NCBI GenBank assembly: GCA_002699025.1
Contig: PABA01000048.1
Span: 1-64,000 of the forward strand
DNA: 64,000 bases
Source of the DNA: Sandaracinus sp.
Lineage (GTDB): Bacteria > Myxococcota_A > Polyangia > Polyangiales > Houyiibacteriaceae
Reading direction: 5' to 3'
The position numbers and the translations under genes are program-made. The notes beneath the pieces were generated by a model that was not told the DNA's origin, did no database searches, and saw only the letters and a program-made list of their open reading frames with translations. Below, piece after piece: positions 1-64,000 of this stretch; position 1 is the stretch's first letter, and each line of letters starts with the position of its first letter.

Positions 1-147
1 CCGACATCGGCCACCCCAGCCCGGCCCCACGGAGCCGCCTTCGTGTCGCGTCGAAGAACCGAGCCATGTGACGCGAGCGAAGCGAGCGCCGAGGGCCCCA
101 CGGGCCCGCTGGTAAGCCAAATTAGCGAGCGCAGCGAGCGGAAGACG
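1..147. repeat. Outlying copy of the 150-180 bp intergenic repeat
   Basis: This stretch matches, at better than about 90% by eye, the last unit (about 4181-4326) of the tandem array downstream. Both contain the segment that begins ccaccccagcccggcccc and both end in the same block (ggtaagccaaattagcgagcg). The two copies bracket the FHA/sigma-54 activator and the kinase as direct repeats about 4.2 kb apart. The copy is cut by the window edge and stops 1-2 bp from the activator's stop codon, so it lies directly downstream of that gene. Confidence 0.85.
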
Positions 148-148
148 T

Positions 149-1579
149 TCAGCTGCGGTAGTGCTCGACGTCGATGTCGTAGCGCTTGAGCCAGCGATGC
201 ACCTGCATCCGCTCCTTGCCCAGCTCGCGCCCGACCGCGGCGATGTTGCCCTGATGCCGTTCGAGCAGCTCGCGGAGCACGGCCTCGGGGGGCGCCTTGG
301 AGCGGCTCTTCTTCGCGGGGCTCGCGGCGGGCGCGGCCTGCGGGGCCGGGGCCGGCCGGGGAGGCGGCGGCGCGGTGTTGCCGTGACCCTCGAGGGCGGC
401 CTGGATCTGCGCCGGCAGGTGCGGGAGGTCGAGCTCGGGCCCGTCGCAGAGCGCGAGGCTGAGCTTCACCGCGCTCTCGAGCTCGCGCACGTTGTACGGC
501 CAGTCGTAGTGCGCCAGCGCGAGCATGTAGGGGAACGTCGGGCGCGCGTCGGAGCGACCGGCGCGCTCGAGGAAGTGGCGCGTCAGCCGGAAGAGATCCT
601 CGCGGCGGGCGCGGAGCGGCGGGAGCTGCACGAGGAACTCGCGCAGTCGGGCCAGGAGATCGCCGCGAAAGCGCCCCTCGGCCACGTACTCGTCCAGGTC
701 GCGGTGCGTGGCGCAGACGACGCGCACGTCGACGGGCGTCGGCACGGTCGCGCCGATCGGCAGGACCTCCTTCTCCTGGAGGACCCGGAGGAGCTTGGCC
801 TGCGCCTCGAGTGGCATGTCGCCGATCTCGTCGAGGAAGAGCGTGCCCCCGTCCGCGGCGCGCACGAGGCCCACCTTGTCGCTCGTCGCGCCCGTGAAGG
901 CGCCTTTGCGGTATCCGAAGAGCTCGCTCTCGAGGAGGTTCGCCGGGAGGGCGGCGCAGTTGATGGCCTGGAAGGGGCCGCCGCGCTGGCTCAGCCGGTG
1001 GACCTCGCGGGCGACGAGCTCCTTGCCCGTGCCGCTCTCGCCGGTGACGACGACGCTGAGGAGCGTGCGGGCGACCTTCTCGATGCGCTCGAGGAGGGCG
1101 TCGACCTGGGCGCCGCCGACGAGCGGGCTGCCGCTGACGCCGTGGTGCACGGGGCGCGCGGTCTCGACGATCGTGCCGTCGAGGCGGTAGGCGCTGTAGG
1201 CGTAGACCGAGCGCGCGGCGTGGCGGAAGATCGTGTCGCCGATGCGGACGACGTCGTGGTCCTCGAGGCGGTGGGCCTGGACGCGGACGCCGTTGACGAC
1301 GGTGCCGTTGGTGCTGCCCTTGTCCACGACCCACCAGCCGTCGGCGCGCTTCTCGATCTGCGCGTGGTAGCGGCTGACGGCGGCCTCGGGGATCGAGAGC
1401 GAGTTGTCGGCCTCGCGGCCGAGCGTCGTCACGCCGGCGGCGAAGGGGAGGGCGCTCGGGAGGTGCTCGTGCAGGCGCGAGTAGACGAGCACCAGGCCCG
1501 GGGTCGGGTCGAGGTCTGCGTCGATGCGCGGGACGGCCTCCACGGAGGCGGTCGTCCACCCTTGGCGGTCGGAGGTCAT
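149..1579 (-). CDS. FHA-domain sigma-54-dependent transcriptional activator
   Basis: A 476-aa enhancer-binding protein that would use ATP hydrolysis to open sigma-54 promoters. Residues about 30-120 form an FHA phosphothreonine-binding module (GRE at 54-56, SRYH at 69-72, STNG at 89-92), which takes the place of a receiver domain. The AAA+ domain spans about 150-385, with Walker A GESGTGKE at 180-187, the sigma-54 contact loop GAFTGA at 226-231 and Walker B LFLDEIGD at about 247-254. A Pro/Ala-rich linker (about 400-430) leads to a Fis-like helix-turn-helix (about 436-468). FHA-type activators are abundant in myxobacteria, where they answer to Ser/Thr kinases. The start at 1579 has a GGT-rich but weak ribosome site. 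The gene lies 134 bp downstream of a hybrid kinase on the same strand. A functional link is possible but not shown, since the activator has no receiver domain. Confidence 0.95.
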
Positions 1580-1618
1580 CGACGTCGAAGTCCGGCGCTC
1601 ACGCGCTCCAGGCGAACG

Positions 1619-1647
1619 ACCGTACCAGACGGTGAGGGTGTCGTCAG
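1619..1647 (-). promoter_or_regulatory. Possible sigma-70-type promoter of the FHA activator
   Basis: On the minus strand, CTGACG (1647-1642) and TACGGT (1624-1619) are separated by exactly 17 bp, about 40 bp upstream of the activator's ATG. Both boxes are imperfect, so this is tentative. The alternative is readthrough from the kinase gene. Confidence 0.3.
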
Positions 1648-1713
1648 GTCGCTTCGGCTCGGCGGAGCGTCGCGGGCGATGCGACGTGAGATGGAGTAGG
1701 CCGGCCCGGGGCC

Positions 1714-2808
1714 TCAGCCGGTGGCTTCCTGGGAGCCGCTCGGCGCGCTGAGGCTCTCGAGGAGCTGGAGCGAGTCGAAGGGCTTGCGGAGCCAGCGGTC
1801 CGGGCGCTTCTCGGGCGGCAGGTTGCCCGTCTCGGGCATGCCGCTCATCAGCACGATGCGGCGCACGATGCCCCGGGCCCGGAGATCGGCGATCACCTCG
1901 TCGCCACCGCCGTCCCCGAGCGTGAGATCCACGAGGGCCACGTCGGCAGGCGTGGAGATGCCACGCGCCTCTTCCACCGAGCGCGCGCAGGTCACCTCGA
2001 GACCGCGGAGCTCGAGGGTCGTGGCGACCAGCTCGCGCACGCCGTCGTCGTCCTCCACGACCAGCACCTTCCGGACGGAGGGGTCGCGGGCGATGACGCC
2101 GCTCCGGGCCTGGGTGCGCTTGCGGCTGCGGCGCGCCGGGGTCTCGGCGGCGGGCAGGCCGATGCGGAAGCGGGTGCCGTGGCCGGGGACGCTCTCGATC
2201 TCGAAGGTGCCGCCCGCGTCGGCGACGAGCTGGCGGACGATCGAGAGGCCGAGGCCGTGGCCGCCCTCGCGGGTGGTGTAGCCGCCCTCGAGCACGCGGC
2301 GGCGGGTGGCCTCGTCCATGCCCGGGCCGTCGTCGGCGACCGTCAGGCGGATGGTGTCGCCGCGCTCGACGGAGAGCTGGAGCGTGCCGCCCTGCATGGC
2401 CTGGACGGCGTTGAGGCCGAGGTTCCAGGCGATGCGGAAGGCGTCGCTGCGGGAGATGCCGACCCAGGCCGCGGGAGCGGCGTGGGTGTCGATGACGACG
2501 TGGGCCTCGCGGGCGGAGGGGCGGAGGAGGCGCGTGACGTCGCGGACGACGCTGCCCAGATCGCAGCGGACCTCCTCGTCGCGCTCGCCGAGGAGATAGC
2601 GCGCCGTGGTGCGGGCGGTGCGGGCGGCGGTGGCGATGGCGGCGAAGGCCTCGGAAGGCTCGGCGTCGCCTCGGCTGGCGAGCTCGACCCAGCCGAGCAC
2701 GGCGCTGAGCGCGTTGGCGACGTCATGGGCGGCGGCAGCCGCGAGCTGCTCCGGCCCGAGCGGGTCGCTCTGGGCCTCGTCGCCCGGTTGGTCGTCTCGT
2801 ACCGACAT
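1714..2808 (-). CDS. Soluble hybrid histidine kinase with C-terminal receiver
   Basis: A cytoplasmic sensor kinase of 364 aa. No membrane segment or PAS domain is visible. The protein opens almost directly with an H-box ([15 protein letters not shown], His28). An HATPase domain follows, with an N-box [11 protein letters not shown]1 DDGPGMD and G2 [10 protein letters not shown] receiver domain begins near [13 protein letters not shown], with the phospho-acceptor Asp in [10 protein letters not shown]. The start at 2808 was preferred over in-frame codons further upstream because CTGGAGGAGCGG immediately precedes it, a strong Shine-Dalgarno. A TTGACC/TACTGT promoter lies about 60 bp upstream. It precedes the FHA/sigma-54 activator on the same strand. 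Its input is unknown; it may be a relay component fed by a separate sensor. Confidence 0.93.
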
Positions 2809-2874
2809 CCGCTCCTCCAGAGGCCGAGTCGCGCGGCGTGAGCCCCGCGGCCCGTGAAAGACCCTCGCACTGAA

Positions 2875-2903
2875 ACAGTACAGTGCCACGGTCGCTCGGT
2901 CAA
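2875..2903 (-). promoter_or_regulatory. Sigma-70-like promoter of the hybrid kinase
   Basis: Minus strand TTGACC (2903-2898) and TACTGT (2880-2875) with a 17-bp spacer. The predicted transcript would begin near 2868 and give a leader of about 60 nt before the kinase ATG at 2808. This is the best-matching housekeeping promoter I see in the window. Confidence 0.55.
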
Positions 2904-3098
2904 TCGCACCCGACGAAGTGAACGTGCGACCCCTCCGCGATAGCACATGGGCGAGTGAACGCCGCTTGCGCTGTGGCCGGAGAAAAGTCGTGGGGGTGAA
3001 CGGGGCGGGGGGGAGCTCGGGCGAAGGGAGAAATCGAGGTCGGGCGGCGTCGCTTCGAGATCGTCGAAGCGACCGGGGCGCGAGCCCGGGGGGAGGCC

Positions 3099-3345
3099 CA
3101 GCCCGAGCGCCTCAGCACCAGCCCAAGCTCGAGCGGGAGCCCAAGTTGGTGCGCCGAAGCTCCAGCACCAGCCCAAGCTCGAGCGCCTCAGCGCCAGCCC
3201 GAGCTCGAGCGCCTCAGCACCAGCCCAAGCTCGAGCGGCAGCCCAAGCTCGAGCGCTTCAGCACCAGCCCAAGCTCGAGCGGCAGCCCAAGCTCGAGCGC
3301 TTCAGCACCAGCCCAAGCTCGAGCGGGAGCCCAAGCTCGAGCGCG
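3099..3345. repeat. Short degenerate tandem repeats (cccaagctcgagcg core)
   Basis: About eight copies of a 14-16 bp core, cccaagctcgagcg, are spaced 18-50 bp apart and joined by variants of cctcagcaccag. All frames translate into low-complexity Ser/Pro or Leu/Gly strings and none has a credible start, so this is read as non-coding repeat DNA. It lies directly before the longer-period array at 3478. Confidence 0.8.
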
Positions 3346-3477
3346 GAGCTTCCGCCCCGAGCGCAGCGCCCAGCACGGTCTGGGGAGCCGAGCCCGAGCG
3401 CATGGGGCAGCTGACGTGCCCCCGCAGCGGCCGCGACGAAGGAGCGGCAGAGCCCCGCGACTGCGAAGGGGAGCGCG

Positions 3478-4326
3478 CCCACATCCGCCACCCCAGCCCG
3501 GCCCCACGGAGCCGCCTCACCGCCGCGTCGAAGAACCGAGCCATGTGACGCGAGCGAAGCGGCCGCGGCGGCCGCGGAGCGGCGAAGTCAGGGGCCCGCG
3601 ACGCGCCACCCCGCAGCGGCCGCGGAGCGGCAGAGCCCGGCGACTGCGAAGGGGAGCGTGCCCACATCTGCCACCCCAGCCCGGCTCCCCCGGAGCCTCG
3701 GTCGTGCGGCGGCGAAGTCCGCGCTACCCGGAGCGACAGGAGCGGCCGCGGAGCGGCGAAGTCGGGGTCCCGCGACGCGCCACCCCGCAGCGGCTGCGAC
3801 GAAGGAGCGGCAAAGGCCGGCGACTGCGAAGGGGAGCGCGCCCACATCGGCCACCCCAGCCCGGCCCCACGGAGCCGCCTCACCGCCGCGTCGAAGAACC
3901 GAGCCCTGTGACGCGAGCGAAGCGGCCGCGGAGCGGCGAAGTCGGGGTCCCGCGACGCGCCACCCCGCAGCGGCCGCGACGAAGGAGCGGCAAAGCCCGG
4001 CGACTGCGAAGGGGAGCGCGCCCACATCGGCCACCCCAGCCCGGCCCCACGGAGCCGCCTTCGTGTCGCGTCGAAGAACCGACCCGTGTGACGCGAGCGA
4101 AGCGAGCGCCGAGGGCGCCACGGGCCGAAGCGGCCGCGACGAAGGAGCGGCAAAGCCCGGCGACTGCGAAGGGGAGCGCGCCTACATCTGCCACCCCAGC
4201 CCGGCCCCACGGAGCCGCCTCACTGTCGCGTCGAAGAACCGACCCGTGTGACGCGAGCGAAGCGAGCGCCGAGGGCCCCACGGGCCCGCTGGTAAGCCAA
4301 ATTAGCGAGCGAAGCGAGCGGAAGAC
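3478..4326. repeat. Five-unit tandem array of a 150-180 bp intergenic repeat
   Basis: Units begin near 3478, 3660, 3841, 4021 and 4181. Each opens with a version of cacatcggccaccccagccc, continues through cgtcgaagaaccga and gtgacgcgagcgaagcg, and ends with gcgactgcgaaggggagcg. Unit length varies from 145 to 182 bp because an internal block (ggcgaagtcggggtcccgcg) is present in some units and replaced by gagcgccgagggc in others. The last unit carries the same tail as the copy at 1-147. All frames are open because of GC bias, but the amino-acid strings are arginine/proline-rich without domain features, so coding is unlikely. Confidence 0.9.
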
Positions 4327-4418
4327 CCGCGGAAGACGCGTGCGCTACGTCACTTTCGCACGACGTGACAGCGACGGACTCAGTACCCTCGTTGCACACT
4401 TTCTTCGTGGAGCTTCGC

Positions 4419-5471
4419 ATGCGTGTCGTATTCGCCATCTTCTGTGGCCTCGCCCTCTCTGCTTGTGCATCCGGGGGCGGCGGCCGGGCCGACTCCGGCA
4501 CGTCTTCTCCCGACGCCGCCCCGTCCATGGATGGGGGCAGCGACACCGACGGCGGGGGCGACTGCCCGATGAGCTGCGGGCCCGGCGAGGAGTGCGTCGG
4601 CGGCATGTGCGTGCCCACGGGCTCGGAGTGCGGTCCCGACACGCCCTGCCCCAGCGGCGAGAGCTGCTGCGATGGCGTCTGCGCCAGCCTCCCCGCGGAC
4701 CCGATGAACTGCGGCGCCTGCGGCCGCGTCTGCGGCTCCCGCGGGACGGTCTGCCAGTCGGGCCAATGCCGCTGCGCGGACGGCCCCCAGTGCGGCGAGG
4801 ACGAGGTCTGCTGCGAGTCCGGTTGCACCGACGTGCAGTCCGACGCCGCCAATTGCGGCACCTGCGGGCGGGCCTGCGAGGCCGGCCAGGTCTGCGAGGC
4901 CGGGGACTGCGTGACGCCGCCCTGCGATCCGGCCTGCGCACCCGGCGAGACCTGCGACGACATGACCCTGACCTGCATGTGCGGCGCCGGCGCGGCCTGC
5001 GGCGACGGCCAGGCCTGCTGCGCCGACGCCTGCATCGACGTCCTCTCGGACCGCAACAACTGCGGCGCCTGCGGCGTGACCTGCATGGGCGAGCAGGTCT
5101 GCGTCGACGGCGGCTGCACCACGGACGTACCCTGCGAGCCGGCCTGCGCCACCGGCGAGGCCTGCGTCGGCGGGACCTGCCAGTGCGGCGCGGGCCCGGC
5201 CTGCACCGGCGGCCGCGTCTGCTGCGACGGCGCCTGCGTCGACACCAGCTCGAGCCCCAGCCACTGCGGCGCCTGCGGCATCAGCTGCGGTGGAGGCTCC
5301 TGCTGCAGCGGCGCGTGCGTCGACACGGAGACCAACCCGGACAACTGCGGCAGCTGCGGCAACGACTGTGGGGACGCGGCGGACACCTGCCGCGCCGGGG
5401 CTTGCTTCTGTGGCACGCGGGCTCCCTGTATCTTCCCGCCCGTCTGCTTGCTCGGAGAGTGCCTGCTCTGA
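4419..5471 (+). CDS. Cysteine-rich lipoprotein with Stig1-like repeats
   Basis: A secreted protein of 350 aa. The start at 4419 gives a lipoprotein signal (MRVVFAIFCGLALSACAS, lipobox LSAC), followed by a Gly/Ser/Asp linker; a longer in-frame start would spoil the signal. The mature part has five repeats of the pattern CC-x2-x3-C-x8-11-(N/H)CGxCGxxC, for example CCADACIDVLSDRNNCGACG. Between repeats are further CxxxCxxGexC segments. This pattern is that of the Stig1 family, expanded in myxobacterial outer-membrane or secreted proteins. Many disulphides are expected. The cellular role is unknown, with surface adhesion or matrix as a guess. It stands alone, between the repeat array and gatC. 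Confidence 0.85.
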   Translation: MRVVFAIFCGLALSACASGGGGRADSGTSSPDAAPSMDGGSDTDGGGDCPMSCGPGEECVGGMCVPTGSECGPDTPCPSGESCCDGVCASLPADPMNCGACGRVCGSRGTVCQSGQCRCADGPQCGEDEVCCESGCTDVQSDAANCGTCGRACEAGQVCEAGDCVTPPCDPACAPGETCDDMTLTCMCGAGAACGDGQACCADACIDVLSDRNNCGACGVTCMGEQVCVDGGCTTDVPCEPACATGEACVGGTCQCGAGPACTGGRVCCDGACVDTSSSPSHCGACGISCGGGSCCSGACVDTETNPDNCGSCGNDCGDAADTCRAGACFCGTRAPCIFPPVCLLGECLL

Positions 5472-5538
5472 ACGGGGCGACGCGCTCCGCGCCGGAACGG
5501 TGGTGCCTCGGGGCGCTCCCGCGTGCTAACCGGAGGGC

Positions 5539-5844
5539 ATGAGCGACGCCGAGCTCTCCCCCGACGAGGTCCGCCACGTGGCGCGCCTCGCGCGCATCGC
5601 CCTCGAGGACGCGGAGGTGGAGGCGCAGCGCGCCCAGCTCGCCCGCATCCTCGGCCACATGGCCGAGCTCGACGCCGTCGACGTTGAGGGCGTCGAGCCG
5701 ACCTTCCACGCGGTGACCGAGGCCCCGCTCCGGCGGGACGAGGTGCGCCCGGCGGAGGCCTCGCGGGAGGCGCTCCTCGAGGCGGCGCCGCGCGAGGTCG
5801 AGGGCGGCTTCGCCGTGCCGCAGGTGATGGAGGGGGACACGTGA
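5539..5844 (+). CDS. gatC: Asp-tRNA(Asn)/Glu-tRNA(Gln) amidotransferase subunit C
   Basis: A 101-aa helical linker subunit that clamps GatA and GatB together in the amidotransferase that converts mischarged Glu-tRNA(Gln) or Asp-tRNA(Asn) to the correct amide form. The N-terminal [17 protein letters not shown] and the central [18 protein letters not shown] are characteristic of GatC, and the length is usual for the family. The GGAGGG just before the ATG supports the start. Its stop TGA overlaps the gatA start (GTGA), so the three gat genes form a translationally coupled operon in the order C-A-B. Confidence 0.96.
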
Positions 5845-7331
5845 GCGCCGGACGTTGGCTCGACGCGGGCGTCGTCGGGGCCGCGGACGCGGTCGCGGCC
5901 GGGGCCGTGACGGCGGAGGCGCTGGTCGGCGAGGCCCTCGGGCGGCTGCGGAGCGACCCGCACAACGCCGTGCTCCACGTCGACGGCGAGGCGGCGCTCG
6001 AGGCGGCGCAGCAGGTCGACGCGGCGCGCGCGGCGGGCGAGGCCCTCGGCCCGCTCGCGGGGGTACCGGTCGCGCTCAAGGACAACCTCTGCCAGCGCGG
6101 CACGCCGACGACCTGCGCGTCGCGCCTCCTCGAGGGCTGGGTCGCGCCCTACGACGCGCACGTGGTCGAGCGGCTCCGCGCCGCCGGCGCCATGCTCGTC
6201 GCCAAGACCAACATGGACGAGTTCGCCATGGGCTCGTCCAACGAGACGAGCGCCTTCGGCCCGGTGAAGAACCCCTGGGACCCGGCCCGCGCGCCCGGGG
6301 GCTCGAGCGGCGGCTCGGCGGCGGCCGTCGCCGCGCGCCTCGTGCCAGGCGCCCTCGGCAGCGACACGGGCGGCTCGGTCCGACAGCCCGCGGCGTTCTG
6401 CGGGCTCTTCGCCCTCAAGCCGACCTACGGGCGCGTCTCCCGCTACGGCCTCGTCGCCTTCGCCTCGAGCCTGGACCAGGTCGGGCCCTTCGCCCGCAGC
6501 GCCCGCGACGGGGCGCGGCTCTTCGCCGCCATCGCCGGGCGCGACGGGCGCGACGCCACCAGCGCGGACGCGCCGAGCGCGGACTGGGAGGGCGCCTGCG
6601 CGCGGGGCGTCGAGGGGCTGCGCGTCGGCGTGCCCCGGGCGCTCCTCGAGGGCGCGTCCGCCGGCGTCCGGGCGCGCATCGACGCGGCCCTCGAGGCGCT
6701 GAAGGACGCGGGCGCGACCCTCGTCGACGTCACGCTGCCTCACGCGAAGCACGGCGTGAGCGTCTACTACCTGGTCGCGCCGGCGGAGGCCTCGAGCAAC
6801 CTCGCGCGCTTCGACGGGGTCCGCTACGGGCTCCGCGTCGAGGAGGGCGGCGGGCTCGACGCCATGTACGAGGCCACCCGCGCGCGCTTCGGCCCCGAAG
6901 TGAAGCGGCGCATCCTCCTCGGCACCTACGCGCTCTCGGCCGGCTACTACGACGCCTACTACTTGCGCGCTCAGAAGGTGCGCACGCTCATCCGCCGCGA
7001 CTACGACGCCGCCTTCGAGGCCTGCGACGTCGTCGCCACGCCCACGGCGCCCACGGTCGCCTTCCCCCTCGGGGAGCGCACGGACGACCCGCTGACCATG
7101 TACCTCTCGGACGTCTACACGCTGCCGGCCAGCCTCGCGGGGCTGCCGGCGATCAGCACGCCCGCCGGCCTGAGCGAGGGCCTGCCCACGGGCCTCCAGC
7201 TCGTCGGCCGCGCCTTCGACGAGGCCACCCTCTTCGCGGCCGCCGGCGCCCTCGAGAAGGCCTTCGGCCCGCTGCCTTCGCCGGTGCCGGCCGGGCCGGG
7301 CGAGCACGCGGGCGAGGAGGGCGCGTCGTGA
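5841..7331 (+). CDS. gatA: Asp-tRNA(Asn)/Glu-tRNA(Gln) amidotransferase subunit A
   Basis: The 496-aa glutaminase subunit of the amidated-tRNA pathway. It releases ammonia from glutamine and passes it to GatB. The amidase-signature catalytic triad is visible: Lys in VALKDNLC, the cis-Ser in [13 protein letters not shown], and the nucleophile region [15 protein letters not shown]. The start is a GTG at 5841 overlapping the gatC stop, and the stop at 7331 overlaps the gatB GTG start. Length and motifs are normal for the family. No oddity seen. Confidence 0.97.
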
Positions 7332-8782
7332 GCGCCTGGGAGGCGGTGGTCGGGCTCGAGGTCCACGCCCAGCTGCGGACGCGGACCAAGCTCTTCTGCG
7401 CGTGCCCGAACGAGTTCGGCGCGCCCCCGAACACGCACGTCTGCCCCGTCTGCCTGGGGCTCCCCGGGGCGCTCCCGGCGCCGAACGAGGCGGCCATCGA
7501 CCTCGCCCTCCGCGCGGCGCTCGCCCTCGGCGGCGAGGTCCGCGAGCGGAGCGTCTTCGCGCGCAAGAGCTACTTCTACCCGGACCTCGCGAAGGGCTAC
7601 CAGATCAGCCAGTTCGCCCTGCCGATCATCGAGGGCGGTGCCGTGCCGATGGCGCTCGAGGGCGAGGCCCGGAGCGCGGCGCTGACGCGCATCCACCTCG
7701 AGGAGGACGCCGCCAAGAACCTGCACGTGCAGGGCGAGACGGTCGTCGACTTCAACCGCGCGGGCACGCCGCTCATCGAGATCGTCGGCGAGCCCGTGCT
7801 CCGGAGCGGGGCCGAGGCGGAGGCCTACCTCCGCGCGCTGCGGGAGGTGCTCGTCTTCATCGGCGTGAACGACGGCAACCTCGAGGAGGGCTCCTTCCGC
7901 TGCGACGCGAACGTGTCGATCCGCCCGAAGGGCGAGGAGCGGCTCGGGACGCGCGTGGAGCTGAAGAACATCAACTCGTTCCGCTTCGTGCGGAAGGCCA
8001 TCGACCACGAGGTCGCGCGGCAGGCGGCGCTCCGGGAGAGCGGCGGCGAGGTGGTGCAGGAGACGCGGACCTGGGACGAGCGCCAGGAGCGGACGGTGGC
8101 CATGCGCGGCAAGGAAGAGGCGCACGACTACCGCTACTTCCCCGATCCGGACCTGCCGCCGCTGGTGGTCGACGCGGCGCGCCTCGCGCGGGCGGAGGAG
8201 ACCCTGCCGGAGCTGCCCGCGGCGATGCGGGCGCGCTGGGTCGAGACCCTCGGGCTCACGGCCCAGGACGCGGGCGTGCTCGCGGCGCATCCGGCCATCG
8301 CGGCGTACTTCGAGGCGGTGGCGACGGGGCTCGGCGAGGCGGCCGGGCTGAAGCCGGCGAAGGCCGGCAAGAAGGCGGCGAACTTCGTGATGGCGGAGGT
8401 GCTCCGGGAGACGGCGACCGAGGGGGTCGAGGCGCGCTTCCCGGCCGCGGCGCCCGAGGTGGCGGCGCTCCTCGCGCTGGTCGAGGACGGGACGATCAAC
8501 GGGAAGATCGCCAAGGAGGTCTTCGCGAAGATGGTCGCCACGGGGGAGCCGCCGAAGACGATCGTCGAGCGCGAGGGGCTCGCGCAGGTGACGGACACGG
8601 CGGCCATCGAGGCGGTCGTGCGCGAGGTGCTCGCGGCGAACCCGAAGCAGGTCGAGCAGTACCGGGGTGGGAAGACGGCCGTGCTCGGCTTCTTCGTCGG
8701 GCAGGTGATGAAGGCGACGCGCGGGCAGGCGAACCCGAAGGCGGTCAACGAGATCCTGCGCGCCCTGCTCGCCGAGGGCTGA
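7328..8782 (+). CDS. gatB: Asp-tRNA(Asn)/Glu-tRNA(Gln) amidotransferase subunit B
   Basis: The 484-aa tRNA-binding and kinase subunit that phosphorylates the misacylated Glu or Asp and amidates it with ammonia from GatA. It opens with [13 protein letters not shown] and contains the family's zinc-type cysteines (CACPNEF and CPVCLG), the motif [17 protein letters not shown], and the [10 protein letters not shown] and [12 protein letters not shown] segments. A GatB/YqeY tail (about 350-484) ends [11 protein letters not shown]. The GTG start overlaps the gatA stop. With gatA and gatC this is a complete GatCAB operon, suggesting that the organism makes Gln- and/or Asn-tRNA indirectly. Confidence 0.97.
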
Positions 8783-8901
8783 GGGGCCGGCCTCGTCTCG
8801 TCTCGCGCGGGGAGCGACCCCCGACCCGCGCCCGTGACGCCGCCGCGACGAAGGGCGCCGCCGCTTGTGTCTCGGCGCTCCGCTGGTCACGCTGCCGCCC
8901 G

Positions 8902-10026
8902 ATGTCGACGCAGCCCATCCAGCGCCCCGAGCTCTCCCGCGATCCGCTGACCTCCCACGGCAGCCCGACCCCGGCCGAGTGGTTCGCCGTCGAGTACGAC
9001 CCGGCCACCGGCGAGGTGGTGATGCTCGACCAGCGGAAGCTCCCGGCCGAGGTCGTCTACTACCGCTACACGAAGCCGGACCAGGTGGCAGACGCCATCC
9101 GCTCGATGGTGGTCCGCGGCGCGCCCGCCATCGGCATCTCGGCGGCCTACGCGCTCGTGCTCCTCGCGCGGAGCGAGAAGGGCGACGCGGCGACCTTCCT
9201 CATGGCGAACGGGGTCGCCGGTCGTGCGCTGAACGCGACGCGACCGACGGCCGTGAACCTCGCCTGGGCCATCGCGCGCATGTCGCGGAAGGCGGCCGAC
9301 GTGGCCGAGCTCGACCCGGAGGCGCGCTACGAGGCCATGCGCGCGGAGGCGGAGGCGATCCACATCGAGGACGTGCAGAGCTGCCGCGCCATGGGGAAGC
9401 TCGGCGCCGAGGACGTCCCCGAGGGGGCGACCATCCTCACGCACTGCAACGCCGGCGCGCTCGCGACGGGCGGCTACGGGACGGCGCTCGGCGTGATCCG
9501 TGCGGCGCACGAGGCGGGCAAGAAGGTGCGCGTGCTCGCGGACGAGACCCGGCCCTACCTGCAGGGGGCGCGGCTGACGGCCTGGGAGCTCCACATGGAC
9601 GGCGTCCCGGTCGAGGTGATCACCGACAACATGGCCGCGCACTTCTTCCAGAAGGGCGAGATCCAGTTCGTCGTGGTCGGCTCCGATCGCATCGCGGCGA
9701 ACGGGGACGTGGCGAACAAGATCGGCACCTACGGCGTGGCCGTGCTGGCGAAGGAGCACGGGGTGCCCTTCACGGTGGCGGCGCCCTGGAGCACGGTGGA
9801 CATGGCGACGCCGACGGGGGCCGAGATCCCGATCGAGGAGCGGAGCCGGGACGAGGTGGCGAAGGTCGGCGGCGCGCTCCTCGTGGGCGAGGGCATCCCC
9901 TGCCGGCACCCGGCCTTCGACGTGACGCCGGCCCGGCTGGTGGACGCCATCTACACGGAGCGCGGGAAGATCGCGCCGAAGGACGGGCAGACGCCGGCCG
10001 ATCTCCCGCGCGCCGCGGCGGAGTAG
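8902..10026 (+). CDS. mtnA: S-methyl-5-thioribose-1-phosphate isomerase
   Basis: A 374-aa sugar-phosphate isomerase of the methionine salvage pathway, converting methylthioribose-1-phosphate to methylthioribulose-1-phosphate. It is related to the alpha/beta/delta subunits of eIF2B. Visible signatures are [14 protein letters not shown] near the N-terminus, the catalytic cysteine in [12 protein letters not shown], and the catalytic aspartate in [20 protein letters not shown]. The start at 8902 gives the expected N-terminus. It lies 119 bp after gatB on the same strand and could be co-transcribed, but no functional link is evident. No other salvage gene is present here. Confidence 0.95.
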
Positions 10027-10089
10027 GGCGGCCCGGAGCGAAGAAACGGGGTCGCCTCTCCCCCCGTGCGCGCCCGGGCGTGTCGCAGG

Positions 10090-12330
10090 TCAGACGTGGA
10101 GGTCCGCGTCCTCGCCCTCGGCGCCGACGCGGAGCGTGCGGTCGCGGAGCGCCGGGTCCTTCGCGAGCCGCACGGCGAGGGGCGTGACCACGTGCGCCTC
10201 GAGGGCCTGCTTCAGCGGTCGCGCGCCGTACCGGGGCGCGTAGCCGAGCTCGGCGAGGCGCCGCTCGGCGGCCGGGCTGATCTCGAGCCGGATGCCGCGC
10301 CGGGCGAGCCCTTCGCGGGTGGCGATGCCCGCGAGCTGCAGGCGGGCGATGCGCGCCACGTCCTCGAGGGCGAGGCCCCGGAAGGGCACGAGCTGGTCGA
10401 CGCGCCCCACGAACTCGGGCCGGAAGTGGTCGCGCACGGCGCGCAGGAAGTCCGCCCCCGCCTCCTCGGCGCCGAAGCCCACCGGCGCCGTCTCCCGCAC
10501 GCCCAGGTTCGAGGTCATCACGATCAGCGTCATGCGGAAGTCGACGAAGCGGCCGAGGAGATCGGTCAGGCGCCCCTCGCCGAGCACCCCGAGCAAGAGA
10601 TCGAAGGCCTCCGGGTGCGCCTTCTCGATCTCGTCGAAGAGGACCACCGAGAGCGGCTGCCGGCGCACGCTCTCCGCCAGGCTCCGCACCCCGCGCCCGG
10701 CCGCGAGGAGCCGCCGCGCCGCGCCGGGGGCGCCGAGCTCGCTCATGTCCACGCGCACGAGCCGCTCCTCGCTCCCGAAGAGGTAGCGCGTCATCTGCTT
10801 GGCGAGCTCGGTCTTGCCCACGCCGGTCGGCCCGCAGAAGAGCAGGCTCGCGAGCGGCCGGTCCGGCGCGTTCAGCCCCGCCTTGAAGGGCGCGATGGCC
10901 CGCGCGGCCTGCAGGCATGCCGCGTCTTGCCCGACGACCCCCTGGCGCAGCCGCTCGGCCACCTGCTCGACGCTCGCCGCGTAGCGATCGCTGATCAGCT
11001 CGAGGGGCAGGCCGGTCTGCCGCGCGAAGGCCTCTTCGGCGTCCCGCGGGTAGAGCGTGCCGGCCGTCGCCTCGTCGCGCTCGAAGGCCTCCACCAGGTG
11101 GAAGGCCTTGCCGGGGAAGGCGCGGTCCCGCCGGTAGGCGGCGAGGAGCTCGAGGCCCCGCTTCAGCGCGCGCGGGTGCCAGTCCTTCGGCCCACGCTCG
11201 GCGCGCTCGCGGACGCGCTGGAGGGTCCAGGCGAGCGTCGGCTCGGGCAGGAGCCGGCGCTCGAGCAGCTCGACGAAGCCCGGGTCCTGGCGCCGCGCCT
11301 CCACGAGCTCCGCCTCCGTGCACTCGGCGACGAGGCGGAGCTCGCCCGCGCGCACGGCCGGCGCCAGCAGGTCGGCGACGCTCGCGCCGTCGGGCTGGGG
11401 GCGGAGCAGGGGCCCGAGCCGGTCCACGTAGAGCAGGTCCCCGCGGCCCGCGAGCTCGTCGACGAGGGCGAGCACGCGCTCCTGCCACATGCCCACGTAG
11501 ATCATGCCGGCGAGGAGCCGGTCGGCGCTCGTCGCCCAGAGCTTCGGCGCGAGCGCGTCCTCCCGCCGCTTGGCGAGGAGCGCCCGCGCCAGGTGCCGCA
11601 CCTCCGTCGTCTTACCGACCCCCGGCGGGCCCACCAGCAGGAGCGAGCGCTCCCCGCTCCCGTCGAGCCCGAGCCGCGCCGCGCCGATGGGCCGCTCGAG
11701 GCGCCCCTTCGCGGCCCGCTCGACCCACTCGTCGGCCACCTGCCGCAGCGTGGGCAGCTCCTCGTCCTCGCTCGTCCCCGGGGGCGGTGCCCCGCGCTCG
11801 CTCCGCGCGAAGTCCGGCAGCCACTCCCGCACGTACTCCTCGCCCTCGCGGCGGAAGTCGTAGAGCCAGGCCGGCTCGGCGCCCATCAGCGCGCCGGCGA
11901 CCGCGTGCGCGAGCGCGTCCTTCGCGGCGTCGAGGTCCTCGAGGATCAGCCACCAGGAGAAGCGCGGGAGCATCACCCGGAAGGCGCCGCTCTCCATCTT
12001 CGACCAGGCGTAGCTCAGCCGCAGCGGGAGCCGCCGGCCGCCGATGACGGGCTGCTTGTCGATGACCGCCGCCGGGTGCACGTCGAGGCGCACGCTCCGC
12101 GTCTGGAAGCGCTCGGTCCAGAGGTAGCGGTCGAGCGTCTCGTCCGTCGTCACGAGCCGCTCCTGGAGCAGCGCCGCGAGGCGCTCGAAGACCTCCTCCT
12201 CGGTCGCGCCGTAGGCCGCGGGCGGCGGCCGATCGAAGAAGCTCGACCAGGCGCGCATGAGCAGGCCCGTCCGGTGGCCGTCGGCATGCGCCACGAAGTA
12301 GACGCGGAGGCTCGGTTTCGGGCGGCTCAT
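10090..12330 (-). CDS. ClpB-like double AAA+ ATPase, third gene of the trio (short form)
   Basis: A 746-aa paralogue without the long C-terminal extension of its two neighbours. Residues 1-170 are a special N-terminal domain, not the ClpN domain. D1 has Walker A GPPGVGKT (234-241), but its Walker B reads DLLYVDRLGPL (about 298-308), with Arg replacing the catalytic Glu. D1 pore loop 1 is IYVGMWQER. D2 has a sound Walker A GPTGVGKT (500-507), Walker B VVLFDEIEKAHP, sensor-1 VMTSNLG and sensor-2 YGARPLKQ. The GYVG pore loop expected between SELGAP and LAESVRRQP is missing. The ATG overlaps the stop of the upstream gene (ATGA). The three genes are translationally coupled and probably make one hetero-complex; the substrate is unknown. 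Confidence 0.9.
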   Translation of the reverse strand: MSRPKPSLRVYFVAHADGHRTGLLMRAWSSFFDRPPPAAYGATEEEVFERLAALLQERLVTTDETLDRYLWTERFQTRSVRLDVHPAAVIDKQPVIGGRRLPLRLSYAWSKMESGAFRVMLPRFSWWLILEDLDAAKDALAHAVAGALMGAEPAWLYDFRREGEEYVREWLPDFARSERGAPPPGTSEDEELPTLRQVADEWVERAAKGRLERPIGAARLGLDGSGERSLLLVGPPGVGKTTEVRHLARALLAKRREDALAPKLWATSADRLLAGMIYVGMWQERVLALVDELAGRGDLLYVDRLGPLLRPQPDGASVADLLAPAVRAGELRLVAECTEAELVEARRQDPGFVELLERRLLPEPTLAWTLQRVRERAERGPKDWHPRALKRGLELLAAYRRDRAFPGKAFHLVEAFERDEATAGTLYPRDAEEAFARQTGLPLELISDRYAASVEQVAERLRQGVVGQDAACLQAARAIAPFKAGLNAPDRPLASLLFCGPTGVGKTELAKQMTRYLFGSEERLVRVDMSELGAPGAARRLLAAGRGVRSLAESVRRQPLSVVLFDEIEKAHPEAFDLLLGVLGEGRLTDLLGRFVDFRMTLIVMTSNLGVRETAPVGFGAEEAGADFLRAVRDHFRPEFVGRVDQLVPFRGLALEDVARIARLQLAGIATREGLARRGIRLEISPAAERRLAELGYAPRYGARPLKQALEAHVVTPLAVRLAKDPALRDRTLRVGAEGEDADLHV

Positions 12331-15300
12331 GGGCGCGGCTCCTCCCAGGACATGCCCAGCCAGAGGCACTCGCCGAAGAGCTCGAGGGGGCGTTGGGCCT
12401 CGCCGCTCCTGACGTGGCCGAGCCGGTAGTCCTCGAGCTCCATGGGGGCGCGCTCGCCGCCGCGGAGGGGGCGGTCGAAGCGCACCCGGCGGACCACCGG
12501 GGCCAGCGCCTCCGGCGACTCGGGGAGCGGGTCCTCGCCGGCCTCGAGCGCGGCCTCGAAGCGCGCTCGGGCTTCCACGAAGGCCTCGATGCGCTCGGTG
12601 GCGGGGCGGTCGGCGGGGAGCACGCGCACCCGGACCACCTCGGAGCCGCCGGTGATGGAGCTCAGCACGTGGCAGCCGACCTCGCTCTCGAGCCGCCGCC
12701 GGAGCGCGACCCCCGTCAGGTCGAGCACGAGCAGGTCGGTGGCCGTGCGGGGGGCCTCTTCCGGGTCGAGGCGCAGGGCCTGGTCCCCCTGGAGCGCGGC
12801 GCCGCCGGAGACCTCCGCGGCGAGGTCCGCGTAGTGCGCGCAGAGGTCGCCGAAGAGGCCGAGCGCGGTGCGGTGGCGCGCGTGGCCGACGCGCAGGAGC
12901 TCCACGTGCACCCGGTGGGCGCCGAGGTCGTCCTCCTCGCGCACGGCCCGCTCGAGGAGCGCGACCTCGGCGAGGGCCGAGAGGATCGCCCGCCGGTCGA
13001 GCGGGCGCGGGGCCTGGGCGCGCATCATGCGCCGGTCCAGGAAGCGCGTGCGCGGGCCGTGGAGGGCGCCCTCGGGGATGGGCCCGCGGACGTACTCCTG
13101 CGTCGCGAGCTCGAGCTCGGCCTCGCGCTGGAGCTCGTCCGCGCGCACGGCGGCCTCGAGGCGTTCGCGGAGCGCGTCGGCCTCGCGGCGGAGCCCGTCG
13201 AGCAGGTACACGGCGTCCGCGTCCCGCGCCGACTCGCTCGCCTTCGCGAGGTGCCCGGCGATGCGCTCGCCGAGGGCCTCGAGGCCGTCCTCCCGGAGCC
13301 GGTCGAGGCGCTCGAGGGCGTCCGCGAGCGCGCCCCGGAGCTGGGCCGCGGGCTGGTCGAGGAGCGGGCGGAGCGGCGAGTCCCCGGGCCGCGGCTCGGC
13401 CTCGCGGAGCGCCTCGCTGCGCAGGCGGTAGGCTCCGTCGCGATCGTAGAGGCGGATGAGCTCCATCTCCGGCCGCGCCGTCGCCGCGAGGTGCTCGGCG
13501 AGGAGCGATGCGACCCGGGTCTCGAGGTAGCGGCGCACGGAGCGGGCGCCGGCGCGGCTGTCGAAGGCCTCGCGCGCCATGCGCTCGGTGGCGCTCTGGT
13601 GGGCGAAGACGAAGACGTTCCGCTCGGTCAGCCCGCGCCGGCCGAGGAGCGCGGCGAGCTCCTTGTCGGCGATGGCGGCGGCGACCTCGTCGCCGAGCGG
13701 CTGGAAGGGGACGATGCGCTCGATGCGGTTGAAGAGCTCGGGCGGGAAGAAGTCCTTCACGGCCTTCGTCACCTCCGCCTCCACGGACGCGGCGCTCTCC
13801 TCCCCGAAGCCGACGGCCGGCCGGGCCCGGGCGCCGAGGTTCGAGGTGAGCACGACGACGGCGTGGCGGAAGTCGACGAGCTCGCCGGTGGCGTCGGTGA
13901 GGCGGCCGTCGTCGAGGAGCTGGAGGAGGAGGTAGAGCACGCTCGGGTGCGCCTTCTCGATCTCGTCGAGGAGGAGCACGCAGAAGGGCTGCTGGCGGAC
14001 CGCCTCCGTGAGCATGCCGCGCGGCTCCCAGCGGTCCCCGATGAGCCGGGCGACGGCGTCGGGGCCGGAGAGCTCGCCCATGTCGAAGCGCACCAGCCGG
14101 TCGTCGCCGAAGAGGTAGCTCGCGAGGGTCTTCGTGAGCTGCGTCTTGCCCGTACCCGTGGGGCCCGTGAAGAGGTACGCGCCCCAGGGGCGGCCGGGAT
14201 CGGTGAGCCCGGCGCGGATGCGCATGACGAGATCGGCGGCCGCCTCCACGGCCTCCGGTTGGCCCATGACCTCGGCCGCGAGATCCTCGACCGCGCTCTG
14301 CCGGTCGTCCCCCTCGAGGGGGGCGATGAGGTCGGCCATCAGCCCGGTGCGCTGCGTCAGGAGGTGGAGGACCGCCTGCTCGTCGACCGACGACCCGCCG
14401 GCCAGCGCGTGCAGCAGGTCGAGCGCCTTCCCCGGGAGCGCCTGGTTCGCGAGGAGCGGCGCGCCGTGCTCGAGGATCGCCCGGAAGGCCTCCGGCTCGA
14501 ACGTCAGCTCCGGTCGCTCGGCCTCGAGGCGCCGCGCCTCGTGCAGCAGCATGCGCCGCGTCTCCGCCGCGCTCGCCGGCTCCACCCGCAGCGTCCCGAA
14601 GAGCGAGGCGAAGGCCGGCGCGTCCTCCTCGAGGCGCCGCCACTGGGCCGGCGTGGCGGTGCCGAGGAGCACCAGCTCGCCGCGCTGCACGGGGCCGCGG
14701 AAGAAGTCCGCCATGCTCCGCTCGCTCTCCTTGCTCCGCCCCACGCGCCCGAGCGTGTGCAGGTCCTCGAAGGCGAGGATCACGCGGCGCCCGCGGACGG
14801 CCTCGACGATCTCCACGCAGCGCTGCTCCCACTGGCCGAGGTAGGACATGCCGGCGATGAGGCGGCTCGCGGCGAGCTCCCAGACGTGCGTGACCTCGTC
14901 GAGGTTGCGGTGCGCGTCGAAGCCGTCGTGGCGGAGCAGGTCGTCGATGGCGCGACGGAGCAGGGTGCGCTTGCCGACGCCGGGCGGGCCGAGGAGGGCG
15001 AGGGAGCGCGGGTGCGGCACGCAGAGGAGCTGCTGCAGCTGGCTTCGCTGGGGCTCGCGGGGCCGGCCGAGCTCGAGGAGCTCGCTCGCGGCGCGCTCCG
15101 TGAGGTCGCGCCCGAGGCGGCGGAGGAGGCTCGGCTGGCCCCGGCGGGGCGCCTTGCCCTTCTTCCCGCGCGTCGGGTCGACCTTCAGGTCGTCCCAGAC
15201 GGACTTCTTGCGACGCTCGAGCTGGTCGAGGAGCGAGCGCGGCTTCACGCTCAGGGCGAGCGGCGCGACGCGGTCGCGGGCGTGGGCCTTGAGCGCTTCC

Positions 15301-15746
15301 AGGCCGTCGTCGTCGAGGGCGCCCCAGCGGTCGCCGAAGAAGGCCGCGAGCTGGGGCGCGAGCTCCTGGCGCTCGTCGATGGCGAGGACCTCGAGCTGGC
15401 GGAGCGGGTGATAGGCGAAGCGGAGCCGCTCGTCGCCGGTGCGGTAGCGCGTGTCGAGGACGATGGGGAAGACGCCGGTGCGCTTGCGCTTGCCGCGGCG
15501 GTCGGGGTCCCGGAGCGTGAGCTCGAGGCGCAGGCGTTCGAGGCGGATCCGCTGGGGCCCGAGGAGGGCCCGGAGCGCGTGCGGCGGCGCCTCGCCGACG
15601 GCGGCCTTGAGCCGGTCGACGAAGCTGCGGCGGAGGCGCGCCTCGCTCCGCATCGTCAGCGCGAAGCCGAGCCCGCCGAGGCCGACGGAGGCCCAGGTCA
15701 GCAGCCCGTCCTTCTTGCGGTGGAAGATCGGGACGGTGACGTTCAC
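12327..15746 (-). CDS. ClpB-like double AAA+ ATPase, second gene of the trio, with PCRF-like tail
   Basis: A protein of 1139 aa from a GTG start that overlaps the upstream stop (GTGA). A short hydrophobic stretch lies at about 14-32, within a family-specific N-terminal domain (about 1-240). D1: Walker A GPPGVGKR (253-260), Walker B VILAFEDLHTL (about 322-332, with the D-E pair replaced by E-D) and pore loop SYLGQWEQR. D2: Walker A GPTGTGKT (528-535), LLLDEIEKAHP (about 591-601), VVLTSNLGA and a sensor-2-like AGARSVRR; between ARLIGD and GMLTEAVRQQP the usual PGYVGYEEGG is absent. A long helical linker (about 790-900) leads to about 915-1045, where RRLESEVGCHVLSSITGG resembles the release-factor PCRF core. 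No GGQ motif is seen. Function unknown. Confidence 0.9.
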   Translation of the reverse strand: MNVTVPIFHRKKDGLLTWASVGLGGLGFALTMRSEARLRRSFVDRLKAAVGEAPPHALRALLGPQRIRLERLRLELTLRDPDRRGKRKRTGVFPIVLDTRYRTGDERLRFAYHPLRQLEVLAIDERQELAPQLAAFFGDRWGALDDDGLEALKAHARDRVAPLALSVKPRSLLDQLERRKKSVWDDLKVDPTRGKKGKAPRRGQPSLLRRLGRDLTERAASELLELGRPREPQRSQLQQLLCVPHPRSLALLGPPGVGKRTLLRRAIDDLLRHDGFDAHRNLDEVTHVWELAASRLIAGMSYLGQWEQRCVEIVEAVRGRRVILAFEDLHTLGRVGRSKESERSMADFFRGPVQRGELVLLGTATPAQWRRLEEDAPAFASLFGTLRVEPASAAETRRMLLHEARRLEAERPELTFEPEAFRAILEHGAPLLANQALPGKALDLLHALAGGSSVDEQAVLHLLTQRTGLMADLIAPLEGDDRQSAVEDLAAEVMGQPEAVEAAADLVMRIRAGLTDPGRPWGAYLFTGPTGTGKTQLTKTLASYLFGDDRLVRFDMGELSGPDAVARLIGDRWEPRGMLTEAVRQQPFCVLLLDEIEKAHPSVLYLLLQLLDDGRLTDATGELVDFRHAVVVLTSNLGARARPAVGFGEESAASVEAEVTKAVKDFFPPELFNRIERIVPFQPLGDEVAAAIADKELAALLGRRGLTERNVFVFAHQSATERMAREAFDSRAGARSVRRYLETRVASLLAEHLAATARPEMELIRLYDRDGAYRLRSEALREAEPRPGDSPLRPLLDQPAAQLRGALADALERLDRLREDGLEALGERIAGHLAKASESARDADAVYLLDGLRREADALRERLEAAVRADELQREAELELATQEYVRGPIPEGALHGPRTRFLDRRMMRAQAPRPLDRRAILSALAEVALLERAVREEDDLGAHRVHVELLRVGHARHRTALGLFGDLCAHYADLAAEVSGGAALQGDQALRLDPEEAPRTATDLLVLDLTGVALRRRLESEVGCHVLSSITGGSEVVRVRVLPADRPATERIEAFVEARARFEAALEAGEDPLPESPEALAPVVRRVRFDRPLRGGERAPMELEDYRLGHVRSGEAQRPLELFGECLWLGMSWEEPRP

Positions 15747-18700
15747 GACGCCTCCCCCTCGGCCGGCTCCGTGTCGAGCGGCGCCACGTAGAGGTCCGCC
15801 CGCTCGAGGCGCGGGTCCAGGTCGATGTGGATCAGGTCGCGGAGCGCGAGCTCGTCGGCGTTCGGCGGGGACCAGTACGCCTCGAGGGGGACGTGGACGT
15901 AGTCCGGGGGGAGCCGCTGGCCGGGACGCTCGTCGGACCAGCGCACGACCCGGCGCTTGCCGAGCTTGTCGGCGGGCGGCGGGCGCGGCGGCGTCATGGC
16001 CGGGTGCGCCCAGTCGGCGTCGCCGAGCGTGTCGCGCATGGCGAGGCGCGTGACCAGGTGGTGTGCGCCGGCGACGCGGGGCGGGATCCCGATGTAGCGG
16101 TGCAGGCCGCACTCGACCGACAGCAGCGTGCCGGCGTGGGGGCCGCGGACGCGGAGGAGCACGATGGCGCGGTCGCGCTCCTTCCGGGCGAGCCACTCGG
16201 CCACCCAGGCCGGGTCGCGCGGCGGGCCCCAGGCCCGGTCGGCGGGCCAGCTCGGATCGTCGCGGAGGCCGTCCTTGAAGAGGTGCAGCGTCGCCGACCA
16301 GCTCCGCCGCTCGAGATCCGCCAGGAGCGTCGCGAGCCAGACGTCGAGCGTGCGCCCCTCGTCGAGCTCCTCGCAGCGCACGGTGATCGCGTCCCGCCGA
16401 TCGCCGGCCAGGATCACCTCGAGGAGCGCCATGCGCGCCCGATGCCGAAGCGCGCGGGCCTCCTCCTCCGCGCCCGGGTAGCGCTCGTCCTCGAAGTAGG
16501 CCGCGAAGACGAGCTCCTCGAGGTCGAGCACCTCGCCGCGGGCCGCCTCGAGCTTCTCCCAGAGCGCGCTCGCCGCGTGGTGCTCGCGCTGCAAGCGCGC
16601 GAGCTCGGCGCCGCTCCGGGCGCGCTCCTTCTTCGAGCGGGGCGCGTTCAGCTGGGCGAGGAGCGCCCGCACCTGCTCGCGATGCGCCTCGATGGTGGGC
16701 AGTTGGAGCCAGGCGTCGAGGTCCCGCCGGAGCCCGGTGATCGCGTCGAGCCCCGCGCGCCCCGCCGAGGGCGCCTCGCCCTCGCTGCTCCAGCTCCGGG
16801 CCTCCACGACGAGCTCGCCCCGCGCGGCGCGCTTCAGCGGGTTCGGCTCGGCCGGCGCGTCGCGATGACGCACGCGCACGCTCGCGCCCTTCGCCTGGGC
16901 GCCGAGGCCCGTGACGACCTCCGCGAGCGGCGCCACGAGCGCCTCCTCGACGTGCCGACGGAGCGCCCGCGCCCCGTAGGCCGGGTCGAACCCTCCGCGC
17001 GCCAGCGCGTCCAGGGCGCCGTCGTCGACCTGCAGCCCGATGCCCCGGTCGGCGATGCCCCGGCGCCGGGCGACCCGGTCGAGGACCATGCGCGTGATCG
17101 CCGCGATCTCGTCCTCCCCGAGCGCCGCGAAGGGGATGATGCGATCGAGGCGACCGACGAGCTCGGGGCGGAAGCTCTGCCGGACGGCGCCCGCGTAGTG
17201 CTGCTCGAGGTCCCGGGCCGGCGTCGCCTCCTCGCCGCGGATGCCGAGCCGCCCGAGCCGATGGGTGGCGCCGAGGTTGCTCGTGAGGATCAGGATCGCG
17301 TTGTGGAAGTAGGCCGTCCGCCCGCGCCCGTCCGTGAGCCGGCCCTCGCCCGTCACCTGGAGGAGGAGGTCGAAGACCGCCGGGTGGGCCTTCTCGATCT
17401 CGTCGAGGAGGACGACGGCGAAGGGCTGCTCCCGCAGCGGGCGCGTGAGCAGGCCCTCGCGCCCGGCGGCGCCGACGAGGCGCTCGGCGGCGAGCGGGTC
17501 GGCGAACTCGCTCATGTCGAGGCGGACGAGGCGCTCCTCGCTCCCGTAGAGCACCTCCGCGAGCGCGCGCGCGAGCTCGGTCTTGCCGACGCCCGTGGGC
17601 CCGGCGAAGAGGAAGGTCGCGAGCGGCTTGTCGCCCGGCTGGAGCGCCGCCTTCACGACGCAGAGCGTGTCGACGACCGCGTCCACGGCCGCCCGCTGGC
17701 CGACGAGGCGCGCGCGGAAGCGGGCGCGGAGCCGCTCCGGGTCGAGGCTCCGGTCCTCGCGGAGGAGGAACTCGGGCACGCCCGTCTGCACGCTGAAGAG
17801 GCGATAGACGTCGCGGCCGCTCACCTGGTGGGCCGCGTCGAGGGCGACGCCCGGGCGCTCGGCGCCGGCGGCCACGCGGTCGAAGAGCTCGGCGGCCTTG
17901 CCCGGGAAGGGGCGGTAGGGGAGGTAGCGGTCCGCGAGGGAGACGATGGCGGCGCGGGCCCCTTCGCCCACGTCGGGGCCCCCGGCCTCGACGAGCCAGG
18001 CGGCGCGCGCGTCGACCACGGCCCGCCCGGCCTGCGCGTCGGCGCCCGGGACGCGCACCGTGTGGAAGCTCTGGAAGAAGCCCTCGTGCTGGCTGCCGAG
18101 GAGGTCCGCCGCCTCCTCCGTGAGCTCGCCGACGACGCGCACGCGCCCCTCCTCGAGGGCCGGCTTGATCGCGCCCGCCAGGTCGACGCCGCCCCCGGCG
18201 CGGCTCCGATCGAAGAGGTCGCGGAGATCGTCGAAGTAGAGGATCGCGTCGAGCTCCTCGGCGGCCGCGAGCACGCGGGCCACGCGCTCCTGCCACTGGC
18301 CGAGGCCGCTCATGCCGGCGACGAGCTGGGCGCCGCTCGTCCCGTAGACGCGCTTCCCTTCGCCGGGCCCGCGCAGCCAGGCCTTCAGCGCCGCCGTCTT
18401 GCCGACGCGCTCGGGCCCCGCGAGGAGCACGGCGTGGCGCGGCTCGCCGCCGAGCAGGGCGTCGAGGCGGGCGACGGTCTCCTCGGCGCCGACGATCGGT
18501 GGGCCGGCGAGGGCCGCCTCGTCGTGGAGGCGCGTCGCGACCGAGTCGAGGACTTCGGCGGCGTGCTTGCGGGCGCGGGCGCGCACGAGGTCGCGCTGGA
18601 GCTGGCGGAAGCCCCGGTCGGGCCCCTCGCCGGGGCCGCGGAGCGGGATGCTCACGCGCAGGAGCCGGTGATCCGTCGGCGGGAGCAGGGCGAGGCGGTC

Positions 18701-19141
18701 GAAGGCGCGCGGCTCGACGGCGCGGAGGTGGCGGCCGAGCTCGCGGGCGACCGTCTCCTCGAGGGGCTCGTCCCGGCCGACGAAGATCGTGTGCTGGAGC
18801 GTGGGGACGAGCACCCAGCGGCCGTCCTCGTGGGGCACGACGACGGCGTCGAAGCGGACCTCGGGGCCGCGGCGGAGGCTCTCGGGCAGCTCGGGCTCGG
18901 GGAGGGGGACCTCGAGGGCGAGGGGCGCGGCGTCGGGCGGGATGGCGAAGCGCGCGACCGTCGCCGGCGGGGCCTCGGCGAGCTCCTCGGAGAGCACGAG
19001 CCGGAGCTCGGTCAGGGCGTCTTCCTCGCTGCCCGCGCTCGCCCAGGACGGGTCGACGACCGGGTAGGCCACGCAGGTGCCGTCCGGGAGCTCGTCCAGG
19101 GCCACGAGGGTCTCGATCTGCAGCCGCGCCACGGCGCGCAT
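15743..19141 (-). CDS. ClpB-like double AAA+ ATPase, first gene of the trio, HicB-like N-terminus and PCRF-like tail
   Basis: A protein of 1132 aa. Residues 1-60 read like a HicB-type fold (DELPDGTCVAYPVVDP then DALTELRLVLSEEL), and 90-140 match the N-terminal domain shared by the trio. D1: Walker A GPERVGKT (242-249), Walker B AILYFDDL (Asp for Glu) and pore loop SGLGQWQER lacking the tyrosine. D2: Walker A GPTGVGKT (514-521), VVLLDEIEKAHP (576-587), ILTSNLGA (618-625), YGARALRR (722-729), and no GYVG loop. A coiled region (785-900) is followed by a domain (900-1030) with LEVILAGDRRDAITV and LLSVECGLHRYIGIPP, recalling the PCRF domain of RF1/RF2. The start is 14 bp from the divergent dipeptidase ATG. 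Confidence 0.9.
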   Translation of the reverse strand: MRAVARLQIETLVALDELPDGTCVAYPVVDPSWASAGSEEDALTELRLVLSEELAEAPPATVARFAIPPDAAPLALEVPLPEPELPESLRRGPEVRFDAVVVPHEDGRWVLVPTLQHTIFVGRDEPLEETVARELGRHLRAVEPRAFDRLALLPPTDHRLLRVSIPLRGPGEGPDRGFRQLQRDLVRARARKHAAEVLDSVATRLHDEAALAGPPIVGAEETVARLDALLGGEPRHAVLLAGPERVGKTAALKAWLRGPGEGKRVYGTSGAQLVAGMSGLGQWQERVARVLAAAEELDAILYFDDLRDLFDRSRAGGGVDLAGAIKPALEEGRVRVVGELTEEAADLLGSQHEGFFQSFHTVRVPGADAQAGRAVVDARAAWLVEAGGPDVGEGARAAIVSLADRYLPYRPFPGKAAELFDRVAAGAERPGVALDAAHQVSGRDVYRLFSVQTGVPEFLLREDRSLDPERLRARFRARLVGQRAAVDAVVDTLCVVKAALQPGDKPLATFLFAGPTGVGKTELARALAEVLYGSEERLVRLDMSEFADPLAAERLVGAAGREGLLTRPLREQPFAVVLLDEIEKAHPAVFDLLLQVTGEGRLTDGRGRTAYFHNAILILTSNLGATHRLGRLGIRGEEATPARDLEQHYAGAVRQSFRPELVGRLDRIIPFAALGEDEIAAITRMVLDRVARRRGIADRGIGLQVDDGALDALARGGFDPAYGARALRRHVEEALVAPLAEVVTGLGAQAKGASVRVRHRDAPAEPNPLKRAARGELVVEARSWSSEGEAPSAGRAGLDAITGLRRDLDAWLQLPTIEAHREQVRALLAQLNAPRSKKERARSGAELARLQREHHAASALWEKLEAARGEVLDLEELVFAAYFEDERYPGAEEEARALRHRARMALLEVILAGDRRDAITVRCEELDEGRTLDVWLATLLADLERRSWSATLHLFKDGLRDDPSWPADRAWGPPRDPAWVAEWLARKERDRAIVLLRVRGPHAGTLLSVECGLHRYIGIPPRVAGAHHLVTRLAMRDTLGDADWAHPAMTPPRPPPADKLGKRRVVRWSDERPGQRLPPDYVHVPLEAYWSPPNADELALRDLIHIDLDPRLERADLYVAPLDTEPAEGEAS

Positions 19142-19155
19142 GGTAGTGGATCGGG

Positions 19156-20484
19156 ATGCGCGCTTGGGTGCTCGTCCTCCTTCTCCTCGCCGCCGCCTGC
19201 GATGGCGACGACGACGCGCCGGCCGCGCCCCCCGACGAGCGGGCGGAGGAGCCGGCCGAGGCCCGGGCGGCGCAGGGAGACCCCGCCGAGACCGCCCCGG
19301 AGCCCGCGCCGCTCCCGCCTCCGCCGAACATCCCGGTCGCGCCTCCGAGCGAGGGGCCCGTGATCGCGATCGACACGCACGTCGACACGACGCAGCGCAT
19401 GCTCGACGAGGGCGACGATCCCTTCGAGCCGCTCGAGGGGGGCCACCTCGACGTGCCGCGCATGCGCGAGGGCGGGCTCACGGGCGCGTTCTTCAGCATC
19501 TACGTGAGCCCGCGCCGCGTCGAGGCCGGCGAGCCGAGCTGGGAGCGGGCCCTGGCGCTCATCGCGCGGGTCCGGGAGGTCGCCGAGGCGCACCCGGACG
19601 AGGCCGTGCTCGCGACGAGCGCCGAGGACGTCCGGCGCGCGGCGCGGGAGGGCAAGATCGCGATGCTCATGGGCGTGGAGGGGGCCCACGCGCTCGGCAC
19701 GGACGATCCGGAGCGCGCGCTCGAGCGCATCCGCGAGCTCCATCGGCGCGGGGCGCGCTACATGACGATCACCTGGTCCGTGGACAACCCGCTCGGGCAC
19801 TCCTCCACCGGCGAGCATCCGGACCGCGGCCTCACGCCCCTCGGGCGGCGCGCCGTGCGGCTGATGAACGAGCTCGGGATGATCGTCGACGTCTCGCACG
19901 TCAGCGACCGCACCTTCTGGGACATCATGGAGGTGGCCGAGCGCCCGGTGCTGGCGAGCCACTCCTCCGCGCGCGCCCTGGCCGACCATCCGCGCAACAT
20001 GCGCGACCGGATGATCCACGCGGTGGCGGCGGGCGGCGGGGCGGTCTGCGTGAACTACTACACGCAGTACATCGACGCCGACTACCGGGGCCGGCGCCGC
20101 GCCATCGAGTTCCGGCGGCGGCGGGAGTTCGAGGCCCTCGACGAGGACCACGAGAGCTGGGTCGATCGGGGCCGGGCCGCCTTCGCGCTCGCCCGGCGCC
20201 TCGATCCGGAGCTCGACCCGCCGGACCTCGGCACGCTGGCCGACCACTTCGAGCACATCGTGCGCATCGGGGGACCGAGCGCCGCGTGCCTCGGCTCGGA
20301 CTTCGACGGCGTCCCCGAGCTGCCCGTGGGCATGGAGGACGTGTCGGACCTCGGCGCGCTGCGGGCGGCGCTCGAGGCCCGCGATCTGCCGATCCGGCCG
20401 ATCTTCGGCGGGAACGTGCTGCGCGTCCTCGCCGCGGCGGGGCCCGGGGACGCGGACGCGGACCGGGGCGCCCCGGAGGAGTAG
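19156..20484 (+). CDS. Membrane dipeptidase (peptidase M19), lipoprotein
   Basis: A 442-aa zinc dipeptidase of the renal dipeptidase family, which cleaves dipeptides including those with D-residues. The N-terminus MRAWVLVLLLLAAACDGDD is a lipoprotein signal with the cysteine in AAAC, followed by a disordered Glu/Ala/Pro linker (about 20-75). Catalytic features are the HxD zinc ligands in IDTHVDTT, the Glu of GVEGAH, the histidine in VDVSHVSD and LASHSSARAL, and LGSDFDGVPEL. It lies divergent to the Clp-like trio with only 14 bp between the start codons, and converges on the DUF2330 gene 13 bp downstream. It is expected at the outer membrane or in the periplasm. Confidence 0.92.
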   Translation: MRAWVLVLLLLAAACDGDDDAPAAPPDERAEEPAEARAAQGDPAETAPEPAPLPPPPNIPVAPPSEGPVIAIDTHVDTTQRMLDEGDDPFEPLEGGHLDVPRMREGGLTGAFFSIYVSPRRVEAGEPSWERALALIARVREVAEAHPDEAVLATSAEDVRRAAREGKIAMLMGVEGAHALGTDDPERALERIRELHRRGARYMTITWSVDNPLGHSSTGEHPDRGLTPLGRRAVRLMNELGMIVDVSHVSDRTFWDIMEVAERPVLASHSSARALADHPRNMRDRMIHAVAAGGGAVCVNYYTQYIDADYRGRRRAIEFRRRREFEALDEDHESWVDRGRAAFALARRLDPELDPPDLGTLADHFEHIVRIGGPSAACLGSDFDGVPELPVGMEDVSDLGALRAALEARDLPIRPIFGGNVLRVLAAAGPGDADADRGAPEE

Positions 20485-20497
20485 GGCGCGCCGCCGC

Positions 20498-22219
20498 TCA
20501 GCGGCTCCGGCGTCGGAGCAGCCCCAGACCGAGGCCGAGGAGCACGAGCGCCGCGCCCGCCGGGCCGCCGGCGCCGGCGCTGCAGCTCGCGCAGCCGCCG
20601 CTCCCGGGCTCGGTCGTCGCGCCCGCCTGGCCGCCGCCGCTGCCCTCCTCGGCCGGCTCGTCGACGGGGGCCGCGACCGGCGCGGGCTGGGGCGTCCGCG
20701 GCGCCGGGAGGACGCCGAGGGAGGTGTCGGCCGCGGGCGTGGCGGCGATGGCGAGGTAGCGCTCGTCCGGATCGCTCACCAGCGTCGTCACGTCGGCCAC
20801 CGGCTCGGGCTGGGCGCGCACGGCGCTCGGCGCGGCGACGGGCTGTCGTGTGCCGCCCCCGCCCGGCGGGCCACCCCAGCGGCCGCGCTGCGGGTTCTCG
20901 CACTCGATGGCGCCCTCCCAGCGGTGGAGGATCACGTAGCGCCCCTGGAAGTTGTTCACGCCGCCCTGGGCGACCGCGTGCTTCTCCTGGAGCTCCCCCT
21001 CCGCGTTCGGCATGCCGCGCCCGCCCACGATGGCCGGCACCGCGCGGAACACCAGGTCCCGGTCGAGGTCGTCGGGCCCGTAGCGGTGGTGGAGGCGCGT
21101 CAGCGTCCACTCGCTCCCGCCGCCGAAGCTCGGCCGGCGCGCGCGACGCCGCACGGGGGGGCTGCCGGGGGGCGTCGCCTGGGGCGCGGGCAGGGGCTGC
21201 CCCTCGATCACGTCCGCGCCGAGGATCGCCAGCTCGTGCGGCTGCAGCGGCGTCGTCGGGCAGGGGTCGCAGCTCGTCGCGCGCCAGCTGTACTCGGTGA
21301 CCACGGCGCCCGGGTTCTCCTCCCGCACCCGGTCGAAGAGCGCCCGGTAGAAGCTGCCGAAGCGCTCGCGCGTCGCGTCCTCCACGACCAGGTTCGTCGG
21401 GATGGGCACGTTCGGGTAGTTCGCCACCTCGTAGCGCTGCTGCTTCGCGAGCACGTGCACGATCAGGTCCTGCTGGCCGCGGCTGTTGAGCAGGCCGAGG
21501 CGCACGGGCAGCGAGAAGGTCTCGCTCGTGTAGTGGACGCGGAGCGGCGAGAGCAGGGCGCGTCCCCCCTCGAAGGTCACGCGCTCCGGATCGACCTTGG
21601 CGACGAAGAACTTCGTCCCGAGCTGCACGTAGGGGTCGAGCACCTCGGCGGCGCCGGCGGGGATCGCGTACTGCTCCTGGTGGAGCCAGGTCTCGAGCCC
21701 CATCGACTCGCGCGCGCTGAGGATGACGATGTCGTACTCGCCCACGGCGAACTCGGCCTCGACGGTGACGCCGAGGTCTTGCTGGCGTGGGGGCGCCGCC
21801 GTGGGCCGTGCGCGGCTCCGGCGGGACGCGCCGCGCGCCATCATGTAGCGCCGCGGCGGCCGGTAGCAGGGGTCCTGCTCCCAGTACTCGACGAGGCGCG
21901 GGGCCGCGAGCGAGTCCACGCGCTCGAAGACCTCCTGCGGCAGCGTGCGCACGTGCTCCTCGTCGAGCACCTCGGGCACGGGCACCACCATCGCGAAGCC
22001 CTCCGGGGGCCCCTCGTAGGTGTTCTGCATGGAGAGCACGGTGGTCGTGCCCTCGCGCATCATCACCACCATGGTGGCGTCGTTGTAGAGCGACGCGTCG
22101 GCCCCGCCGACGTAGAAGCCGCAGAAGGCGGCGGCCGGGGAGGGCAGGGCGAGGGCGGGCAGGAGCAGGCCGGCGAGGGCCAGGCCCGCCACGAGGGCGG
22201 AGGCGCGCGTGCGGAGCAT
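20498..22219 (-). CDS. DUF2330-type secreted protein with MYXO-CTERM-like anchor
   Basis: An exported protein of 573 aa. The start at 22219 gives a classical signal peptide (hydrophobic core ALVAGLALAGLLLPALAL, cleavage near AAA-FCGFYVGG). The N-terminal half, with CGFYVGGADASLYNDATM and GFAMVVPVPEVL, is typical of the DUF2330 family, whose function is unknown. A proline-rich region follows at about 370-520. The C-terminus has CASCSAGAGG, then one hydrophobic helix (ALVLLGLGLGLL) and RRRSR, which is the layout of the MYXO-CTERM sorting signal used by Myxococcota for surface anchoring. The protein is therefore probably surface-displayed. An upstream ATG at 22285 would bury the signal peptide and was rejected. 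Confidence 0.87.
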   Translation of the reverse strand: MLRTRASALVAGLALAGLLLPALALPSPAAAFCGFYVGGADASLYNDATMVVMMREGTTTVLSMQNTYEGPPEGFAMVVPVPEVLDEEHVRTLPQEVFERVDSLAAPRLVEYWEQDPCYRPPRRYMMARGASRRSRARPTAAPPRQQDLGVTVEAEFAVGEYDIVILSARESMGLETWLHQEQYAIPAGAAEVLDPYVQLGTKFFVAKVDPERVTFEGGRALLSPLRVHYTSETFSLPVRLGLLNSRGQQDLIVHVLAKQQRYEVANYPNVPIPTNLVVEDATRERFGSFYRALFDRVREENPGAVVTEYSWRATSCDPCPTTPLQPHELAILGADVIEGQPLPAPQATPPGSPPVRRRARRPSFGGGSEWTLTRLHHRYGPDDLDRDLVFRAVPAIVGGRGMPNAEGELQEKHAVAQGGVNNFQGRYVILHRWEGAIECENPQRGRWGGPPGGGGTRQPVAAPSAVRAQPEPVADVTTLVSDPDERYLAIAATPAADTSLGVLPAPRTPQPAPVAAPVDEPAEEGSGGGQAGATTEPGSGGCASCSAGAGGPAGAALVLLGLGLGLLRRRSR

Positions 22220-22411
22220 GGGCGCTGAGACTACCGCGGCCCCGCGTTCCTTGGGATGCCCCCCAGTCGGGGGCGAGCCGGCCACGCCCGAGCAGACGAG
22301 GATGCACGCCGAACGGTCGGCGCCCGGTCGCCGCCGGTCGGCGCCCCATCGGCGCCGGTCCGCTTCACGCCCCTTCGAGCAGCGTCGGGCAAGGCCGCCC
22401 GCGCGCCGCGA

Positions 22412-23734
22412 TCACTCCGGCGGCGCGGCGACCATGGCCGAAGCGGCCTCGCCCCGGCTCGCCTGCTCCATCGGCGCCGAGCCCGCCGGCGCCAGCGTCT
22501 CCGTGCGCCCGTCCGGATAGATCGCGACGGCCCACTGCTCCGGCTCGTAGGCCCCGCCCGGCACCCCGGCGTTCCAGTCGAGGTTCAGCCACACCGGGCA
22601 CTCGTGCCCCGGCCGGAAGTGGATCGCGCTCACCCGCTGGCGACCGAGGTTCCGGTCCGGGTTCCGCCGGTAGTGCCGCGAGAGCCGGTCGCGCACCGTG
22701 TCCGAGTCCTCGGGCAGGCAGACCTCCGCGTAGGCGTGCCCCCCCTGCGGCCCGTCCATCATCACCAGCCGCGCGTCCCCGCCGATCGCCTGCAGCATCG
22801 CCACCAGCACGATCGCGAAGTCGTCGCAGTCCCCCACGTAGCCGTTCTCGATCGACTCGCTCGCCGTCGCGAAGTACTCGTCCCCGCGCGGGTCGTTCAC
22901 GTAGCGCCACTCGCTGCGCACGTGGCTCCACACGCGCGCCACCTGCTCCACCCGGAAGGGCCCCTCGTCCTGCGCGGCGATCTGCACGGCGGCGTTCCGC
23001 GTGGCCGGCACGCTCGTGTCGATCGCCGCGACGACGCGGTCGAGCGTGTGGATGCGGATCGACGCCTCCTGCGGGCTCGAGGCCGCCGTCGAGCCCGGGT
23101 CCGGGAGCCCGAGCCGCTCCGCCGCCTCGCGGATCGGGTTCGTCTCGACGCCGCGGACCACCCAGATCAGCAGGGCCGCCGCCGCCGCGAGCGCGAGGCT
23201 CGTCATGACGAAGCGCGGCCAGCGCGGCCCCGGCTGGCTGACGATCAGCCGCTGCCCGCACGCCCCGCAGCGGAGCACGCCGCCCTTGAAGCCCGGAGGC
23301 ATGACGCCGCGCGTGCCGCAGCTCCCGCAGATGAAGCGGCGCCCCGGGATGCTCTCGCCGAGGATCGTGTCCTTGCCACCCTTGCGCAGGAAGGGCCGCA
23401 GGGCCGACTCGCTCCAGCGCAGGGGAGCCCGCCCGAAGCGCACCTCGTCGCCGGGCCGGATGTGCTCGCGGGTGATGCGCTTGCCGCCGACGAAGGTGCC
23501 GTTGGCGCTGCCGAGGTCCTCGAGGAGGATCTTGTCCCCCTCCCAGGCCAGGCGCGCGTGGCGCCCCGACACGGTCGGGTCCTTCAGCACGAGGTCGCAG
23601 TCGCGGGAGCGACCGACGACGATGTTGCTGATGCTGCGGGACACGGAGGCGGCTCGGGAGGTGATGGACGGGTGGACGGGCGGACGGGCGCGCGAGTCAC
23701 CGGGGAGGCACCCCCCGGCCCTCGGACGAATCAT
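22412..23734 (-). CDS. FHA - zinc ribbon - membrane helix - transglutaminase-like protein
   Basis: A membrane protein of 440 aa. Residues about 20-110 form an FHA domain (VVGRSRDCDLVL, SGRHARL, GSANGTFVGG). Next come a Cys4 zinc ribbon (CGSCG and CGACG), then a membrane helix (FVMTSLALAAAAALLIWVV), placing the C-terminal domain outside the cytoplasm. That domain is transglutaminase-like: the catalytic Cys is in YVGDCDDFAIVLVAML and the His in GGHAYAEVCLPE. The ATG at 23734 was chosen because GGGAGGGG precedes it by 2 bp; an ATG at 23758 and a GTG at 23644 are alternatives. The combination suggests signal-dependent control (phosphothreonine binding) of an extracytoplasmic protease- or transglutaminase-like enzyme. 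Substrate unknown. Confidence 0.86.
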   Translation of the reverse strand: MIRPRAGGCLPGDSRARPPVHPSITSRAASVSRSISNIVVGRSRDCDLVLKDPTVSGRHARLAWEGDKILLEDLGSANGTFVGGKRITREHIRPGDEVRFGRAPLRWSESALRPFLRKGGKDTILGESIPGRRFICGSCGTRGVMPPGFKGGVLRCGACGQRLIVSQPGPRWPRFVMTSLALAAAAALLIWVVRGVETNPIREAAERLGLPDPGSTAASSPQEASIRIHTLDRVVAAIDTSVPATRNAAVQIAAQDEGPFRVEQVARVWSHVRSEWRYVNDPRGDEYFATASESIENGYVGDCDDFAIVLVAMLQAIGGDARLVMMDGPQGGHAYAEVCLPEDSDTVRDRLSRHYRRNPDRNLGRQRVSAIHFRPGHECPVWLNLDWNAGVPGGAYEPEQWAVAIYPDGRTETLAPAGSAPMEQASRGEAASAMVAAPPE

Positions 23735-23841
23735 ACCCCTCCCGGCGCCGCCCGGCATGGCCTGACCGCCTTCCCGCGCCCTTCCCGCGCGACGAGCCAG
23801 CCAAGCCGCCGGAATTCGGCGTGTTTTGGTAGGGTCTCCCC

Positions 23842-24612
23842 GTGGAGGCGCTGATCGGCATCGGGCGGATGGCCCTCAGCGTCTGGGCCTACCTGGGCTC
23901 GCTGCTCGCGCTGCTGCTCGCCACCGTACGTTCGGCCGGCGCCATCCGCCCGCGGAGCATGCGGCTCCTCGGCCGCGTGACGATGCTGCAGATCTTCTTC
24001 ACCGGCTTCCAGGCCGTGCTGCCCCTGACGATCGCCTCGGTCGCCCTCGGCGTCCTCGTCCTCTCGATCAGCCTCCAGTACCTCCCGGTCGATTACGTCC
24101 AGGGCGTCGCCAGCATCGTCATCGTCCGCGAGGTCGTCCCGCTCGTCACCGCGTTCCTGATCATCGGCCGCTCGGGCACGGCCATCACCATCGAGATCGC
24201 GACCATGAAGCTCAACGACGAGCTCCTCGCCCTCGAGGTCATGGGCATCCCCTTCACCCAGTTCGTCGCCCTCCCGCGCCTCGTCGGCGCCGTCGTCGCC
24301 TTCCTCCTCCTCCAGGTCTACGCCGACCTCTTCGGGCTCCTCGGCGGCTACTACGGCTCGGCCCTCGTCGACGCCCAGCTCCCCGCCTATCCGGTCGCCG
24401 ATCTCCTCCAGGGCATCGACCCGGCGGACTTCGCGCTCGCCTGCCTGAAGGCCGTGCTCTTCGGCGTCGTGATCTCGATCACCGCCATCCAGCAGGGCCT
24501 CCAGGTCGGCCGCTCCCGCCGCGAGATCCCCATCGTCACCTCGCGCGCCGTCGTCCGCTCGCTCCTGCTCTGCTTCCTCCTCAACACCGCCGTGAGCGTC
24601 GGCGTCGGCTGA
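23842..24612 (+). CDS. MlaE-family lipid ABC transporter permease
   Basis: A 256-aa inner-membrane permease of the MlaE/YrbE family, which moves phospholipids or other lipids between membranes together with an MlaF-type ATPase and an MCE protein. About five hydrophobic segments are visible, with the family motifs LQIFFTGFQAV, the conserved REVVPLVTAFLIIGRSGTAI and IATMKLNDELLALEVMG, and an ending LLLCFLLNTAVSVGVG. The start is GTG at 23842. It is followed 43 bp later by an ATPase with many altered motifs. No MCE (MlaD) gene is next to the pair, which is unusual. Confidence 0.9.
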   Translation: MEALIGIGRMALSVWAYLGSLLALLLATVRSAGAIRPRSMRLLGRVTMLQIFFTGFQAVLPLTIASVALGVLVLSISLQYLPVDYVQGVASIVIVREVVPLVTAFLIIGRSGTAITIEIATMKLNDELLALEVMGIPFTQFVALPRLVGAVVAFLLLQVYADLFGLLGGYYGSALVDAQLPAYPVADLLQGIDPADFALACLKAVLFGVVISITAIQQGLQVGRSRREIPIVTSRAVVRSLLLCFLLNTAVSVGVG

Positions 24613-24655
24613 GGGCGGCTGACGTGGCCGCGCCGAGCGGCTACACCGGCAGCTG

Positions 24656-25330
24656 ATGCCGGGCGCGCCCCTGCTCGAGTTCCACCGCGTCAGCCTCCGC
24701 GACGGCGAGATCCCCGTGCTCACGGAGGTCTCGCTGACCGTGCACGAGGCGGAGATCGTGGGCGTGGTCTTCCAGCACGGCATCGGCAAGACCTCGCTCC
24801 TCTACATCGGCGCGGGCCTGATGCCCCCCACGGCCGGCGAGGTCGTCTACCGGGGCCGCCGCATCGCCGAGCTCCCGAAGACCCCGCCCAAGCTCGGCTT
24901 CGTCTTCGAGGACGACGGCGGCTTGCTCGAGAACACGAGCGTCTTCGACAACGTCGCCCTCCCGCTCCGCTTCCACCTCGAGCTCGAGGAGAAGGAGGTC
25001 GCGCGCAAGGTGGAGGAGGTGCTCTCGCTCGTCGGCATGGAGGAGCAGGCCGGGCGCTTCCCCTGGCAGCTCACGGGCGATCGACAGCGCCTGGTCGCCC
25101 TCGCGCGGGCCCTGGTCTACGAGCCCGAGCTCGTCTTCGTCGACGACTTCTTCCTCGGGGCCGACGCGGACGCCTTCCGCCGCATGCAGGAGGCGATCAG
25201 CCTGGCGCGGGAGGCCCACGAGACGGCCTTCCTCCTGGTGATGGAGGCCTCCGCCGCGGACTTCGGCGTCGCCGATCGCCTCTGCCTGGTCGACCACGGC
25301 GCCGTCCTCGAGCTCGAGCGCGACGGCTGA
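24656..25330 (+). CDS. MlaF-like ABC ATPase with degenerate nucleotide-binding motifs
   Basis: A 224-aa ABC ATPase-fold protein paired with the MlaE-like permease. Every hallmark is altered. Walker A is FQHGIGKTSL (first Gly replaced, KTS for KST). The Q-loop region reads FVFEDDGGLL (Glu for Gln). The signature is LTGDRQRL in place of LSGGQ. Walker B is LVFVDDFFLG (Asp for the catalytic Glu, no Pro). The switch-His position reads VMEAS. The fold is otherwise preserved at normal length, with no frameshift, so the gene looks maintained by selection. It may bind ATP but hydrolyse it slowly, or act structurally. The weak ribosome site and the 43-bp spacing suggest co-transcription with the permease. 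Confidence 0.88.
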   Translation: MPGAPLLEFHRVSLRDGEIPVLTEVSLTVHEAEIVGVVFQHGIGKTSLLYIGAGLMPPTAGEVVYRGRRIAELPKTPPKLGFVFEDDGGLLENTSVFDNVALPLRFHLELEEKEVARKVEEVLSLVGMEEQAGRFPWQLTGDRQRLVALARALVYEPELVFVDDFFLGADADAFRRMQEAISLAREAHETAFLLVMEASAADFGVADRLCLVDHGAVLELERDG

Positions 25331-25429
25331 GGCCCGAGCGAGGCGCCCGGCGCGCGCCCGGCGGCGGTTCGGCTGGGGCCCGCCACGGGACGGCTCGGGC
25401 CCGGCTGAGCCCCGCTCACGGAAAAGCCC

Positions 25430-25445
25430 GGGCCGGCGCCGGCCC
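25430..25445. promoter_or_regulatory. Perfect GC palindrome upstream of cyp51
   Basis: A 16-bp perfect palindrome (gggccggcgccggccc) lies in the 161-bp gap between the ABC ATPase and the cyp51 fusion, 46 bp before the cyp51 ATG. It could be a terminator stem for the upstream operon or an operator for cyp51; there is no T tract. In DNA this GC-rich it may also be chance. Confidence 0.3.
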
Positions 25446-25491
25446 CTCTGATAGCCCCCCAAGCGGATCGTTGCGTCCACCTGGAGGTCCC

Positions 25492-27180
25492 ATGCTCACG
25501 CGCGTCGCCGAACGAATCGTCGCCCACGCCCCCGGCGCCGGGGTGCGTCGACGCGCGGGCGGGGCCCCGCCGCGGCTCCGCCGTCACCTGCCCCTCCTCG
25601 GTCATATGGCCGAGTTCGCCCTCAACCCGATGGCGCTCCTCCGCCGCGCCGTCGCCCAAGGCGGGGAGGTCGTCGAGATCGATCTCCTCGGCCAGGACGT
25701 CGTGCTCCTGACCGGCCCGGAGGCCCACGAGGCCTTCTTCCGCGCGCCCGATGACCAGCTCTGCCGGCGCGAGGCCTACAAGCTCATGACGCCGATCTTC
25801 GGCGAGGGCGTGGTCTTCGACGCGAAGGGCAAGCGCCTCGACGAGCAGATGAAGATGGTCATGGGCATGCTCCGGGACAAGCGCATGCGGCGCTACCCGC
25901 CCGTGCTCGTCGACGAGACGCGGAAGGAGCTGGCGGGCTGGGGCGCGAGCGGCGAGGTGGATCTCCTCGGCTTCATGAAGGAGCTGACGCTCTACACCTC
26001 GAGCCGCTGCCTGGTCGGCGACGAGTTCCGCGGCGGCATGGACGCCGAGTTCCGCCGCCTCTACGGCGACCTCGAGAAGGGCATCACGCCGCTCGCCTAT
26101 CTCCACCCGCACCTGCCGCTCCCGAGCTTCCGCCGCCGGGACGCCGCGCGCCGGGAGCTGGTCGGGCGCGTCGAGCGGATCGTCGAGGGCCGCCAGGCCG
26201 CCGGGGACAACCCCGACGACGGCATGCAGCTCCTGCTCGAGTCGACCTACAAGTCGGGCGAGCGGCTCACGCCGCACGAGATCACGGGCATCCTCATCGC
26301 GCTGATGCTCGCCGGCCACCACACCAGCGCCGGCACGATCACCTGGGTGCTCGTCGAGCTGCTCCGGCACCCCGAGCACCTCGCGCGCGTGCAGGCCGAG
26401 GTCGACGCCGCCTGGGCGAGCGAGGGCGGCGAGACGCTGAGCTACGACGCGATCCGTCAGATGCCCTATCTGCACCTGGTCGCGCAGGAGGTGCTGCGCC
26501 TCCACCCGCCGCTGATCTTCCTCTTCCGCAAGGTGCTCCGCGACTTCGAGTACGGCGGCTACCGCATCGAGGCCGGCAAGATGCTCTGCGCCTCCCCCGG
26601 CGTCGCCCATCGGCAGGAGAGCACCTTCCCGCACCCGGACGGCTTCGACCCGGAGCGCTTCGCGCGCGGCGAGGCGGACAACCCCTTCGCCTTCATCAGC
26701 TTCGGCGGCGGCAAGCACAAGTGCGCGGGCAACGCCTTCGGGCTGCTCCAGCTCAAGGCGCTGGTGGCGACCGTGCTCCGCGACCACGAGCTCCGCCTCG
26801 TCGACCCGCCCTCGAGCTACCGCGACGACTACAACCAGGCGACCGTCATGCCCGTCGGCCCCGTGCGCATCACCCACCGCAAGCGCACGCCGCCGAAGGT
26901 CGCGGTGCCCGTGCCGGTCGAGACCCCGACGCGCCCGACGCTCCAGCTCGACCCGGCGCAGCCCGTGCGCGTGCGCATCGACCGTCAGCTCTGTGTCGGC
27001 CACGCCGTCTGCGTGAGCGAGGCGCCGAAGATCTTCCGGCTCGCCGAGAGCGGGGAGGCCGAGCTCATCGAGGCGCACCCGCCCGCCGAGCAGTATGCGC
27101 TCCTCGCCCGGGCCGCCGAGCACTGCCCCAACCAGGCCATCGTCGTCGAGCAGGGCGACGAGCGCTGCCCCTTCCACTGA
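25492..27180 (+). CDS. cyp51: Sterol 14-alpha-demethylase CYP51 fused to a [3Fe-4S] ferredoxin
   Basis: A 562-aa fusion. Residues 1-465 are a CYP51 cytochrome P450: the B-C region has the family sequence TPIFGEGVVFDA (about 100-111), the I-helix has the CYP51 signature LAGHHTSAGT (273-282), the K-helix ExxR is at 333-336, and the haem loop FGGGKHKCAG has ligand Cys411. After a proline-rich linker (about 465-490), residues 492-555 form a small ferredoxin with Cys501, Cys507 and Cys545, the C-x5-C...C pattern of [3Fe-4S] clusters. Family knowledge: a CYP51-ferredoxin fusion is known from Methylococcus capsulatus. The reaction would remove the 14-alpha methyl of lanosterol-type sterols. The ATG at 25492 has an ideal GGAGG 5 bp upstream. 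Confidence 0.95.
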   Translation: MLTRVAERIVAHAPGAGVRRRAGGAPPRLRRHLPLLGHMAEFALNPMALLRRAVAQGGEVVEIDLLGQDVVLLTGPEAHEAFFRAPDDQLCRREAYKLMTPIFGEGVVFDAKGKRLDEQMKMVMGMLRDKRMRRYPPVLVDETRKELAGWGASGEVDLLGFMKELTLYTSSRCLVGDEFRGGMDAEFRRLYGDLEKGITPLAYLHPHLPLPSFRRRDAARRELVGRVERIVEGRQAAGDNPDDGMQLLLESTYKSGERLTPHEITGILIALMLAGHHTSAGTITWVLVELLRHPEHLARVQAEVDAAWASEGGETLSYDAIRQMPYLHLVAQEVLRLHPPLIFLFRKVLRDFEYGGYRIEAGKMLCASPGVAHRQESTFPHPDGFDPERFARGEADNPFAFISFGGGKHKCAGNAFGLLQLKALVATVLRDHELRLVDPPSSYRDDYNQATVMPVGPVRITHRKRTPPKVAVPVPVETPTRPTLQLDPAQPVRVRIDRQLCVGHAVCVSEAPKIFRLAESGEAELIEAHPPAEQYALLARAAEHCPNQAIVVEQGDERCPFH

Positions 27181-27253
27181 CGCCCCTGACGCCGTCCACC
27201 GTTCCGCTGACGCTTCCGCTCGGAGGCGAAGCGAGAGAGAAGAGAGAGCCCCC

Positions 27254-27889
27254 ATGCCCTTGATGACCCCGACCGAGGCCGCCGCCGCCAAGAGCTTCCC
27301 GCGCGCGGAGATCGAAGAGACGATGCAGCGCTGGCTCGACGCCAACGAGAAGGCCGAGGCCACCGGCGACTGGATCACCCACCTCGGCCCCTTCTACACG
27401 GACGACGCCGTCTACCGCTGGAACGTCGGCCCGAACGAGGAGTTCGAGGCGAAGGGCAAGAAGGCCATCGAGGAGCTCGCGCTCGGCTTCCAGATGGAGG
27501 GCTTCGAGGGCTGGCACTACCCCTACGACCGCATCCTCATCGACGAGAAGGTCGGTGAGGTGGTCGGCTTCTGGCGCCAGATCGCGCCCGTGCGGCGCCC
27601 GGATGGGACGCCCTACGAGGTGGCCGGCGTGGGCGGCTCCTGGTTCCGCTACGCGGGCGACGGGAAGTTCAGCTGGCAGCGGGACTTCTTCGATCTGGGC
27701 AACGTCTTCGCCGTGCTCGCCGAGCTCGCGCCGCAGGGCCACGTGCCCTCGAGCGTGAAGAAGAAGATCGCGAAGATGGCGCGCGGGGAGCCGCTCCCCG
27801 GTCATCGCAAGCTCCGCGGCACGCCGTCGGTCGTCGACCGGCTCCGCCAGGGCGCTGCGCTGGGCAAGATCGCGCTCCTCGGCCGCTGA
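27254..27889 (+). CDS. NTF2/SnoaL-like protein next to cyp51
   Basis: A 211-aa protein of the SnoaL/NTF2-like cone fold. The pattern EIEETMQRWLDANEKAEATGDW, then FYTDDAVYRWNVGPNEEFEAKG, then an aromatic-rich region (GWHYPYDRIL) and VGEVVGFWRQ is typical of the steroid-isomerase-like group, although a clear Asp/Tyr catalytic pair cannot be assigned by eye. It begins 74 bp after the cyp51 fusion on the same strand, with a purine-rich AGAGAGAA run upstream, and is probably in its operon. In mycobacteria an NTF2-like protein (Rv0760c) also sits near cyp51 and its ferredoxin, so a role in steroid binding or modification is a reasonable guess. Confidence 0.8.
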   Translation: MPLMTPTEAAAAKSFPRAEIEETMQRWLDANEKAEATGDWITHLGPFYTDDAVYRWNVGPNEEFEAKGKKAIEELALGFQMEGFEGWHYPYDRILIDEKVGEVVGFWRQIAPVRRPDGTPYEVAGVGGSWFRYAGDGKFSWQRDFFDLGNVFAVLAELAPQGHVPSSVKKKIAKMARGEPLPGHRKLRGTPSVVDRLRQGAALGKIALLGR

Positions 27890-28110
27890 GCGCGGGCCTG
27901 CGGCCTTCTGGTTTTTCGCACCCTGTGCGGCGGGCCTGCGGCCCGGCCGGCTTTCCGCCGTCCGCTTTCCGCTGTCCGTGCTGGCGCTCGTCTTCGCGGT
28001 CCATGCCGCGGTCGCGGAGTGCGGTAGGGTGGGGTGGCTGCGCCGTGGGGGGCTCCGCGCCGCGGGGAAGGCGGAAGGCGGACGGCTCCGCGACCGGAGG
28101 GGGGCGGCTC

Positions 28111-28533
28111 TCAGCCGCGCTCGACCATGAGGCAGCGGCTCTGGACCACGTCGATGCCGGCGGCCGTGAGACGGGCCGCGAAGGCGTCGTCGCGGATGCC
28201 GCTCTGCAGCCAGACGAGCGGCGGCGCGAGGGCGAGAAGATCCTCAAGGTGCTGCGCGAGGTCGTCGGCGCGGCGGAAGACGTTCACCATGTCGACCTCG
28301 CCGACGGCGCGGAGATCCCGTACGACCGGCTCGCCGAGGATGGTCTCGACGTCCGGGTAGTAGACGGGCACCGGTACGATGGTCGCGCCCTGCGCCTGGA
28401 CGCGCGCGGGGACGTAGTGGGCCGGCTGGCCGCCGCGGCTCCCCGGCTTGATGCCGAGCACGGCGATGCGCTTCGCGGCCTTCGCGCGGGCGCGGATGGC
28501 GGACGGATCTTCGAGGAGCTGACCGGGCGTCAT
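28111..28533 (-). CDS. CoA-binding (Rossmann) domain protein
   Basis: A 140-aa stand-alone CoA_binding domain of the YccU type: KRIAVLGIKPGSRGGQPAHY forms the nucleotide-binding loop, VPVPVYYPDVETILGEPVVRDL the second strand-helix pair, and PPLVWLQSGIRDDAFAARLTAAGIDVV a succinyl-CoA-synthetase-like segment. The end RCLMVERG matches the usual CxxxE-type close of the family. The start at 28533 was chosen because the domain begins directly after it. It converges on the NTF2-like gene (221 bp of intergenic DNA with only imperfect short inverted repeats) and is divergent from the next gene. Its physiological role is unknown. Confidence 0.85.
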   Translation of the reverse strand: MTPGQLLEDPSAIRARAKAAKRIAVLGIKPGSRGGQPAHYVPARVQAQGATIVPVPVYYPDVETILGEPVVRDLRAVGEVDMVNVFRRADDLAQHLEDLLALAPPLVWLQSGIRDDAFAARLTAAGIDVVQSRCLMVERG

Positions 28534-28623
28534 GGGCTCGGTGTCGGGCCAACGGGGGCGCGGCGCAAGCCGTCGGGGGAGCGCCCTGGCGAGACGCGGC
28601 GCGAGGCACCATGATGGCGCCCC

Positions 28624-29100
28624 ATGGCACGCGACCTCCTCCCCGAGCTCTTCGATCGCATCGAGGACGAACTCGACGGTCTCACCCTCGCCCCGGACGG
28701 CCTCCGCGCGGTCGTCGACGGCCGCTTCGGCGAGGTGACGGTGGCCGTGGAGCACGACCCGGAGGAGGAGATGCTCCGCATCAGCGCCGCCGTGCCGCCC
28801 CCCGCCGGGACCGGCCGCTCCTTCCTCGTCTGGTGTCTCGCGCTGAACGCGAAGTACTGGGACGTGAAGATGGGCCTCGACTCCGCCGGGCGGCTCCTCG
28901 TGCACTCCGACCTCGACGCCGAGGACGACGCCGACATCGACGACCTCGCGGCGGCCGTGGTCGAGCGCGCGGACGCCGTCGTCGACCTCCTCGACGACGA
29001 CCTCGTCGAGTGGCTCCTCGACCGCGACCTCGGCACGCCGGGCCAGCGCGAGCGCTGGACCGCCCGCGCCGCCCAGGACGAAGTCGAAGAAGACGAGTAG
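28624..29100 (+). CDS. Small acidic protein, possibly YbjN/CesT-like
   Basis: A 158-aa acidic protein with no signal or membrane segment. The pattern of an N-terminal amphipathic helix (LLPELFDRIEDELDG), several strands (VDGRFGEVTVAVEH, MLRISAAVPPPAG), a helix (FLVWCLALNAKYWDVKMGL) and a C-terminal acidic helix suggests the YbjN/type III chaperone-like fold. This rests on pattern only. The last 15 residues are very acidic (QDEVEEDE). Divergent from the CoA-binding gene (90 bp apart) and followed by a repeat-rich gap. No functional assignment is justified. Confidence 0.75.
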   Translation: MARDLLPELFDRIEDELDGLTLAPDGLRAVVDGRFGEVTVAVEHDPEEEMLRISAAVPPPAGTGRSFLVWCLALNAKYWDVKMGLDSAGRLLVHSDLDAEDDADIDDLAAAVVERADAVVDLLDDDLVEWLLDRDLGTPGQRERWTARAAQDEVEEDE

Positions 29101-29184
29101 CGTTCGCGAGGTCGAGCGGCGGCGACGCGCCGCGCTCCCGAGCTCCCACCCTCGTCCGCCGAAGGCTCACGCCGCCGCGCGGTC

Positions 29185-29540
29185 GACGTGACGTGCCAGG
29201 AGCGCCCGACGCGCGACCCGCCCGCCCCGACGAGCCTCGGTTCCCCGTCCCCCGCCCGCCTGAGGCGGGCTCGTCGCCGAAGGCGACGAAACCCCGACCC
29301 CCCGGCCGAAGGCCGTTCCCCGCCCGCCCGCAGGCCGGCTCGTCGCCGAAGGCGACGAAACCCCGACCCCCCGGCCGCGAGGTCCGACGTGACGTGCCAG
29401 GGCCCCGACGCGCGACCCGCCCGTCCCGACGAGCCTCGATTTCCCCGTCCCCCGCCCGCCGCAGGCGGGCTCGTCGCCGTTGGCGACGAAACCCCGACCC
29501 CCCGGCCTTCGGCCCCGGCCGAAGGCCGCAGCCCAAGGCC
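29185..29540. repeat. Intergenic direct repeats with hairpins
   Basis: Two long units start with gacgtgacgtgccagg (29185 and 29386), share gacgcgcgacccgccc and ttccccgtcccccgcccgcc, and end near 29307 and 29507. A shorter unit (about 29310-29375) lies between them. All three contain ctcgtcgccg-(aa/tt)-ggcgacgaaaccccgaccccc, with internal hairpins such as gcccgcctgaggcgggc and gtcgccgaaggcgac. The array ends with ggccttcggccccggccgaaggcc just before the fabH stop codon (complement). It is non-coding and fills the gap between two convergent genes. Confidence 0.88.
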
Positions 29541-29541
29541 G

Positions 29542-30594
29542 CTACATGCGGATCAGGCAGGCCCCCCAGTTCAACCCCGACCCGAGCGCCAGGAAGCAGC
29601 AGAGGTCGCCCTCCTTCACCTTCCCGTCGCGCCGCAGCTCGTCGAGGAGGATCCCGATCGTCGCGGCCGACGTGTTCCCGAAGCGCGCGATGTTCGACGG
29701 CACCTTCTCCGGCGGCGCCTTCAGCGCCTGCCGCACGGCCGCGTTGATCCGGTCGTTCGCCTGGTGCGCGATGAACCAGTCGATCTCCTCGAGCGACACC
29801 TCGAGGGTCTCGCAGAGCGAGCGCACCGTGCGGTTCAGCTCCGTCACCGCCGTCTTGAAGAGGTCGCGCCCCTGCATGCGCGGGATGTGCTCCTCCCGCT
29901 CGAACATCTCCGGCGTGAAGTAGGGCCGGCTCCGGAACCCGCCGGAGGGGATGTAGATCCGGTCGAACATGCGCCCGTCCGTATGGAGCTCGGCGCCGAG
30001 GAAGCCCCGCGGCGCCTCCGCGCGCTCGAGCACCATGGCCGCCGCCCCGTCGCCGAAGAGCACGGCGAGGCCCCGGTGCCGCGTGCCCTTCTCGTAGGCC
30101 TCCTCGCTCACCTTCCGGTCGGTCTCGCCGTAGAGCACGTCCCAGTCGTCCCAGGGCATGAACCCCGCGTGGGCCTCCGCGCCGATGAGCAGGATGCGCT
30201 TCGCCGCGCCCGTCTCGATGAGCCCGTTCGCGACCTGCAGCCCGTAGGGGATGGCCGCGCACTGCTGGCGGATGTCGAGCGCCGGCACCCGCGGGATGCC
30301 GAGCTTCGCCCCGAGCAGCCCGCCCGAGCCCGGGAAGATGAACTCGGGGGTCATGGTCGCGAAGACGATGAAGTCGACGTCCTCGGGCTCGAGCCCCGCG
30401 TCCTTCAGCGCGCGCCGGCTCGCGACGAGCGCCAGGTCGCTCACGCCCTCCCCCTCAGCGACGAAGTGGCGCTGCGCGATGCCCGTGCGCGGACGGATCC
30501 ACTCGTCGCTCGTCTCCATGACCTTCGAGAGCGCGTCGTTCGGGACCGGGGGGCCCGGGACGTGATGCCCGGTGCCCACGATGGTGATGCCCAT
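29542..30594 (-). CDS. fabH: 3-oxoacyl-ACP synthase III (FabH-like ketosynthase)
   Basis: A 350-aa condensing enzyme of the KAS III family, which starts fatty-acid or related chains by condensing an acyl-CoA with malonyl-ACP. The triad is present: Cys in DIRQQCAAIPYG, His in WFIAHQANDRI, Asn in ARFGNTSAATIG. The N-terminal ITIVGTGHHVPGPPVPND and TSDEWIRPRTGI are also standard. An ideal ribosome site (AGGAGGAA) precedes the ATG. It stands alone, with no other fatty-acid gene nearby, so it could be a housekeeping FabH or a special-purpose starter enzyme. Its stop codon abuts the repeat array. Confidence 0.93.
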   Translation of the reverse strand: MGITIVGTGHHVPGPPVPNDALSKVMETSDEWIRPRTGIAQRHFVAEGEGVSDLALVASRRALKDAGLEPEDVDFIVFATMTPEFIFPGSGGLLGAKLGIPRVPALDIRQQCAAIPYGLQVANGLIETGAAKRILLIGAEAHAGFMPWDDWDVLYGETDRKVSEEAYEKGTRHRGLAVLFGDGAAAMVLERAEAPRGFLGAELHTDGRMFDRIYIPSGGFRSRPYFTPEMFEREEHIPRMQGRDLFKTAVTELNRTVRSLCETLEVSLEEIDWFIAHQANDRINAAVRQALKAPPEKVPSNIARFGNTSAATIGILLDELRRDGKVKEGDLCCFLALGSGLNWGACLIRM

Positions 30595-30723
30595 GCCTGA
30601 TTCCTCCTGCTGCGGCCCCGCGTAGCAGCTTCCGGAGGGGCCGTCATTGACGCGCCGCGTCGCGGGTCATGGCTGCCCCGGTCGCCGTTGAGCCGAGGCC
30701 CGCGCCGGGTCAGGGTGCGCCCC

Positions 30724-31293
30724 ATGCCGAAGCCCACGCCGCACTCCAAGTCGTACCGGAAGCGCGTCGCCCTCATCTCGACGGGGGGCACGATCGAGAA
30801 GACCTACGACGAGATGGAGGGCGTGCTCCGCAACGAGGTCTCGAACCTCGACGTGATGCTCGCTGGGCTCGAGCTCGAGGGGGTCGTGCTCACGCGCGTG
30901 CCGCTGATGAACAAGGACTCGCTCGAGATGGAGCCCGAGGACCACGCGCTGATCGCGCAGACGGCCGGCGTCATGGCGGAGCAGCACGACGGCGTCGTGA
31001 TCGTGCACGGCACGGACCGGCTCGCGGTCACCGGGGAGACCCTCGTCGGCACGCTGGGGACGCCGCGCGTGCCGATCGTCCTCACGGGCGCCATGCGGCC
31101 CTACCAGCTCCGCAACACGGACGCGGTCCAGAACCTCACCGAGGCGCTCCTCGCCGTGCAGCTCGCCGAGCCGGGCGTCTACGTCGCCATGCACGGCCGG
31201 CTGCTCCGCTTCCCCGGCGTCGTCAAGGATCGCGCCCGGGGCACCTTCGCGCGCGCCGAGGAGCTCGAGGAGCGCGGCGGCGCCGCGAAATAG
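30724..31293 (+). CDS. Single-domain asparaginase-like protein
   Basis: A 189-aa protein equivalent to the N-terminal catalytic domain of asparaginase; the usual enzyme has about 330 aa in two domains. The two catalytic threonine sites are present: LISTGGTIEKTYDE and VIVHGTDRLAVTGE, along with IVLTGAMRPYQLRNTDAVQNL and a lysine in FPGVVKDRARGTFARAE. The C-terminal domain is simply absent: the frame closes normally and no remnant is visible before the next gene. Short asparaginase-domain proteins of this type do occur in proteobacteria. Whether it hydrolyses asparagine is unknown. It is divergent from fabH with 129 bp between starts and is followed by an M48 peptidase gene. Confidence 0.88.
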   Translation: MPKPTPHSKSYRKRVALISTGGTIEKTYDEMEGVLRNEVSNLDVMLAGLELEGVVLTRVPLMNKDSLEMEPEDHALIAQTAGVMAEQHDGVVIVHGTDRLAVTGETLVGTLGTPRVPIVLTGAMRPYQLRNTDAVQNLTEALLAVQLAEPGVYVAMHGRLLRFPGVVKDRARGTFARAEELEERGGAAK

Positions 31294-31376
31294 CCGCCCG
31301 GCCGCCAGCGTTGCTCCCGGTGTGGGGCGGCCTTACCGTATTCGAGTGTCCGCCCGGCGCGGACCCGAAAGGCACG

Positions 31377-32354
31377 ATGGCCGACTTCTCCGCACCCGCC
31401 TCCGAATCGAGCTTCCAGCGCTACGTGACCCGCCGCGAGACGGGGATCGTGGGCGGCACCGAGGAGCACTCGCGCTACGCCTACGGCGCCGACCTCGCGA
31501 TGCTCCGCACCTTCAAGCGCCTCAAGCCGGTCGAGCTCGTCGTGAGCAGCGTGGTGCGGACCTACAAGGGCGTGCTCCGCAACCAGTACCTCGGCACGAC
31601 CGTGCGCGTCGGCCCGCGCCAGCTCCCGCGCATCCACCGGATCGCGAAGGAGTGCGCCGAGACCCTCGGCGTGCCGCTGCCGACCGTCTACGTCGCGAAC
31701 AGCCCCTTCATGAACGCCTACACCTTCGGGACCGACGAGGACTCCTTCGTCGTCGTGCACTCGAAGCTGGTCGACGACTTCACGGACGAGGAGCTGAAGT
31801 TCGTGATCGGCCACGAGATGGGGCACGTGCAGAACAAGCACGTCGTCTACGGGACGGCGCTGCGCCTCCTGAAGATGAACGTGGGCGTGTGGCTCCGCTG
31901 GATCGCCCCGCCGGCCGAGGCCGCGCTCCTCGCCTGGGCGCGGCGCGCCGAGATCACCTGCGATCGCGCCGGCCTGCTCTGCTGCCTCGACGTGGACGTC
32001 GCCATGAAGACCTTCATGAAGATGGCCTGCGGCTCGGCCCGGCTCTACGACGAGCTGGACGTGGACGTCTTCCTCGAGCAGCTCGACGCGGGCCGCGAGG
32101 GCGTCGGGCGCTTCACCGAGCTGATGGCGAGCCACCCCTACCTGCCCAAGCGCATCCAGGCGCTCCGCCTCTTCGCGGAGAGCGAGCTCTACCGGGGCGC
32201 GCTCGGGCTCGAGGGGGGGCGCCCGCTCGGCGAGATCGACGCGGAGGTCAACGAGTTCCTCCAGGTCGTCCGCGGCAAGAAGAGCGGCGGGAAGAGGGGC
32301 GCGGCGCCGGCGCCGTTGCCCGAGGGCGGCGCCCAGGAGGGCGAGGACGCCTGA
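31377..32354 (+). CDS. M48-family zinc metallopeptidase
   Basis: A 325-aa peptidase with the zinc motif HEMGH in KFVIGHEMGHVQNKHVVYG and the third-ligand region ITCDRAGLLCCLDVD (E..D pattern of gluzincins). The preceding VYVANSPFMNAYTFGTDEDSFVVV is characteristic of M48. There is no signal peptide, and only a weakly hydrophobic stretch near WLRWIAPPAEAALLAW, so it is probably cytoplasmic or peripherally membrane-bound, unlike HtpX. The C-terminus is a Lys/Gly-rich tail. It follows the asparaginase gene by 83 bp and precedes a dynamin-like GTPase by 115 bp, all on the plus strand. Substrate unknown. Confidence 0.92.
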   Translation: MADFSAPASESSFQRYVTRRETGIVGGTEEHSRYAYGADLAMLRTFKRLKPVELVVSSVVRTYKGVLRNQYLGTTVRVGPRQLPRIHRIAKECAETLGVPLPTVYVANSPFMNAYTFGTDEDSFVVVHSKLVDDFTDEELKFVIGHEMGHVQNKHVVYGTALRLLKMNVGVWLRWIAPPAEAALLAWARRAEITCDRAGLLCCLDVDVAMKTFMKMACGSARLYDELDVDVFLEQLDAGREGVGRFTELMASHPYLPKRIQALRLFAESELYRGALGLEGGRPLGEIDAEVNEFLQVVRGKKSGGKRGAAPAPLPEGGAQEGEDA

Positions 32355-32469
32355 CGAGCCCGGCGCGATGGGCGCGCCGGGAGGACGTACGCGCGGGGGC
32401 TGCGGCGCCCGTGGACGCTGAGGTACGCTCCGCGGCGCGCGCGTTGGCGCGGCGCGAGGGAGGAAGAAC

Positions 32470-34230
32470 GTGGCCGAATTCGGAGAGCTGAAGGGGAAGG
32501 CGCTGGCGGGCCTGCGCGAGGTGGCGAGCCTCGCGGAGGACGCGGGGGCGCCGAGCCTGGCGAAGAAGCTGCGCGAGGACCGCATCCCGCGCCTCGAGGA
32601 CGAGTGCTTCCACCTCGTCGTCCTCGGGGAGTTCAACCACGGCAAGACGACCTTCGTGAACGCGCTCCTCGGCTCGCCCGTGCTGCCCATGGGCGTCACG
32701 CCGACGACGGCCGTGATCCACCGCATCCAGCACGGCGAGGCGAAGAAGGCGAAGGCCTTCGTGGAGGACGGCACGGAGAAGCCGGTCCCCATGGAGGGGC
32801 TGAAGGACTACGAGGTCGAGGGGCAGGCGCTCGCCGAGTCCGTGCAGCACCTCGACGTGCACTACCCGGCGCCCTTCCTCGAGGAGGGCGTGGTCCTCGT
32901 CGACACGCCCGGCGTGAACGACCTGAACGAGGCGCGCGCGGAGATCACCTACGGCTACATCCCGCGGGCGGACGCGATCCTCTTCCTGCTCGACGCGGGG
33001 CAGATCCTGAAGGAGAGCGAGCGCCAGTTCGTGGCGACGAAGCTCCTCGGGCAGTCGCGCGACAAGGTCATCTTCATCGTCAACAAGATGGATCTCCTCG
33101 ACGAGGAGGAGCAGCAGGAGGCGCTCGCCTACGCGCGGCTGAACCTCGGCAAGCTCCTCGACGACCCGAAGGTCTTCGGCATCAGCGCCGAGAAGGCGCT
33201 CGAGGGGGACCGGGGCGCCTCCGGGATGGACGCGCTCCTCGGCGAGCTCCGCCAGTTCCTCCAGGACGAGCGCGGCCGCGTGCTCCTCGACAACGCGCTC
33301 GACGCGGGGCTGCGGACGGCGCGGACGCTGCGGACGGGCATCGAGATCCAGAAGCGCGCGCTCGCCATGGAGCAGAACGAGCTCGAGCGGCGGCTGCAGA
33401 GCCTCGAGGCGGATCTCGAGATGAGCGCCGAGCGGATGGCCGAGCGGAAGGCGCAGATCCGCGAGTCGCTCAGCGCCGTGAAGGCGGTCGTGCGGGCGGA
33501 CGTGACGGGCTTCGCGAAGCGCTTCGCGCAGCGGCTCCCGGAGGAGATCGACGGGAGCGACGCGAAGGAGCTGCGGAAGTACCTCGGCGGCTTCATCGAG
33601 GAGGAGTTCAAGCGCTTCGCCGAGGACCAGGCCAAGGACATCGCGCGGCGCCTCGAGAAGGTGGCCGAGGAGGCCATCGCCTTCGTCACCGAGGACGCCT
33701 CCGCGCGGGCCGACGAGCTGAAGGACATCCTCGGCGGGGGCGGGCCCGAGCTCGACCTCGACGTGAACACCTTCGCCTACGACGTGGGCGTCTTCGCCAT
33801 GGGGGCCTTCGGCGTGACGCTGATGGTGCTCTCGAACGTGGTCGTCGGCGGCGCGCTCACGCTGGCGGCGCCGGTGCTCGCCTACGTGTTCCGGGGGCGG
33901 GCCGACAAGCAGGTGAAGGAGCGCGCGAAGGCCGAGGCGCCGAAGGCCGTGGAGGACGCGGCGGAGAAGATGGCCGACGCCTTCGACGAGCGGATCGACG
34001 AGTTCGGCGTGAAGCTGATCGAGTTCGTGGCGCAGGCGAGCGAGGAGCTCACGAAGAGCATCGCCGAGCTCGTGCGCACGGCGCGCGAGGCGCACGCGGA
34101 CGGCGAGGCGGCGACCGAGGAGCTCGTGGCTGGCACGGGCATGAGCCTCTCGCGGCTGGTCGACGTCGAGCAGCGCATGGAGAGCCTCCGCAAGAGCCTC
34201 TGGGCCAACGGCGCGACGAACCCGAGCTGA
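32470..34230 (+). CDS. Bacterial dynamin-like GTPase
   Basis: A 586-aa large GTPase. G1 is GEFNHGKTTF (about 54-63), followed by GVTPTTAV (G2), VDTPGVNDL (G3) and FIVNKMDLL (G4). Two long helical blocks follow (about 290-420 and 480-560) as in the dynamin stalk. Between them lies a hydrophobic pair (VFAMGAFGVTLMVLSNVVVGG and ALTLAAPVLAYVF) that would insert into the membrane like a paddle. Bacterial dynamin-like proteins remodel or protect membranes. The start is GTG at 32470 with GGAGGAAGAAC upstream. Many such proteins come in pairs; here there is only one. Confidence 0.9.
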   Translation: MAEFGELKGKALAGLREVASLAEDAGAPSLAKKLREDRIPRLEDECFHLVVLGEFNHGKTTFVNALLGSPVLPMGVTPTTAVIHRIQHGEAKKAKAFVEDGTEKPVPMEGLKDYEVEGQALAESVQHLDVHYPAPFLEEGVVLVDTPGVNDLNEARAEITYGYIPRADAILFLLDAGQILKESERQFVATKLLGQSRDKVIFIVNKMDLLDEEEQQEALAYARLNLGKLLDDPKVFGISAEKALEGDRGASGMDALLGELRQFLQDERGRVLLDNALDAGLRTARTLRTGIEIQKRALAMEQNELERRLQSLEADLEMSAERMAERKAQIRESLSAVKAVVRADVTGFAKRFAQRLPEEIDGSDAKELRKYLGGFIEEEFKRFAEDQAKDIARRLEKVAEEAIAFVTEDASARADELKDILGGGGPELDLDVNTFAYDVGVFAMGAFGVTLMVLSNVVVGGALTLAAPVLAYVFRGRADKQVKERAKAEAPKAVEDAAEKMADAFDERIDEFGVKLIEFVAQASEELTKSIAELVRTAREAHADGEAATEELVAGTGMSLSRLVDVEQRMESLRKSLWANGATNPS

Positions 34231-34563
34231 CGGCGCTGGCGCGCCGCCCGCTCCGGTGGGGTCTCGCGTGCGGGCACCGCTGCGCGGCGCCGGCACGCGA
34301 TCGCGCGCTCCGCGCGCGGGGGGTCGGGGCGCTCGCTCCGCTCGCTGAAGGGAACGGGGCCCCGTCGGATCGGGCGGGACGGCGCGTGAGCCGCGTCGAG
34401 CCCGGAAGCCGCCGCGTCGGGGGCAGATGAGCGCTCGGCCTGCCGCGAAACCGAACGCGTCGTCCGCCCGACGTACGGCTGCCCGCGTCGGACCGCAGAT
34501 GGCCGAACGTGGACGCCCACGAGTTTGGCGAGCGCACCCGAAGCGAGCGAAGCGAGCGCACCC
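34231..34563. other. Intergenic gap between convergent genes, no gene seen
   Basis: This 333-bp gap follows the GTPase. No reading frame has credible composition. It holds gctcgctccgctcgctg near 34330 and agcgagcgaagcgagcgc near 34545, the same short motif that occurs in the repeat arrays at 1-147 and 3478-4326. Confidence 0.6.
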
Positions 34564-34602
34564 GCGAATCCTTCTTGCGGCGCAGCCGCTAGAAGGATTC
34601 GC
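34564..34602 (-). terminator. Strong hairpin overlapping the lysA stop codon
   Basis: Arms gcgaatccttct (34564-34575) and agaaggattcgc (34591-34602) are perfect 12-bp complements, and the loop holds a second 5-bp stem (gcggc/gccgc). The lysA stop codon and last codons lie inside the right arm. There is no T tract on either side, so it is a stem that may stabilise the mRNA 3' end or pair with Rho-dependent termination, not a classical intrinsic terminator. Confidence 0.5.
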
Positions 34603-35881
34603 CCGCCCAGAGGGACTCGAGCGGGGCGCGTTCGCGGACGACGCGCCAGCGCTCGCCCTCGACGAGGACCTCGGCGGCGGGGGGGCGCGCGTTGTAGGTG
34701 CTCGCCATCTCGCGGCCGTAGGCGCCGGCGCCGAGCACGGCGACCAGGTCCCCGGGCTCGACGGGCGGGAAGAGGCGGCCGTGGGCGAAGAAGTCGCCGC
34801 TCTCGCAGACCGGGCCGACGACGTCGGCGGGGCGGAGCGGGCCCTCGCGGAGCGTGACGGGCACGATGGCGTGGTAGGCGCCGTAGAGCGCCGGCCGGAT
34901 CAGCTCGGTCATGGCGCCGTCGACGATGAGGAAGCGCTTGCCGGCCTGCTCCTTCACGAAGAGCACGCGCGTGAGCAGCGCCCCGGCGTCACCCACGAGC
35001 GCCCGGCCCGGCTCGGTGATCAGGTCGAGCTCGGTGCAGCCGCCCTCCTCGAGGCCGGCACGGATGGCCTCGCCGAAGGCGCCGGCGGGCGGGTAGGGGT
35101 GCTGCTCGTGGCCGTAGTGCATGGGCCAGCCGCCGCCCACGTCGATGCTCTTGAGCGGCGCGCCGGCCTCGAGGCACTCCTTGGCGAAGCGCGCGAGGAT
35201 GGCGATGGCCTCCTGGAGCGGCTGGGGCGAGTCGAGCTGGGAGCCGATGTGGCAGGCGACGCCCTCGAGCACGAGGTGCGGGCTCTCCACGATGCCCGGG
35301 AGCAGGCGCCGAGCGACGTCGAGCTCGAGGCCGAACTTGGTGTCGTGGAGGCCGGTCGCGATGTAGGGGTGCGTCTTCGGGTCCACGTCCGGGTTCACGC
35401 GGAGCGCGATGCGCGCCGGCTCGCCGCGGGCGGCGGCCTCCTCGGCGACCACGGCCAGCTCGGGCTCGCTCTCCACGTGGATGGCGCGGATGCCCACCTC
35501 GAGGGCCTCGCGGATCTCGTCGCGCCGCTTGCCGACCCCGCTGTAGACGATCTTCTCGGGCGCGATGCCCGCCGTGAGCGCGCGCCGGAGCTCGCCGCGG
35601 CTGACGATGTCCGCGCCGCAGCCGGCCTCGGCGAGCCGCTTGAGGATGGCGAGGTTGGCGTTCGCCTTGATCGCGTAGGCGATGAGCACGTCGCGATCCG
35701 TGGCTTGCTTCATGGCCTCGGCCACGCCCCGGTAGGCGGCGTCGATGCGCGAGCCGGCGTAGACCCACGTCGGTGTGTCGAGCTCCTCGGCGAGCGCCGG
35801 CAGGGGGACGCCCTCGACGTGGAGCACGCCGCCCTTCCGGACGAAGACGTCGCTCGCCGGCACTCCGCTCAGCTCGCTCAC
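34589..35881 (-). CDS. lysA: Diaminopimelate decarboxylase
   Basis: A 430-aa PLP enzyme for the last step of lysine synthesis, decarboxylating meso-diaminopimelate. The PLP lysine is in IAYAIKANANLAIL. Other signatures are GVACHIGSQL, the glycine-rich SIDVGGGWP, the phosphate-binding LITEPGRALV, and the CESGDFFAHGR segment holding the active-site cysteine. The start is a GTG at 35881 that overlaps the argH stop (GTGA), so the two genes are translationally coupled. The coupling of lysine and arginine biosynthesis genes in one unit is common in bacteria. The 3' end carries a strong hairpin. Confidence 0.96.
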   Translation of the reverse strand: MSELSGVPASDVFVRKGGVLHVEGVPLPALAEELDTPTWVYAGSRIDAAYRGVAEAMKQATDRDVLIAYAIKANANLAILKRLAEAGCGADIVSRGELRRALTAGIAPEKIVYSGVGKRRDEIREALEVGIRAIHVESEPELAVVAEEAAARGEPARIALRVNPDVDPKTHPYIATGLHDTKFGLELDVARRLLPGIVESPHLVLEGVACHIGSQLDSPQPLQEAIAILARFAKECLEAGAPLKSIDVGGGWPMHYGHEQHPYPPAGAFGEAIRAGLEEGGCTELDLITEPGRALVGDAGALLTRVLFVKEQAGKRFLIVDGAMTELIRPALYGAYHAIVPVTLREGPLRPADVVGPVCESGDFFAHGRLFPPVEPGDLVAVLGAGAYGREMASTYNARPPAAEVLVEGERWRVVRERAPLESLWAGESF

Positions 35882-37338
35882 GGCCGGGCCTCCGCGCCGG
35901 CCTCGCCGGCCAGGGCGTCCACGTCGAGCTCGCGCCCCTCGAGGCGCCCGCGGAGCTCCGCGATGGCCGCCTCCACGCGCCTCCGGGCCGGCCCGCCCGG
36001 CAGGTCCCGGCGCTCGACGGCGGTCTCCATGTCGAGGGCCCCGTAGACGCTCTCGTCGAAGGCCTCGTGCTCGGCCCGGAGCGTCTCCAGGCTCAGCTCG
36101 CTCAGCACCTTGCCCTCGGCGACGGCGCGCCCGACCAGCCGGCCGACGACGTGGTGCGCCTCGCGGAAGGGGACGCCCTTCGAGGCGAGCCAGTCCGCCA
36201 GCTCCGTGGCGTCGAGGAAGCCCTCGCGGAGGGCGGCCTTCATGCGCGCCGGGTGGAAGGTGGCCGTCGCGATGGCGCCCGTGAGCACGTCGAGCGTGTC
36301 GTCGACGGTGTCGAAGGCGTCGAAGACCGGCGCCTTGTCCTCCTGCATGTCGCGGTTGTAGGCGAGCGGCAGGCCCTTGAGCATGACCAGCAGGTTCACC
36401 AGGTCGCCGACGACGCGGCCGGTCTTGCCGCGGGCGAGCTCGGCCATGTCCGGGTTCTTCTTCTGCGGCATGATCGACGAGCCGGTGGTGAAGGCGTCGC
36501 TCATGGTCACGAAGCCGAACTCCTGGCTCGACCAGAGCACGAGCTCCTCGGCGATGCGGCTCAGGTGCACGGCGCAGTTCGCCAGCGCCGCGACGGCCTC
36601 CACGAGGAAGTCGCGGTCGGCGACGGCGTCGAGGCTGTTGCGCATGGGCCGCGCGAAGCCGAGGGCGGAGGCGGTGCGATCCCGATCGAGCGGGAAGGTG
36701 GTCGAGGCGAGGGCCGCGCAGCCGAGGGGCGACTCGTTCAGGCGGTTGGCGGCGTCGAGGAGGCGGCCGCGGTCGCGGTCGAGCATCTCGGACCAGGCGA
36801 GGAGGTGGTGGGCGAGGCGCACGGGCTGGGCACGCTGGAGGTGCGTGTAGCCCGGCATGAGCACGTCGACCGTGCCGGCGGCGCGGACGGCGAGGACGGC
36901 GAGGAAGCGGTCGACGCGCTCGGCGGTCGCGTGGCAGGCCTCGCGGGTCCAGAGGCGCATGTCCGTCGCGACCTGGTCGTTGCGGCTCCGGGCCGTGTGG
37001 AGCTTGCCGCCGACGGCGCCGACGCGCTCGGTGAGGGCGGACTCCACGTTCATGTGGACGTCCTCCTTGGCCGCGTCCCAGGCGAAGTCGCCGGCGGCGA
37101 TCTCGCCCGCGATGGCCTCGAGCCCGGACGCGATGGCCTCGGCCTCGTCCTCGCCGACGATGCCGCGCGCGGCGAGCATGCGGACGTGGGCGATGGAGCC
37201 GCGCACGTCCTGGGGCGCGAGGCGCTTGTCCACGTCGACGCTCGCGCTGTAGCGGAGCGCGACCGCGTCGAGGGCCTCCGAGAAGCGTCCGCCCCACGCC
37301 GTGTCCGTGCCCTTGGTGCTCTGCTCGTCCTTCGCCAT
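35878..37338 (-). CDS. argH: Argininosuccinate lyase
   Basis: A 486-aa enzyme of the fumarase/aspartase superfamily that splits argininosuccinate into arginine and fumarate, the last step of arginine synthesis. It opens with WGGRFSEALD, has HTARSRNDQVATDMRLW and TPGYTHLQ-type MPGYTHLQRAQPVRLAHH, and the superfamily signature GSSIMPQKKNPD holding the catalytic serine. The ATG at 37338 was chosen; upstream in-frame ATGs at 37350 and 37374 add only non-conserved residues. Translationally coupled to lysA. A 225-bp gap separates it from the P-type ATPase homologue, with no gene seen in it. Confidence 0.96.
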   Translation of the reverse strand: MAKDEQSTKGTDTAWGGRFSEALDAVALRYSASVDVDKRLAPQDVRGSIAHVRMLAARGIVGEDEAEAIASGLEAIAGEIAAGDFAWDAAKEDVHMNVESALTERVGAVGGKLHTARSRNDQVATDMRLWTREACHATAERVDRFLAVLAVRAAGTVDVLMPGYTHLQRAQPVRLAHHLLAWSEMLDRDRGRLLDAANRLNESPLGCAALASTTFPLDRDRTASALGFARPMRNSLDAVADRDFLVEAVAALANCAVHLSRIAEELVLWSSQEFGFVTMSDAFTTGSSIMPQKKNPDMAELARGKTGRVVGDLVNLLVMLKGLPLAYNRDMQEDKAPVFDAFDTVDDTLDVLTGAIATATFHPARMKAALREGFLDATELADWLASKGVPFREAHHVVGRLVGRAVAEGKVLSELSLETLRAEHEAFDESVYGALDMETAVERRDLPGGPARRRVEAAIAELRGRLEGRELDVDALAGEAGAEARP

Positions 37339-37563
37339 GCGGCAGGGCATAGCTCCGTCCGCGCGCGCGGACACGCCCCCCAGCTTTCCGGAGCGGCGCG
37401 CGTCGCTCGGGCGCGGAGCTCGATCCGCGGCGAGGAATCGGCAGGGGAGCGTGCCGCGCCGCCGAGCTGTCCCTGTGGATGGGCCGCGCCCGTGGCGTGC
37501 CCTCGCGTCCGAGGGGCCGGACGCGTGCGGCCGGTCTGGGCCGCATGGAGGTCGCGCGGCCGC

Positions 37564-39765
37564 TCAGCGGGCGGGGACGCGGAGCTCGATGCGGCGGAGC
37601 AGGCGCGCGCCGGCCGGGAGGGCGAAGGCGTCCACGGCCACCGCGAAGAGGGCGGCGGCCGCGGGGACGATCCAGCCGAGCGCCGCGCCGGTCACGACGA
37701 TCGCGCCGAGGCCGACGGCGAGCCCCACGCCCCGGAGGGCCTCGCTCCGGGCCGCCCGCGCCATCCAGAGCGCCGCCGCCGCGTCGCGCACGTCGTCCGT
37801 CGCCAGGGCCACGCCGCGCTCGCCCTCGGGGCTGCCGGCCGCGCCGAGGATGATCGGCACGTCCGCGGCGGCGAGCACGTCGTCGTCGTCGTCCACCTGC
37901 CCGACCGCGGCCACCAGCCCGCCGGACTCGCCGAGGCGCTTCACCTCCTGGCCCCGCTCGGCGGGCAGGAGCTCGGCCTTCACCAGGTTCACGTCGAGCT
38001 GCCGCGCGAGCACCTCCACCGTCGCCCGGCTGTCGCCGCTGATCAGCACGACGACGATGCGCTGGTCGAACATCCGCTGCACCGCCGCCCGCGCGCCGAC
38101 CCGCATGTCGTCCCGGAGCGCGATGACCGCCCGCACGCGGCCGCCGAGGCCGAGGAAGAGCGCCGTATGCCCCCGCGCCTCTGCCCGGGAGGCCTCCTCG
38201 TCGGCGAGGGCGATGCTCACGCCGTGGTCGAGGAGCATCTGCCGGTTGCCGAGCACGAGCTCCTCGCCGTTCCGCGTCGAGGCGGTCACGCCCCGCCCGC
38301 GCTCGAGCATCACCCGGCGCACGGTGCCGAGGCGCACGCCCCGCCCCTCCGCGTAGCGGCGGAGCGCCCGGCCGATCGGGTGCCGGGGCGCGGCCCCCTC
38401 CGTGGCCGCGGCGAGGCCGAGGAGGGCGTCCTCGTCGTCGTCGCCGAGCACGTGCACCTCGACGACCTCCGGGCGCCCCTCGGTGATCGTGCCCGAGGTG
38501 CTCAGCGCGCAGGTGGCGACCCGGCCGGCGTCCTCGAGCTCGCGGGGCCCGGGGAAGACGACGCCGCGCGCGGCCGCTGACGCCGCCGCCGCGACCAGCG
38601 GGGCCTCCGCCGAGCGCCGCGCGCTGAGGAGCGGCGCGGCGATCAGCACCGCCGCCGCCGCCGAGATCTGCCCCGCCAGGCCGGGCTCGCCCGTGAGCGC
38701 GAGGCCGCCCACGGCGCCGAGGAGGGCGAGCATGCCGCCCCAGCGCGTCACCTGCTCGGCGAGGCGCACCACGCGGGCGGCCCCCCGGCCGAGGTGGCCG
38801 AAGCGCGCCACGCGCACCAGCGCGCGCTCGTCGCCGACGCGGGTCGTCAAGAGGCGCACGGCCCCCTCGGTCACGCGGGCGCCGGCGAGGATCGGATCGC
38901 CGGCCACGCGCTTCACGGGCGTCTGCGCGCCCGGGTGGGAGAGCACCCAGGCCTCGCCGCCCTGCACCACCCCGTCCACGCCGACGACCTCGCCCTCGAC
39001 GTGCAGCACCTCCTCGCCGGTCCGGACGCGCCGCGTGGGCACCTCCTCGTAGCGCATCTGCTGGCTGACCTCCTTCGCCGGCACGCGGACGCGGCTCGGG
39101 AGGGGCTGGGTGAGGGCGTGCACCACCTCGCCGACCGGCTGCCGGGCGCGCGCGTCGAGCCAGCTCCGGAGCACCATGGCCATGGCGGCGAAGGCGGCGC
39201 CCGCGAGGCCGGCCCAGGCCTCCTCGGAGCCGTGGCGCGCCAGGAGCCCGGCGAGGGCGGCGAGGATGGCGCCAGTGGGACCGACGGCCCAAGGGAGGAG
39301 GCCCACCTCGCGGCGGATGGGGCGCCCGTAGGCGAGCGCGAGGCCGGCGCTGAGGGCCGTGAGCGCGGCCGAGCCGATGGCGACACCGATGTGGCTGCGG
39401 GCGAAGCCGCCGAGGATCAGCCCGCCCAGGGCGGCGGCCAGCGGCGCCCAGGGGATGGGCACCGGCGTGGGGCGGAAGACGGCGTGGAAGCCGGCCGTCT
39501 CCGTGGACTGGCTCGCGCTCGCCAGGTCGATGCGCGGGCGGGTGGCCTCGCGGACGCGCTCGGGCACGGAGCGGGGCGGCGCGGGCGGGGGGCGCGTGGA
39601 CTCGTGGGCGCGCTCGCCGCGGAGGAAGGCCTCGCGGCAGACCTCGGAGCAGAGGTAGCGGTAGCCGTCCTCGAGGAGGAGCACGCGGCGGGCCCGAAGC
39701 GGATCGGTGGGCGTGCCGCAGGCCGGGCAGGGCAGGGGCTCCGCGCTCGGCCGGGCAGGGTGCAT
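37564..39765 (-). CDS. Catalytically dead P-type ATPase homologue with zinc-finger N-terminus
   Basis: A protein of 733 aa laid out like a P1B metal ATPase but without the key residues. N-terminus: a four-cysteine finger (CPAC at 13-16, CSEVC at 39-43) like YHS/TRASH metal-binding domains. Six to eight hydrophobic segments follow. The phosphorylation motif DKTGT is LSTSGTITEG (421-430), so the phospho-Asp is Ser422. The ion motif CPC is APL (377-379). The TGES actuator loop is HPGAQTPVK, and the GDGxNDAP hinge is GQVDDDDDVL. Surrounding family sequence (HPIGRALRRYA, VVVLISGDSRATVEVLA, AELLPAERGQEV) is well preserved, so the protein is under selection. It cannot form the phospho-enzyme; a regulatory or metal-sensing role is a guess. 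Confidence 0.88.
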   Translation of the reverse strand: MHPARPSAEPLPCPACGTPTDPLRARRVLLLEDGYRYLCSEVCREAFLRGERAHESTRPPPAPPRSVPERVREATRPRIDLASASQSTETAGFHAVFRPTPVPIPWAPLAAALGGLILGGFARSHIGVAIGSAALTALSAGLALAYGRPIRREVGLLPWAVGPTGAILAALAGLLARHGSEEAWAGLAGAAFAAMAMVLRSWLDARARQPVGEVVHALTQPLPSRVRVPAKEVSQQMRYEEVPTRRVRTGEEVLHVEGEVVGVDGVVQGGEAWVLSHPGAQTPVKRVAGDPILAGARVTEGAVRLLTTRVGDERALVRVARFGHLGRGAARVVRLAEQVTRWGGMLALLGAVGGLALTGEPGLAGQISAAAAVLIAAPLLSARRSAEAPLVAAAASAAARGVVFPGPRELEDAGRVATCALSTSGTITEGRPEVVEVHVLGDDDEDALLGLAAATEGAAPRHPIGRALRRYAEGRGVRLGTVRRVMLERGRGVTASTRNGEELVLGNRQMLLDHGVSIALADEEASRAEARGHTALFLGLGGRVRAVIALRDDMRVGARAAVQRMFDQRIVVVLISGDSRATVEVLARQLDVNLVKAELLPAERGQEVKRLGESGGLVAAVGQVDDDDDVLAAADVPIILGAAGSPEGERGVALATDDVRDAAAALWMARAARSEALRGVGLAVGLGAIVVTGAALGWIVPAAAALFAVAVDAFALPAGARLLRRIELRVPAR

Positions 39766-39831
39766 CCCGGCCGTGCTACGCACTCGGGCTCGGGGCTGCA
39801 AGCCGAGGGCGGCGTCCCCCGACGGCGCGCC

Positions 39832-41553
39832 TCACTCCGTGACGACGATCCAGGTGCCGGGCCGCTCGCCGTCGCTGAAGACGCCGTGCCAGCTCGCTGG
39901 GAGCGTCGGGCCGGTCCACTGGAAGATCCACCGCGCGTCGGCCGGGGCCAGGTTCACGCAGCCGTGGCTCCGGACGCGGCCGAAGCCGTGGTGCCAGAAG
40001 GCGGCGTGGAGGGCGTAGTTGCCCTCGAAGTACATGGTCCAGGGCACGTCCTCGATGAGGTAGGACTCCTCGCCCGCGTTCAGGTCGTCCATCGTCGTCG
40101 AGACGTGCTTGGAGCGGATGCGGTAGACGCCGACGGGCGTCTCGTAGCCCTCGCGGCCGGTGGAGACGAGCGTCGCGAAGACGGGCTGGTCGCCCTCGTA
40201 GGCGACGAGCATCTGCTCGCCGAGGTCGATGTGGACCCAGCGCTCGTCCTCGCCGATCTCCTCCGGGCGCGGCTCGGGCTCGGCGAGGCGCACGGAGCTT
40301 CGCCGGACGACGTCGCCGTCGCGGGTCACGAGGTACTCGCGCGAGCCGCGCATCAGCCGGTCGGCGACGACGACGGGCGTCTGGCGCTCGAAGCGGCCCA
40401 CGTCGCGGAGCCGGTTCGTGGCGGCGACGCGGCGGAGGCGGTGGGTGCCCCCACGGAAGACGAAGCCGACGGGGAGCTGCCAGGGGCCGCCGAGAACGAC
40501 GCCCCGGTGGGTGGGCGGCTCGGAGGGGATGAGCGTGTCGGAGCGGACGTAGGCGCCGCGCACGGTCCGGTAGAAGGCGCGCCCGCCGTCGCGCTCCTCC
40601 CCGTCGAGGCTGACGTAGAAGCCGCGGCGCATGCGGAGGCGGACGTAGTCGGGGACGGTGAGCTCGCCGCGGGCGGCCGCGACGAGGGAGGGGTCCGGGG
40701 CCGCGTCGGCCGGGGCGCTCTCCTCGCCCTCGTTGCCCTCCGTGCCGGGCGGGGGCGGCGCCTCGGCCTCGGCGGCGCTGGCGGCGGCCTCGGGCGCGTC
40801 GTCCTCGGTGGCCTCGTCGTCGGCCTCGTCGGCGGTGGCCTCGTCGGAGGGGGCGCCCTCGCTCTCGTCCTCCGAGGCGGGCGGGGCCGGCACGCCCGCG
40901 TCCGGGTTGGGGGAGAGGGCCTCGGCCTCGGCTTCGGCGGCCCGGCGGAGCTGGGCGAAGGCCTCCGCGACCTCGCTCTCCTCGGCCTCGCTCGGCAGGC
41001 GCCAGAACTGGGCGACGTCGTCGCGCGCGGCGTAGGCGTAGCTGTAGGGGAGGGCGCCCTCGAGGGCCGGCGGCTGCGGGGCGGGCTCGAAGGTCTGAGG
41101 CTCGGCGCCGATCTTGAAGCCCTCGCCGCGGCAGACGAAGCCGCCGCCGGGGACCTCGAACCAGCCGCGGGCGCAGCCGACGCCGGGGACGCGCTCGCTC
41201 GCGCGGAAGCGGGAGCCGCGGCGCATGTAGCCGACGATCGGGCCCTCGTGGTGCGGGCGGCCGCGGACGCGCGCGAGGAAGTGGTAGGTGACGCCGTGGT
41301 TCGGGAAGCGCGCCTCGAAGGCGGCGCGGGCGGCCTCGGCCCGGGCCCGAGCCTCCGCCTCGGGATCGGGGGGCGGCGGAGCAGGGGCGGCGTTCGCGCT
41401 CGGCTCGGGGGCGGGCTCGGCTCGCGGGGCGGGCTCCGGCGCCGGCTCGGGCTCCGGCGCCTCGCTCGCGCCAGCGTCCTCCGGCGCACCGACGAGCAGG
41501 GGGTCGCCGCAGGCGACCGTCCAGAGCAGCCCGAAGAGGAACGCACGCCGCAT
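39832..41553 (-). CDS. YkuD-type L,D-transpeptidase lipoprotein
   Basis: A 573-aa lipoprotein (MRRAFLFGLLWTVACGD, Cys at the lipobox), with an Ala/Pro/Glu-rich low-complexity stretch right after the signal and a second acidic one (about 240-300). The catalytic YkuD domain is at the C-terminus (about 440-560): HIDLGEQMLVAYEGDQPV, then ALHAAFWHHGFGRVRSHGCVN, with catalytic Cys and His in SHGCVN. Such enzymes make 3-3 peptidoglycan crosslinks or attach lipoproteins to the wall. An SH3-like region (about 90-170) precedes it. The start at 41553 gives the only sensible signal. It is divergent from the M15 carboxypeptidase gene. Confidence 0.92.
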   Translation of the reverse strand: MRRAFLFGLLWTVACGDPLLVGAPEDAGASEAPEPEPAPEPAPRAEPAPEPSANAAPAPPPPDPEAEARARAEAARAAFEARFPNHGVTYHFLARVRGRPHHEGPIVGYMRRGSRFRASERVPGVGCARGWFEVPGGGFVCRGEGFKIGAEPQTFEPAPQPPALEGALPYSYAYAARDDVAQFWRLPSEAEESEVAEAFAQLRRAAEAEAEALSPNPDAGVPAPPASEDESEGAPSDEATADEADDEATEDDAPEAAASAAEAEAPPPPGTEGNEGEESAPADAAPDPSLVAAARGELTVPDYVRLRMRRGFYVSLDGEERDGGRAFYRTVRGAYVRSDTLIPSEPPTHRGVVLGGPWQLPVGFVFRGGTHRLRRVAATNRLRDVGRFERQTPVVVADRLMRGSREYLVTRDGDVVRRSSVRLAEPEPRPEEIGEDERWVHIDLGEQMLVAYEGDQPVFATLVSTGREGYETPVGVYRIRSKHVSTTMDDLNAGEESYLIEDVPWTMYFEGNYALHAAFWHHGFGRVRSHGCVNLAPADARWIFQWTGPTLPASWHGVFSDGERPGTWIVVTE

Positions 41554-42011
41554 GTTCGAGCCGTGGCATGGAGCCGGCGCGTCGGTCCACTTTTCCGCGG
41601 GTCCCCTCTTCCGGCGGTCGGCGGCTCGTCCGACGACGGTGCGGACTCGAGGCCGCGCCGTCTCGTCGGGGCTCGCCGGCCCGCGCGTCCGCCGAAGTGA
41701 GGGGCGTCGACCCCGCCGAGCGCCGCGATCCGGCGCCCTCCACCCCCACGCGCGCCTCGTTCGGGCTCCAGGGGCTCGAGAGAACGTCGTTCGGGGAGCG
41801 CCGACCCCGCGCCACCCCGCCGAAGCGCGTTCAGCGCGGGCCCTGGACCCCAGCGTGCGCTCCTGGCGCGGGCCGTCCAGCCCCTGAACGCCCGGCGCCC
41901 GAGGCCAGCCGCCGCCCGTTGCCCCTTCCCCGCGCGGCTTCACGGCGTGAACGCGTTTGCGCACGTCTCGTAAGCCCCGCTGGTACGCACGGTGAAAGTG
42001 CTGTTCGAGCG
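41554..42011. other. Divergent intergenic region of 458 bp, no gene seen
   Basis: This gap between the transpeptidase and the carboxypeptidase holds the promoters of both. A small inverted repeat (ttcac-ggc-gtgaa, 41939-41951) lies 60 bp before the carboxypeptidase start and could be an operator. I see no convincing open frame, RNA gene or larger repeat. Confidence 0.5.
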
Positions 42012-43304
42012 ATGCACACCCCCCGCACCTCCTCCCTCGCGCTCCTCTCCCTCCTCCTCGCCGCTCCCCTCGCTGCCGGCTGCGCCTCCGAGAACCTCGG
42101 CGCGGGCGAGGAGGGCAGCGCCGGCGACGTCGTCTCGAGCGGCGAGTCCCTCACCATCGACGAGGCCGTCTTCTCGCGCTGCTCGACCACCGCGGTCTAC
42201 GGCCTCTCGGAGCAGCTCATCGAGGAGCTGAACTGCATGCGCCCGGGGCTCATGTCCCGCATCGACGGCATCCCCGGCGTCGACCTCGGCGGCGCCGTCT
42301 TCCCCTACCTCCAGTCCGACGCCGCGGCCGCCCTCGAGCGCGTCGCCGCCCGCCGCGGCAGCCGCATGTTCGTCACCTCGGCGCTCCGCACGCTCCCCCA
42401 GCAGTACCTCCTCTACCGCTGGTTCCAGACCGGTCGCTGCGGCATCGGCCTCGCGGCGCCTCCCGGCCGCTCCAACCACCAGTCCGGCCTCGCCGTCGAC
42501 GTGAGCCCCTACGGCGGCTGGATCTCGAGCTTCCAGGCCGAGGGCTTCCGCTGGCTCGGCGCCAGCGACCCGGTCCACTTCGACTACCGCGGCGAGGACG
42601 TCCGCAACCTCAGCGTGCTCGCCTTCCAGCGCCTCTGGAACCGCAACCACCCCGAGGATCCGATCGCCGAGGACGCCGCCTACGGCCCGCAGACCGCCTC
42701 CCGCCTCGCCCTGGCGCCCCCGACCGGCTTCCCCGTCGGCGCGACCTGCGGCGGCGGGGCCCCGACGCCGGCCCCCGAGCTCGCCGCCATCGAGGTCTAC
42801 TGGGCGCGCCAGGCGGACGGGAGCTACGCGCTCCGGGCGCTCGCCCCGGCGGCCATCGAGCGGGTCGTCTACCGCGTCGACGGGTACGACATCGGCGAGG
42901 CCACGCGCGCCGACGGCGAGAACTTCCCGACCAGCTACACCTTCTCGAGCGAGACGAACGAGCGCCTCTTCGAGGTGCTCGGCTACGACGCCGACGGCGA
43001 GCAGGTCGGCCTCGGCGTCGGGCTCATCGACGTGACCGAGGGCACGGCCGTCTACATCAAGCAGATGGGCGAGGACCTCTACGAGATCGGCCTCGAGCGC
43101 GCACCGGAGGGGGTGGCCTTCGTCGAGGTCCAGGTGGACGGCCGCTGGACGCTCCCGGACATCGTCAGCGGCGAGACCCGGAGCCCGCGCGGGGCCGTGC
43201 GCTACCGCTTCGGCACGCTCGGCGAGCGCGACTTCGCGCTGACGACCTTCAACGCGGACGGCAGCCGGCGGGGCACGCTCTACCGGACCTTCACGCTCCG
43301 CTGA
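42012..43304 (+). CDS. M15-type D-alanyl-D-alanine carboxypeptidase lipoprotein
   Basis: A 430-aa peptidoglycan peptidase. The N-terminus MHTPRTSSLALLSLLLAAP...AAGCAS is a lipoprotein signal. The VanY/M15 domain (about 75-200) has the zinc motifs SNHQSGLAVDVSPYG (the SxHxxGxAxD type) and HFDY. A peptidoglycan-binding-like segment follows (LSVLAFQRLWNRNHP...YGPQTASRLA, about 205-240). The C-terminal 190 residues form repeated beta-rich units of unknown type. The first in-frame ATG compatible with a signal peptide is 42012. It lies next to, and divergent from, a YkuD transpeptidase, so the pair probably serves cell-wall turnover. Confidence 0.9.
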   Translation: MHTPRTSSLALLSLLLAAPLAAGCASENLGAGEEGSAGDVVSSGESLTIDEAVFSRCSTTAVYGLSEQLIEELNCMRPGLMSRIDGIPGVDLGGAVFPYLQSDAAAALERVAARRGSRMFVTSALRTLPQQYLLYRWFQTGRCGIGLAAPPGRSNHQSGLAVDVSPYGGWISSFQAEGFRWLGASDPVHFDYRGEDVRNLSVLAFQRLWNRNHPEDPIAEDAAYGPQTASRLALAPPTGFPVGATCGGGAPTPAPELAAIEVYWARQADGSYALRALAPAAIERVVYRVDGYDIGEATRADGENFPTSYTFSSETNERLFEVLGYDADGEQVGLGVGLIDVTEGTAVYIKQMGEDLYEIGLERAPEGVAFVEVQVDGRWTLPDIVSGETRSPRGAVRYRFGTLGERDFALTTFNADGSRRGTLYRTFTLR

Positions 43305-43328
43305 GTGGGGCGCCCGTCCGCCGCGCCG

Positions 43329-43360
43329 CACGGCCGCGTTCCCCCCGGAGCGCGGCCGTG
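43329..43360. terminator. Bidirectional hairpin between convergent genes
   Basis: Perfect 10-bp arms cacggccgcg (43329-43338) and cgcggccgtg (43351-43360) with a 12-nt loop lie 25 bp after the carboxypeptidase stop. No T tract. The right arm falls in the first copy of the 119-bp duplication. Confidence 0.4.
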
Positions 43361-43579
43361 CTCGCGTCCGCGTCAGAGCTTCGCGGCGGCGCTCTCGAGG
43401 GAGGCCGCGTACATCTGCTCGAGCATCGCGCAGAGCTCCTGCTCCGACGCCCCGTTCCCCCCGTCGGAGCGCGGCCGTGCTCGCGCCCGGGTCAGAGCTT
43501 CGCGGCGGCGCTCTCGAGGGAGGCCGCGTACATCTGCTCGAGCATCGCGCAGAGCTCCTGCTCCGACGCGCCGTTCCCC
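43347..43579. repeat. 119-bp tandem duplication of the 3' end of the SRPBCC gene
   Basis: 43347-43460 and 43466-43579 are nearly identical with a period of exactly 119 bp; differences are limited to a few bases (gcgtccgcgtcag against gcgcccgggtcag, gacgcc against gacgcg). The right copy contains the last 29 codons and stop of the SRPBCC gene on the minus strand. The left copy repeats that end outside the gene. Confidence 0.93.
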
Positions 43580-43911
43580 ACGTCGAAGCGCGAGCGCCAG
43601 CTGATGCGCGCCCCGAAGCGCGTCGGCTCCACGCGCACCTCGCCGACGTAGTGCTCGAGCGGCAGCGGCGCCTCGAGGATCGCGTAGCGATAGGCCATCG
43701 CCTCCTTCGCCAGCAGCTCCTCCACGACCTTCCCGCCGCCGTTCTCCATGGTCACCGCGCGCACCGACCCGAGCGCCTCGCCGTCGCCCTTCGTGAGCTC
43801 GAGCGATGCCATGCCCACCGCCCAGCGGTGCAGCGTCGTGAAGTCACCGACCACCGCCCACGCCGCCTCTGCCGAGGCCTCCACGTCCTTCGTCGCGCTC
43901 GCTTCCGCCAT
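43492..43911 (-). CDS. SRPBCC-family (START-like) protein
   Basis: A 139-aa START/Bet v1-like protein. The pattern ATKDVEASAEAAWAVVGDFTTLHRWAVGM at the N-terminus (split here only in description), then VRAVTMENGGGKVVEELL, then a C-terminal helix (ASEQELCAMLEQMYAASLE) is that of the polyketide cyclase/dehydrase group of lipid-binding proteins. No catalytic residue can be assigned. The gene converges with the carboxypeptidase gene, and its 3' end is duplicated downstream (period 119 bp). The intact stop is in the right-hand copy. Confidence 0.85.
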   Translation of the reverse strand: MAEASATKDVEASAEAAWAVVGDFTTLHRWAVGMASLELTKGDGEALGSVRAVTMENGGGKVVEELLAKEAMAYRYAILEAPLPLEHYVGEVRVEPTRFGARISWRSRFDVGNGASEQELCAMLEQMYAASLESAAAKL

Positions 43912-44085
43912 GGGGTCCAGTCCTCCGTGAAAGCCGCGACTCTACGTCCGACCCGCGCCCGTCCGCGCCCCCGGAACGAAGGTACGAAAAACTGCCACGA
44001 GCCGGGCGCGTCACCCCCGCGCCGAACCTTCCGAGACGCCGCCTCCCGACGTCGCCTCCGGGACACCCCGGAGCGGGACCTGGCG

Positions 44086-46827
44086 CTACCGGAGGAAGAG
44101 CCGCGGGTCGTCGGGGCGCGCGTCCAGGTGGAAGTGGTCCCGATGCCCCTCGTTGTAGTTGGGCGTCAACACCGACTGGAAGAGCCGCGTCCGCGCCAGC
44201 GCGCAGGCCATGGCGCGGAGCCGCCGGGCGCGCGCGTCCCGCGGGCGCGGCCCGCCGCAGGTCTCCTGGAGCGGCGTCGGCTCGTAGTGCGTCTGCACCG
44301 AGAGCCACCCCTCGTCGGTCCAGAAGCGCGGGAGGTCGAGCGCCAGCCCCATCGTGTGGAAGCTCGTGCGCGGGTGGCTCCGATAGCTGGAGAGGATCTC
44401 CACGCCGTGGACGCCGTGCTCCTTCAGCACCTCCACCAGCGCGGGGAGGCGGAGCGCCATCTCGCAGCTCAACAGAAACGGCCGCTCCTCGTGCGTCATG
44501 CGGAACCAGACGCCGTCGACGGGGCCGACGATCTCCACCGGCGAGGGCACGATGCTGGTCGGCTGGGGGCGCGGCCGGAAGGGCACGCCCGCTTCGCGGA
44601 GCGCTGCGTGGCATGCGGGCTCGGCTCGCACGCTCCAGCGCGCGCGCCGGTCCACGACCCACTCGGCCCCGGGGATGGTCGCCCGGTAGTTCTCGAAGTC
44701 CGGCACGCGCGCCCAGATGCGCCGCACGGCGCGCCCGGCCGGATCACGCGCCGGCGCCGAGAAGCGGGCCGGCGGCTCGGGAACCGGGGGCGCGGGCGGC
44801 ACCGGGAGCGTCGGCTCCTCCTCCGCCTCCTCGCCTTCGCCGGCGCTCGCCGCCTGCCCCTGGTCCGGCCCGGCGCCCTCGTCCTCGGCCGCCTCCGCGC
44901 CGGGCAGCCGCCAGAAGCGGTCGAACCAGCCCTGGTCCACCGCCCGGCCGCGCCCCTGCACGCGCCCCTGCCGCCCGCGCACGGTCCGCCCGTCGTAGAC
45001 GATCCAATCGGCCACGAACTCCGGCAGCCGGTTGCCGCGCTCGACCACCTGGGCCGTCACGCCCGCCTGCACGATCACGTAGCGCTCGGGCGCGAGCGGG
45101 TTCGGGTACACGAAGCGCACGCCCACGTCGTTGCCGCGGTGCCGCTCCTCGCCGACCACCACCGCGTCCTCCTCCACGCGGATCGGCAGCGCCCCGCCGA
45201 TGCGCTCGAGCACCGCGTTCGAGCCGGGCGTCCCGTAGAGCACGACGTGCGCCTCGCGCATCATCGCCTCCGTCAGCTCCGTGTCCGCGACGACCTCCTG
45301 TTTCAGGTCCCAGCTCCAGAGCGGCCAGCCCCGCGCCCCCCGCTCCGCCGCGTCCCGCAGGTCGTCCAGGTCCTCCGGCTTCTGCGTCCCGTACACGTGG
45401 ATGGTCCGCCCGTAGTAGGCGTCCGTGATCGGCCCCGAGAGCCCCGGGCGCTTCACCCGCGCGGGCTCCTCGGGGAAGCCCGCCGCCCAGCCGCTGTCCC
45501 GCTTCACGACGTGGAAGCGATGCCCGAGCGCCGCCGTCGGCCCCTCGTAGACCACGTCCCCGTCGACCGTCACGCGCACCGTCTCCCGGAGCGGCGCGTC
45601 GGGCACCTCGAGGGCCAGGGCCCGCGCGTTCTCCGTCGTGATCGCCAGCCCGTCGCCGCCCTCGTTCACCAGCGCCCGCACGCGCGCGAGCCGCGGGAAC
45701 TCGGCGATGCGCGTCACCCGGACCCAGTGCTGGCGGTTGGCCCGGTAGTCCCCCGTCACCACCCGCACCTCGCGCGGCCGCGGGTCGCGCCGCGTCTCCG
45801 CGAGCCGCCCGTAGATGCGCCCGTGGCGGTGCACCCGGTAGAGGATGTCGTGCCCGGCCTCGTACCAGTGCTCGTTCACCGGCACGCCCTCGAGGCTCCG
45901 CATGCGCTCCGTGAACTGCTCCACGTAGGCGGGCCGCATGGGACCCGGATCCTCCGTGCCGTGGAAGTAGTGGAAGTCCGTGTTGAGGCTGTTCTCCGCC
46001 AGGTGCATCGCCGAGTAGCGCAGCACCTCGCGCTCCTCCGCGCCGCGCAGCCGGCCCATGCCGCCGAGATAGAGCACCCAGCTCGGCGCGCCGGCCATCG
46101 CGTGGACGGCGCTGAAGCGCCAGGCGTGCCGCATGCCGATGGTGTAGGCGCCGACGCCGCCGTTCGAGAGCCCGCCGAGCACCACCCGGTTCGGGTCCAC
46201 GGAGTAGTGCCGCTGCACGTCGTCGATGACGTCGAGGACGTCCTTCTCCCCCATCCAGCGCCACATGATCTGACCGAAGCCCGTCGGCGCGACGACGATC
46301 CAGTCCGGCGTCCAGCGCGGCGTGAAGTCGTCGTAGAGGTGCTCGATGTAGCGCTCCCAGTCCATGTTGTTGCCGAGCACGACCCCGAGGAAGAGGTTGC
46401 CGTTCGACGAGCCGCCGTGGAGCGCGACGTAGACCGGGTAGGAGCGAGAGGGGTCGTAGTCCGGCGGCAGGTAGATCGCGTAACCCTGGAGCACCGTGCT
46501 GACGGGCGAGCGGTAGCCGCGGTTGACGATCTCGCCATCGGCGAGCGGGTAGGGGTCCCGCCCCTCCTCCACGGCGTCCAGGTAGCGCGAGGCGCGGCGC
46601 CGCCAGGACCGGGCCTGCTCCTCGTAGCGGTCCTCGATGCGCTCGGCCGTGTCGAGGAGGTGCTGGATCGAGACCAGCGTGCCCTCTGGGATGCCCTCGG
46701 GCGGCGACGCCATCAGCCGCTCGAGGCGCGCCCGATCGTCGGCCGAGGCCGGGGCGGGAGCGGAGGCGGCGGCGCCGAGGAGCGCCGCGAGCAGCAGGGC
46801 GGGGAGCCGTCGCGTCATCGTACCCAT
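44086..46827 (-). CDS. Fusion of an esterase-type hydrolase and an extensin-like M15-related domain
   Basis: A secreted protein of 913 aa. After a signal peptide (RRLPALLLAALLGAAASAPA), residues about 75-330 form an alpha/beta hydrolase: VYVALHGGSSNGN (oxyanion region) and the nucleophile elbow LGGLSNGGVGAY (Ser), with HDILYRVHRHG carrying a possible His. A middle region (about 340-660) is partly hydrolase-like (VYGTQKPEDLDDL). An acidic linker (EGEEAEEEPTL) leads to a C-terminal extensin-like domain (about 710-913): FLLSCEMALRLPALVEVLKE, GVEILSSYRSHPRTSFHTMG and GHRDHFHLD, the histidines of M15-related peptidases. It probably cuts wall peptides and esters. ATG at 46818 is an alternative start. 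Confidence 0.9.
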   Translation of the reverse strand: MGTMTRRLPALLLAALLGAAASAPAPASADDRARLERLMASPPEGIPEGTLVSIQHLLDTAERIEDRYEEQARSWRRRASRYLDAVEEGRDPYPLADGEIVNRGYRSPVSTVLQGYAIYLPPDYDPSRSYPVYVALHGGSSNGNLFLGVVLGNNMDWERYIEHLYDDFTPRWTPDWIVVAPTGFGQIMWRWMGEKDVLDVIDDVQRHYSVDPNRVVLGGLSNGGVGAYTIGMRHAWRFSAVHAMAGAPSWVLYLGGMGRLRGAEEREVLRYSAMHLAENSLNTDFHYFHGTEDPGPMRPAYVEQFTERMRSLEGVPVNEHWYEAGHDILYRVHRHGRIYGRLAETRRDPRPREVRVVTGDYRANRQHWVRVTRIAEFPRLARVRALVNEGGDGLAITTENARALALEVPDAPLRETVRVTVDGDVVYEGPTAALGHRFHVVKRDSGWAAGFPEEPARVKRPGLSGPITDAYYGRTIHVYGTQKPEDLDDLRDAAERGARGWPLWSWDLKQEVVADTELTEAMMREAHVVLYGTPGSNAVLERIGGALPIRVEEDAVVVGEERHRGNDVGVRFVYPNPLAPERYVIVQAGVTAQVVERGNRLPEFVADWIVYDGRTVRGRQGRVQGRGRAVDQGWFDRFWRLPGAEAAEDEGAGPDQGQAASAGEGEEAEEEPTLPVPPAPPVPEPPARFSAPARDPAGRAVRRIWARVPDFENYRATIPGAEWVVDRRARWSVRAEPACHAALREAGVPFRPRPQPTSIVPSPVEIVGPVDGVWFRMTHEERPFLLSCEMALRLPALVEVLKEHGVHGVEILSSYRSHPRTSFHTMGLALDLPRFWTDEGWLSVQTHYEPTPLQETCGGPRPRDARARRLRAMACALARTRLFQSVLTPNYNEGHRDHFHLDARPDDPRLFLR

Positions 46828-47215
46828 CGTAAGAACGCGGATCCGCAGCGCCAATTCGCCGCGAAGGGGCGTCGCGCGCGGTCTGCCCCATCGGACGCGC
46901 GAGCGCCACGCGCTTCTTCCCGCGTGCCTCCCCGGTGGCTCCCGGTCCGAGCGGGGAAGGCAGGTGACGTCTGCGGCGACGTCGTGGCTCAGCGAGGACG
47001 ACCTGGGCGGCGGCAGCGAGTACGACCTGGCGGCGGCGGCAACTACGGCGACGGCCTCCAGGCAGGCCCACACGTCCTTCGGCGCGAGCGACGTGCGGCC
47101 CGGCTCCTGGGGGCGTGGAGGCCCCCGACTCCTGCCGTCCGCCCGCGCCGGTCTTCCCGCGCCGCTCTGCCCGCGCGAGCTGCGCCGAATCCGCGCGCAG
47201 CCTCCTCCCCGGCGC
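46828..47215. other. Intergenic gap of 388 bp, no gene seen
   Basis: Lies between the dihaem cytochrome stop and the esterase-extensin start on the minus strand, so it should carry the latter's promoter. It contains a short repetitive run (gacctgggcggcggcagcg and gacctggcggcggcggc near 47000-47040). No frame has coding character. Confidence 0.5.
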
Positions 47216-49018
47216 TCAGAGCGAGCGGAGGTAGGCCGCCAGGTCGCGCTCCTCCTCGACCCGAAGCCCCGCGAAGTCGCCGTGGCGCTCGCCCCGGCAG
47301 ACCGCGTCCGCGAAGAACGTGTCCACGCTCGTCGCGCAGCCGTCCGCCATCCAGGGCAGCCGCCGCGAGATGCCGACGAGGGTCGGCGTGTCCATGGGGC
47401 CGTCGGTGCCCACGTGGTGCCGCTCTCCGTCCTCGAGCCGCGCCCCCTGGTGGCAGTCGGCGCAGCCCGCCGCCCCCTCGAAGACGGCGCGTCCCCGCGC
47501 CACCGCCTCCGCGTCGTCGTCCTGCAGCGCCGGCGCCACCGCCGGCAGCGTGTCCAGCCAGCGCAGCATCGCCTCGGACTCGTCCGGGAAGGGCGTCGGC
47601 GCCCCCATGAGCTCCCCGAGCGTGCGCCGGTTCAGCTCGTGGAAGTCGCGCATGGCGCCGTCCCGGTGGAAGGGCGCGGAGCCCCGCAGGCCCCCGCGGA
47701 GCGTCTGGGTCCGCCGCGGCCCCGGCAGGTCGAAGTCCCAGATGTGCCCGTCCTCCCGCCCGTCCGGGTGGCAGCTCGCGCAGGCCACGCCCCGCCCGCC
47801 GTCCACGTGGAAGAGCGCCTGCCCCGTGTCGAAGCGGTCGACCCCCGGCAGCTCCGTCAGCGGACCGAAGCGCGTCACGACCGCCCAGGGTGCGCGCGTC
47901 TGGACGATCGCCTCGCCCTCGGCGTCGAAGGCGACGGAGAGCGCCTGACGGCCATCCGAGAACGAGACCGGCGTGACCTCGCCGAGCCCGATCGTCTCGC
48001 GGGCGAAGGGGGCGTCGTAGACGCGGGCCTTCACGAAGCCGCGCGAGCCGGTGGCCACGACGGCGACGCGGCCATCCGGGCTCGCCGCGAGGTCGAGGGG
48101 CAGCACCGCCTGGCCCACCTGGAAGGGCCGCGTCCGCACGCGCCCGTCGGCCGCCAGGTGGGTCAGCGCCGGCTGCGAGATCGCGCCCACAGAGTCGCCC
48201 GAGGGCGCGCCGTAGCCGGTGCGGGTGGTCGGCACCTCGGCGGCGACGGAGAGCTGATGGGTCAGGAGCACGCCCCCGCGCGCCGGGTCCGGGACCATGC
48301 GCCAGGCCACGTTCGGCCGGCGCTCGGCGACGGCCTCGGGGCGCATCGTCGAGCGCACCGTGCCGGAGCGGTTCACCGCCAGGACGCTCGCCTCGCGCAG
48401 CCGCGAGACGAAGAGCACGTCGCCGACGGGCACGACGTCCCGGAGGTCCGCCGGGAGCCGGAAGCGCGCGATCTCCTCGAGGGCCTCATCCAGACCGACG
48501 AGCTGCCCCTCCTCGCAGGCGACCCAGGCCACGCCCATCGCGTCCCGCGCGAGGCCCCAGGGCGCGTCGCAGATCGGATGCCGGGCGCCGACGCGCCAGG
48601 GGTCCGCGAGCACCTCCGCCAGCGCGCCTTCGCCCCGCAGCACGACGAGCCAGCGCCCCGGCTCGAGCTCCACCAGCTGGCCGGGCAGCGCGTCGGCCCC
48701 CAGCGCCAGCTCCGCGATTGGGGCCCGCGCCTCCGCGAGCTCTCCGGGGCTCACGTCGAGGACCCAGACCACGTCCCGATCCGCGTCCGAGGCGAGGGCC
48801 AGCGTCCCGTCCGCGGCGATCGCGAGCGTGCCCCCGGTCGGCGGCGGTGGCGGGTCCTCCGCGAGCACGGGCTCGGGGCGGTCGGCGGGCTCCGGCGGCC
48901 GCGTGGGCCCGGGAGGCGGCTCGCCCCCTCCGCTTCCGTCGGTCAGGTCGATGTAGCAGGCGGGCGCGAAGGCCAGAGCCACGAGGGCGACCCACGGGGC
49001 GAGCGTGCGGGAGGTCAT
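47216..49018 (-). CDS. Dihaem cytochrome c lipoprotein with beta-propeller-like region
   Basis: A 600-aa lipoprotein (MTSRTLAPWVALVALAFAPAC). After a proline-rich linker, residues about 55-380 are repeated beta segments (for example LAIAADGTLALASDADRDVVWVLDV and LDLAASPDGRVAVVATGS, given here as patterns) that suggest a beta-propeller. The C-terminal 200 residues carry two CxxCH haem sites, CASCHPDG and CADCHQG, plus HRDGAMRDFHELNRRTLG and MDTPTLVGISRRLPWMADG, as in di-haem cytochrome c peroxidase/MauG-like proteins. A periplasmic or outer-membrane redox role is likely; whether it is a peroxidase or an electron carrier is open. It is divergent from fumC with 222 bp between them. Confidence 0.88.
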   Translation of the reverse strand: MTSRTLAPWVALVALAFAPACYIDLTDGSGGGEPPPGPTRPPEPADRPEPVLAEDPPPPPTGGTLAIAADGTLALASDADRDVVWVLDVSPGELAEARAPIAELALGADALPGQLVELEPGRWLVVLRGEGALAEVLADPWRVGARHPICDAPWGLARDAMGVAWVACEEGQLVGLDEALEEIARFRLPADLRDVVPVGDVLFVSRLREASVLAVNRSGTVRSTMRPEAVAERRPNVAWRMVPDPARGGVLLTHQLSVAAEVPTTRTGYGAPSGDSVGAISQPALTHLAADGRVRTRPFQVGQAVLPLDLAASPDGRVAVVATGSRGFVKARVYDAPFARETIGLGEVTPVSFSDGRQALSVAFDAEGEAIVQTRAPWAVVTRFGPLTELPGVDRFDTGQALFHVDGGRGVACASCHPDGREDGHIWDFDLPGPRRTQTLRGGLRGSAPFHRDGAMRDFHELNRRTLGELMGAPTPFPDESEAMLRWLDTLPAVAPALQDDDAEAVARGRAVFEGAAGCADCHQGARLEDGERHHVGTDGPMDTPTLVGISRRLPWMADGCATSVDTFFADAVCRGERHGDFAGLRVEEERDLAAYLRSL

Positions 49019-49240
49019 GACCAACCATGACACGCATCTTCCATGCCCGCCCTCTCTCCCGGGCTTTTCCCCACGATGCACCGGGAGCCGTGCCCTCGAG
49101 TCACGCCCCGTGGAGAACCGGCGACGCCATCCGGCACACCGGGCCCCGCGCCGGCCGGGCTCCGCGGGCCGGCCCCGGTAGACGCTCGTCCGCATCCGCG
49201 GTAAGCCGGCGCCCGGACGCGCACAGCCACGAGGTCGACG

Positions 49241-50637
<1,397 letters not shown>

Positions 50638-50641
<4 letters not shown>

Positions 50642-51774
50642 GCGTGGGCCTCGAGATCCGCGAGCATGCGCCCGGCGAGGCGCTGAAGGACTTCATGAAC
50701 GTGCGGAAGGTCGTCTACGCCGACGACCCGGCCTACGTGCCGCCGCTCGACATGGAGATCCGCGACCGGCTCACGCCCGGGAAGAACCCCTTCTGGGAGC
50801 ATGCCGAGGGCACGCTCTTCACGGCCTACCGGGACGGCAAGCCCGTCGGGCGAATCAGCGCGCAGATCGACCACGAGCACCTGCGCGTGCACGACGACGG
50901 GGCGGGCTTCTTCGGCTTCTTCGACACGCTCGAGGACCAAGAGGTCGCCGACGCGCTGCTCGAGCGGGCGCGGGCGTGGATCGCCGGCAAGGGCATGAAG
51001 CTCATGCGTGGCCCCTACTCGCTCTCGATCTACGAGGAGGCGGGCGTGCTCGTCGACGGCTTCGACACGCCGCCGGCGCTCCTCATGGGCCACCACCGGC
51101 CGTACCAGCACCGCTTGCTCGAGAAGTGGGGCCTCGAGAAGGCGAAAGACCTCTTCGCCTGGAAGTACCTCGTCGAGGAGCCGCCGAAGCGGGCGGCGCG
51201 CGCCTGGGAGCAGATGCAGGCGCTCCCCGAGGTGCGCTTCCGGAGCGTCGAGCCGAAGAACATGCGTCGCGAGCTCGACGCGATCCTCGAGATCTTCAAC
51301 GACGCCTGGAGCCACAACTGGGGCCACGTGCCGGCGACGCCGGCCGAGGTCGACAAGATGGCCGAGGACATGAAGCTCATCATCGACCCGCGCATCGCCT
51401 TCTTCGCCGAGATCAAGGAGGAGCCGGTGGGGATGGTGATCTGCATGCCGAACCTGCCGGAGATCACCCACGACCTCGATGGGAGCCTCGTGCCCTTCGG
51501 CTGGGCGAAGCTGCTCTGGCGGCTGAAGGTGAAGAAGCCGACGTCGGCGCGGCTCGTGATGCTCGGCATCAAGGAGAAGCTCCGCGGGGTGAAGCGCTAC
51601 GGGCCGCTCTCGACGGCGATGTACGCCGAGCTGGCCTACCGGGGCATCCGGCACGGCTTCGAGTGGGCCGAGCTGAGCTGGACGCTCGAGGACAACCGCC
51701 CCATCAACCTCGGCATCAAGGCCATGCGCGGGAAGGTCTACAAGACCTACCGCGTGTACGAGAAGGCCCTATAG
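50638..51774 (+). CDS. GNAT-like N-acyltransferase-fold protein
   Basis: A 378-aa protein of a family widespread in Myxococcota and related bacteria, usually annotated as a GNAT acetyltransferase. Diagnostic parts are [59 protein letters not shown] (helix of the acyl-CoA fold), [20 protein letters not shown] and the C-terminal [19 protein letters not shown]. The substrate is unknown. The GTG at 50638 overlaps the fumC stop; a second GTG at 50644 is possible. Coupling to fumC suggests co-expression, but no pathway link is known to me. Confidence 0.88.
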
Positions 51775-51834
51775 CCGGGCGGGGCCGTTCGGCCCGTCTC
51801 CTCCTCCCCACGTCCTCCGCTTCGGGAATCGCCC

Positions 51835-52266
51835 ATGCTTCAGCTCGTCCTTCGCGTCGTCCACCTCTTCGGCGCCGTCTTCTGGCTCGGCGGCATCGTC
51901 ACCGTCACGCTCGCGGTCGCGGCCTATGAGGGCTCCGAGCGCGGCAAGGTGGCGGCGGCCGCGCGGGGCGTGGCGCTGAAGCTCGCGACGCCGGGGATGA
52001 TCCTCGCGTTCGTGGGCGGGCTGACCATGCTGGCGATGGGCTGGAGCGGCTACGCGCGGGCGGGCTGGATGCACGGCAAGCTCCTGTTGGTCGTCATCGC
52101 CGCCGGGTTGACCGGGGCCCTGACGGGCAAGCTGCGGAAGGCCGCGGCCGGGCAGGAGGTCGGCGGGCTCGGGGGGCTGGCGATCGGGCTGGTCGTGCTC
52201 ACGGCGCTGGTGCTCGTGCTGGTGCTCCTCGGCCCGGTGATGATGCCGGCCGGCGGCGGCGGCTGA
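51835..52266 (+). CDS. HemJ/CopD-like small membrane protein
   Basis: A 143-aa integral membrane protein with four helices: VHLFGAVFWLGGIVTVTLAV, MILAFVGGLTMLAMGW, HGKLLLVVIAAGLTGALTG and GLVVLTALVLVLVLLGPV. Histidines in the first helix (RVVHLFGAVFW) and before the third (WMHGKLLL) are arranged as in HemJ and CopD/DUF2269 proteins, where they bind haem or metal. It could be a protoporphyrinogen oxidase-type or a related electron-carrier protein; the evidence does not decide. It follows the GNAT-like gene by 60 bp. Confidence 0.8.
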   Translation: MLQLVLRVVHLFGAVFWLGGIVTVTLAVAAYEGSERGKVAAAARGVALKLATPGMILAFVGGLTMLAMGWSGYARAGWMHGKLLLVVIAAGLTGALTGKLRKAAAGQEVGGLGGLAIGLVVLTALVLVLVLLGPVMMPAGGGG

Positions 52267-52433
52267 GCAGCGGCCGGAGCGGTCGCCCCGAGCGGTCGCG
52301 GGCGCGCCGGCGGGTGTCCCGAATCGCCCCGCGTGAACGACGCTTCACGCCTGCGGAGGCGAGAACGCCCCCGAATTCGGGGCATCTCGGGGTTGGACGC
52401 GGCGGTGGCGCGCATTTGGCATACTCGAAGGCC

Positions 52434-52949
52434 ATGCGCCGCATCGCTCCTGCCTTCGCCCTCCTCGCCGCCCTCGGCTGCGCCGACGACGGCGGCCTCT
52501 CGGTCACCGGAAGCGTCCAGATCGAGGACGCCGCCGGGACCACCACTGGCTTCGACTTCGTCCAGCGGACGAACCTGGTCGAGGAGGACCTGGCCGATCG
52601 AGACGAGAGCCTCTTCGCGGGCCACTGCCGCATCGGCACCGACGCCGAGGGGCTCCAGGTCGTCTCGGTCGGGCTGACCCGGCCCGCCAGCGGCGAAGGC
52701 ATCCAGCTCGAGCGCTTCCGCCTGCGCTTCCCGGAGGCCGGCGACGCGACCGTCGAGGCCACGCTCGGTGGCAGCGGCTTCCAGGGCACGGCTGGCGCGA
52801 GCTGCCTGGCCGAGCTCGAGTACGCGCAGCGGGGCGACGGCCTGGTCGGAGCCGACTTCGACTGCACGCTCGAGGGCGGCGACGCGCCCGTCCAGGCGAC
52901 GGGCGAGCTTCACTTCGCGGGCTGCACGGTCGACGGCGACGACGACTGA
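52434..52949 (+). CDS. Small lipoprotein of unknown function
   Basis: A 171-aa lipoprotein: MRRIAPAFALLAALGCADD gives the signal and lipobox cysteine. The mature domain is beta-rich (SVTGSVQIEDAAGTTTGFDF, LQVVSVGLTRP) with three to four cysteines (HCRIG, SCLAE, FDCTLE, GCTVD), likely paired as disulphides. I do not recognise the family. The end of the gene, coding for AGCTVDGDDD, is repeated 65 bp downstream outside the gene. No obvious partner; it converges on comEC. Confidence 0.78.
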   Translation: MRRIAPAFALLAALGCADDGGLSVTGSVQIEDAAGTTTGFDFVQRTNLVEEDLADRDESLFAGHCRIGTDAEGLQVVSVGLTRPASGEGIQLERFRLRFPEAGDATVEATLGGSGFQGTAGASCLAELEYAQRGDGLVGADFDCTLEGGDAPVQATGELHFAGCTVDGDDD

Positions 52950-53011
52950 GCGCGCGCCGCCTCGAGCTCGTCATCCTCGTGGCGGGCTGCACGGTCGACG
53001 GCGACGACGAC
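52917..53011. repeat. 30-bp exact direct repeat at the lipoprotein 3' end
   Basis: The copies at 52917-52946 and 52982-53011 are identical over 30 bp and lie 65 bp apart. The first encodes the lipoprotein's last residues; the second is outside the gene, 4 bp before the comEC stop. Confidence 0.9.
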
Positions 53012-53014
53012 CGC

Positions 53015-55543
53015 TCACCCGTCGCGGCCGGGCGAGCGGAGCGTCCCTTCGCGGGCCGCCGTCGACGGCCGAGCGCTCGACGCCGCCCGTCCTGCGGTGG
53101 CGTCGTTCCCTCTGCCGTGGCTTCCGGCCCCACTGCTGCGCTCGCCAGGGCGACCGGGAGGCCCGTTCGGCTCGGGCAGGGGCGAGCCCCCGCCCGGCGA
53201 GGGCGCGAGCGGTGCGAGCGCCTGTGGCACGTCCTCGCGCCAGCTCCGCCAGCGGATGCCGTCGTCGTCCAGGGTGACCACGACGCCTCCCTCCCGGGGC
53301 GTCCCCAGCAGGGGCAGCTCGAGGGAGCGGTAGCGGGCGACGACCTCGTCGTGCGGGTGCCCGTAGCGGCTCTGGCGCCCGCAGCTGAAGACGGCCAGGC
53401 GTGGCGCCACCCGCCGCAGAAAGGCCTCCGAGGACGAAGTCCGCGAGCCGTGGTGCGGCACCTTCAGCACGTCCGCGGCGAGGTCGAGCTCGCTCGCCAC
53501 GAGCGCCTCCTCCGCGAGCGCCTCGACGTCGCCCGTGAAGAGGACGCTCCGCGCGCCGTGGCGGACGCGCACCACCAGCGAGTTGTCGTTCGGCCCGTAG
53601 CCCGGATCGTGCGTCGGGCAGGGCCAGAGCAGCTCGAGCGTCGCGCCGCCCACGCGATGGGGCGCGCCGCAGAGCTCGGCCGGCGTGCGGACCGGGATGC
53701 CGCGCCGACGCGCCGAGCGGAGGAGCCGGGCGGCCGGTCCGTGCGGCGCCTCGTCCTCGGCCTGGCCGCTGTCCCAGATGGCGCCGACCTCGACCCCCGC
53801 GTCGAGGAGCGCGCGGAGCCCCGCGTAGTGGTCGGGGTGCGGGTGCGAGAGGATCACCAGCGCGAGCCGGTCCCGGCGCCGCGCCGCGAGGAGCGGCGCG
53901 AGGCTCCGCTCGCCGGGATCGGGCACGCCGCCGCCCGCATCCACCAGCAGCGCCGACCCATCGGGCAGGTCGACCAGCGCGCCGTCCCCCTGCGCCACGT
54001 CCGCGAAGGTGACCCGGAGCGCCCCGCGGGGTTGCTCCACGTGCCGGAGGTGGATCTCCGCCGCGCCCAGCGCCAGCGCGCCGAGCAGGAGCACCGCCAC
54101 GCGCCGCCGCCCGCGCGCGGCGAGCCCCACGAAGGCCATCGCCGCGAGCACGACCCCCTGGGCGACGCTCGGAGGCGAGAGCGCGTCGCCGCCGAGCTGC
54201 GCGAAGGCCTCCGCCGCGGCCACGAGCGCGTCGAGCACGCCGGTGAAGAGGGGCGCCGAGAGCTCGCCGAGGCCGACGCTCGCGAGGAGCGCATGCGCGA
54301 AGGCCAGCGGCACGAGCGCGAGCGTCGCGAGGGGCACGAGGAGCACGTTCGCCACCACGCCGCCCGGCGGGAGCTGCCCGAAGCACCAGAGCACGAGGGG
54401 CGCGGTCGCGACCGTCGTCCGCGCGCTCACGTCCCAGGCGGCCCGGAGCGCGCCGGCTTCGCGGAGGCCGGGCGCCGTGACGATGGCGGCCGTGGCTGCG
54501 ATCGAGAGGAGGAACGCGGGGCGCACGGCGTCCTCGGGCGACGCGGCGGCGAAGACCAGCACGGCCGCGGCGGCGACGCGGGTCCCCCGCGGGCGTCGCC
54601 GAAGGACGCGGAGGCCGAGCGCGAGGCAGGCCATGGTCGCCGCCCGCCAGACGCTCGGGGCGCCCCCGGCGACGAGGGCGAAGCCGAGCGCCACCGGGAT
54701 GCCGGCGAGGGCCCCGAAGCGCCCGGCGTCGATGGCCCGGCCCCGGGCCCAGGCCGTCGCCAGCCAGACGATGGCGCCGACGAGGAGGGCGACGTGCAGG
54801 CCGGAGACCGCGAGGAGGTGGGCGAGGCCGGCGCCGCGGATGGCGTCCCGCTCCTCCGGACGGACCGCAGCGCCGTCGCCGAGCAGGAGGGCGCGGGCGA
54901 CCCCCGCGGCGCGCGGGGGGAGGGTGGCGTCGAGGCGGTGGCGGAGCCCGGCGCGCGCGTCGTGGAGCCAGGCCGCGAGGTGGGGGGCGTCCTCGACGCG
55001 GGGAGGCGCCGCGAGCCGCGCGCGGGCCGAGAGCGGGCGGCTCCGGAGCCAGGGCGGGTGAGGCGAAGGGTTGCGGAAGACCGTCTCCGGGCGGAGCCGG
55101 GCCAGCAGGCGCACGCGCGAGCCCGGCGGGGCGTCGAGGTCCGGCACGGCGATCCAGGCGCCGACCGGGAGCGGCGCGTCGTCCTCGAGGCGCGCGCCCG
55201 CCTCGACGCGCACGCGCGCCCAGGGGCCGCGGCGCCCATGCCGAACGGACTCCACGCGCGCGTCGAAGCGGGCGAGCCCGCGCGGGACCTCGTGAACGCG
55301 AGGCCGGGGCGCCGCCGCCAGCCCGGCGAGGGCGGCGAGGGTCATCAGGACGAGCCCCCAGCCGCGGGCGGTCACCACCCGGCCGGCGTAGGCGAGCAGG
55401 CCCCCGCCGCCGAGCGCCAGCCAAGCGAGCGCGCGTGCTGGGGCGTCACCGGCGCCGGCGAGGAGACCCAGGGCGAAGGCCGTCGCCACCAGGGTGAGCG
55501 GCGAGGGGACGAGGAGGAGGCGGAAGAGCGAGCGTGCAAACAC
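53015..55543 (-). CDS. comEC: ComEC/Rec2-type DNA uptake channel
   Basis: A protein of about 842 aa from the GTG at 55543 (868 from an ATG at 55621). ComEC transports single-stranded DNA across the inner membrane during natural transformation. An OB-like N-terminal region is followed by the Competence domain of many helices, with the hallmark HLLAVSGLHVALLVG. The C-terminal part is metallo-beta-lactamase-like: LVILSHPHPDHYAGL and VLKVPHHGSRTSSSEAF, with VLFTGDVE. Metal-binding HxHxDH is intact. A glycine/proline-rich tail of about 60 residues extends past the usual end. The organism may be transformable, although no other competence genes are nearby. Confidence 0.92.
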   Translation of the reverse strand: MFARSLFRLLLVPSPLTLVATAFALGLLAGAGDAPARALAWLALGGGGLLAYAGRVVTARGWGLVLMTLAALAGLAAAPRPRVHEVPRGLARFDARVESVRHGRRGPWARVRVEAGARLEDDAPLPVGAWIAVPDLDAPPGSRVRLLARLRPETVFRNPSPHPPWLRSRPLSARARLAAPPRVEDAPHLAAWLHDARAGLRHRLDATLPPRAAGVARALLLGDGAAVRPEERDAIRGAGLAHLLAVSGLHVALLVGAIVWLATAWARGRAIDAGRFGALAGIPVALGFALVAGGAPSVWRAATMACLALGLRVLRRRPRGTRVAAAAVLVFAAASPEDAVRPAFLLSIAATAAIVTAPGLREAGALRAAWDVSARTTVATAPLVLWCFGQLPPGGVVANVLLVPLATLALVPLAFAHALLASVGLGELSAPLFTGVLDALVAAAEAFAQLGGDALSPPSVAQGVVLAAMAFVGLAARGRRRVAVLLLGALALGAAEIHLRHVEQPRGALRVTFADVAQGDGALVDLPDGSALLVDAGGGVPDPGERSLAPLLAARRRDRLALVILSHPHPDHYAGLRALLDAGVEVGAIWDSGQAEDEAPHGPAARLLRSARRRGIPVRTPAELCGAPHRVGGATLELLWPCPTHDPGYGPNDNSLVVRVRHGARSVLFTGDVEALAEEALVASELDLAADVLKVPHHGSRTSSSEAFLRRVAPRLAVFSCGRQSRYGHPHDEVVARYRSLELPLLGTPREGGVVVTLDDDGIRWRSWREDVPQALAPLAPSPGGGSPLPEPNGPPGRPGERSSGAGSHGRGNDATAGRAASSARPSTAAREGTLRSPGRDG

Positions 55544-55711
55544 CCGGATATGCCTTCTCAAGCTTCGTGCCGATCGAGCCCGCGACGAAATTACACGGTT
55601 TTTCGCCGCGGGTGGGCCCATCCGACTGGCGGACCGCCACTTTCCGCCGGCGGCGCCGCCACCCCTCCTCGCCTCCTCCGCCCCGTCCGAGCGCCGCCCG
55701 CGCGCCCAGGC

Positions 55712-55740
55712 TTGCGTCCGCCGGGGCCATCGAGTACAGA
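55712..55740 (+). promoter_or_regulatory. Probable tRNA-Arg promoter
   Basis: TTGCGT (55712-55717) and TACAGA (55735-55740) are separated by exactly 17 bp and end 12 bp before the first base of the tRNA, which is the usual spacing. The -10 box is poor. Confidence 0.4.
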
Positions 55741-55752
55741 ACCCTTCCCCCG

Positions 55753-55829
55753 GGATGCTTAGCTCAGCTGGATAGAGCGTCGGCCTCCGGAGCCGAAGGT
55801 CAGAGGTTCGAATCCTCTAGCATCCGCCA
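55753..55829 (+). tRNA. tRNA-Arg (anticodon CCG)
   Basis: A 77-nt tRNA with encoded CCA. The acceptor stem GGATGCT pairs with AGCATCC, followed by discriminator G and CCA. The anticodon loop CTCCGGA inside the TCGGC/GCCGA stem gives anticodon CCG, reading CGG codons (Arg). The T-arm holds GGTTCGAATCC and the D-arm AGCTCAGCTGGATAGAGC. The 3' end appears to serve as the attachment site of the adjacent integrated element. Confidence 0.97.
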
Positions 55830-57090
55830 CCCGAGAACCGGAACGATCACGGCCACTTTCGCGAGTGGCCGTTTTCGATCCGTCAGCGGGTCCGAGGCCA
55901 ATTGAGGCCAATCCGGCCCGCGCCCGCGCCGCCTTCGCGTCGAGGTGTGAGGGCGCCAGGTGGCCGTAGCGCTCCGTGACGTGGGCGCTCGAGTGCCCGA
56001 CCTGCGCCGCGGCCTCCTCGATCGTGTACCGCTCCCCGAAGCTCCCCATGAGCAGGTGGGAGACGAAAGAGTGCCTGAGGTCGTGCACACGCCCGCCCCG
56101 ATCGCCGAGGCCGGCCCGCTCCAGCGCCCCAGCGGCCCCGGGCTTGGCGGCCCAGCCGAAGTCGTAGTCCGGCCCGTACGCGCGCCCCTGCGGGCCGGGA
56201 AACACCAGCCCGATGTCCTGCCCCGTGTGCTCCCGCCACGACCGCAGCCACCGGGCCGCTTGGGGGAGCAGGGCGGCGACGTGGACCTTGCCGTTCTTCG
56301 TGGGGCCCGAGGCGCCATGCCGGACCGTGATGCGGGGCCGCTCGCCGTCCAGGGCGACGTCGGCCCAGCGCAGGTGCTTCAGCTCCCCGAGCCGGAGCCC
56401 GGTGAACGCCAGGACGGCGAAGGCGTGCCGCTGTTGCGCGCGGAGCGGCTTCGGACCCGTGCGGCCCGCTCGACGTCGCGGTTGGGTCAGCGCCTCGATC
56501 TCCTCGAGCGTGAACACCGTCCAGGCCGGCTCCGTGGCCGCATGGGAGGAGGGCACCTTGATGGCCTTTGCGCGCGCCGGGTTCCTGGCGATCAGCTCGT
56601 CCATGACCGCGGCGTCCAGCGCCTGGCGCGCCAGGCGGAGCGCGTGCTTGATCGTCTGGGCGCTCAGGCACCGGTCCTTCGGGCGATACACCACCCCTTC
56701 CTTCGTCGTGATGGCCGACACCGCCGGCTTGCGCGCGAGCTCCCGCAGCCACGCCTGCACGTGCTTGGGACGCAGGGCGCCGAGGGGCCTTCGAGCGAAG
56801 CGGGCGGTCAGGACGTGGCGACGGAGGACGCTCCACTCGCGATCGACCGCCCGCGCCGCCCTCTCCAGCTCGCGCCGGAGCATCCACTCCTCGGCGAACT
56901 GCCCGAAGGTGACCCCGCCGGGATCGATCGCGGCCTTCTCGGCGATCACCTGGTTCGCGGCCAGCTGGATGCGCTCGGCTTCCTCGCGGGTGTCGAAGAT
57001 GCCGAGCGTGACTCGCGTGCCGGCGCGCGTGATCCGCAGGCGGTACCGCCCGCTCGCGAGCCGGTCGATGGACCCCTTCATGCGCCTCAT
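55759..57090 (-). CDS. Tyrosine-family integrase reading into the tRNA
   Basis: A 443-aa site-specific recombinase. N-terminal AP2-like arm-binding residues (IDRLASGRYRLRITRAG) precede a core-binding helix domain (TFGQFAEEWMLRR) and the catalytic domain. The catalytic residues are Arg in FTGLRLGELKHLRW, His and Arg in HDLRHSF, His in QVGHSSAHVT and Tyr in ERYGHL. The last residues, ARGFEPLTFGSGGRRSIQLS, are the translated complement of the tRNA gene, so the ORF crosses the att site. The start at 57090 overlaps the stop of the HTH gene (ATGA). It integrates the element at tRNA-Arg. Confidence 0.95.
   Translation of the reverse strand: MRRMKGSIDRLASGRYRLRITRAGTRVTLGIFDTREEAERIQLAANQVIAEKAAIDPGGVTFGQFAEEWMLRRELERAARAVDREWSVLRRHVLTARFARRPLGALRPKHVQAWLRELARKPAVSAITTKEGVVYRPKDRCLSAQTIKHALRLARQALDAAVMDELIARNPARAKAIKVPSSHAATEPAWTVFTLEEIEALTQPRRRAGRTGPKPLRAQQRHAFAVLAFTGLRLGELKHLRWADVALDGERPRITVRHGASGPTKNGKVHVAALLPQAARWLRSWREHTGQDIGLVFPGPQGRAYGPDYDFGWAAKPGAAGALERAGLGDRGGRVHDLRHSFVSHLLMGSFGERYTIEEAAAQVGHSSAHVTERYGHLAPSHLDAKAARARAGLASIGLGPADGSKTATRESGRDRSGSRVADARGFEPLTFGSGGRRSIQLS
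55849..55875 (+). terminator. Intrinsic terminator after tRNA-Arg
   Basis: Arms acggccact and agtggccgt form a perfect 9-bp stem with a 6-nt loop (ttcgcg), followed by TTTT on the plus strand, 20 nt after the tRNA CCA end. It also lies inside the 3' coding part of the opposing integrase gene. Confidence 0.75.
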
Positions 57091-57842
57091 CGTGCATGCT
57101 CCGGGATCACGAAGCCAACCCGGTCCAGCGCGCGAAGCGCTCGCTGCCGGTCGAGCTCGGTCACCTCGACGACCTCCTCCGCCGAGGTGCGGTGCGCCCC
57201 CGAACCCGACGGGCTCGGATCGCGCTGCGTGGAGCCTCGCTCCAGCGCGGTGGCGACGCGTTCGAGCGCGGTGAGCACCTCCGCCAGCACACCGCGCTCC
57301 TGCTCGCGCTTCTTCCGCCGACGCGACGGTCGCCGCCCACGGCTCGTGCTGGGCGCTCCCCGACGCGAAGCCGGATCCCCCGCGTGGGTCCGGGCCGCGA
57401 TCCGCCGGGCCTCGACGCCCTCCGAAGCCTCGCCTGTCGCGGTCTCGTGCTTCCGGGTCTTGCTTCGCTCCGTGGTTCCGCTCGGGCCCGCGGCGGCTTC
57501 CGCCTGCGCCCCGAGCTGCGCCTCGACCTCGGGCCAGAGGTAGCGCGGGGTCGCGCCGACGAGATAGCTCGGCTGCACGTGCCGCCGGACCGTCCGCGCG
57601 CTGACCCGGAGGAGCATGGCGACCTCGCCGCAGGAGAGCGCGATACCCGCGTCGCGATGTCGGACCGCGCGCCGGAGCGGCTCCGGGAGCGTGTAGCGCC
57701 GCCGCGGGCGGCTGACGACTCGGTAGCGCCGGTCTCGTCGGTGCCGACGCCGCCGGCGCCTCTTCGACCTCGCGCGCGGCTCGGATCCGGACGGTTCGGG
57801 CCCCCGGACCGCGGCTTCAGCAGTCTCTTCGTACGGATGCAT
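57087..57842 (-). CDS. Arginine-rich HTH DNA-binding protein, excisionase-like
   Basis: A 251-aa basic protein. A helix-turn-helix segment (about 60-110) contains LSCGEVAMLLRVSARTVRRH followed by ATPRYLWPEVEAQL, the layout of excisionase/MerR-type HTH_17 domains. The N-terminus is arginine-rich (SKRRRRRRHRRDRRYR) and the C-terminus has a helix (VLAEVLTALERVATALERG). It overlaps the integrase start by ATGA and shares an intergenic region with the divergent XRE repressor. A role in excision control or as recombination directionality factor is inferred. Confidence 0.8.
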   Translation of the reverse strand: MHPYEETAEAAVRGPEPSGSEPRARSKRRRRRRHRRDRRYRVVSRPRRRYTLPEPLRRAVRHRDAGIALSCGEVAMLLRVSARTVRRHVQPSYLVGATPRYLWPEVEAQLGAQAEAAAGPSGTTERSKTRKHETATGEASEGVEARRIAARTHAGDPASRRGAPSTSRGRRPSRRRKKREQERGVLAEVLTALERVATALERGSTQRDPSPSGSGAHRTSAEEVVEVTELDRQRALRALDRVGFVIPEHAR

Positions 57843-57873
57843 ATCAGACTTTAAATATCCGTTTCATGATATG
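57840..57873. promoter_or_regulatory. Palindromic operator between divergent regulator genes
   Basis: CATATCA (57840-57846) and TGATATG (57867-57873) are perfect inverted repeats separated by 20 bp of AT-rich DNA (gactttaaatatccgtttca). The left arm overlaps the ATG of the HTH gene (minus strand) and the right arm lies just before the XRE gene start. This layout suits autoregulation of both genes. The short AT-rich stretch stands out from GC-rich surroundings. Confidence 0.6.
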
Positions 57874-57883
57874 GTGGCAAGGC

Positions 57884-58285
57884 ATGGCCCGACGAAAGAC
57901 CCCCGAGCTCGACGCCTACGTCGGCGCGCGCATACGCCGCCTCCGCAAGGAGCGCGGCTTGACCATGATGCAGCTCGTCGAAGCGTCGGGCGGCGGCGTC
58001 AGCCAGCCGGCCATCTCCGCGCTCGAGAACGGCCGCGCCTCCCCCACCGTCGCGACGCTCAGCGCCATCGCCGAGGCCCTCGGGCTCTCCGTGGCCGACC
58101 TCGTCGCGAACCCGGACCAGGACACGCGCCAGTGGATCTTCGATCACATCCGCGGCTGGTCCGCCGGCGAGCTCCGCGCCCTCGCCCAGGTCGTCCGGGA
58201 GGGCCCCCCCGAGCCCCGCTCCACCCGTCGCACCTCGCGCGTCCGCCGCAAGCGTCGCCCTCCCCAGAAGAGCGAGACGGGCTGA
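57884..58285 (+). CDS. XRE-family helix-turn-helix regulator
   Basis: A 133-aa regulator with an N-terminal XRE HTH domain (ARIRRLRKERGLTMMQLVEA, then SQPAISALENGRASPTVATL and IAEALGLSVADLV). A short C-terminal region ends in a basic tail (RVRRKRRPPQKSETG). The start at 57884 is chosen over an ATG at 57866 because AAGG precedes it and because the HTH begins close to it. It is divergent from the excisionase-like gene, with a shared palindromic operator. A repressor of the island's integration functions is likely. Confidence 0.88.
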   Translation: MARRKTPELDAYVGARIRRLRKERGLTMMQLVEASGGGVSQPAISALENGRASPTVATLSAIAEALGLSVADLVANPDQDTRQWIFDHIRGWSAGELRALAQVVREGPPEPRSTRRTSRVRRKRRPPQKSETG

Positions 58286-58334
58286 GCGAAGGCCCGCGTT
58301 GCGCGCCGTTCGTCATTGTGCGAAAAGATAACGA

Positions 58335-58664
58335 ATGGCGCGCAGCACACCTGAGCCCACGGCGGCCCTCGTCGGGGCCGAGATCCGCCGGATCCGCACC
58401 GGTCGCGGCCTGACCCTGCAGCAGCTCTCGGACGCCGCCGGGCTCGGTGGACGCGGCAACGCCAGCAACCTCGAGCAGGGGAAGATCGCCCCGACCGTGG
58501 CGACCTTGGCGCGCGTCGCGGCCGCCCTGGAGGTCTCCATGGCGAGGCTGATGCCCCCGGACCCCGCCGAGCGCGCCCGACTCCACGCGCTCGTCGATCG
58601 GGTGCTCGACGAGGACGTGGCTCTCGTGGCGACCTGGCTCGAGCGGTTCGTCGCCGCCGGTTGA
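58335..58664 (+). CDS. Second XRE-family helix-turn-helix regulator
   Basis: A 109-aa regulator with HTH residues AEIRRIRTGRGLTLQQLSDA and NASNLEQGKIAPTVATLARV, then ALEVSMARLM. It lies 49 bp after the first XRE gene and is about the same size without the basic tail, so a duplicated or paired regulator is possible. The upstream gap (58286-58334) has a weak inverted repeat TTCGT...ACGAA around 58310-58334 that could be its operator, and is AT-richer than the neighbourhood (gcgaaaagataacgaatgg). Confidence 0.87.
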   Translation: MARSTPEPTAALVGAEIRRIRTGRGLTLQQLSDAAGLGGRGNASNLEQGKIAPTVATLARVAAALEVSMARLMPPDPAERARLHALVDRVLDEDVALVATWLERFVAAG

Positions 58665-59590
58665 GCGCTCGGACCATCCGGTGATCACTCGGTGATCCAC
58701 TGACGCCTTTTTATGGGTCGCCTCCGTGCCCAGCCGGAGCCCCCGTGGCGTCCGTGTGGAGCCCTCGTGGCGCCCCCGCCGCGCCCGCGCGTGAAGCCCC
58801 CCGTGCCTCCCCGTGGCAGCGTGAACGGCCCGAGTCGCGCCCACGGCCGCGGCGAGCGGGCTCCGACCGCCAGCCCTCATGAGCCTCGGCAGCCACGGTG
58901 AGGGGGACTCCTCGGCGGACTCGGGCGGCCCCTCGAGCAGGACGCCCTCCTCGTCGCAGGCCGGGGGCGGGTCGGACTCATCGCGCTCCGCCCCCGCTCT
59001 GGCGCGACCATCCGGCCGCGAGCGGAGTGGGATCGACCGGCTGCGCCGCCGGCGGAGGCTGGCCAGCGCGCCGCGGCCGAACGCGGGAAGCATCCCGACG
59101 CGGTCCCGTGGCGCGCTCCGGCGCCGCTGCGACCATCCGCCACCAAAGCGGGTCTCGCAGCGCAACCCGAGCCCTCCGCGACTGCTACCTGCCGTCGCCT
59201 TCACGACGCCGGAGAGGCCGTCCCGTCCCGGTGAGGAGCTCCCGGCGCCCCTCGACACACCCGGATCTCCTTGGAGGGCGCTCCGGCTGCCTTCTCGCTT
59301 CACGGGGCTTCTGGTCCTCGGCGTCAGGACACCACGACTGCTGCCCGGCCCGCGTGCCAGCTGGAGGCCCCCCGGGCTCACCACACCGGAGCCGCCGAGA
59401 CGCTGGCCAGCCGAAACGGGGACGGCGTACGACGACCCGCCCGTCGCGGAGATCCCGTGCGGCTGGCCAACACAGACGGTGTCGTATACTATACCGAGTG
59501 GGCTGTCGCTCCACCGGCGCATCCCGACGCGCACGACGGCCATGCCCGCCGCTCCACGACTTCTCAGGCCCGTTCGACTCCGAGGTGCCC
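58665..59590. other. 926-bp GC-rich stretch without a convincing gene
   Basis: Open frames exist in several phases because of GC bias, but their products are arginine/proline/serine-rich with no domain, no good ribosome site and no family resemblance. A direct repeat (ggtgatcactcggtgatcc) lies near 58680-58697. The palindrome near 59484 is listed separately. A real gene here cannot be ruled out. Confidence 0.5.
59484..59494 (+). promoter_or_regulatory. Palindrome GTATACTATAC, possible promoter/operator of the downstream gene
   Basis: A perfect 11-bp odd palindrome (GTATA-C-TATAC), containing a good -10-like TATACT, lies 96 bp before the next ATG. No clear -35 box is seen. In this context it stands out by its AT content. 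Confidence 0.4.
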
Positions 59591-59983
59591 ATGACCGCTC
59601 AGATCATCCCCTTTCCGGGCCCCCGCCGCGCGGCCCCCCGCAGCGACGAGCTCGACGTGATCGCCCGCGCGTGCCCAGACGCGCGCGACCTGCAGGACCA
59701 GGTCGGCACCCTCTTCGTCGACCGGCGCCCCGACGGCACCGTCCACGAGGTCACGTTCCAGCCGGCCTACGAGCGCCTGAAGAACGCAGTCATCGCCGTC
59801 ACCGCCTACGCCCACCGCGAAGAGAACGTCGAGGTCGTCGACGCAGACGACGGCCGGCGCTGGTCCTTCGAGGTCTACACGCTCGATCTCTACGAGGAGA
59901 CTGGCGACGAGGACGACTGGGACGAAGACGACCGGGACGAGGACGACTGGGACGAGGACGACGGGGAGGAACCAGAGGCCTGA
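59591..59983 (+). CDS. Small protein with acidic repeat tail, unknown function
   Basis: A 130-aa protein. The N-terminus MTAQIIPFPGPRRAAP is a short motif common at the start of many small bacterial regulatory or accessory proteins. A mixed middle region (ELDVIARACPDARDLQDQV and VHEVTFQPAYERLKNAVI) follows, and the C-terminus is a run of Asp/Glu/Trp repeats (DEDDWDEDD twice with variations). GAGGT precedes the ATG at 59591 by 4 bp. The acidic tail could mimic nucleic acid or bind a basic partner. No family recognised. Confidence 0.78.
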   Translation: MTAQIIPFPGPRRAAPRSDELDVIARACPDARDLQDQVGTLFVDRRPDGTVHEVTFQPAYERLKNAVIAVTAYAHREENVEVVDADDGRRWSFEVYTLDLYEETGDEDDWDEDDRDEDDWDEDDGEEPEA

Positions 59984-60098
59984 CGGCGACCCCACGCCGT
60001 CCTCAACGACCTCGAGCGCCGCCTCGCGCTCCTCCTGCTGCGAACGGGCCGCGCCCACCCGCGACCGCGTAGCCGGCAACCCCGGAGCCGACCGGCAC

Positions 60099-60584
60099 CT
60101 ACCTCGCCTCGAGCTCCTCCAAGAGGCCTCTGAGCCGCAGTTCGTCCTCGAGGAGCGAGCGGTCCGCGGTGACTCGCACGAGCGCGATCGCCAGCCGTCC
60201 GAAGACCCACTCGTTCGATCCCACCAGACCGTGGGCCGCGCAGTCGTAGAGGATGGTGGTTTCCAGGCCGGTCCGCTCCGCCTCTGCCGCACCCGCTCGC
60301 TGGACGGGCGCCACGAGCTCGGCGGGAAGCCCCACGCGGACCTCGTCGATCCGCTCGACGAGGCTGCCGTGCCAACGCCGGCCCGACGCGGGGGCAACGA
60401 CCTCACAGCCAGGACCGGAGTGATGGAGGCCTGCCGATGCTCCCAAGAGCCCGTACGCACACATTCCACCTCTCGGGATCGAAACCTCGAGCGCGATCCC
60501 GTTGTACGGTTTCACGGGATCCACGGGGCACTCACGAGACCATACGCGCGCTTTGCCGAATCCAGACAGGCTCACCTCGAGCAT
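60099..60584 (-). CDS. Hypothetical protein, island gene
   Basis: A 161-aa protein. Beta-rich N-terminal part (MLEVSLSGFGKARVWSRE, then YNGIALEVSIPRGG) and mixed C-terminal part ending LRGLLEELEAR. It contains four cysteines and no signal peptide. The ATG at 60584 has GGGGA upstream; longer in-frame starts pass through low-complexity sequence and were rejected. I do not recognise it. It might be an immunity- or antitoxin-type protein given its size and setting, but nothing specific supports this. Confidence 0.6.
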   Translation of the reverse strand: MLEVSLSGFGKARVWSRECPVDPVKPYNGIALEVSIPRGGMCAYGLLGASAGLHHSGPGCEVVAPASGRRWHGSLVERIDEVRVGLPAELVAPVQRAGAAEAERTGLETTILYDCAAHGLVGSNEWVFGRLAIALVRVTADRSLLEDELRLRGLLEELEAR

Positions 60585-60909
60585 TGCGTTCCCCAGCGTG
60601 TCATCCAGCCCTCCGCTCCCGCGAGACCCTTGACTTCGCGCCAAGCGGGGCGGTGTCGGCACTTTCCCCGGCAAGGCGAGAGGGGATCCCGGTCTGGGGA
60701 TGTTTGGGGGCGTCGTGAGGGGGCCGGTGTTGGGGCGAGCTCCTGTCCAAGGACGGTCCCGCGCTTCTGAAGGGCGTGTTCGAGCGCGGTAGCGGCTGTT
60801 TTGGGCTCTCGAGGCTTCGATCGGGCGCCGCTCGGCCGGAGACGGACGGAGGTGTGCGCAGCCCGTCATGCTCGTGTCCGCCCAAAATGTGGGACTCGCC
60901 CTCACGAGG
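60585..60909. other. 325-bp gap with no gene seen
   Basis: Between two minus-strand island genes. No coding character and no notable repeat; presumably the promoter region of the 60584 gene. Confidence 0.4.
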
Positions 60910-61437
60910 CTATCCGGCGCAAGCTTGGGAATTGAAGAGATGGGTTTGCGTCTTGGTCAGTCCGGTGAACCAGACGCCTGACAGTATGCTGTCAGTGATC
61001 AGGAAGCAGGCGTTCCCAACCCTGGCGCCTCTGCAGCCGACGAGTTGTCGCCAGAATACGACAATCTCACCAGGGCGACTAGCCACGGAGAAGTCATGAG
61101 GCAGATCCACGACCTCACCTCCGTCTAGAGACTCTGGTATGACGGGCAGCCCCTCCTCCACATCAGCCAAGTCGGGGCGTGGCCAAGGCGACAAAGAGCT
61201 GATCGACATTACTGTCAACCCACGAACAGTATGCGTTCGGGGCTCCACTGCTAGTTCCGCCAAGGTCGTCCTGTAGTTCCCGAGTCGGAAGTAGCTGACG
61301 CCGAGCGGATCGCGATAGGTTCGGAATCGAAGGGGGATGTACTCATCCACGTATACGTACACATCTGCGACAACGTCCACACCGACCACATCCAGAGGCG
61401 TCAGCTGACTGACGCGAAGGGTATCCACGATGTGCAT
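60910..61437 (-). CDS. Hypothetical protein, lower-GC island gene
   Basis: A 175-aa protein from the ATG at 61437 (203 aa from a GTG at 61521). It reads VVGVDVVADVYVYVDEYIPL, then LAELAVEPRTHTVRGLTVMS and a C-terminus ending FNSQACAG. The alternation of strands and a central strand-turn-strand is reminiscent of small immunity proteins of polymorphic toxin systems, but no motif is diagnostic. Base composition is clearly less GC-rich than the host genes, a sign of transfer. AGGA lies upstream of the chosen start. Confidence 0.65.
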   Translation of the reverse strand: MHIVDTLRVSQLTPLDVVGVDVVADVYVYVDEYIPLRFRTYRDPLGVSYFRLGNYRTTLAELAVEPRTHTVRGLTVMSISSLSPWPRPDLADVEEGLPVIPESLDGGEVVDLPHDFSVASRPGEIVVFWRQLVGCRGARVGNACFLITDSILSGVWFTGLTKTQTHLFNSQACAG

Positions 61438-61659
61438 ATTGACGGATCCTATCGCATGAGGCCGCGAATCAATGCTGTCAGTTGGCCGTCGAAGCATGGC
61501 GCAGCGAACTTCAACTCCCACCCGCCAACGTTGATGCGCTGACCGTATGGTACCCCATGCGCGATCGCGGACTGAGCCGTATCCTGCAAGGAGGGGGGGA
61601 GATCACGGCCTGAGCGCGCCCCCTATTGATCCTTCGCGCCCGGTGTTGACCGAGGTGAG

Positions 61660-61853
61660 GCTGTCGAGGCGAGGCCGCGCTCGGCAGCGGGGCCGTCGAG
61701 GCCGCGTGCAACACCCTTCACACAGCGCCTGAAGGTCTCCGGCGCCTCCTGGTCGCGGGGGCCGGCGGTGTCCTCTACCTCCGCTCGCTCCTCCGATCCG
61801 ATCGCTTCGAGCACGCCTTCGCGTTCAGGCAGGCGACGCGCTACGCCGCCTGA
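61660..61853 (+). pseudogene. Decayed C-terminal end of an ISKra4-like transposase
   Basis: Translating three phases in turn gives LGSGAVEAACNTL, then QRLKVSGASWSRG, then GVLYLRSLLRSDRFEHAF and a stop at 61851-61853. This order matches the end of ISKra4-type transposases (IGSGxVEAACK, QRLKxSGxRW, LRxLxxSxRF). Two frameshifts are needed and the 5' part of the element is gone. It is therefore a remnant, not a working gene. No terminal inverted repeats found. Confidence 0.72.
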
Positions 61854-61988
61854 TCAGACGATGAGATGCACCCTTTTGAGCTCCGCGCCGAGGTGGCCGA
61901 GCTCTTCATACCAGCTACGGAGCCCGCCGGTGTGGACATGAGCCAGGCTGCACGCGGTCGAAAGAGATCGCGCCATACCATGCGTGGT

Positions 61989-62274
61989 TCACGCCGGTAA
62001 CAAGCACCTCATTGCCAACGTTTCAAGCTCATCGGCGGCGTCTTGCAAGCGCTCAGACTGGTCACCAGAGAGACGAGTAGATGCGCTCCGGAGCGCTGGT
62101 GGAATGATGGGGAGCTCCCGCAACACGTTTGTCCACAGTCTGGGCAGGGGCCAACTCCTCAGACAGGGACTCGAGGATTGCGACGAGCCGGGCGTACTCG
62201 GTCTCGTCGAAGCGGAGGTCGCGGAGGGAGTCAAGGAAAGGACTATCGAGAAGCTCTCGTTCGCTCTTGGTCAT
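61989..62274 (-). pseudogene. Possibly frameshifted small gene
   Basis: Starting at the ATG at 62274, MTKSERELLDSPFLDSLRDL continues through FDETEYARLVAILESLSEEL, then near 62120 the coding character passes to another frame (VLRELPIIPPALRSASTRL... ending CLLPA at 61989). Both halves have sensible, hydrophilic composition; a single indel would give a protein of about 95 aa. Either a pseudogene or a sequencing error. Family unknown. Confidence 0.45.
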
Positions 62275-62356
62275 CGCACGCCTTGATACACGATCTCGAT
62301 GGCTTCCTGGGGAATGCCACCGTGAGTTGGAACCACTGCTGCCGCCGCCGTGTAGT

Positions 62357-62584
62357 TCACGGCGACCGGGTGCCCTGAAGCAGCCGTGCAAGGCGCATGG
62401 CGCGCTCGACCACGCCGAAGCGCGAATACTCGTACTCCTGCACGACCTCGTCCGTGTCGACGTCGACGACGGCGCGCAGAACCGACGTTGTCGGTGACGA
62501 CGCGGTAGAGCGTGCCGTCGCGGTGCAAGTCGAGGTCGGGGACCGACGTCGACCGAGCACGTCGCGTGCCTGGCGGAGCGTCAT
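62357..62584 (-). pseudogene. Small gene with two compensating frameshifts
   Basis: MTLRQARDVLG is in one frame, SVPDLDLHRDGTLYRVVTDN in the next, and LRAVVDVDTDEVVQEYEYSRF with VVERAMRLARLLQG back in the first. Joined, this is a natural-looking protein of about 75 aa with the strand pattern of small toxin- or immunity-type proteins. As read, both indels must be errors or the gene is dead. Confidence 0.45.
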
Positions 62585-62643
62585 GCGGGGTGACGTCGAG
62601 GGACCCGTCAGATCCGCGGCCGTCCAACCGTCTCCTCTCTCGA

Positions 62644-64000
62644 ATGGCCACCACCAAGACGCTCGCGGACGAGCTCGGGGTCCCTCTCTCGCTCGTCAAA
62701 CAGTTTCTCAAGCGGCGTTTCGGGCGCGACTACAAGGGCGGGGACTGTCCACTCGGACGGGAGGAGGAGCGTGCGGTACGTGACGCCCACGTATCGGGGG
62801 AGCTGAAGCGCCGTCAGGGAAAGACGCGCGTCGCGACCGAGACGCGACATCCCATCGACCCGGCGGACGTGCCCCCGGTGCTCCCCCAGTTCGCTCCGCC
62901 TTGCTTCACGGAGGGTTCGCTGGGCAAACACCGCGTCTTCCTCCACCAGGACGTCTTGGAGGCCCTCCACGACCCGGACGTGCCTCGGCGTCGAAAGGCC
63001 AACCTGACCCGGCGCGTTCAGGAGCTCCTGACATCTGGGCGCTGTACCCGCAGCAAGGGGGTCAACGGCAAGGACAAGGGCTACCGTCGGGTCCCCCTCG
63101 GCGGCTCGTCTGGGCAGCAGTTCTACCTGTGGATGCTCGAGCCTGGCGCTCGCGTGAACGGTCAGGACACGGGGGACTTGCACGCCGCGTGTCCCGGCTT
63201 TCTCCTTCGGAGCGTCCGCCACCACGACGACACCGGTCGTGGCACCCTCCCGATCGGCGCGGCGAGCGAGTACGCGGAGATCGACGTCCGCGACGTCTTC
63301 GGGACCCGGGTCGACGTGACCGATCCGCTGGTCGAGGGCCAGCGACGGGCGGCGCGTTGCAGTGCGAAGGTGGTGCGCTTCATCGAGGGCGGCCCGGGCG
63401 CTGGCAAGACCACCGTCCTCAACGACATCGCGCCCCACGTACAGGGCCGCGTGCTCTACCTGACCTGGAGCCGCGCATTGGCGGACGCCGCGCGCCAGTG
63501 GCTCGAGGTCGCGGCCCCCGAACAGGAGCACGTGGTGCTCTCGTTCGCAGCGTTCCTCGAGCGCCTCGATCCAGCGCGCCCACCGCTCCCGGATCGCCCG
63601 CGCCGTGAGTGGTTCGCCGAGTTCGACGAGCGTGCGCGCGCGTGCGGCCCGCGACTGTCGCGCTGGCGCTTGGATGGACGCCTTCACACTGCCGCGCTCC
63701 ACACGGAGCTCCAGGCGCAGATCTTCGGACGCGCGCTGCCGGTCGAGTTCGAGGGGTGCCGGGCGTCGGAGTGCGGTCTGCTCGGGCGGCAGGACTACCT
63801 CGAGCACCGCCGGCGCCTCAACGGAGGCGGCGAGCAGGCACACTCCTTCGCGTCGAACCAGAGCGAAGAGGAGCGTGCCCGCTTCTTTCCAGGGCCCGTC
63901 CGGGCCTTCGAGCTCGCGAAGGCGCTCCGCGACGGCGAGCTCGAGCTGCCCGAGGACTTCGCGTTCGATGCCGTCGTGGTCGACGAGGTGCAGGACCTCA
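62644..64000 (+). CDS. SF1 (UvrD-like) helicase, truncated by the window edge
   Basis: An open frame from the ATG at 62644 to the right edge (452 codons, no stop). Residues 1-50 form a small helical N-terminus (TKTLADELGVPLSLVKQFLK). Motif I is GGPGAGKTTVL (250-260), motif Ia-like LYLTWSRALADAARQW follows, and motif II is VVVDEVQDL (444-452). These identify an SF1 helicase of the UvrD/Rep group, but about 240 residues precede motif I, much more than usual. This extension is mostly beta and basic (SGRCTRSKG, QFYLWMLEP). It could be an accessory gene of the island, for example in phage defence or element maintenance; unproven. Confidence 0.88.
   Translation, partial: MATTKTLADELGVPLSLVKQFLKRRFGRDYKGGDCPLGREEERAVRDAHVSGELKRRQGKTRVATETRHPIDPADVPPVLPQFAPPCFTEGSLGKHRVFLHQDVLEALHDPDVPRRRKANLTRRVQELLTSGRCTRSKGVNGKDKGYRRVPLGGSSGQQFYLWMLEPGARVNGQDTGDLHAACPGFLLRSVRHHDDTGRGTLPIGAASEYAEIDVRDVFGTRVDVTDPLVEGQRRAARCSAKVVRFIEGGPGAGKTTVLNDIAPHVQGRVLYLTWSRALADAARQWLEVAAPEQEHVVLSFAAFLERLDPARPPLPDRPRREWFAEFDERARACGPRLSRWRLDGRLHTAALHTELQAQIFGRALPVEFEGCRASECGLLGRQDYLEHRRRLNGGGEQAHSFASNQSEEERARFFPGPVRAFELAKALRDGELELPEDFAFDAVVVDEVQDL

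What the first reader, a model, noticed from the sequence alone, without database searches (positions are those of the whole stretch)
10090..19141. Operon of three paralogous ClpB-like ATPases lacking the D2 threading loop
Three double-AAA+ proteins (1132, 1139 and 746 aa) are encoded by overlapping genes (GTGA and ATGA junctions). Each has intact D2 Walker A, Walker B, sensor-1 and sensor-2-type motifs. In all three, the D2 segment that in ClpB carries the GYVG pore loop (between the MSEF/MGEL/MSEL strand and the L-T/A-x-x-(V/L)-R helix) is shortened and has no GYVG. Family knowledge: that loop grips substrate during threading. Inference: these are not ordinary unfoldases but a hetero-oligomeric remodelling or signalling machine. 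I know of no description of such a trio.
Basis: partly seen in the sequence, partly recalled or inferred. Interest (0 to 1): 0.85.

Follow-up and report, generated by a model that had tools for sequence, protein, structure and literature searches.

The report
Three-part Clp motor carrying dead release-factors
In myxobacteria and their relatives, a conserved set of three related ring-ATPase (Clp) genes has lost its main substrate-gripping loop, and two of the three carry a disabled copy of the protein that ends translation, which suggests an ATP-driven machine that works on ribosomes in a way not described before.

Summary
Three double-AAA+ genes (P1 1132 aa, P2 1139 aa, P3 746 aa) overlap at GTGA and ATGA junctions. 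D2 catalytic residues are present and GYVG is absent, in this window and in 80 orthologous genes. The trio is almost perfectly co-inherited in Myxococcota: 30 of 379 genomes have all three, and it persists when P3 has moved elsewhere. All GYVG-less proteins form one clade (SH-aLRT 99.9).

The ~360-residue C-termini of P1 and P2 are class-I release factors (RF1/RF2) whose GGQ domain is gone. Evidence: blind profile search of PDB sequences (P1), profile-profile comparison, AlphaFold2 models (pLDDT 91 and 90), and Foldseek/VIA-align lists led almost entirely by RFs. Sister genes (L108 type) carry a nearly whole RF2 with GGQ replaced, well above Pfam's PCRF cut-off.

Best reading: a hetero-oligomeric Clp motor whose hydrolysis-dead RF arms dock on ribosomes and remodel or dismantle them, a functional analogue of Dom34. 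The architecture is well supported; ribosome binding and mechanism are inferred. No description was found in the open-access library.

The parts
15743..19141 (-). P1: N-domain, degenerate D1, active D2 without GYVG, C-terminal release-factor module without GGQ domain (1132 aa)
12327..15746 (-). P2: same architecture as P1 (1139 aa); GTG start overlaps the P1 stop (GTGA)
10090..12330 (-). P3: N-domain, D1, D2 only, no release-factor module (746 aa); ATG overlaps the P2 stop (ATGA)
16400..16768 (-). P1 C-term: helical bundle corresponding to RF domain 1 (approximate)
   Evidence: AlphaFold2 model; VIA-align
15815..16390 (-). P1 C-term: RF domain 2/4 fold, with 'ECGLHR' matching RF 'E.GVHR'; no GGQ domain 3 (approximate)
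12939..13349 (-). P2 C-term: helical bundle corresponding to RF domain 1 (approximate)
12330..12929 (-). P2 C-term: RF domain 2/4 fold; domain 3 replaced by one helix and a linker (approximate)
   Evidence: about 140 residues, rmsd 3.3, onto an RF chain, 9fy1
17453..17473 (-). P1 D2 segment GAAGREG in place of the GYVG pore loop
14016..14039 (-). P2 D2 segment GDRWEPRG in place of the GYVG loop (aromatic in this loop in 24 of 26 rows)
10684..10704 (-). P3 D2 segment AAGRGVR in place of the GYVG loop
18542..19132 (-). P1 N-terminal domain, homologous to those of P2 and P3, no Pfam family
15177..15743 (-). P2 N-terminal domain
11776..12318 (-). P3 N-terminal domain

Best explanation
P1, P2 and P3 are three paralogous subunits of one hetero-oligomeric Hsp100/Clp ring. 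They belong to a Clp clade that lost the D2 GYVG loop (one event suffices) and in which class-I release-factor modules are fused behind D2. Shown by computation: D2 keeps every catalytic residue and is the likely motor; D1 is degenerate; P1 and P2 end in an RF1/RF2-derived module that keeps RF domain 1 and the domain 2/4 core but lacks the GGQ peptidyl-tRNA hydrolase domain. The RF motifs for reading the stop codon do not appear to be kept (by eye). Inferred: the RF arms, placed on the face of D2 where ClpA-type rings dock ClpP, bind in or near the ribosomal A site without depending on a codon and without hydrolysing peptidyl-tRNA. ATP-driven movement of the D2 ring then pulls on the docked arms to dislodge a factor, tRNA or nascent chain, or to split a stalled ribosome. 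In logic this resembles Dom34/Pelota, a GGQ-less RF-type protein working with NTPases, built from bacterial parts.
For: RF homology, P1 C-term: profile against PDB sequences puts RF1 first (E 0.0022) and RF1/RF2 make 7 of 9 hits. 13 of 22 members match Pfam PCRF, best 6.8e-5, and no other family recurs. hhalign against RFs of the same phylum: prob 96, score 74, against at most 21.8 for 40 column-shuffled controls. AlphaFold2 pLDDT 91, pTM 0.86. Foldseek top 36 rows all RF. VIA-align top 34 rows all RF, Z 12.8 to 9.9. P2 C-term: hhalign to RF score 45 against at most 18.9 shuffled; P1c-P2c homologous, prob 96.5; pLDDT 90; Foldseek top 30 rows all RF, best 2.4e-7; VIA-align Z 12.9, and 141 residues at rmsd 3.3 on RF domain 2/4. 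Independent anchor: sister Clp proteins of the L108 type carry an RF2-like C-term at 45.8 bits against the PCRF cut-off of 24; hhalign prob 99.8, E 1.3e-28 over 299 columns; GGQ replaced. Hetero-oligomer: 30 genomes with all three genes (Fisher p 2e-42, uncorrected for shared ancestry); P1+P2 retained when P3 is unlinked, for example in Sorangium cellulosum So ce26; each of P1, P2, P3 monophyletic. D2 catalytic residues essentially invariant. Ribosome hint (weak): two related P1 orthologs end in an L7/L12 C-terminal segment above Pfam's cut-off.
Against: No experiment shows ribosome binding. The P1/P2 RF modules are very divergent (about 12-18% identity), so the fold may have been re-used away from the ribosome. 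The L12 segment covers only about 30 of 67 positions, occurs in two related genomes, and that fold is shared with ClpS. No translation gene is a universal neighbour. P2 alone scores weakly against RF by sequence, and its profile finds no RF among PDB sequences. Whether ribosome-contact residues are kept was not measured.
Confidence: 0.5

Rival explanations
1. A protein-remodelling or unfolding Hsp100 in which the RF-derived modules have become adaptor or assembly domains with no tie to the ribosome; D1 loops (AGMxYxGxW) and the P2 D2 aromatic still grip a substrate while D2 hydrolyses ATP.
For: The D1 loop is strongly conserved, Y/F in 33 of 33 P3; an aromatic is kept in the P2 D2 loop in 24 of 26; RF modules very divergent.
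Against: D1 lacks a normal Walker B Glu and conserved arginine fingers; P1 and P3 D2 lack any loop aromatic; RF modules recur in the other subfamilies of the clade.
Confidence: 0.27
2. A ribosome-associated extraction machine that does thread: the RF arms recognise stalled ribosomes and the ring pulls out the nascent chain or a ribosome-bound protein, as Cdc48 with Vms1 does in eukaryotes.
For: RF plus AAA+ pairing parallels Vms1-Cdc48 (PMC6514570); the conserved D1 loop could grip.
Against: The D2 grip is lost in P1 and P3; D1 looks weak as a motor.
Confidence: 0.15
3. A signalling or conflict (defence) NTPase, as the first reader half suggested.
For: Myxococcota have multi-component AAA+ conflict systems (PMC7159879).
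Against: PADLOC matches only generic AAA stretches, none to the RF modules; no conserved or variable effector neighbour; P1, P2 and P3 trees largely congruent, pointing to vertical descent.
Confidence: 0.06

Closest known systems
ClpB/Hsp104 disaggregase and ClpA/ClpC unfoldase (Hsp100)
   Same: Two AAA+ domains, ClpB_D2-small domain, intact D2 ATPase motifs; best NCBIfam matches are ClpB and ClpA.
   Different: No GYVG in D2, no M-domain, degenerate D1, N-domain without a Pfam match, three co-inherited paralogs, RF module at the C-terminus; scores far below the curated equivalog cut-offs.
Class-I bacterial release factors RF1/RF2 (PCRF plus RF-1 domains)
   Same: Fold of domain 1 and domain 2/4, the E.G.H(R) motif.
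   Different: No GGQ domain in P1/P2, GGQ replaced in the sister L108 type; stop-codon motifs not recognisable by eye; fused to a Clp motor. The genomes tested have separate normal RF genes.
Dom34/Pelota (archaeo-eukaryotic ribosome rescue)
   Same: RF-type protein lacking the catalytic glutamine (PMC6514570); by inference codon-independent and coupled to NTP hydrolysis.
   Different: Unrelated protein superfamily (aeRF-1); resemblance is by analogy only.
Vms1-Cdc48 (eukaryotic ribosome quality control)
   Same: Release-factor domain working with a double-ring AAA+ ATPase.
   Different: Separate proteins, other RF superfamily, Vms1 is described as a peptidyl hydrolase (PMC6514570).
PrfH and ArfB (bacterial rescue factors)
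   Same: RF-derived rescue proteins.
   Different: They keep the catalytic glutamine, and no AAA+ motor is described with them (PMC6514570).
Pex1/Pex6 (hetero-hexameric AAA+)
   Same: Paralogous double-AAA+ subunits in one ring (PMC4490564).
   Different: Eukaryotic, other AAA clade, threads substrates.

Membership tests
ClpB disaggregase (TIGR03346) | Score above the curated equivalog cut-off | tested here: not met
   304-317 bits against 1232
ClpB disaggregase (TIGR03346) | M-domain between D1 and D2 | tested here: not met
   Walker A to Walker A about 270 aa, against 402 in the genome's own ClpB
ClpB disaggregase (TIGR03346) | D2 GYVG pore loop | tested here: not met
   Absent in all 83 rows
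Hsp100/Clp class (two AAA+ domains plus ClpB_D2-small) | AAA_2 and ClpB_D2-small above Pfam cut-offs | tested here: met
   AAA_2 135-142 bits (cut-off 27); D2-small 35-56 bits (cut-off 21.9)
Hsp100/Clp class (two AAA+ domains plus ClpB_D2-small) | Hexamer formation | not testable with these tools
   D2 arginine fingers invariant; only single chains can be modelled
ClpA/ClpC (ClpP-partner unfoldase) | IGF/IGL-type ClpP docking loop | tested here: inconclusive
   VGF/VGI-like tripeptides in many P2 and P3, IGI/LGI or none in P1; the motif is too short to decide
Class-I release factor RF1/RF2 | PCRF domain fold (P1, P2 C-term) | tested here: met
   Foldseek and VIA-align; the window's own sequence is below the Pfam cut-off, sister L108/L105/L106 proteins above it
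Class-I release factor RF1/RF2 | GGQ catalytic domain | tested here: not met
   Domain absent in P1c/P2c models; GGQ replaced in L108 type
Class-I release factor RF1/RF2 | Stop-codon motif (PxT or SPF) | tested here: inconclusive
   Recognition loop not conserved as PxT/SPF by eye; no dedicated test
Anti-phage defence system | Match of the specific domains to a defence family | tested here: not met
   Only generic AAA matches

The most novel reading that the evidence does not exclude
Myxococcota have evolved a bacterial counterpart of the Dom34 rescue/splitting pathway: a three-subunit Clp motor that inserts catalytically dead, codon-blind release-factor arms into stalled or idle ribosomes and pulls them apart with D2 ATP hydrolysis, without threading a polypeptide through the D2 pore.
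Probability: 0.3. Interest if true: 0.95.

Novelty: categorically new. Interest (0 to 1): 0.86.

Why it matters
No AAA+/Clp protein physically fused to a class-I release factor turned up in the searched literature, and the 2019 survey of release factors does not mention Clp. If the arms bind ribosomes, bacteria have an ATP-driven ribosome-remodelling machine of a new design. It would also be a natural Hsp100 that has given up the canonical D2 grip, which makes directly testable what such a ring can do mechanically without it. The system is in culturable, genome-sequenced bacteria such as Sorangium, Minicystis, Archangium and Hyalangium.

Tried and rejected
Single-sequence searches of the C-terms gave almost nothing (PCRF E 0.13; no PDB hit); only ortholog profiles and models resolved them. 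First RF alignments used too few RFs because loci from the genome search are not turned to the plus strand; repeated with 18 RFs. P2c profile against PDB sequences gave only coiled-coil noise. N-domains: no Pfam family recurs for any of the three. Flanking genes: no universal partner, only local synteny such as gatA/gatB in close relatives. Defence role: PADLOC generic AAA only. Plasmids: the L108-type C-term finds only ordinary prfB-like matches. A GGQ string in four P1 orthologs (L085-L088) lies before RF domain 1, not in a GGQ domain: taken as coincidence. In the co-occurrence count, two genomes with only a P1-like N-domain (G055, G188) and several weak single matches (E 1e-3 to 1e-10, for example G162, G336, G037, G277), probably second-type relatives, were not followed up. 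Hetero-hexamer modelling was not possible with the tools.
Full report
1. Observation. Pfam finds AAA_2 and ClpB_D2-small in all three, and NCBIfam's best matches are ClpB and ClpA, far below their equivalog cut-offs. They are members of the Hsp100/Clp class but not ClpB.

2. D2 loop. In 24 P1, 26 P2 and 33 P3 rows (the window included) the D2 catalytic residues are invariant (one exception at the P1 Walker A Lys) and GYVG never occurs; the MSE-to-DEIEKA stretch is 44-45 residues (47 in one P1 row), against 50 in the genome's own ClpB/ClpA-type proteins. P2 keeps an aromatic residue in the shortened loop in 24 of 26; P3 in 0 of 33; P1 effectively none, since its two hits are not at the loop tip. 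D1 is degenerate (P3 Walker B D-R; no Glu among the common residues at the second position in P1/P2; no conserved arginine finger), yet its loop AGMx(Y/G)xGxW is conserved. There is no M-domain.

3. Conservation of the trio. In 13 relative loci the order P1-P2-P3 is kept wherever the contig allows. A scan of one genome per species for 84,980 bacterial and archaeal species with P3-specific patterns found 35 loci, all with titles assigned to or compatible with Myxococcota, including Sorangium cellulosum, Minicystis rosea, Archangium and Hyalangium; most hold the contiguous trio. Where P3 stands alone, P1 and P2 are elsewhere in the same genome (So ce26 and others). With subunit-specific N-domain profiles over 379 Myxococcota genomes, 30 have all three; two lack one gene for explicable reasons (contig end in G039, broken P2 in G144) and two have only a P1-like N-domain. 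A few weak single matches were left out of the count. The Fisher p of 2e-42 ignores shared ancestry and is only descriptive. A hetero-oligomer is the natural reading (inference).

4. By eye the C-termini of P1 and P2 resembled release factors (P1 'LLSVECGLHRYIGIPPRV'). This was then tested. P1: the ortholog profile against all PDB sequences returned RF1 at the top and RF1/RF2 as 7 of 9 hits; 13 of 22 orthologs match Pfam PCRF and no other family recurs; hhalign against 18 RFs from the phylum gave prob 96.2, score 74.3, shuffled controls at most 21.8. P2: score 45.3 against at most 18.9, and P1c and P2c match each other at prob 96.5. AlphaFold2 models built from ortholog alignments are confident (pLDDT 91 and 90, pTM 0.86 and 0.87). 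Foldseek against the PDB lists only RFs in the top 36 (P1c) and top 30 (P2c) rows. VIA-align gives Z 12.8 (P1c, all top 34 rows RF) and Z 12.9 (P2c, 39 of the top 41 or more rows RF), and places P2c residues 166-363 on RF domain 2/4 with 141 residues at rmsd 3.3. Helical bundles can reach such Z by chance, but here the match covers the alpha/beta domain too and stands above unrelated rows.

5. The GGQ domain. In both models the segment that would hold RF domain 3 is replaced by a short helix and/or linker; no GGQ is found there. The stop-codon motifs PxT or SPF are not recognisable by eye; this was not tested formally.

6. A wider family. Related GYVG-less Clp genes occur in Myxococcota: a second trio (L105) and two pairs (L106, L107), several with RF-like C-terms, and a single-gene type (L108, L122-L137) whose C-term is a nearly whole RF2 (PCRF 45.8 bits, cut-off 24; hhalign prob 99.8) with GGQ replaced, for example by GRF, GTY, GRR or GGP. 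In a D2 tree of 73 rows all 60 GYVG-less rows lie on one side of a branch with SH-aLRT 99.9 against 13 GYVG-type Clps (a quick tree; the deep order inside the clade is open), and P1, P2, P3 are each monophyletic. So the pore-loop change is compatible with one event, and RF fusion recurs through the clade, while P3 and at least one second-type protein lack it.

7. Mechanism. Shown: an ATPase-competent D2 by motif, RF catalytic domain missing or altered, co-inheritance. Inferred: RF arms sit on the face of the ring where ClpA docks ClpP (general knowledge of Clp architecture); the arms address the ribosome; D2 motion is transmitted to them. The result would be remodelling, clearing or splitting rather than peptide release. 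Analogy: Dom34 lacks the catalytic glutamine and acts in rescue; Vms1 works with the AAA+ Cdc48 (PMC6514570). An L7/L12 C-terminal segment fused to P1 in two related genomes passes Pfam's cut-off, a weak hint, because that short fold is shared with ClpS and is used elsewhere (PMC7159879).

8. Known or new. The 2019 survey of release factors lists RF1, RF2, ArfB, PrfH and organellar forms and does not mention Clp. Full-text searches for RF-Clp combinations found nothing relevant. Most subscription papers and bioRxiv preprints were not searchable. I call the architecture categorically new with that reservation; each part is of a known kind, the assembly is not.

9. Confidence. RF homology of the C-terms about 0.95; one hetero-oligomeric system about 0.9; action on ribosomes about 0.6; the specific docking-and-pulling reading about 0.5.

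Noticed in passing
L108 5408-8881 (-) and L122-L137: Single-gene Clp-like proteins with an almost complete RF2 tail whose GGQ is replaced; found in several Myxococcota families.
   Followed up: partly
L105 5671-15420 (-); L106 4911-11935 (-); L107 5386-12465 (-): A second, paralogous trio (L105) and pairs (L106, L107) of GYVG-less Clp proteins, several with RF-like C-terms.
   Followed up: partly
L064 6265-6444 (+) and L021 4334-4513 (+): Two P1 orthologs end in an L7/L12 C-terminal segment above Pfam's cut-off; a similar motif lies inside P2 of L081.
   Followed up: partly
G000:C80:19654-20613 (L119); also L156: A separate ClpB-like protein of the same genome has GYKD (L156: GYAD) instead of GYVG in the D2 loop.
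   Followed up: no
L168: Archangium Clp-like gene (953 aa) with yet another GYVG-less D2 loop; long branch beside the L108 type.
   Followed up: no
window 5855-8782 (+): gatA/gatB-like genes lie beyond the 3' end of the trio in the window and in three close relatives; local synteny only.
   Followed up: partly
G000 relatives: The trio is found mainly in large genomes (about 7-13 Mb) and is missing from the small genomes of the same family.
   Followed up: no
window 19156-20484 (+): Divergent neighbour of P1 looks like a membrane dipeptidase-type lipoprotein (by eye).
   Followed up: no
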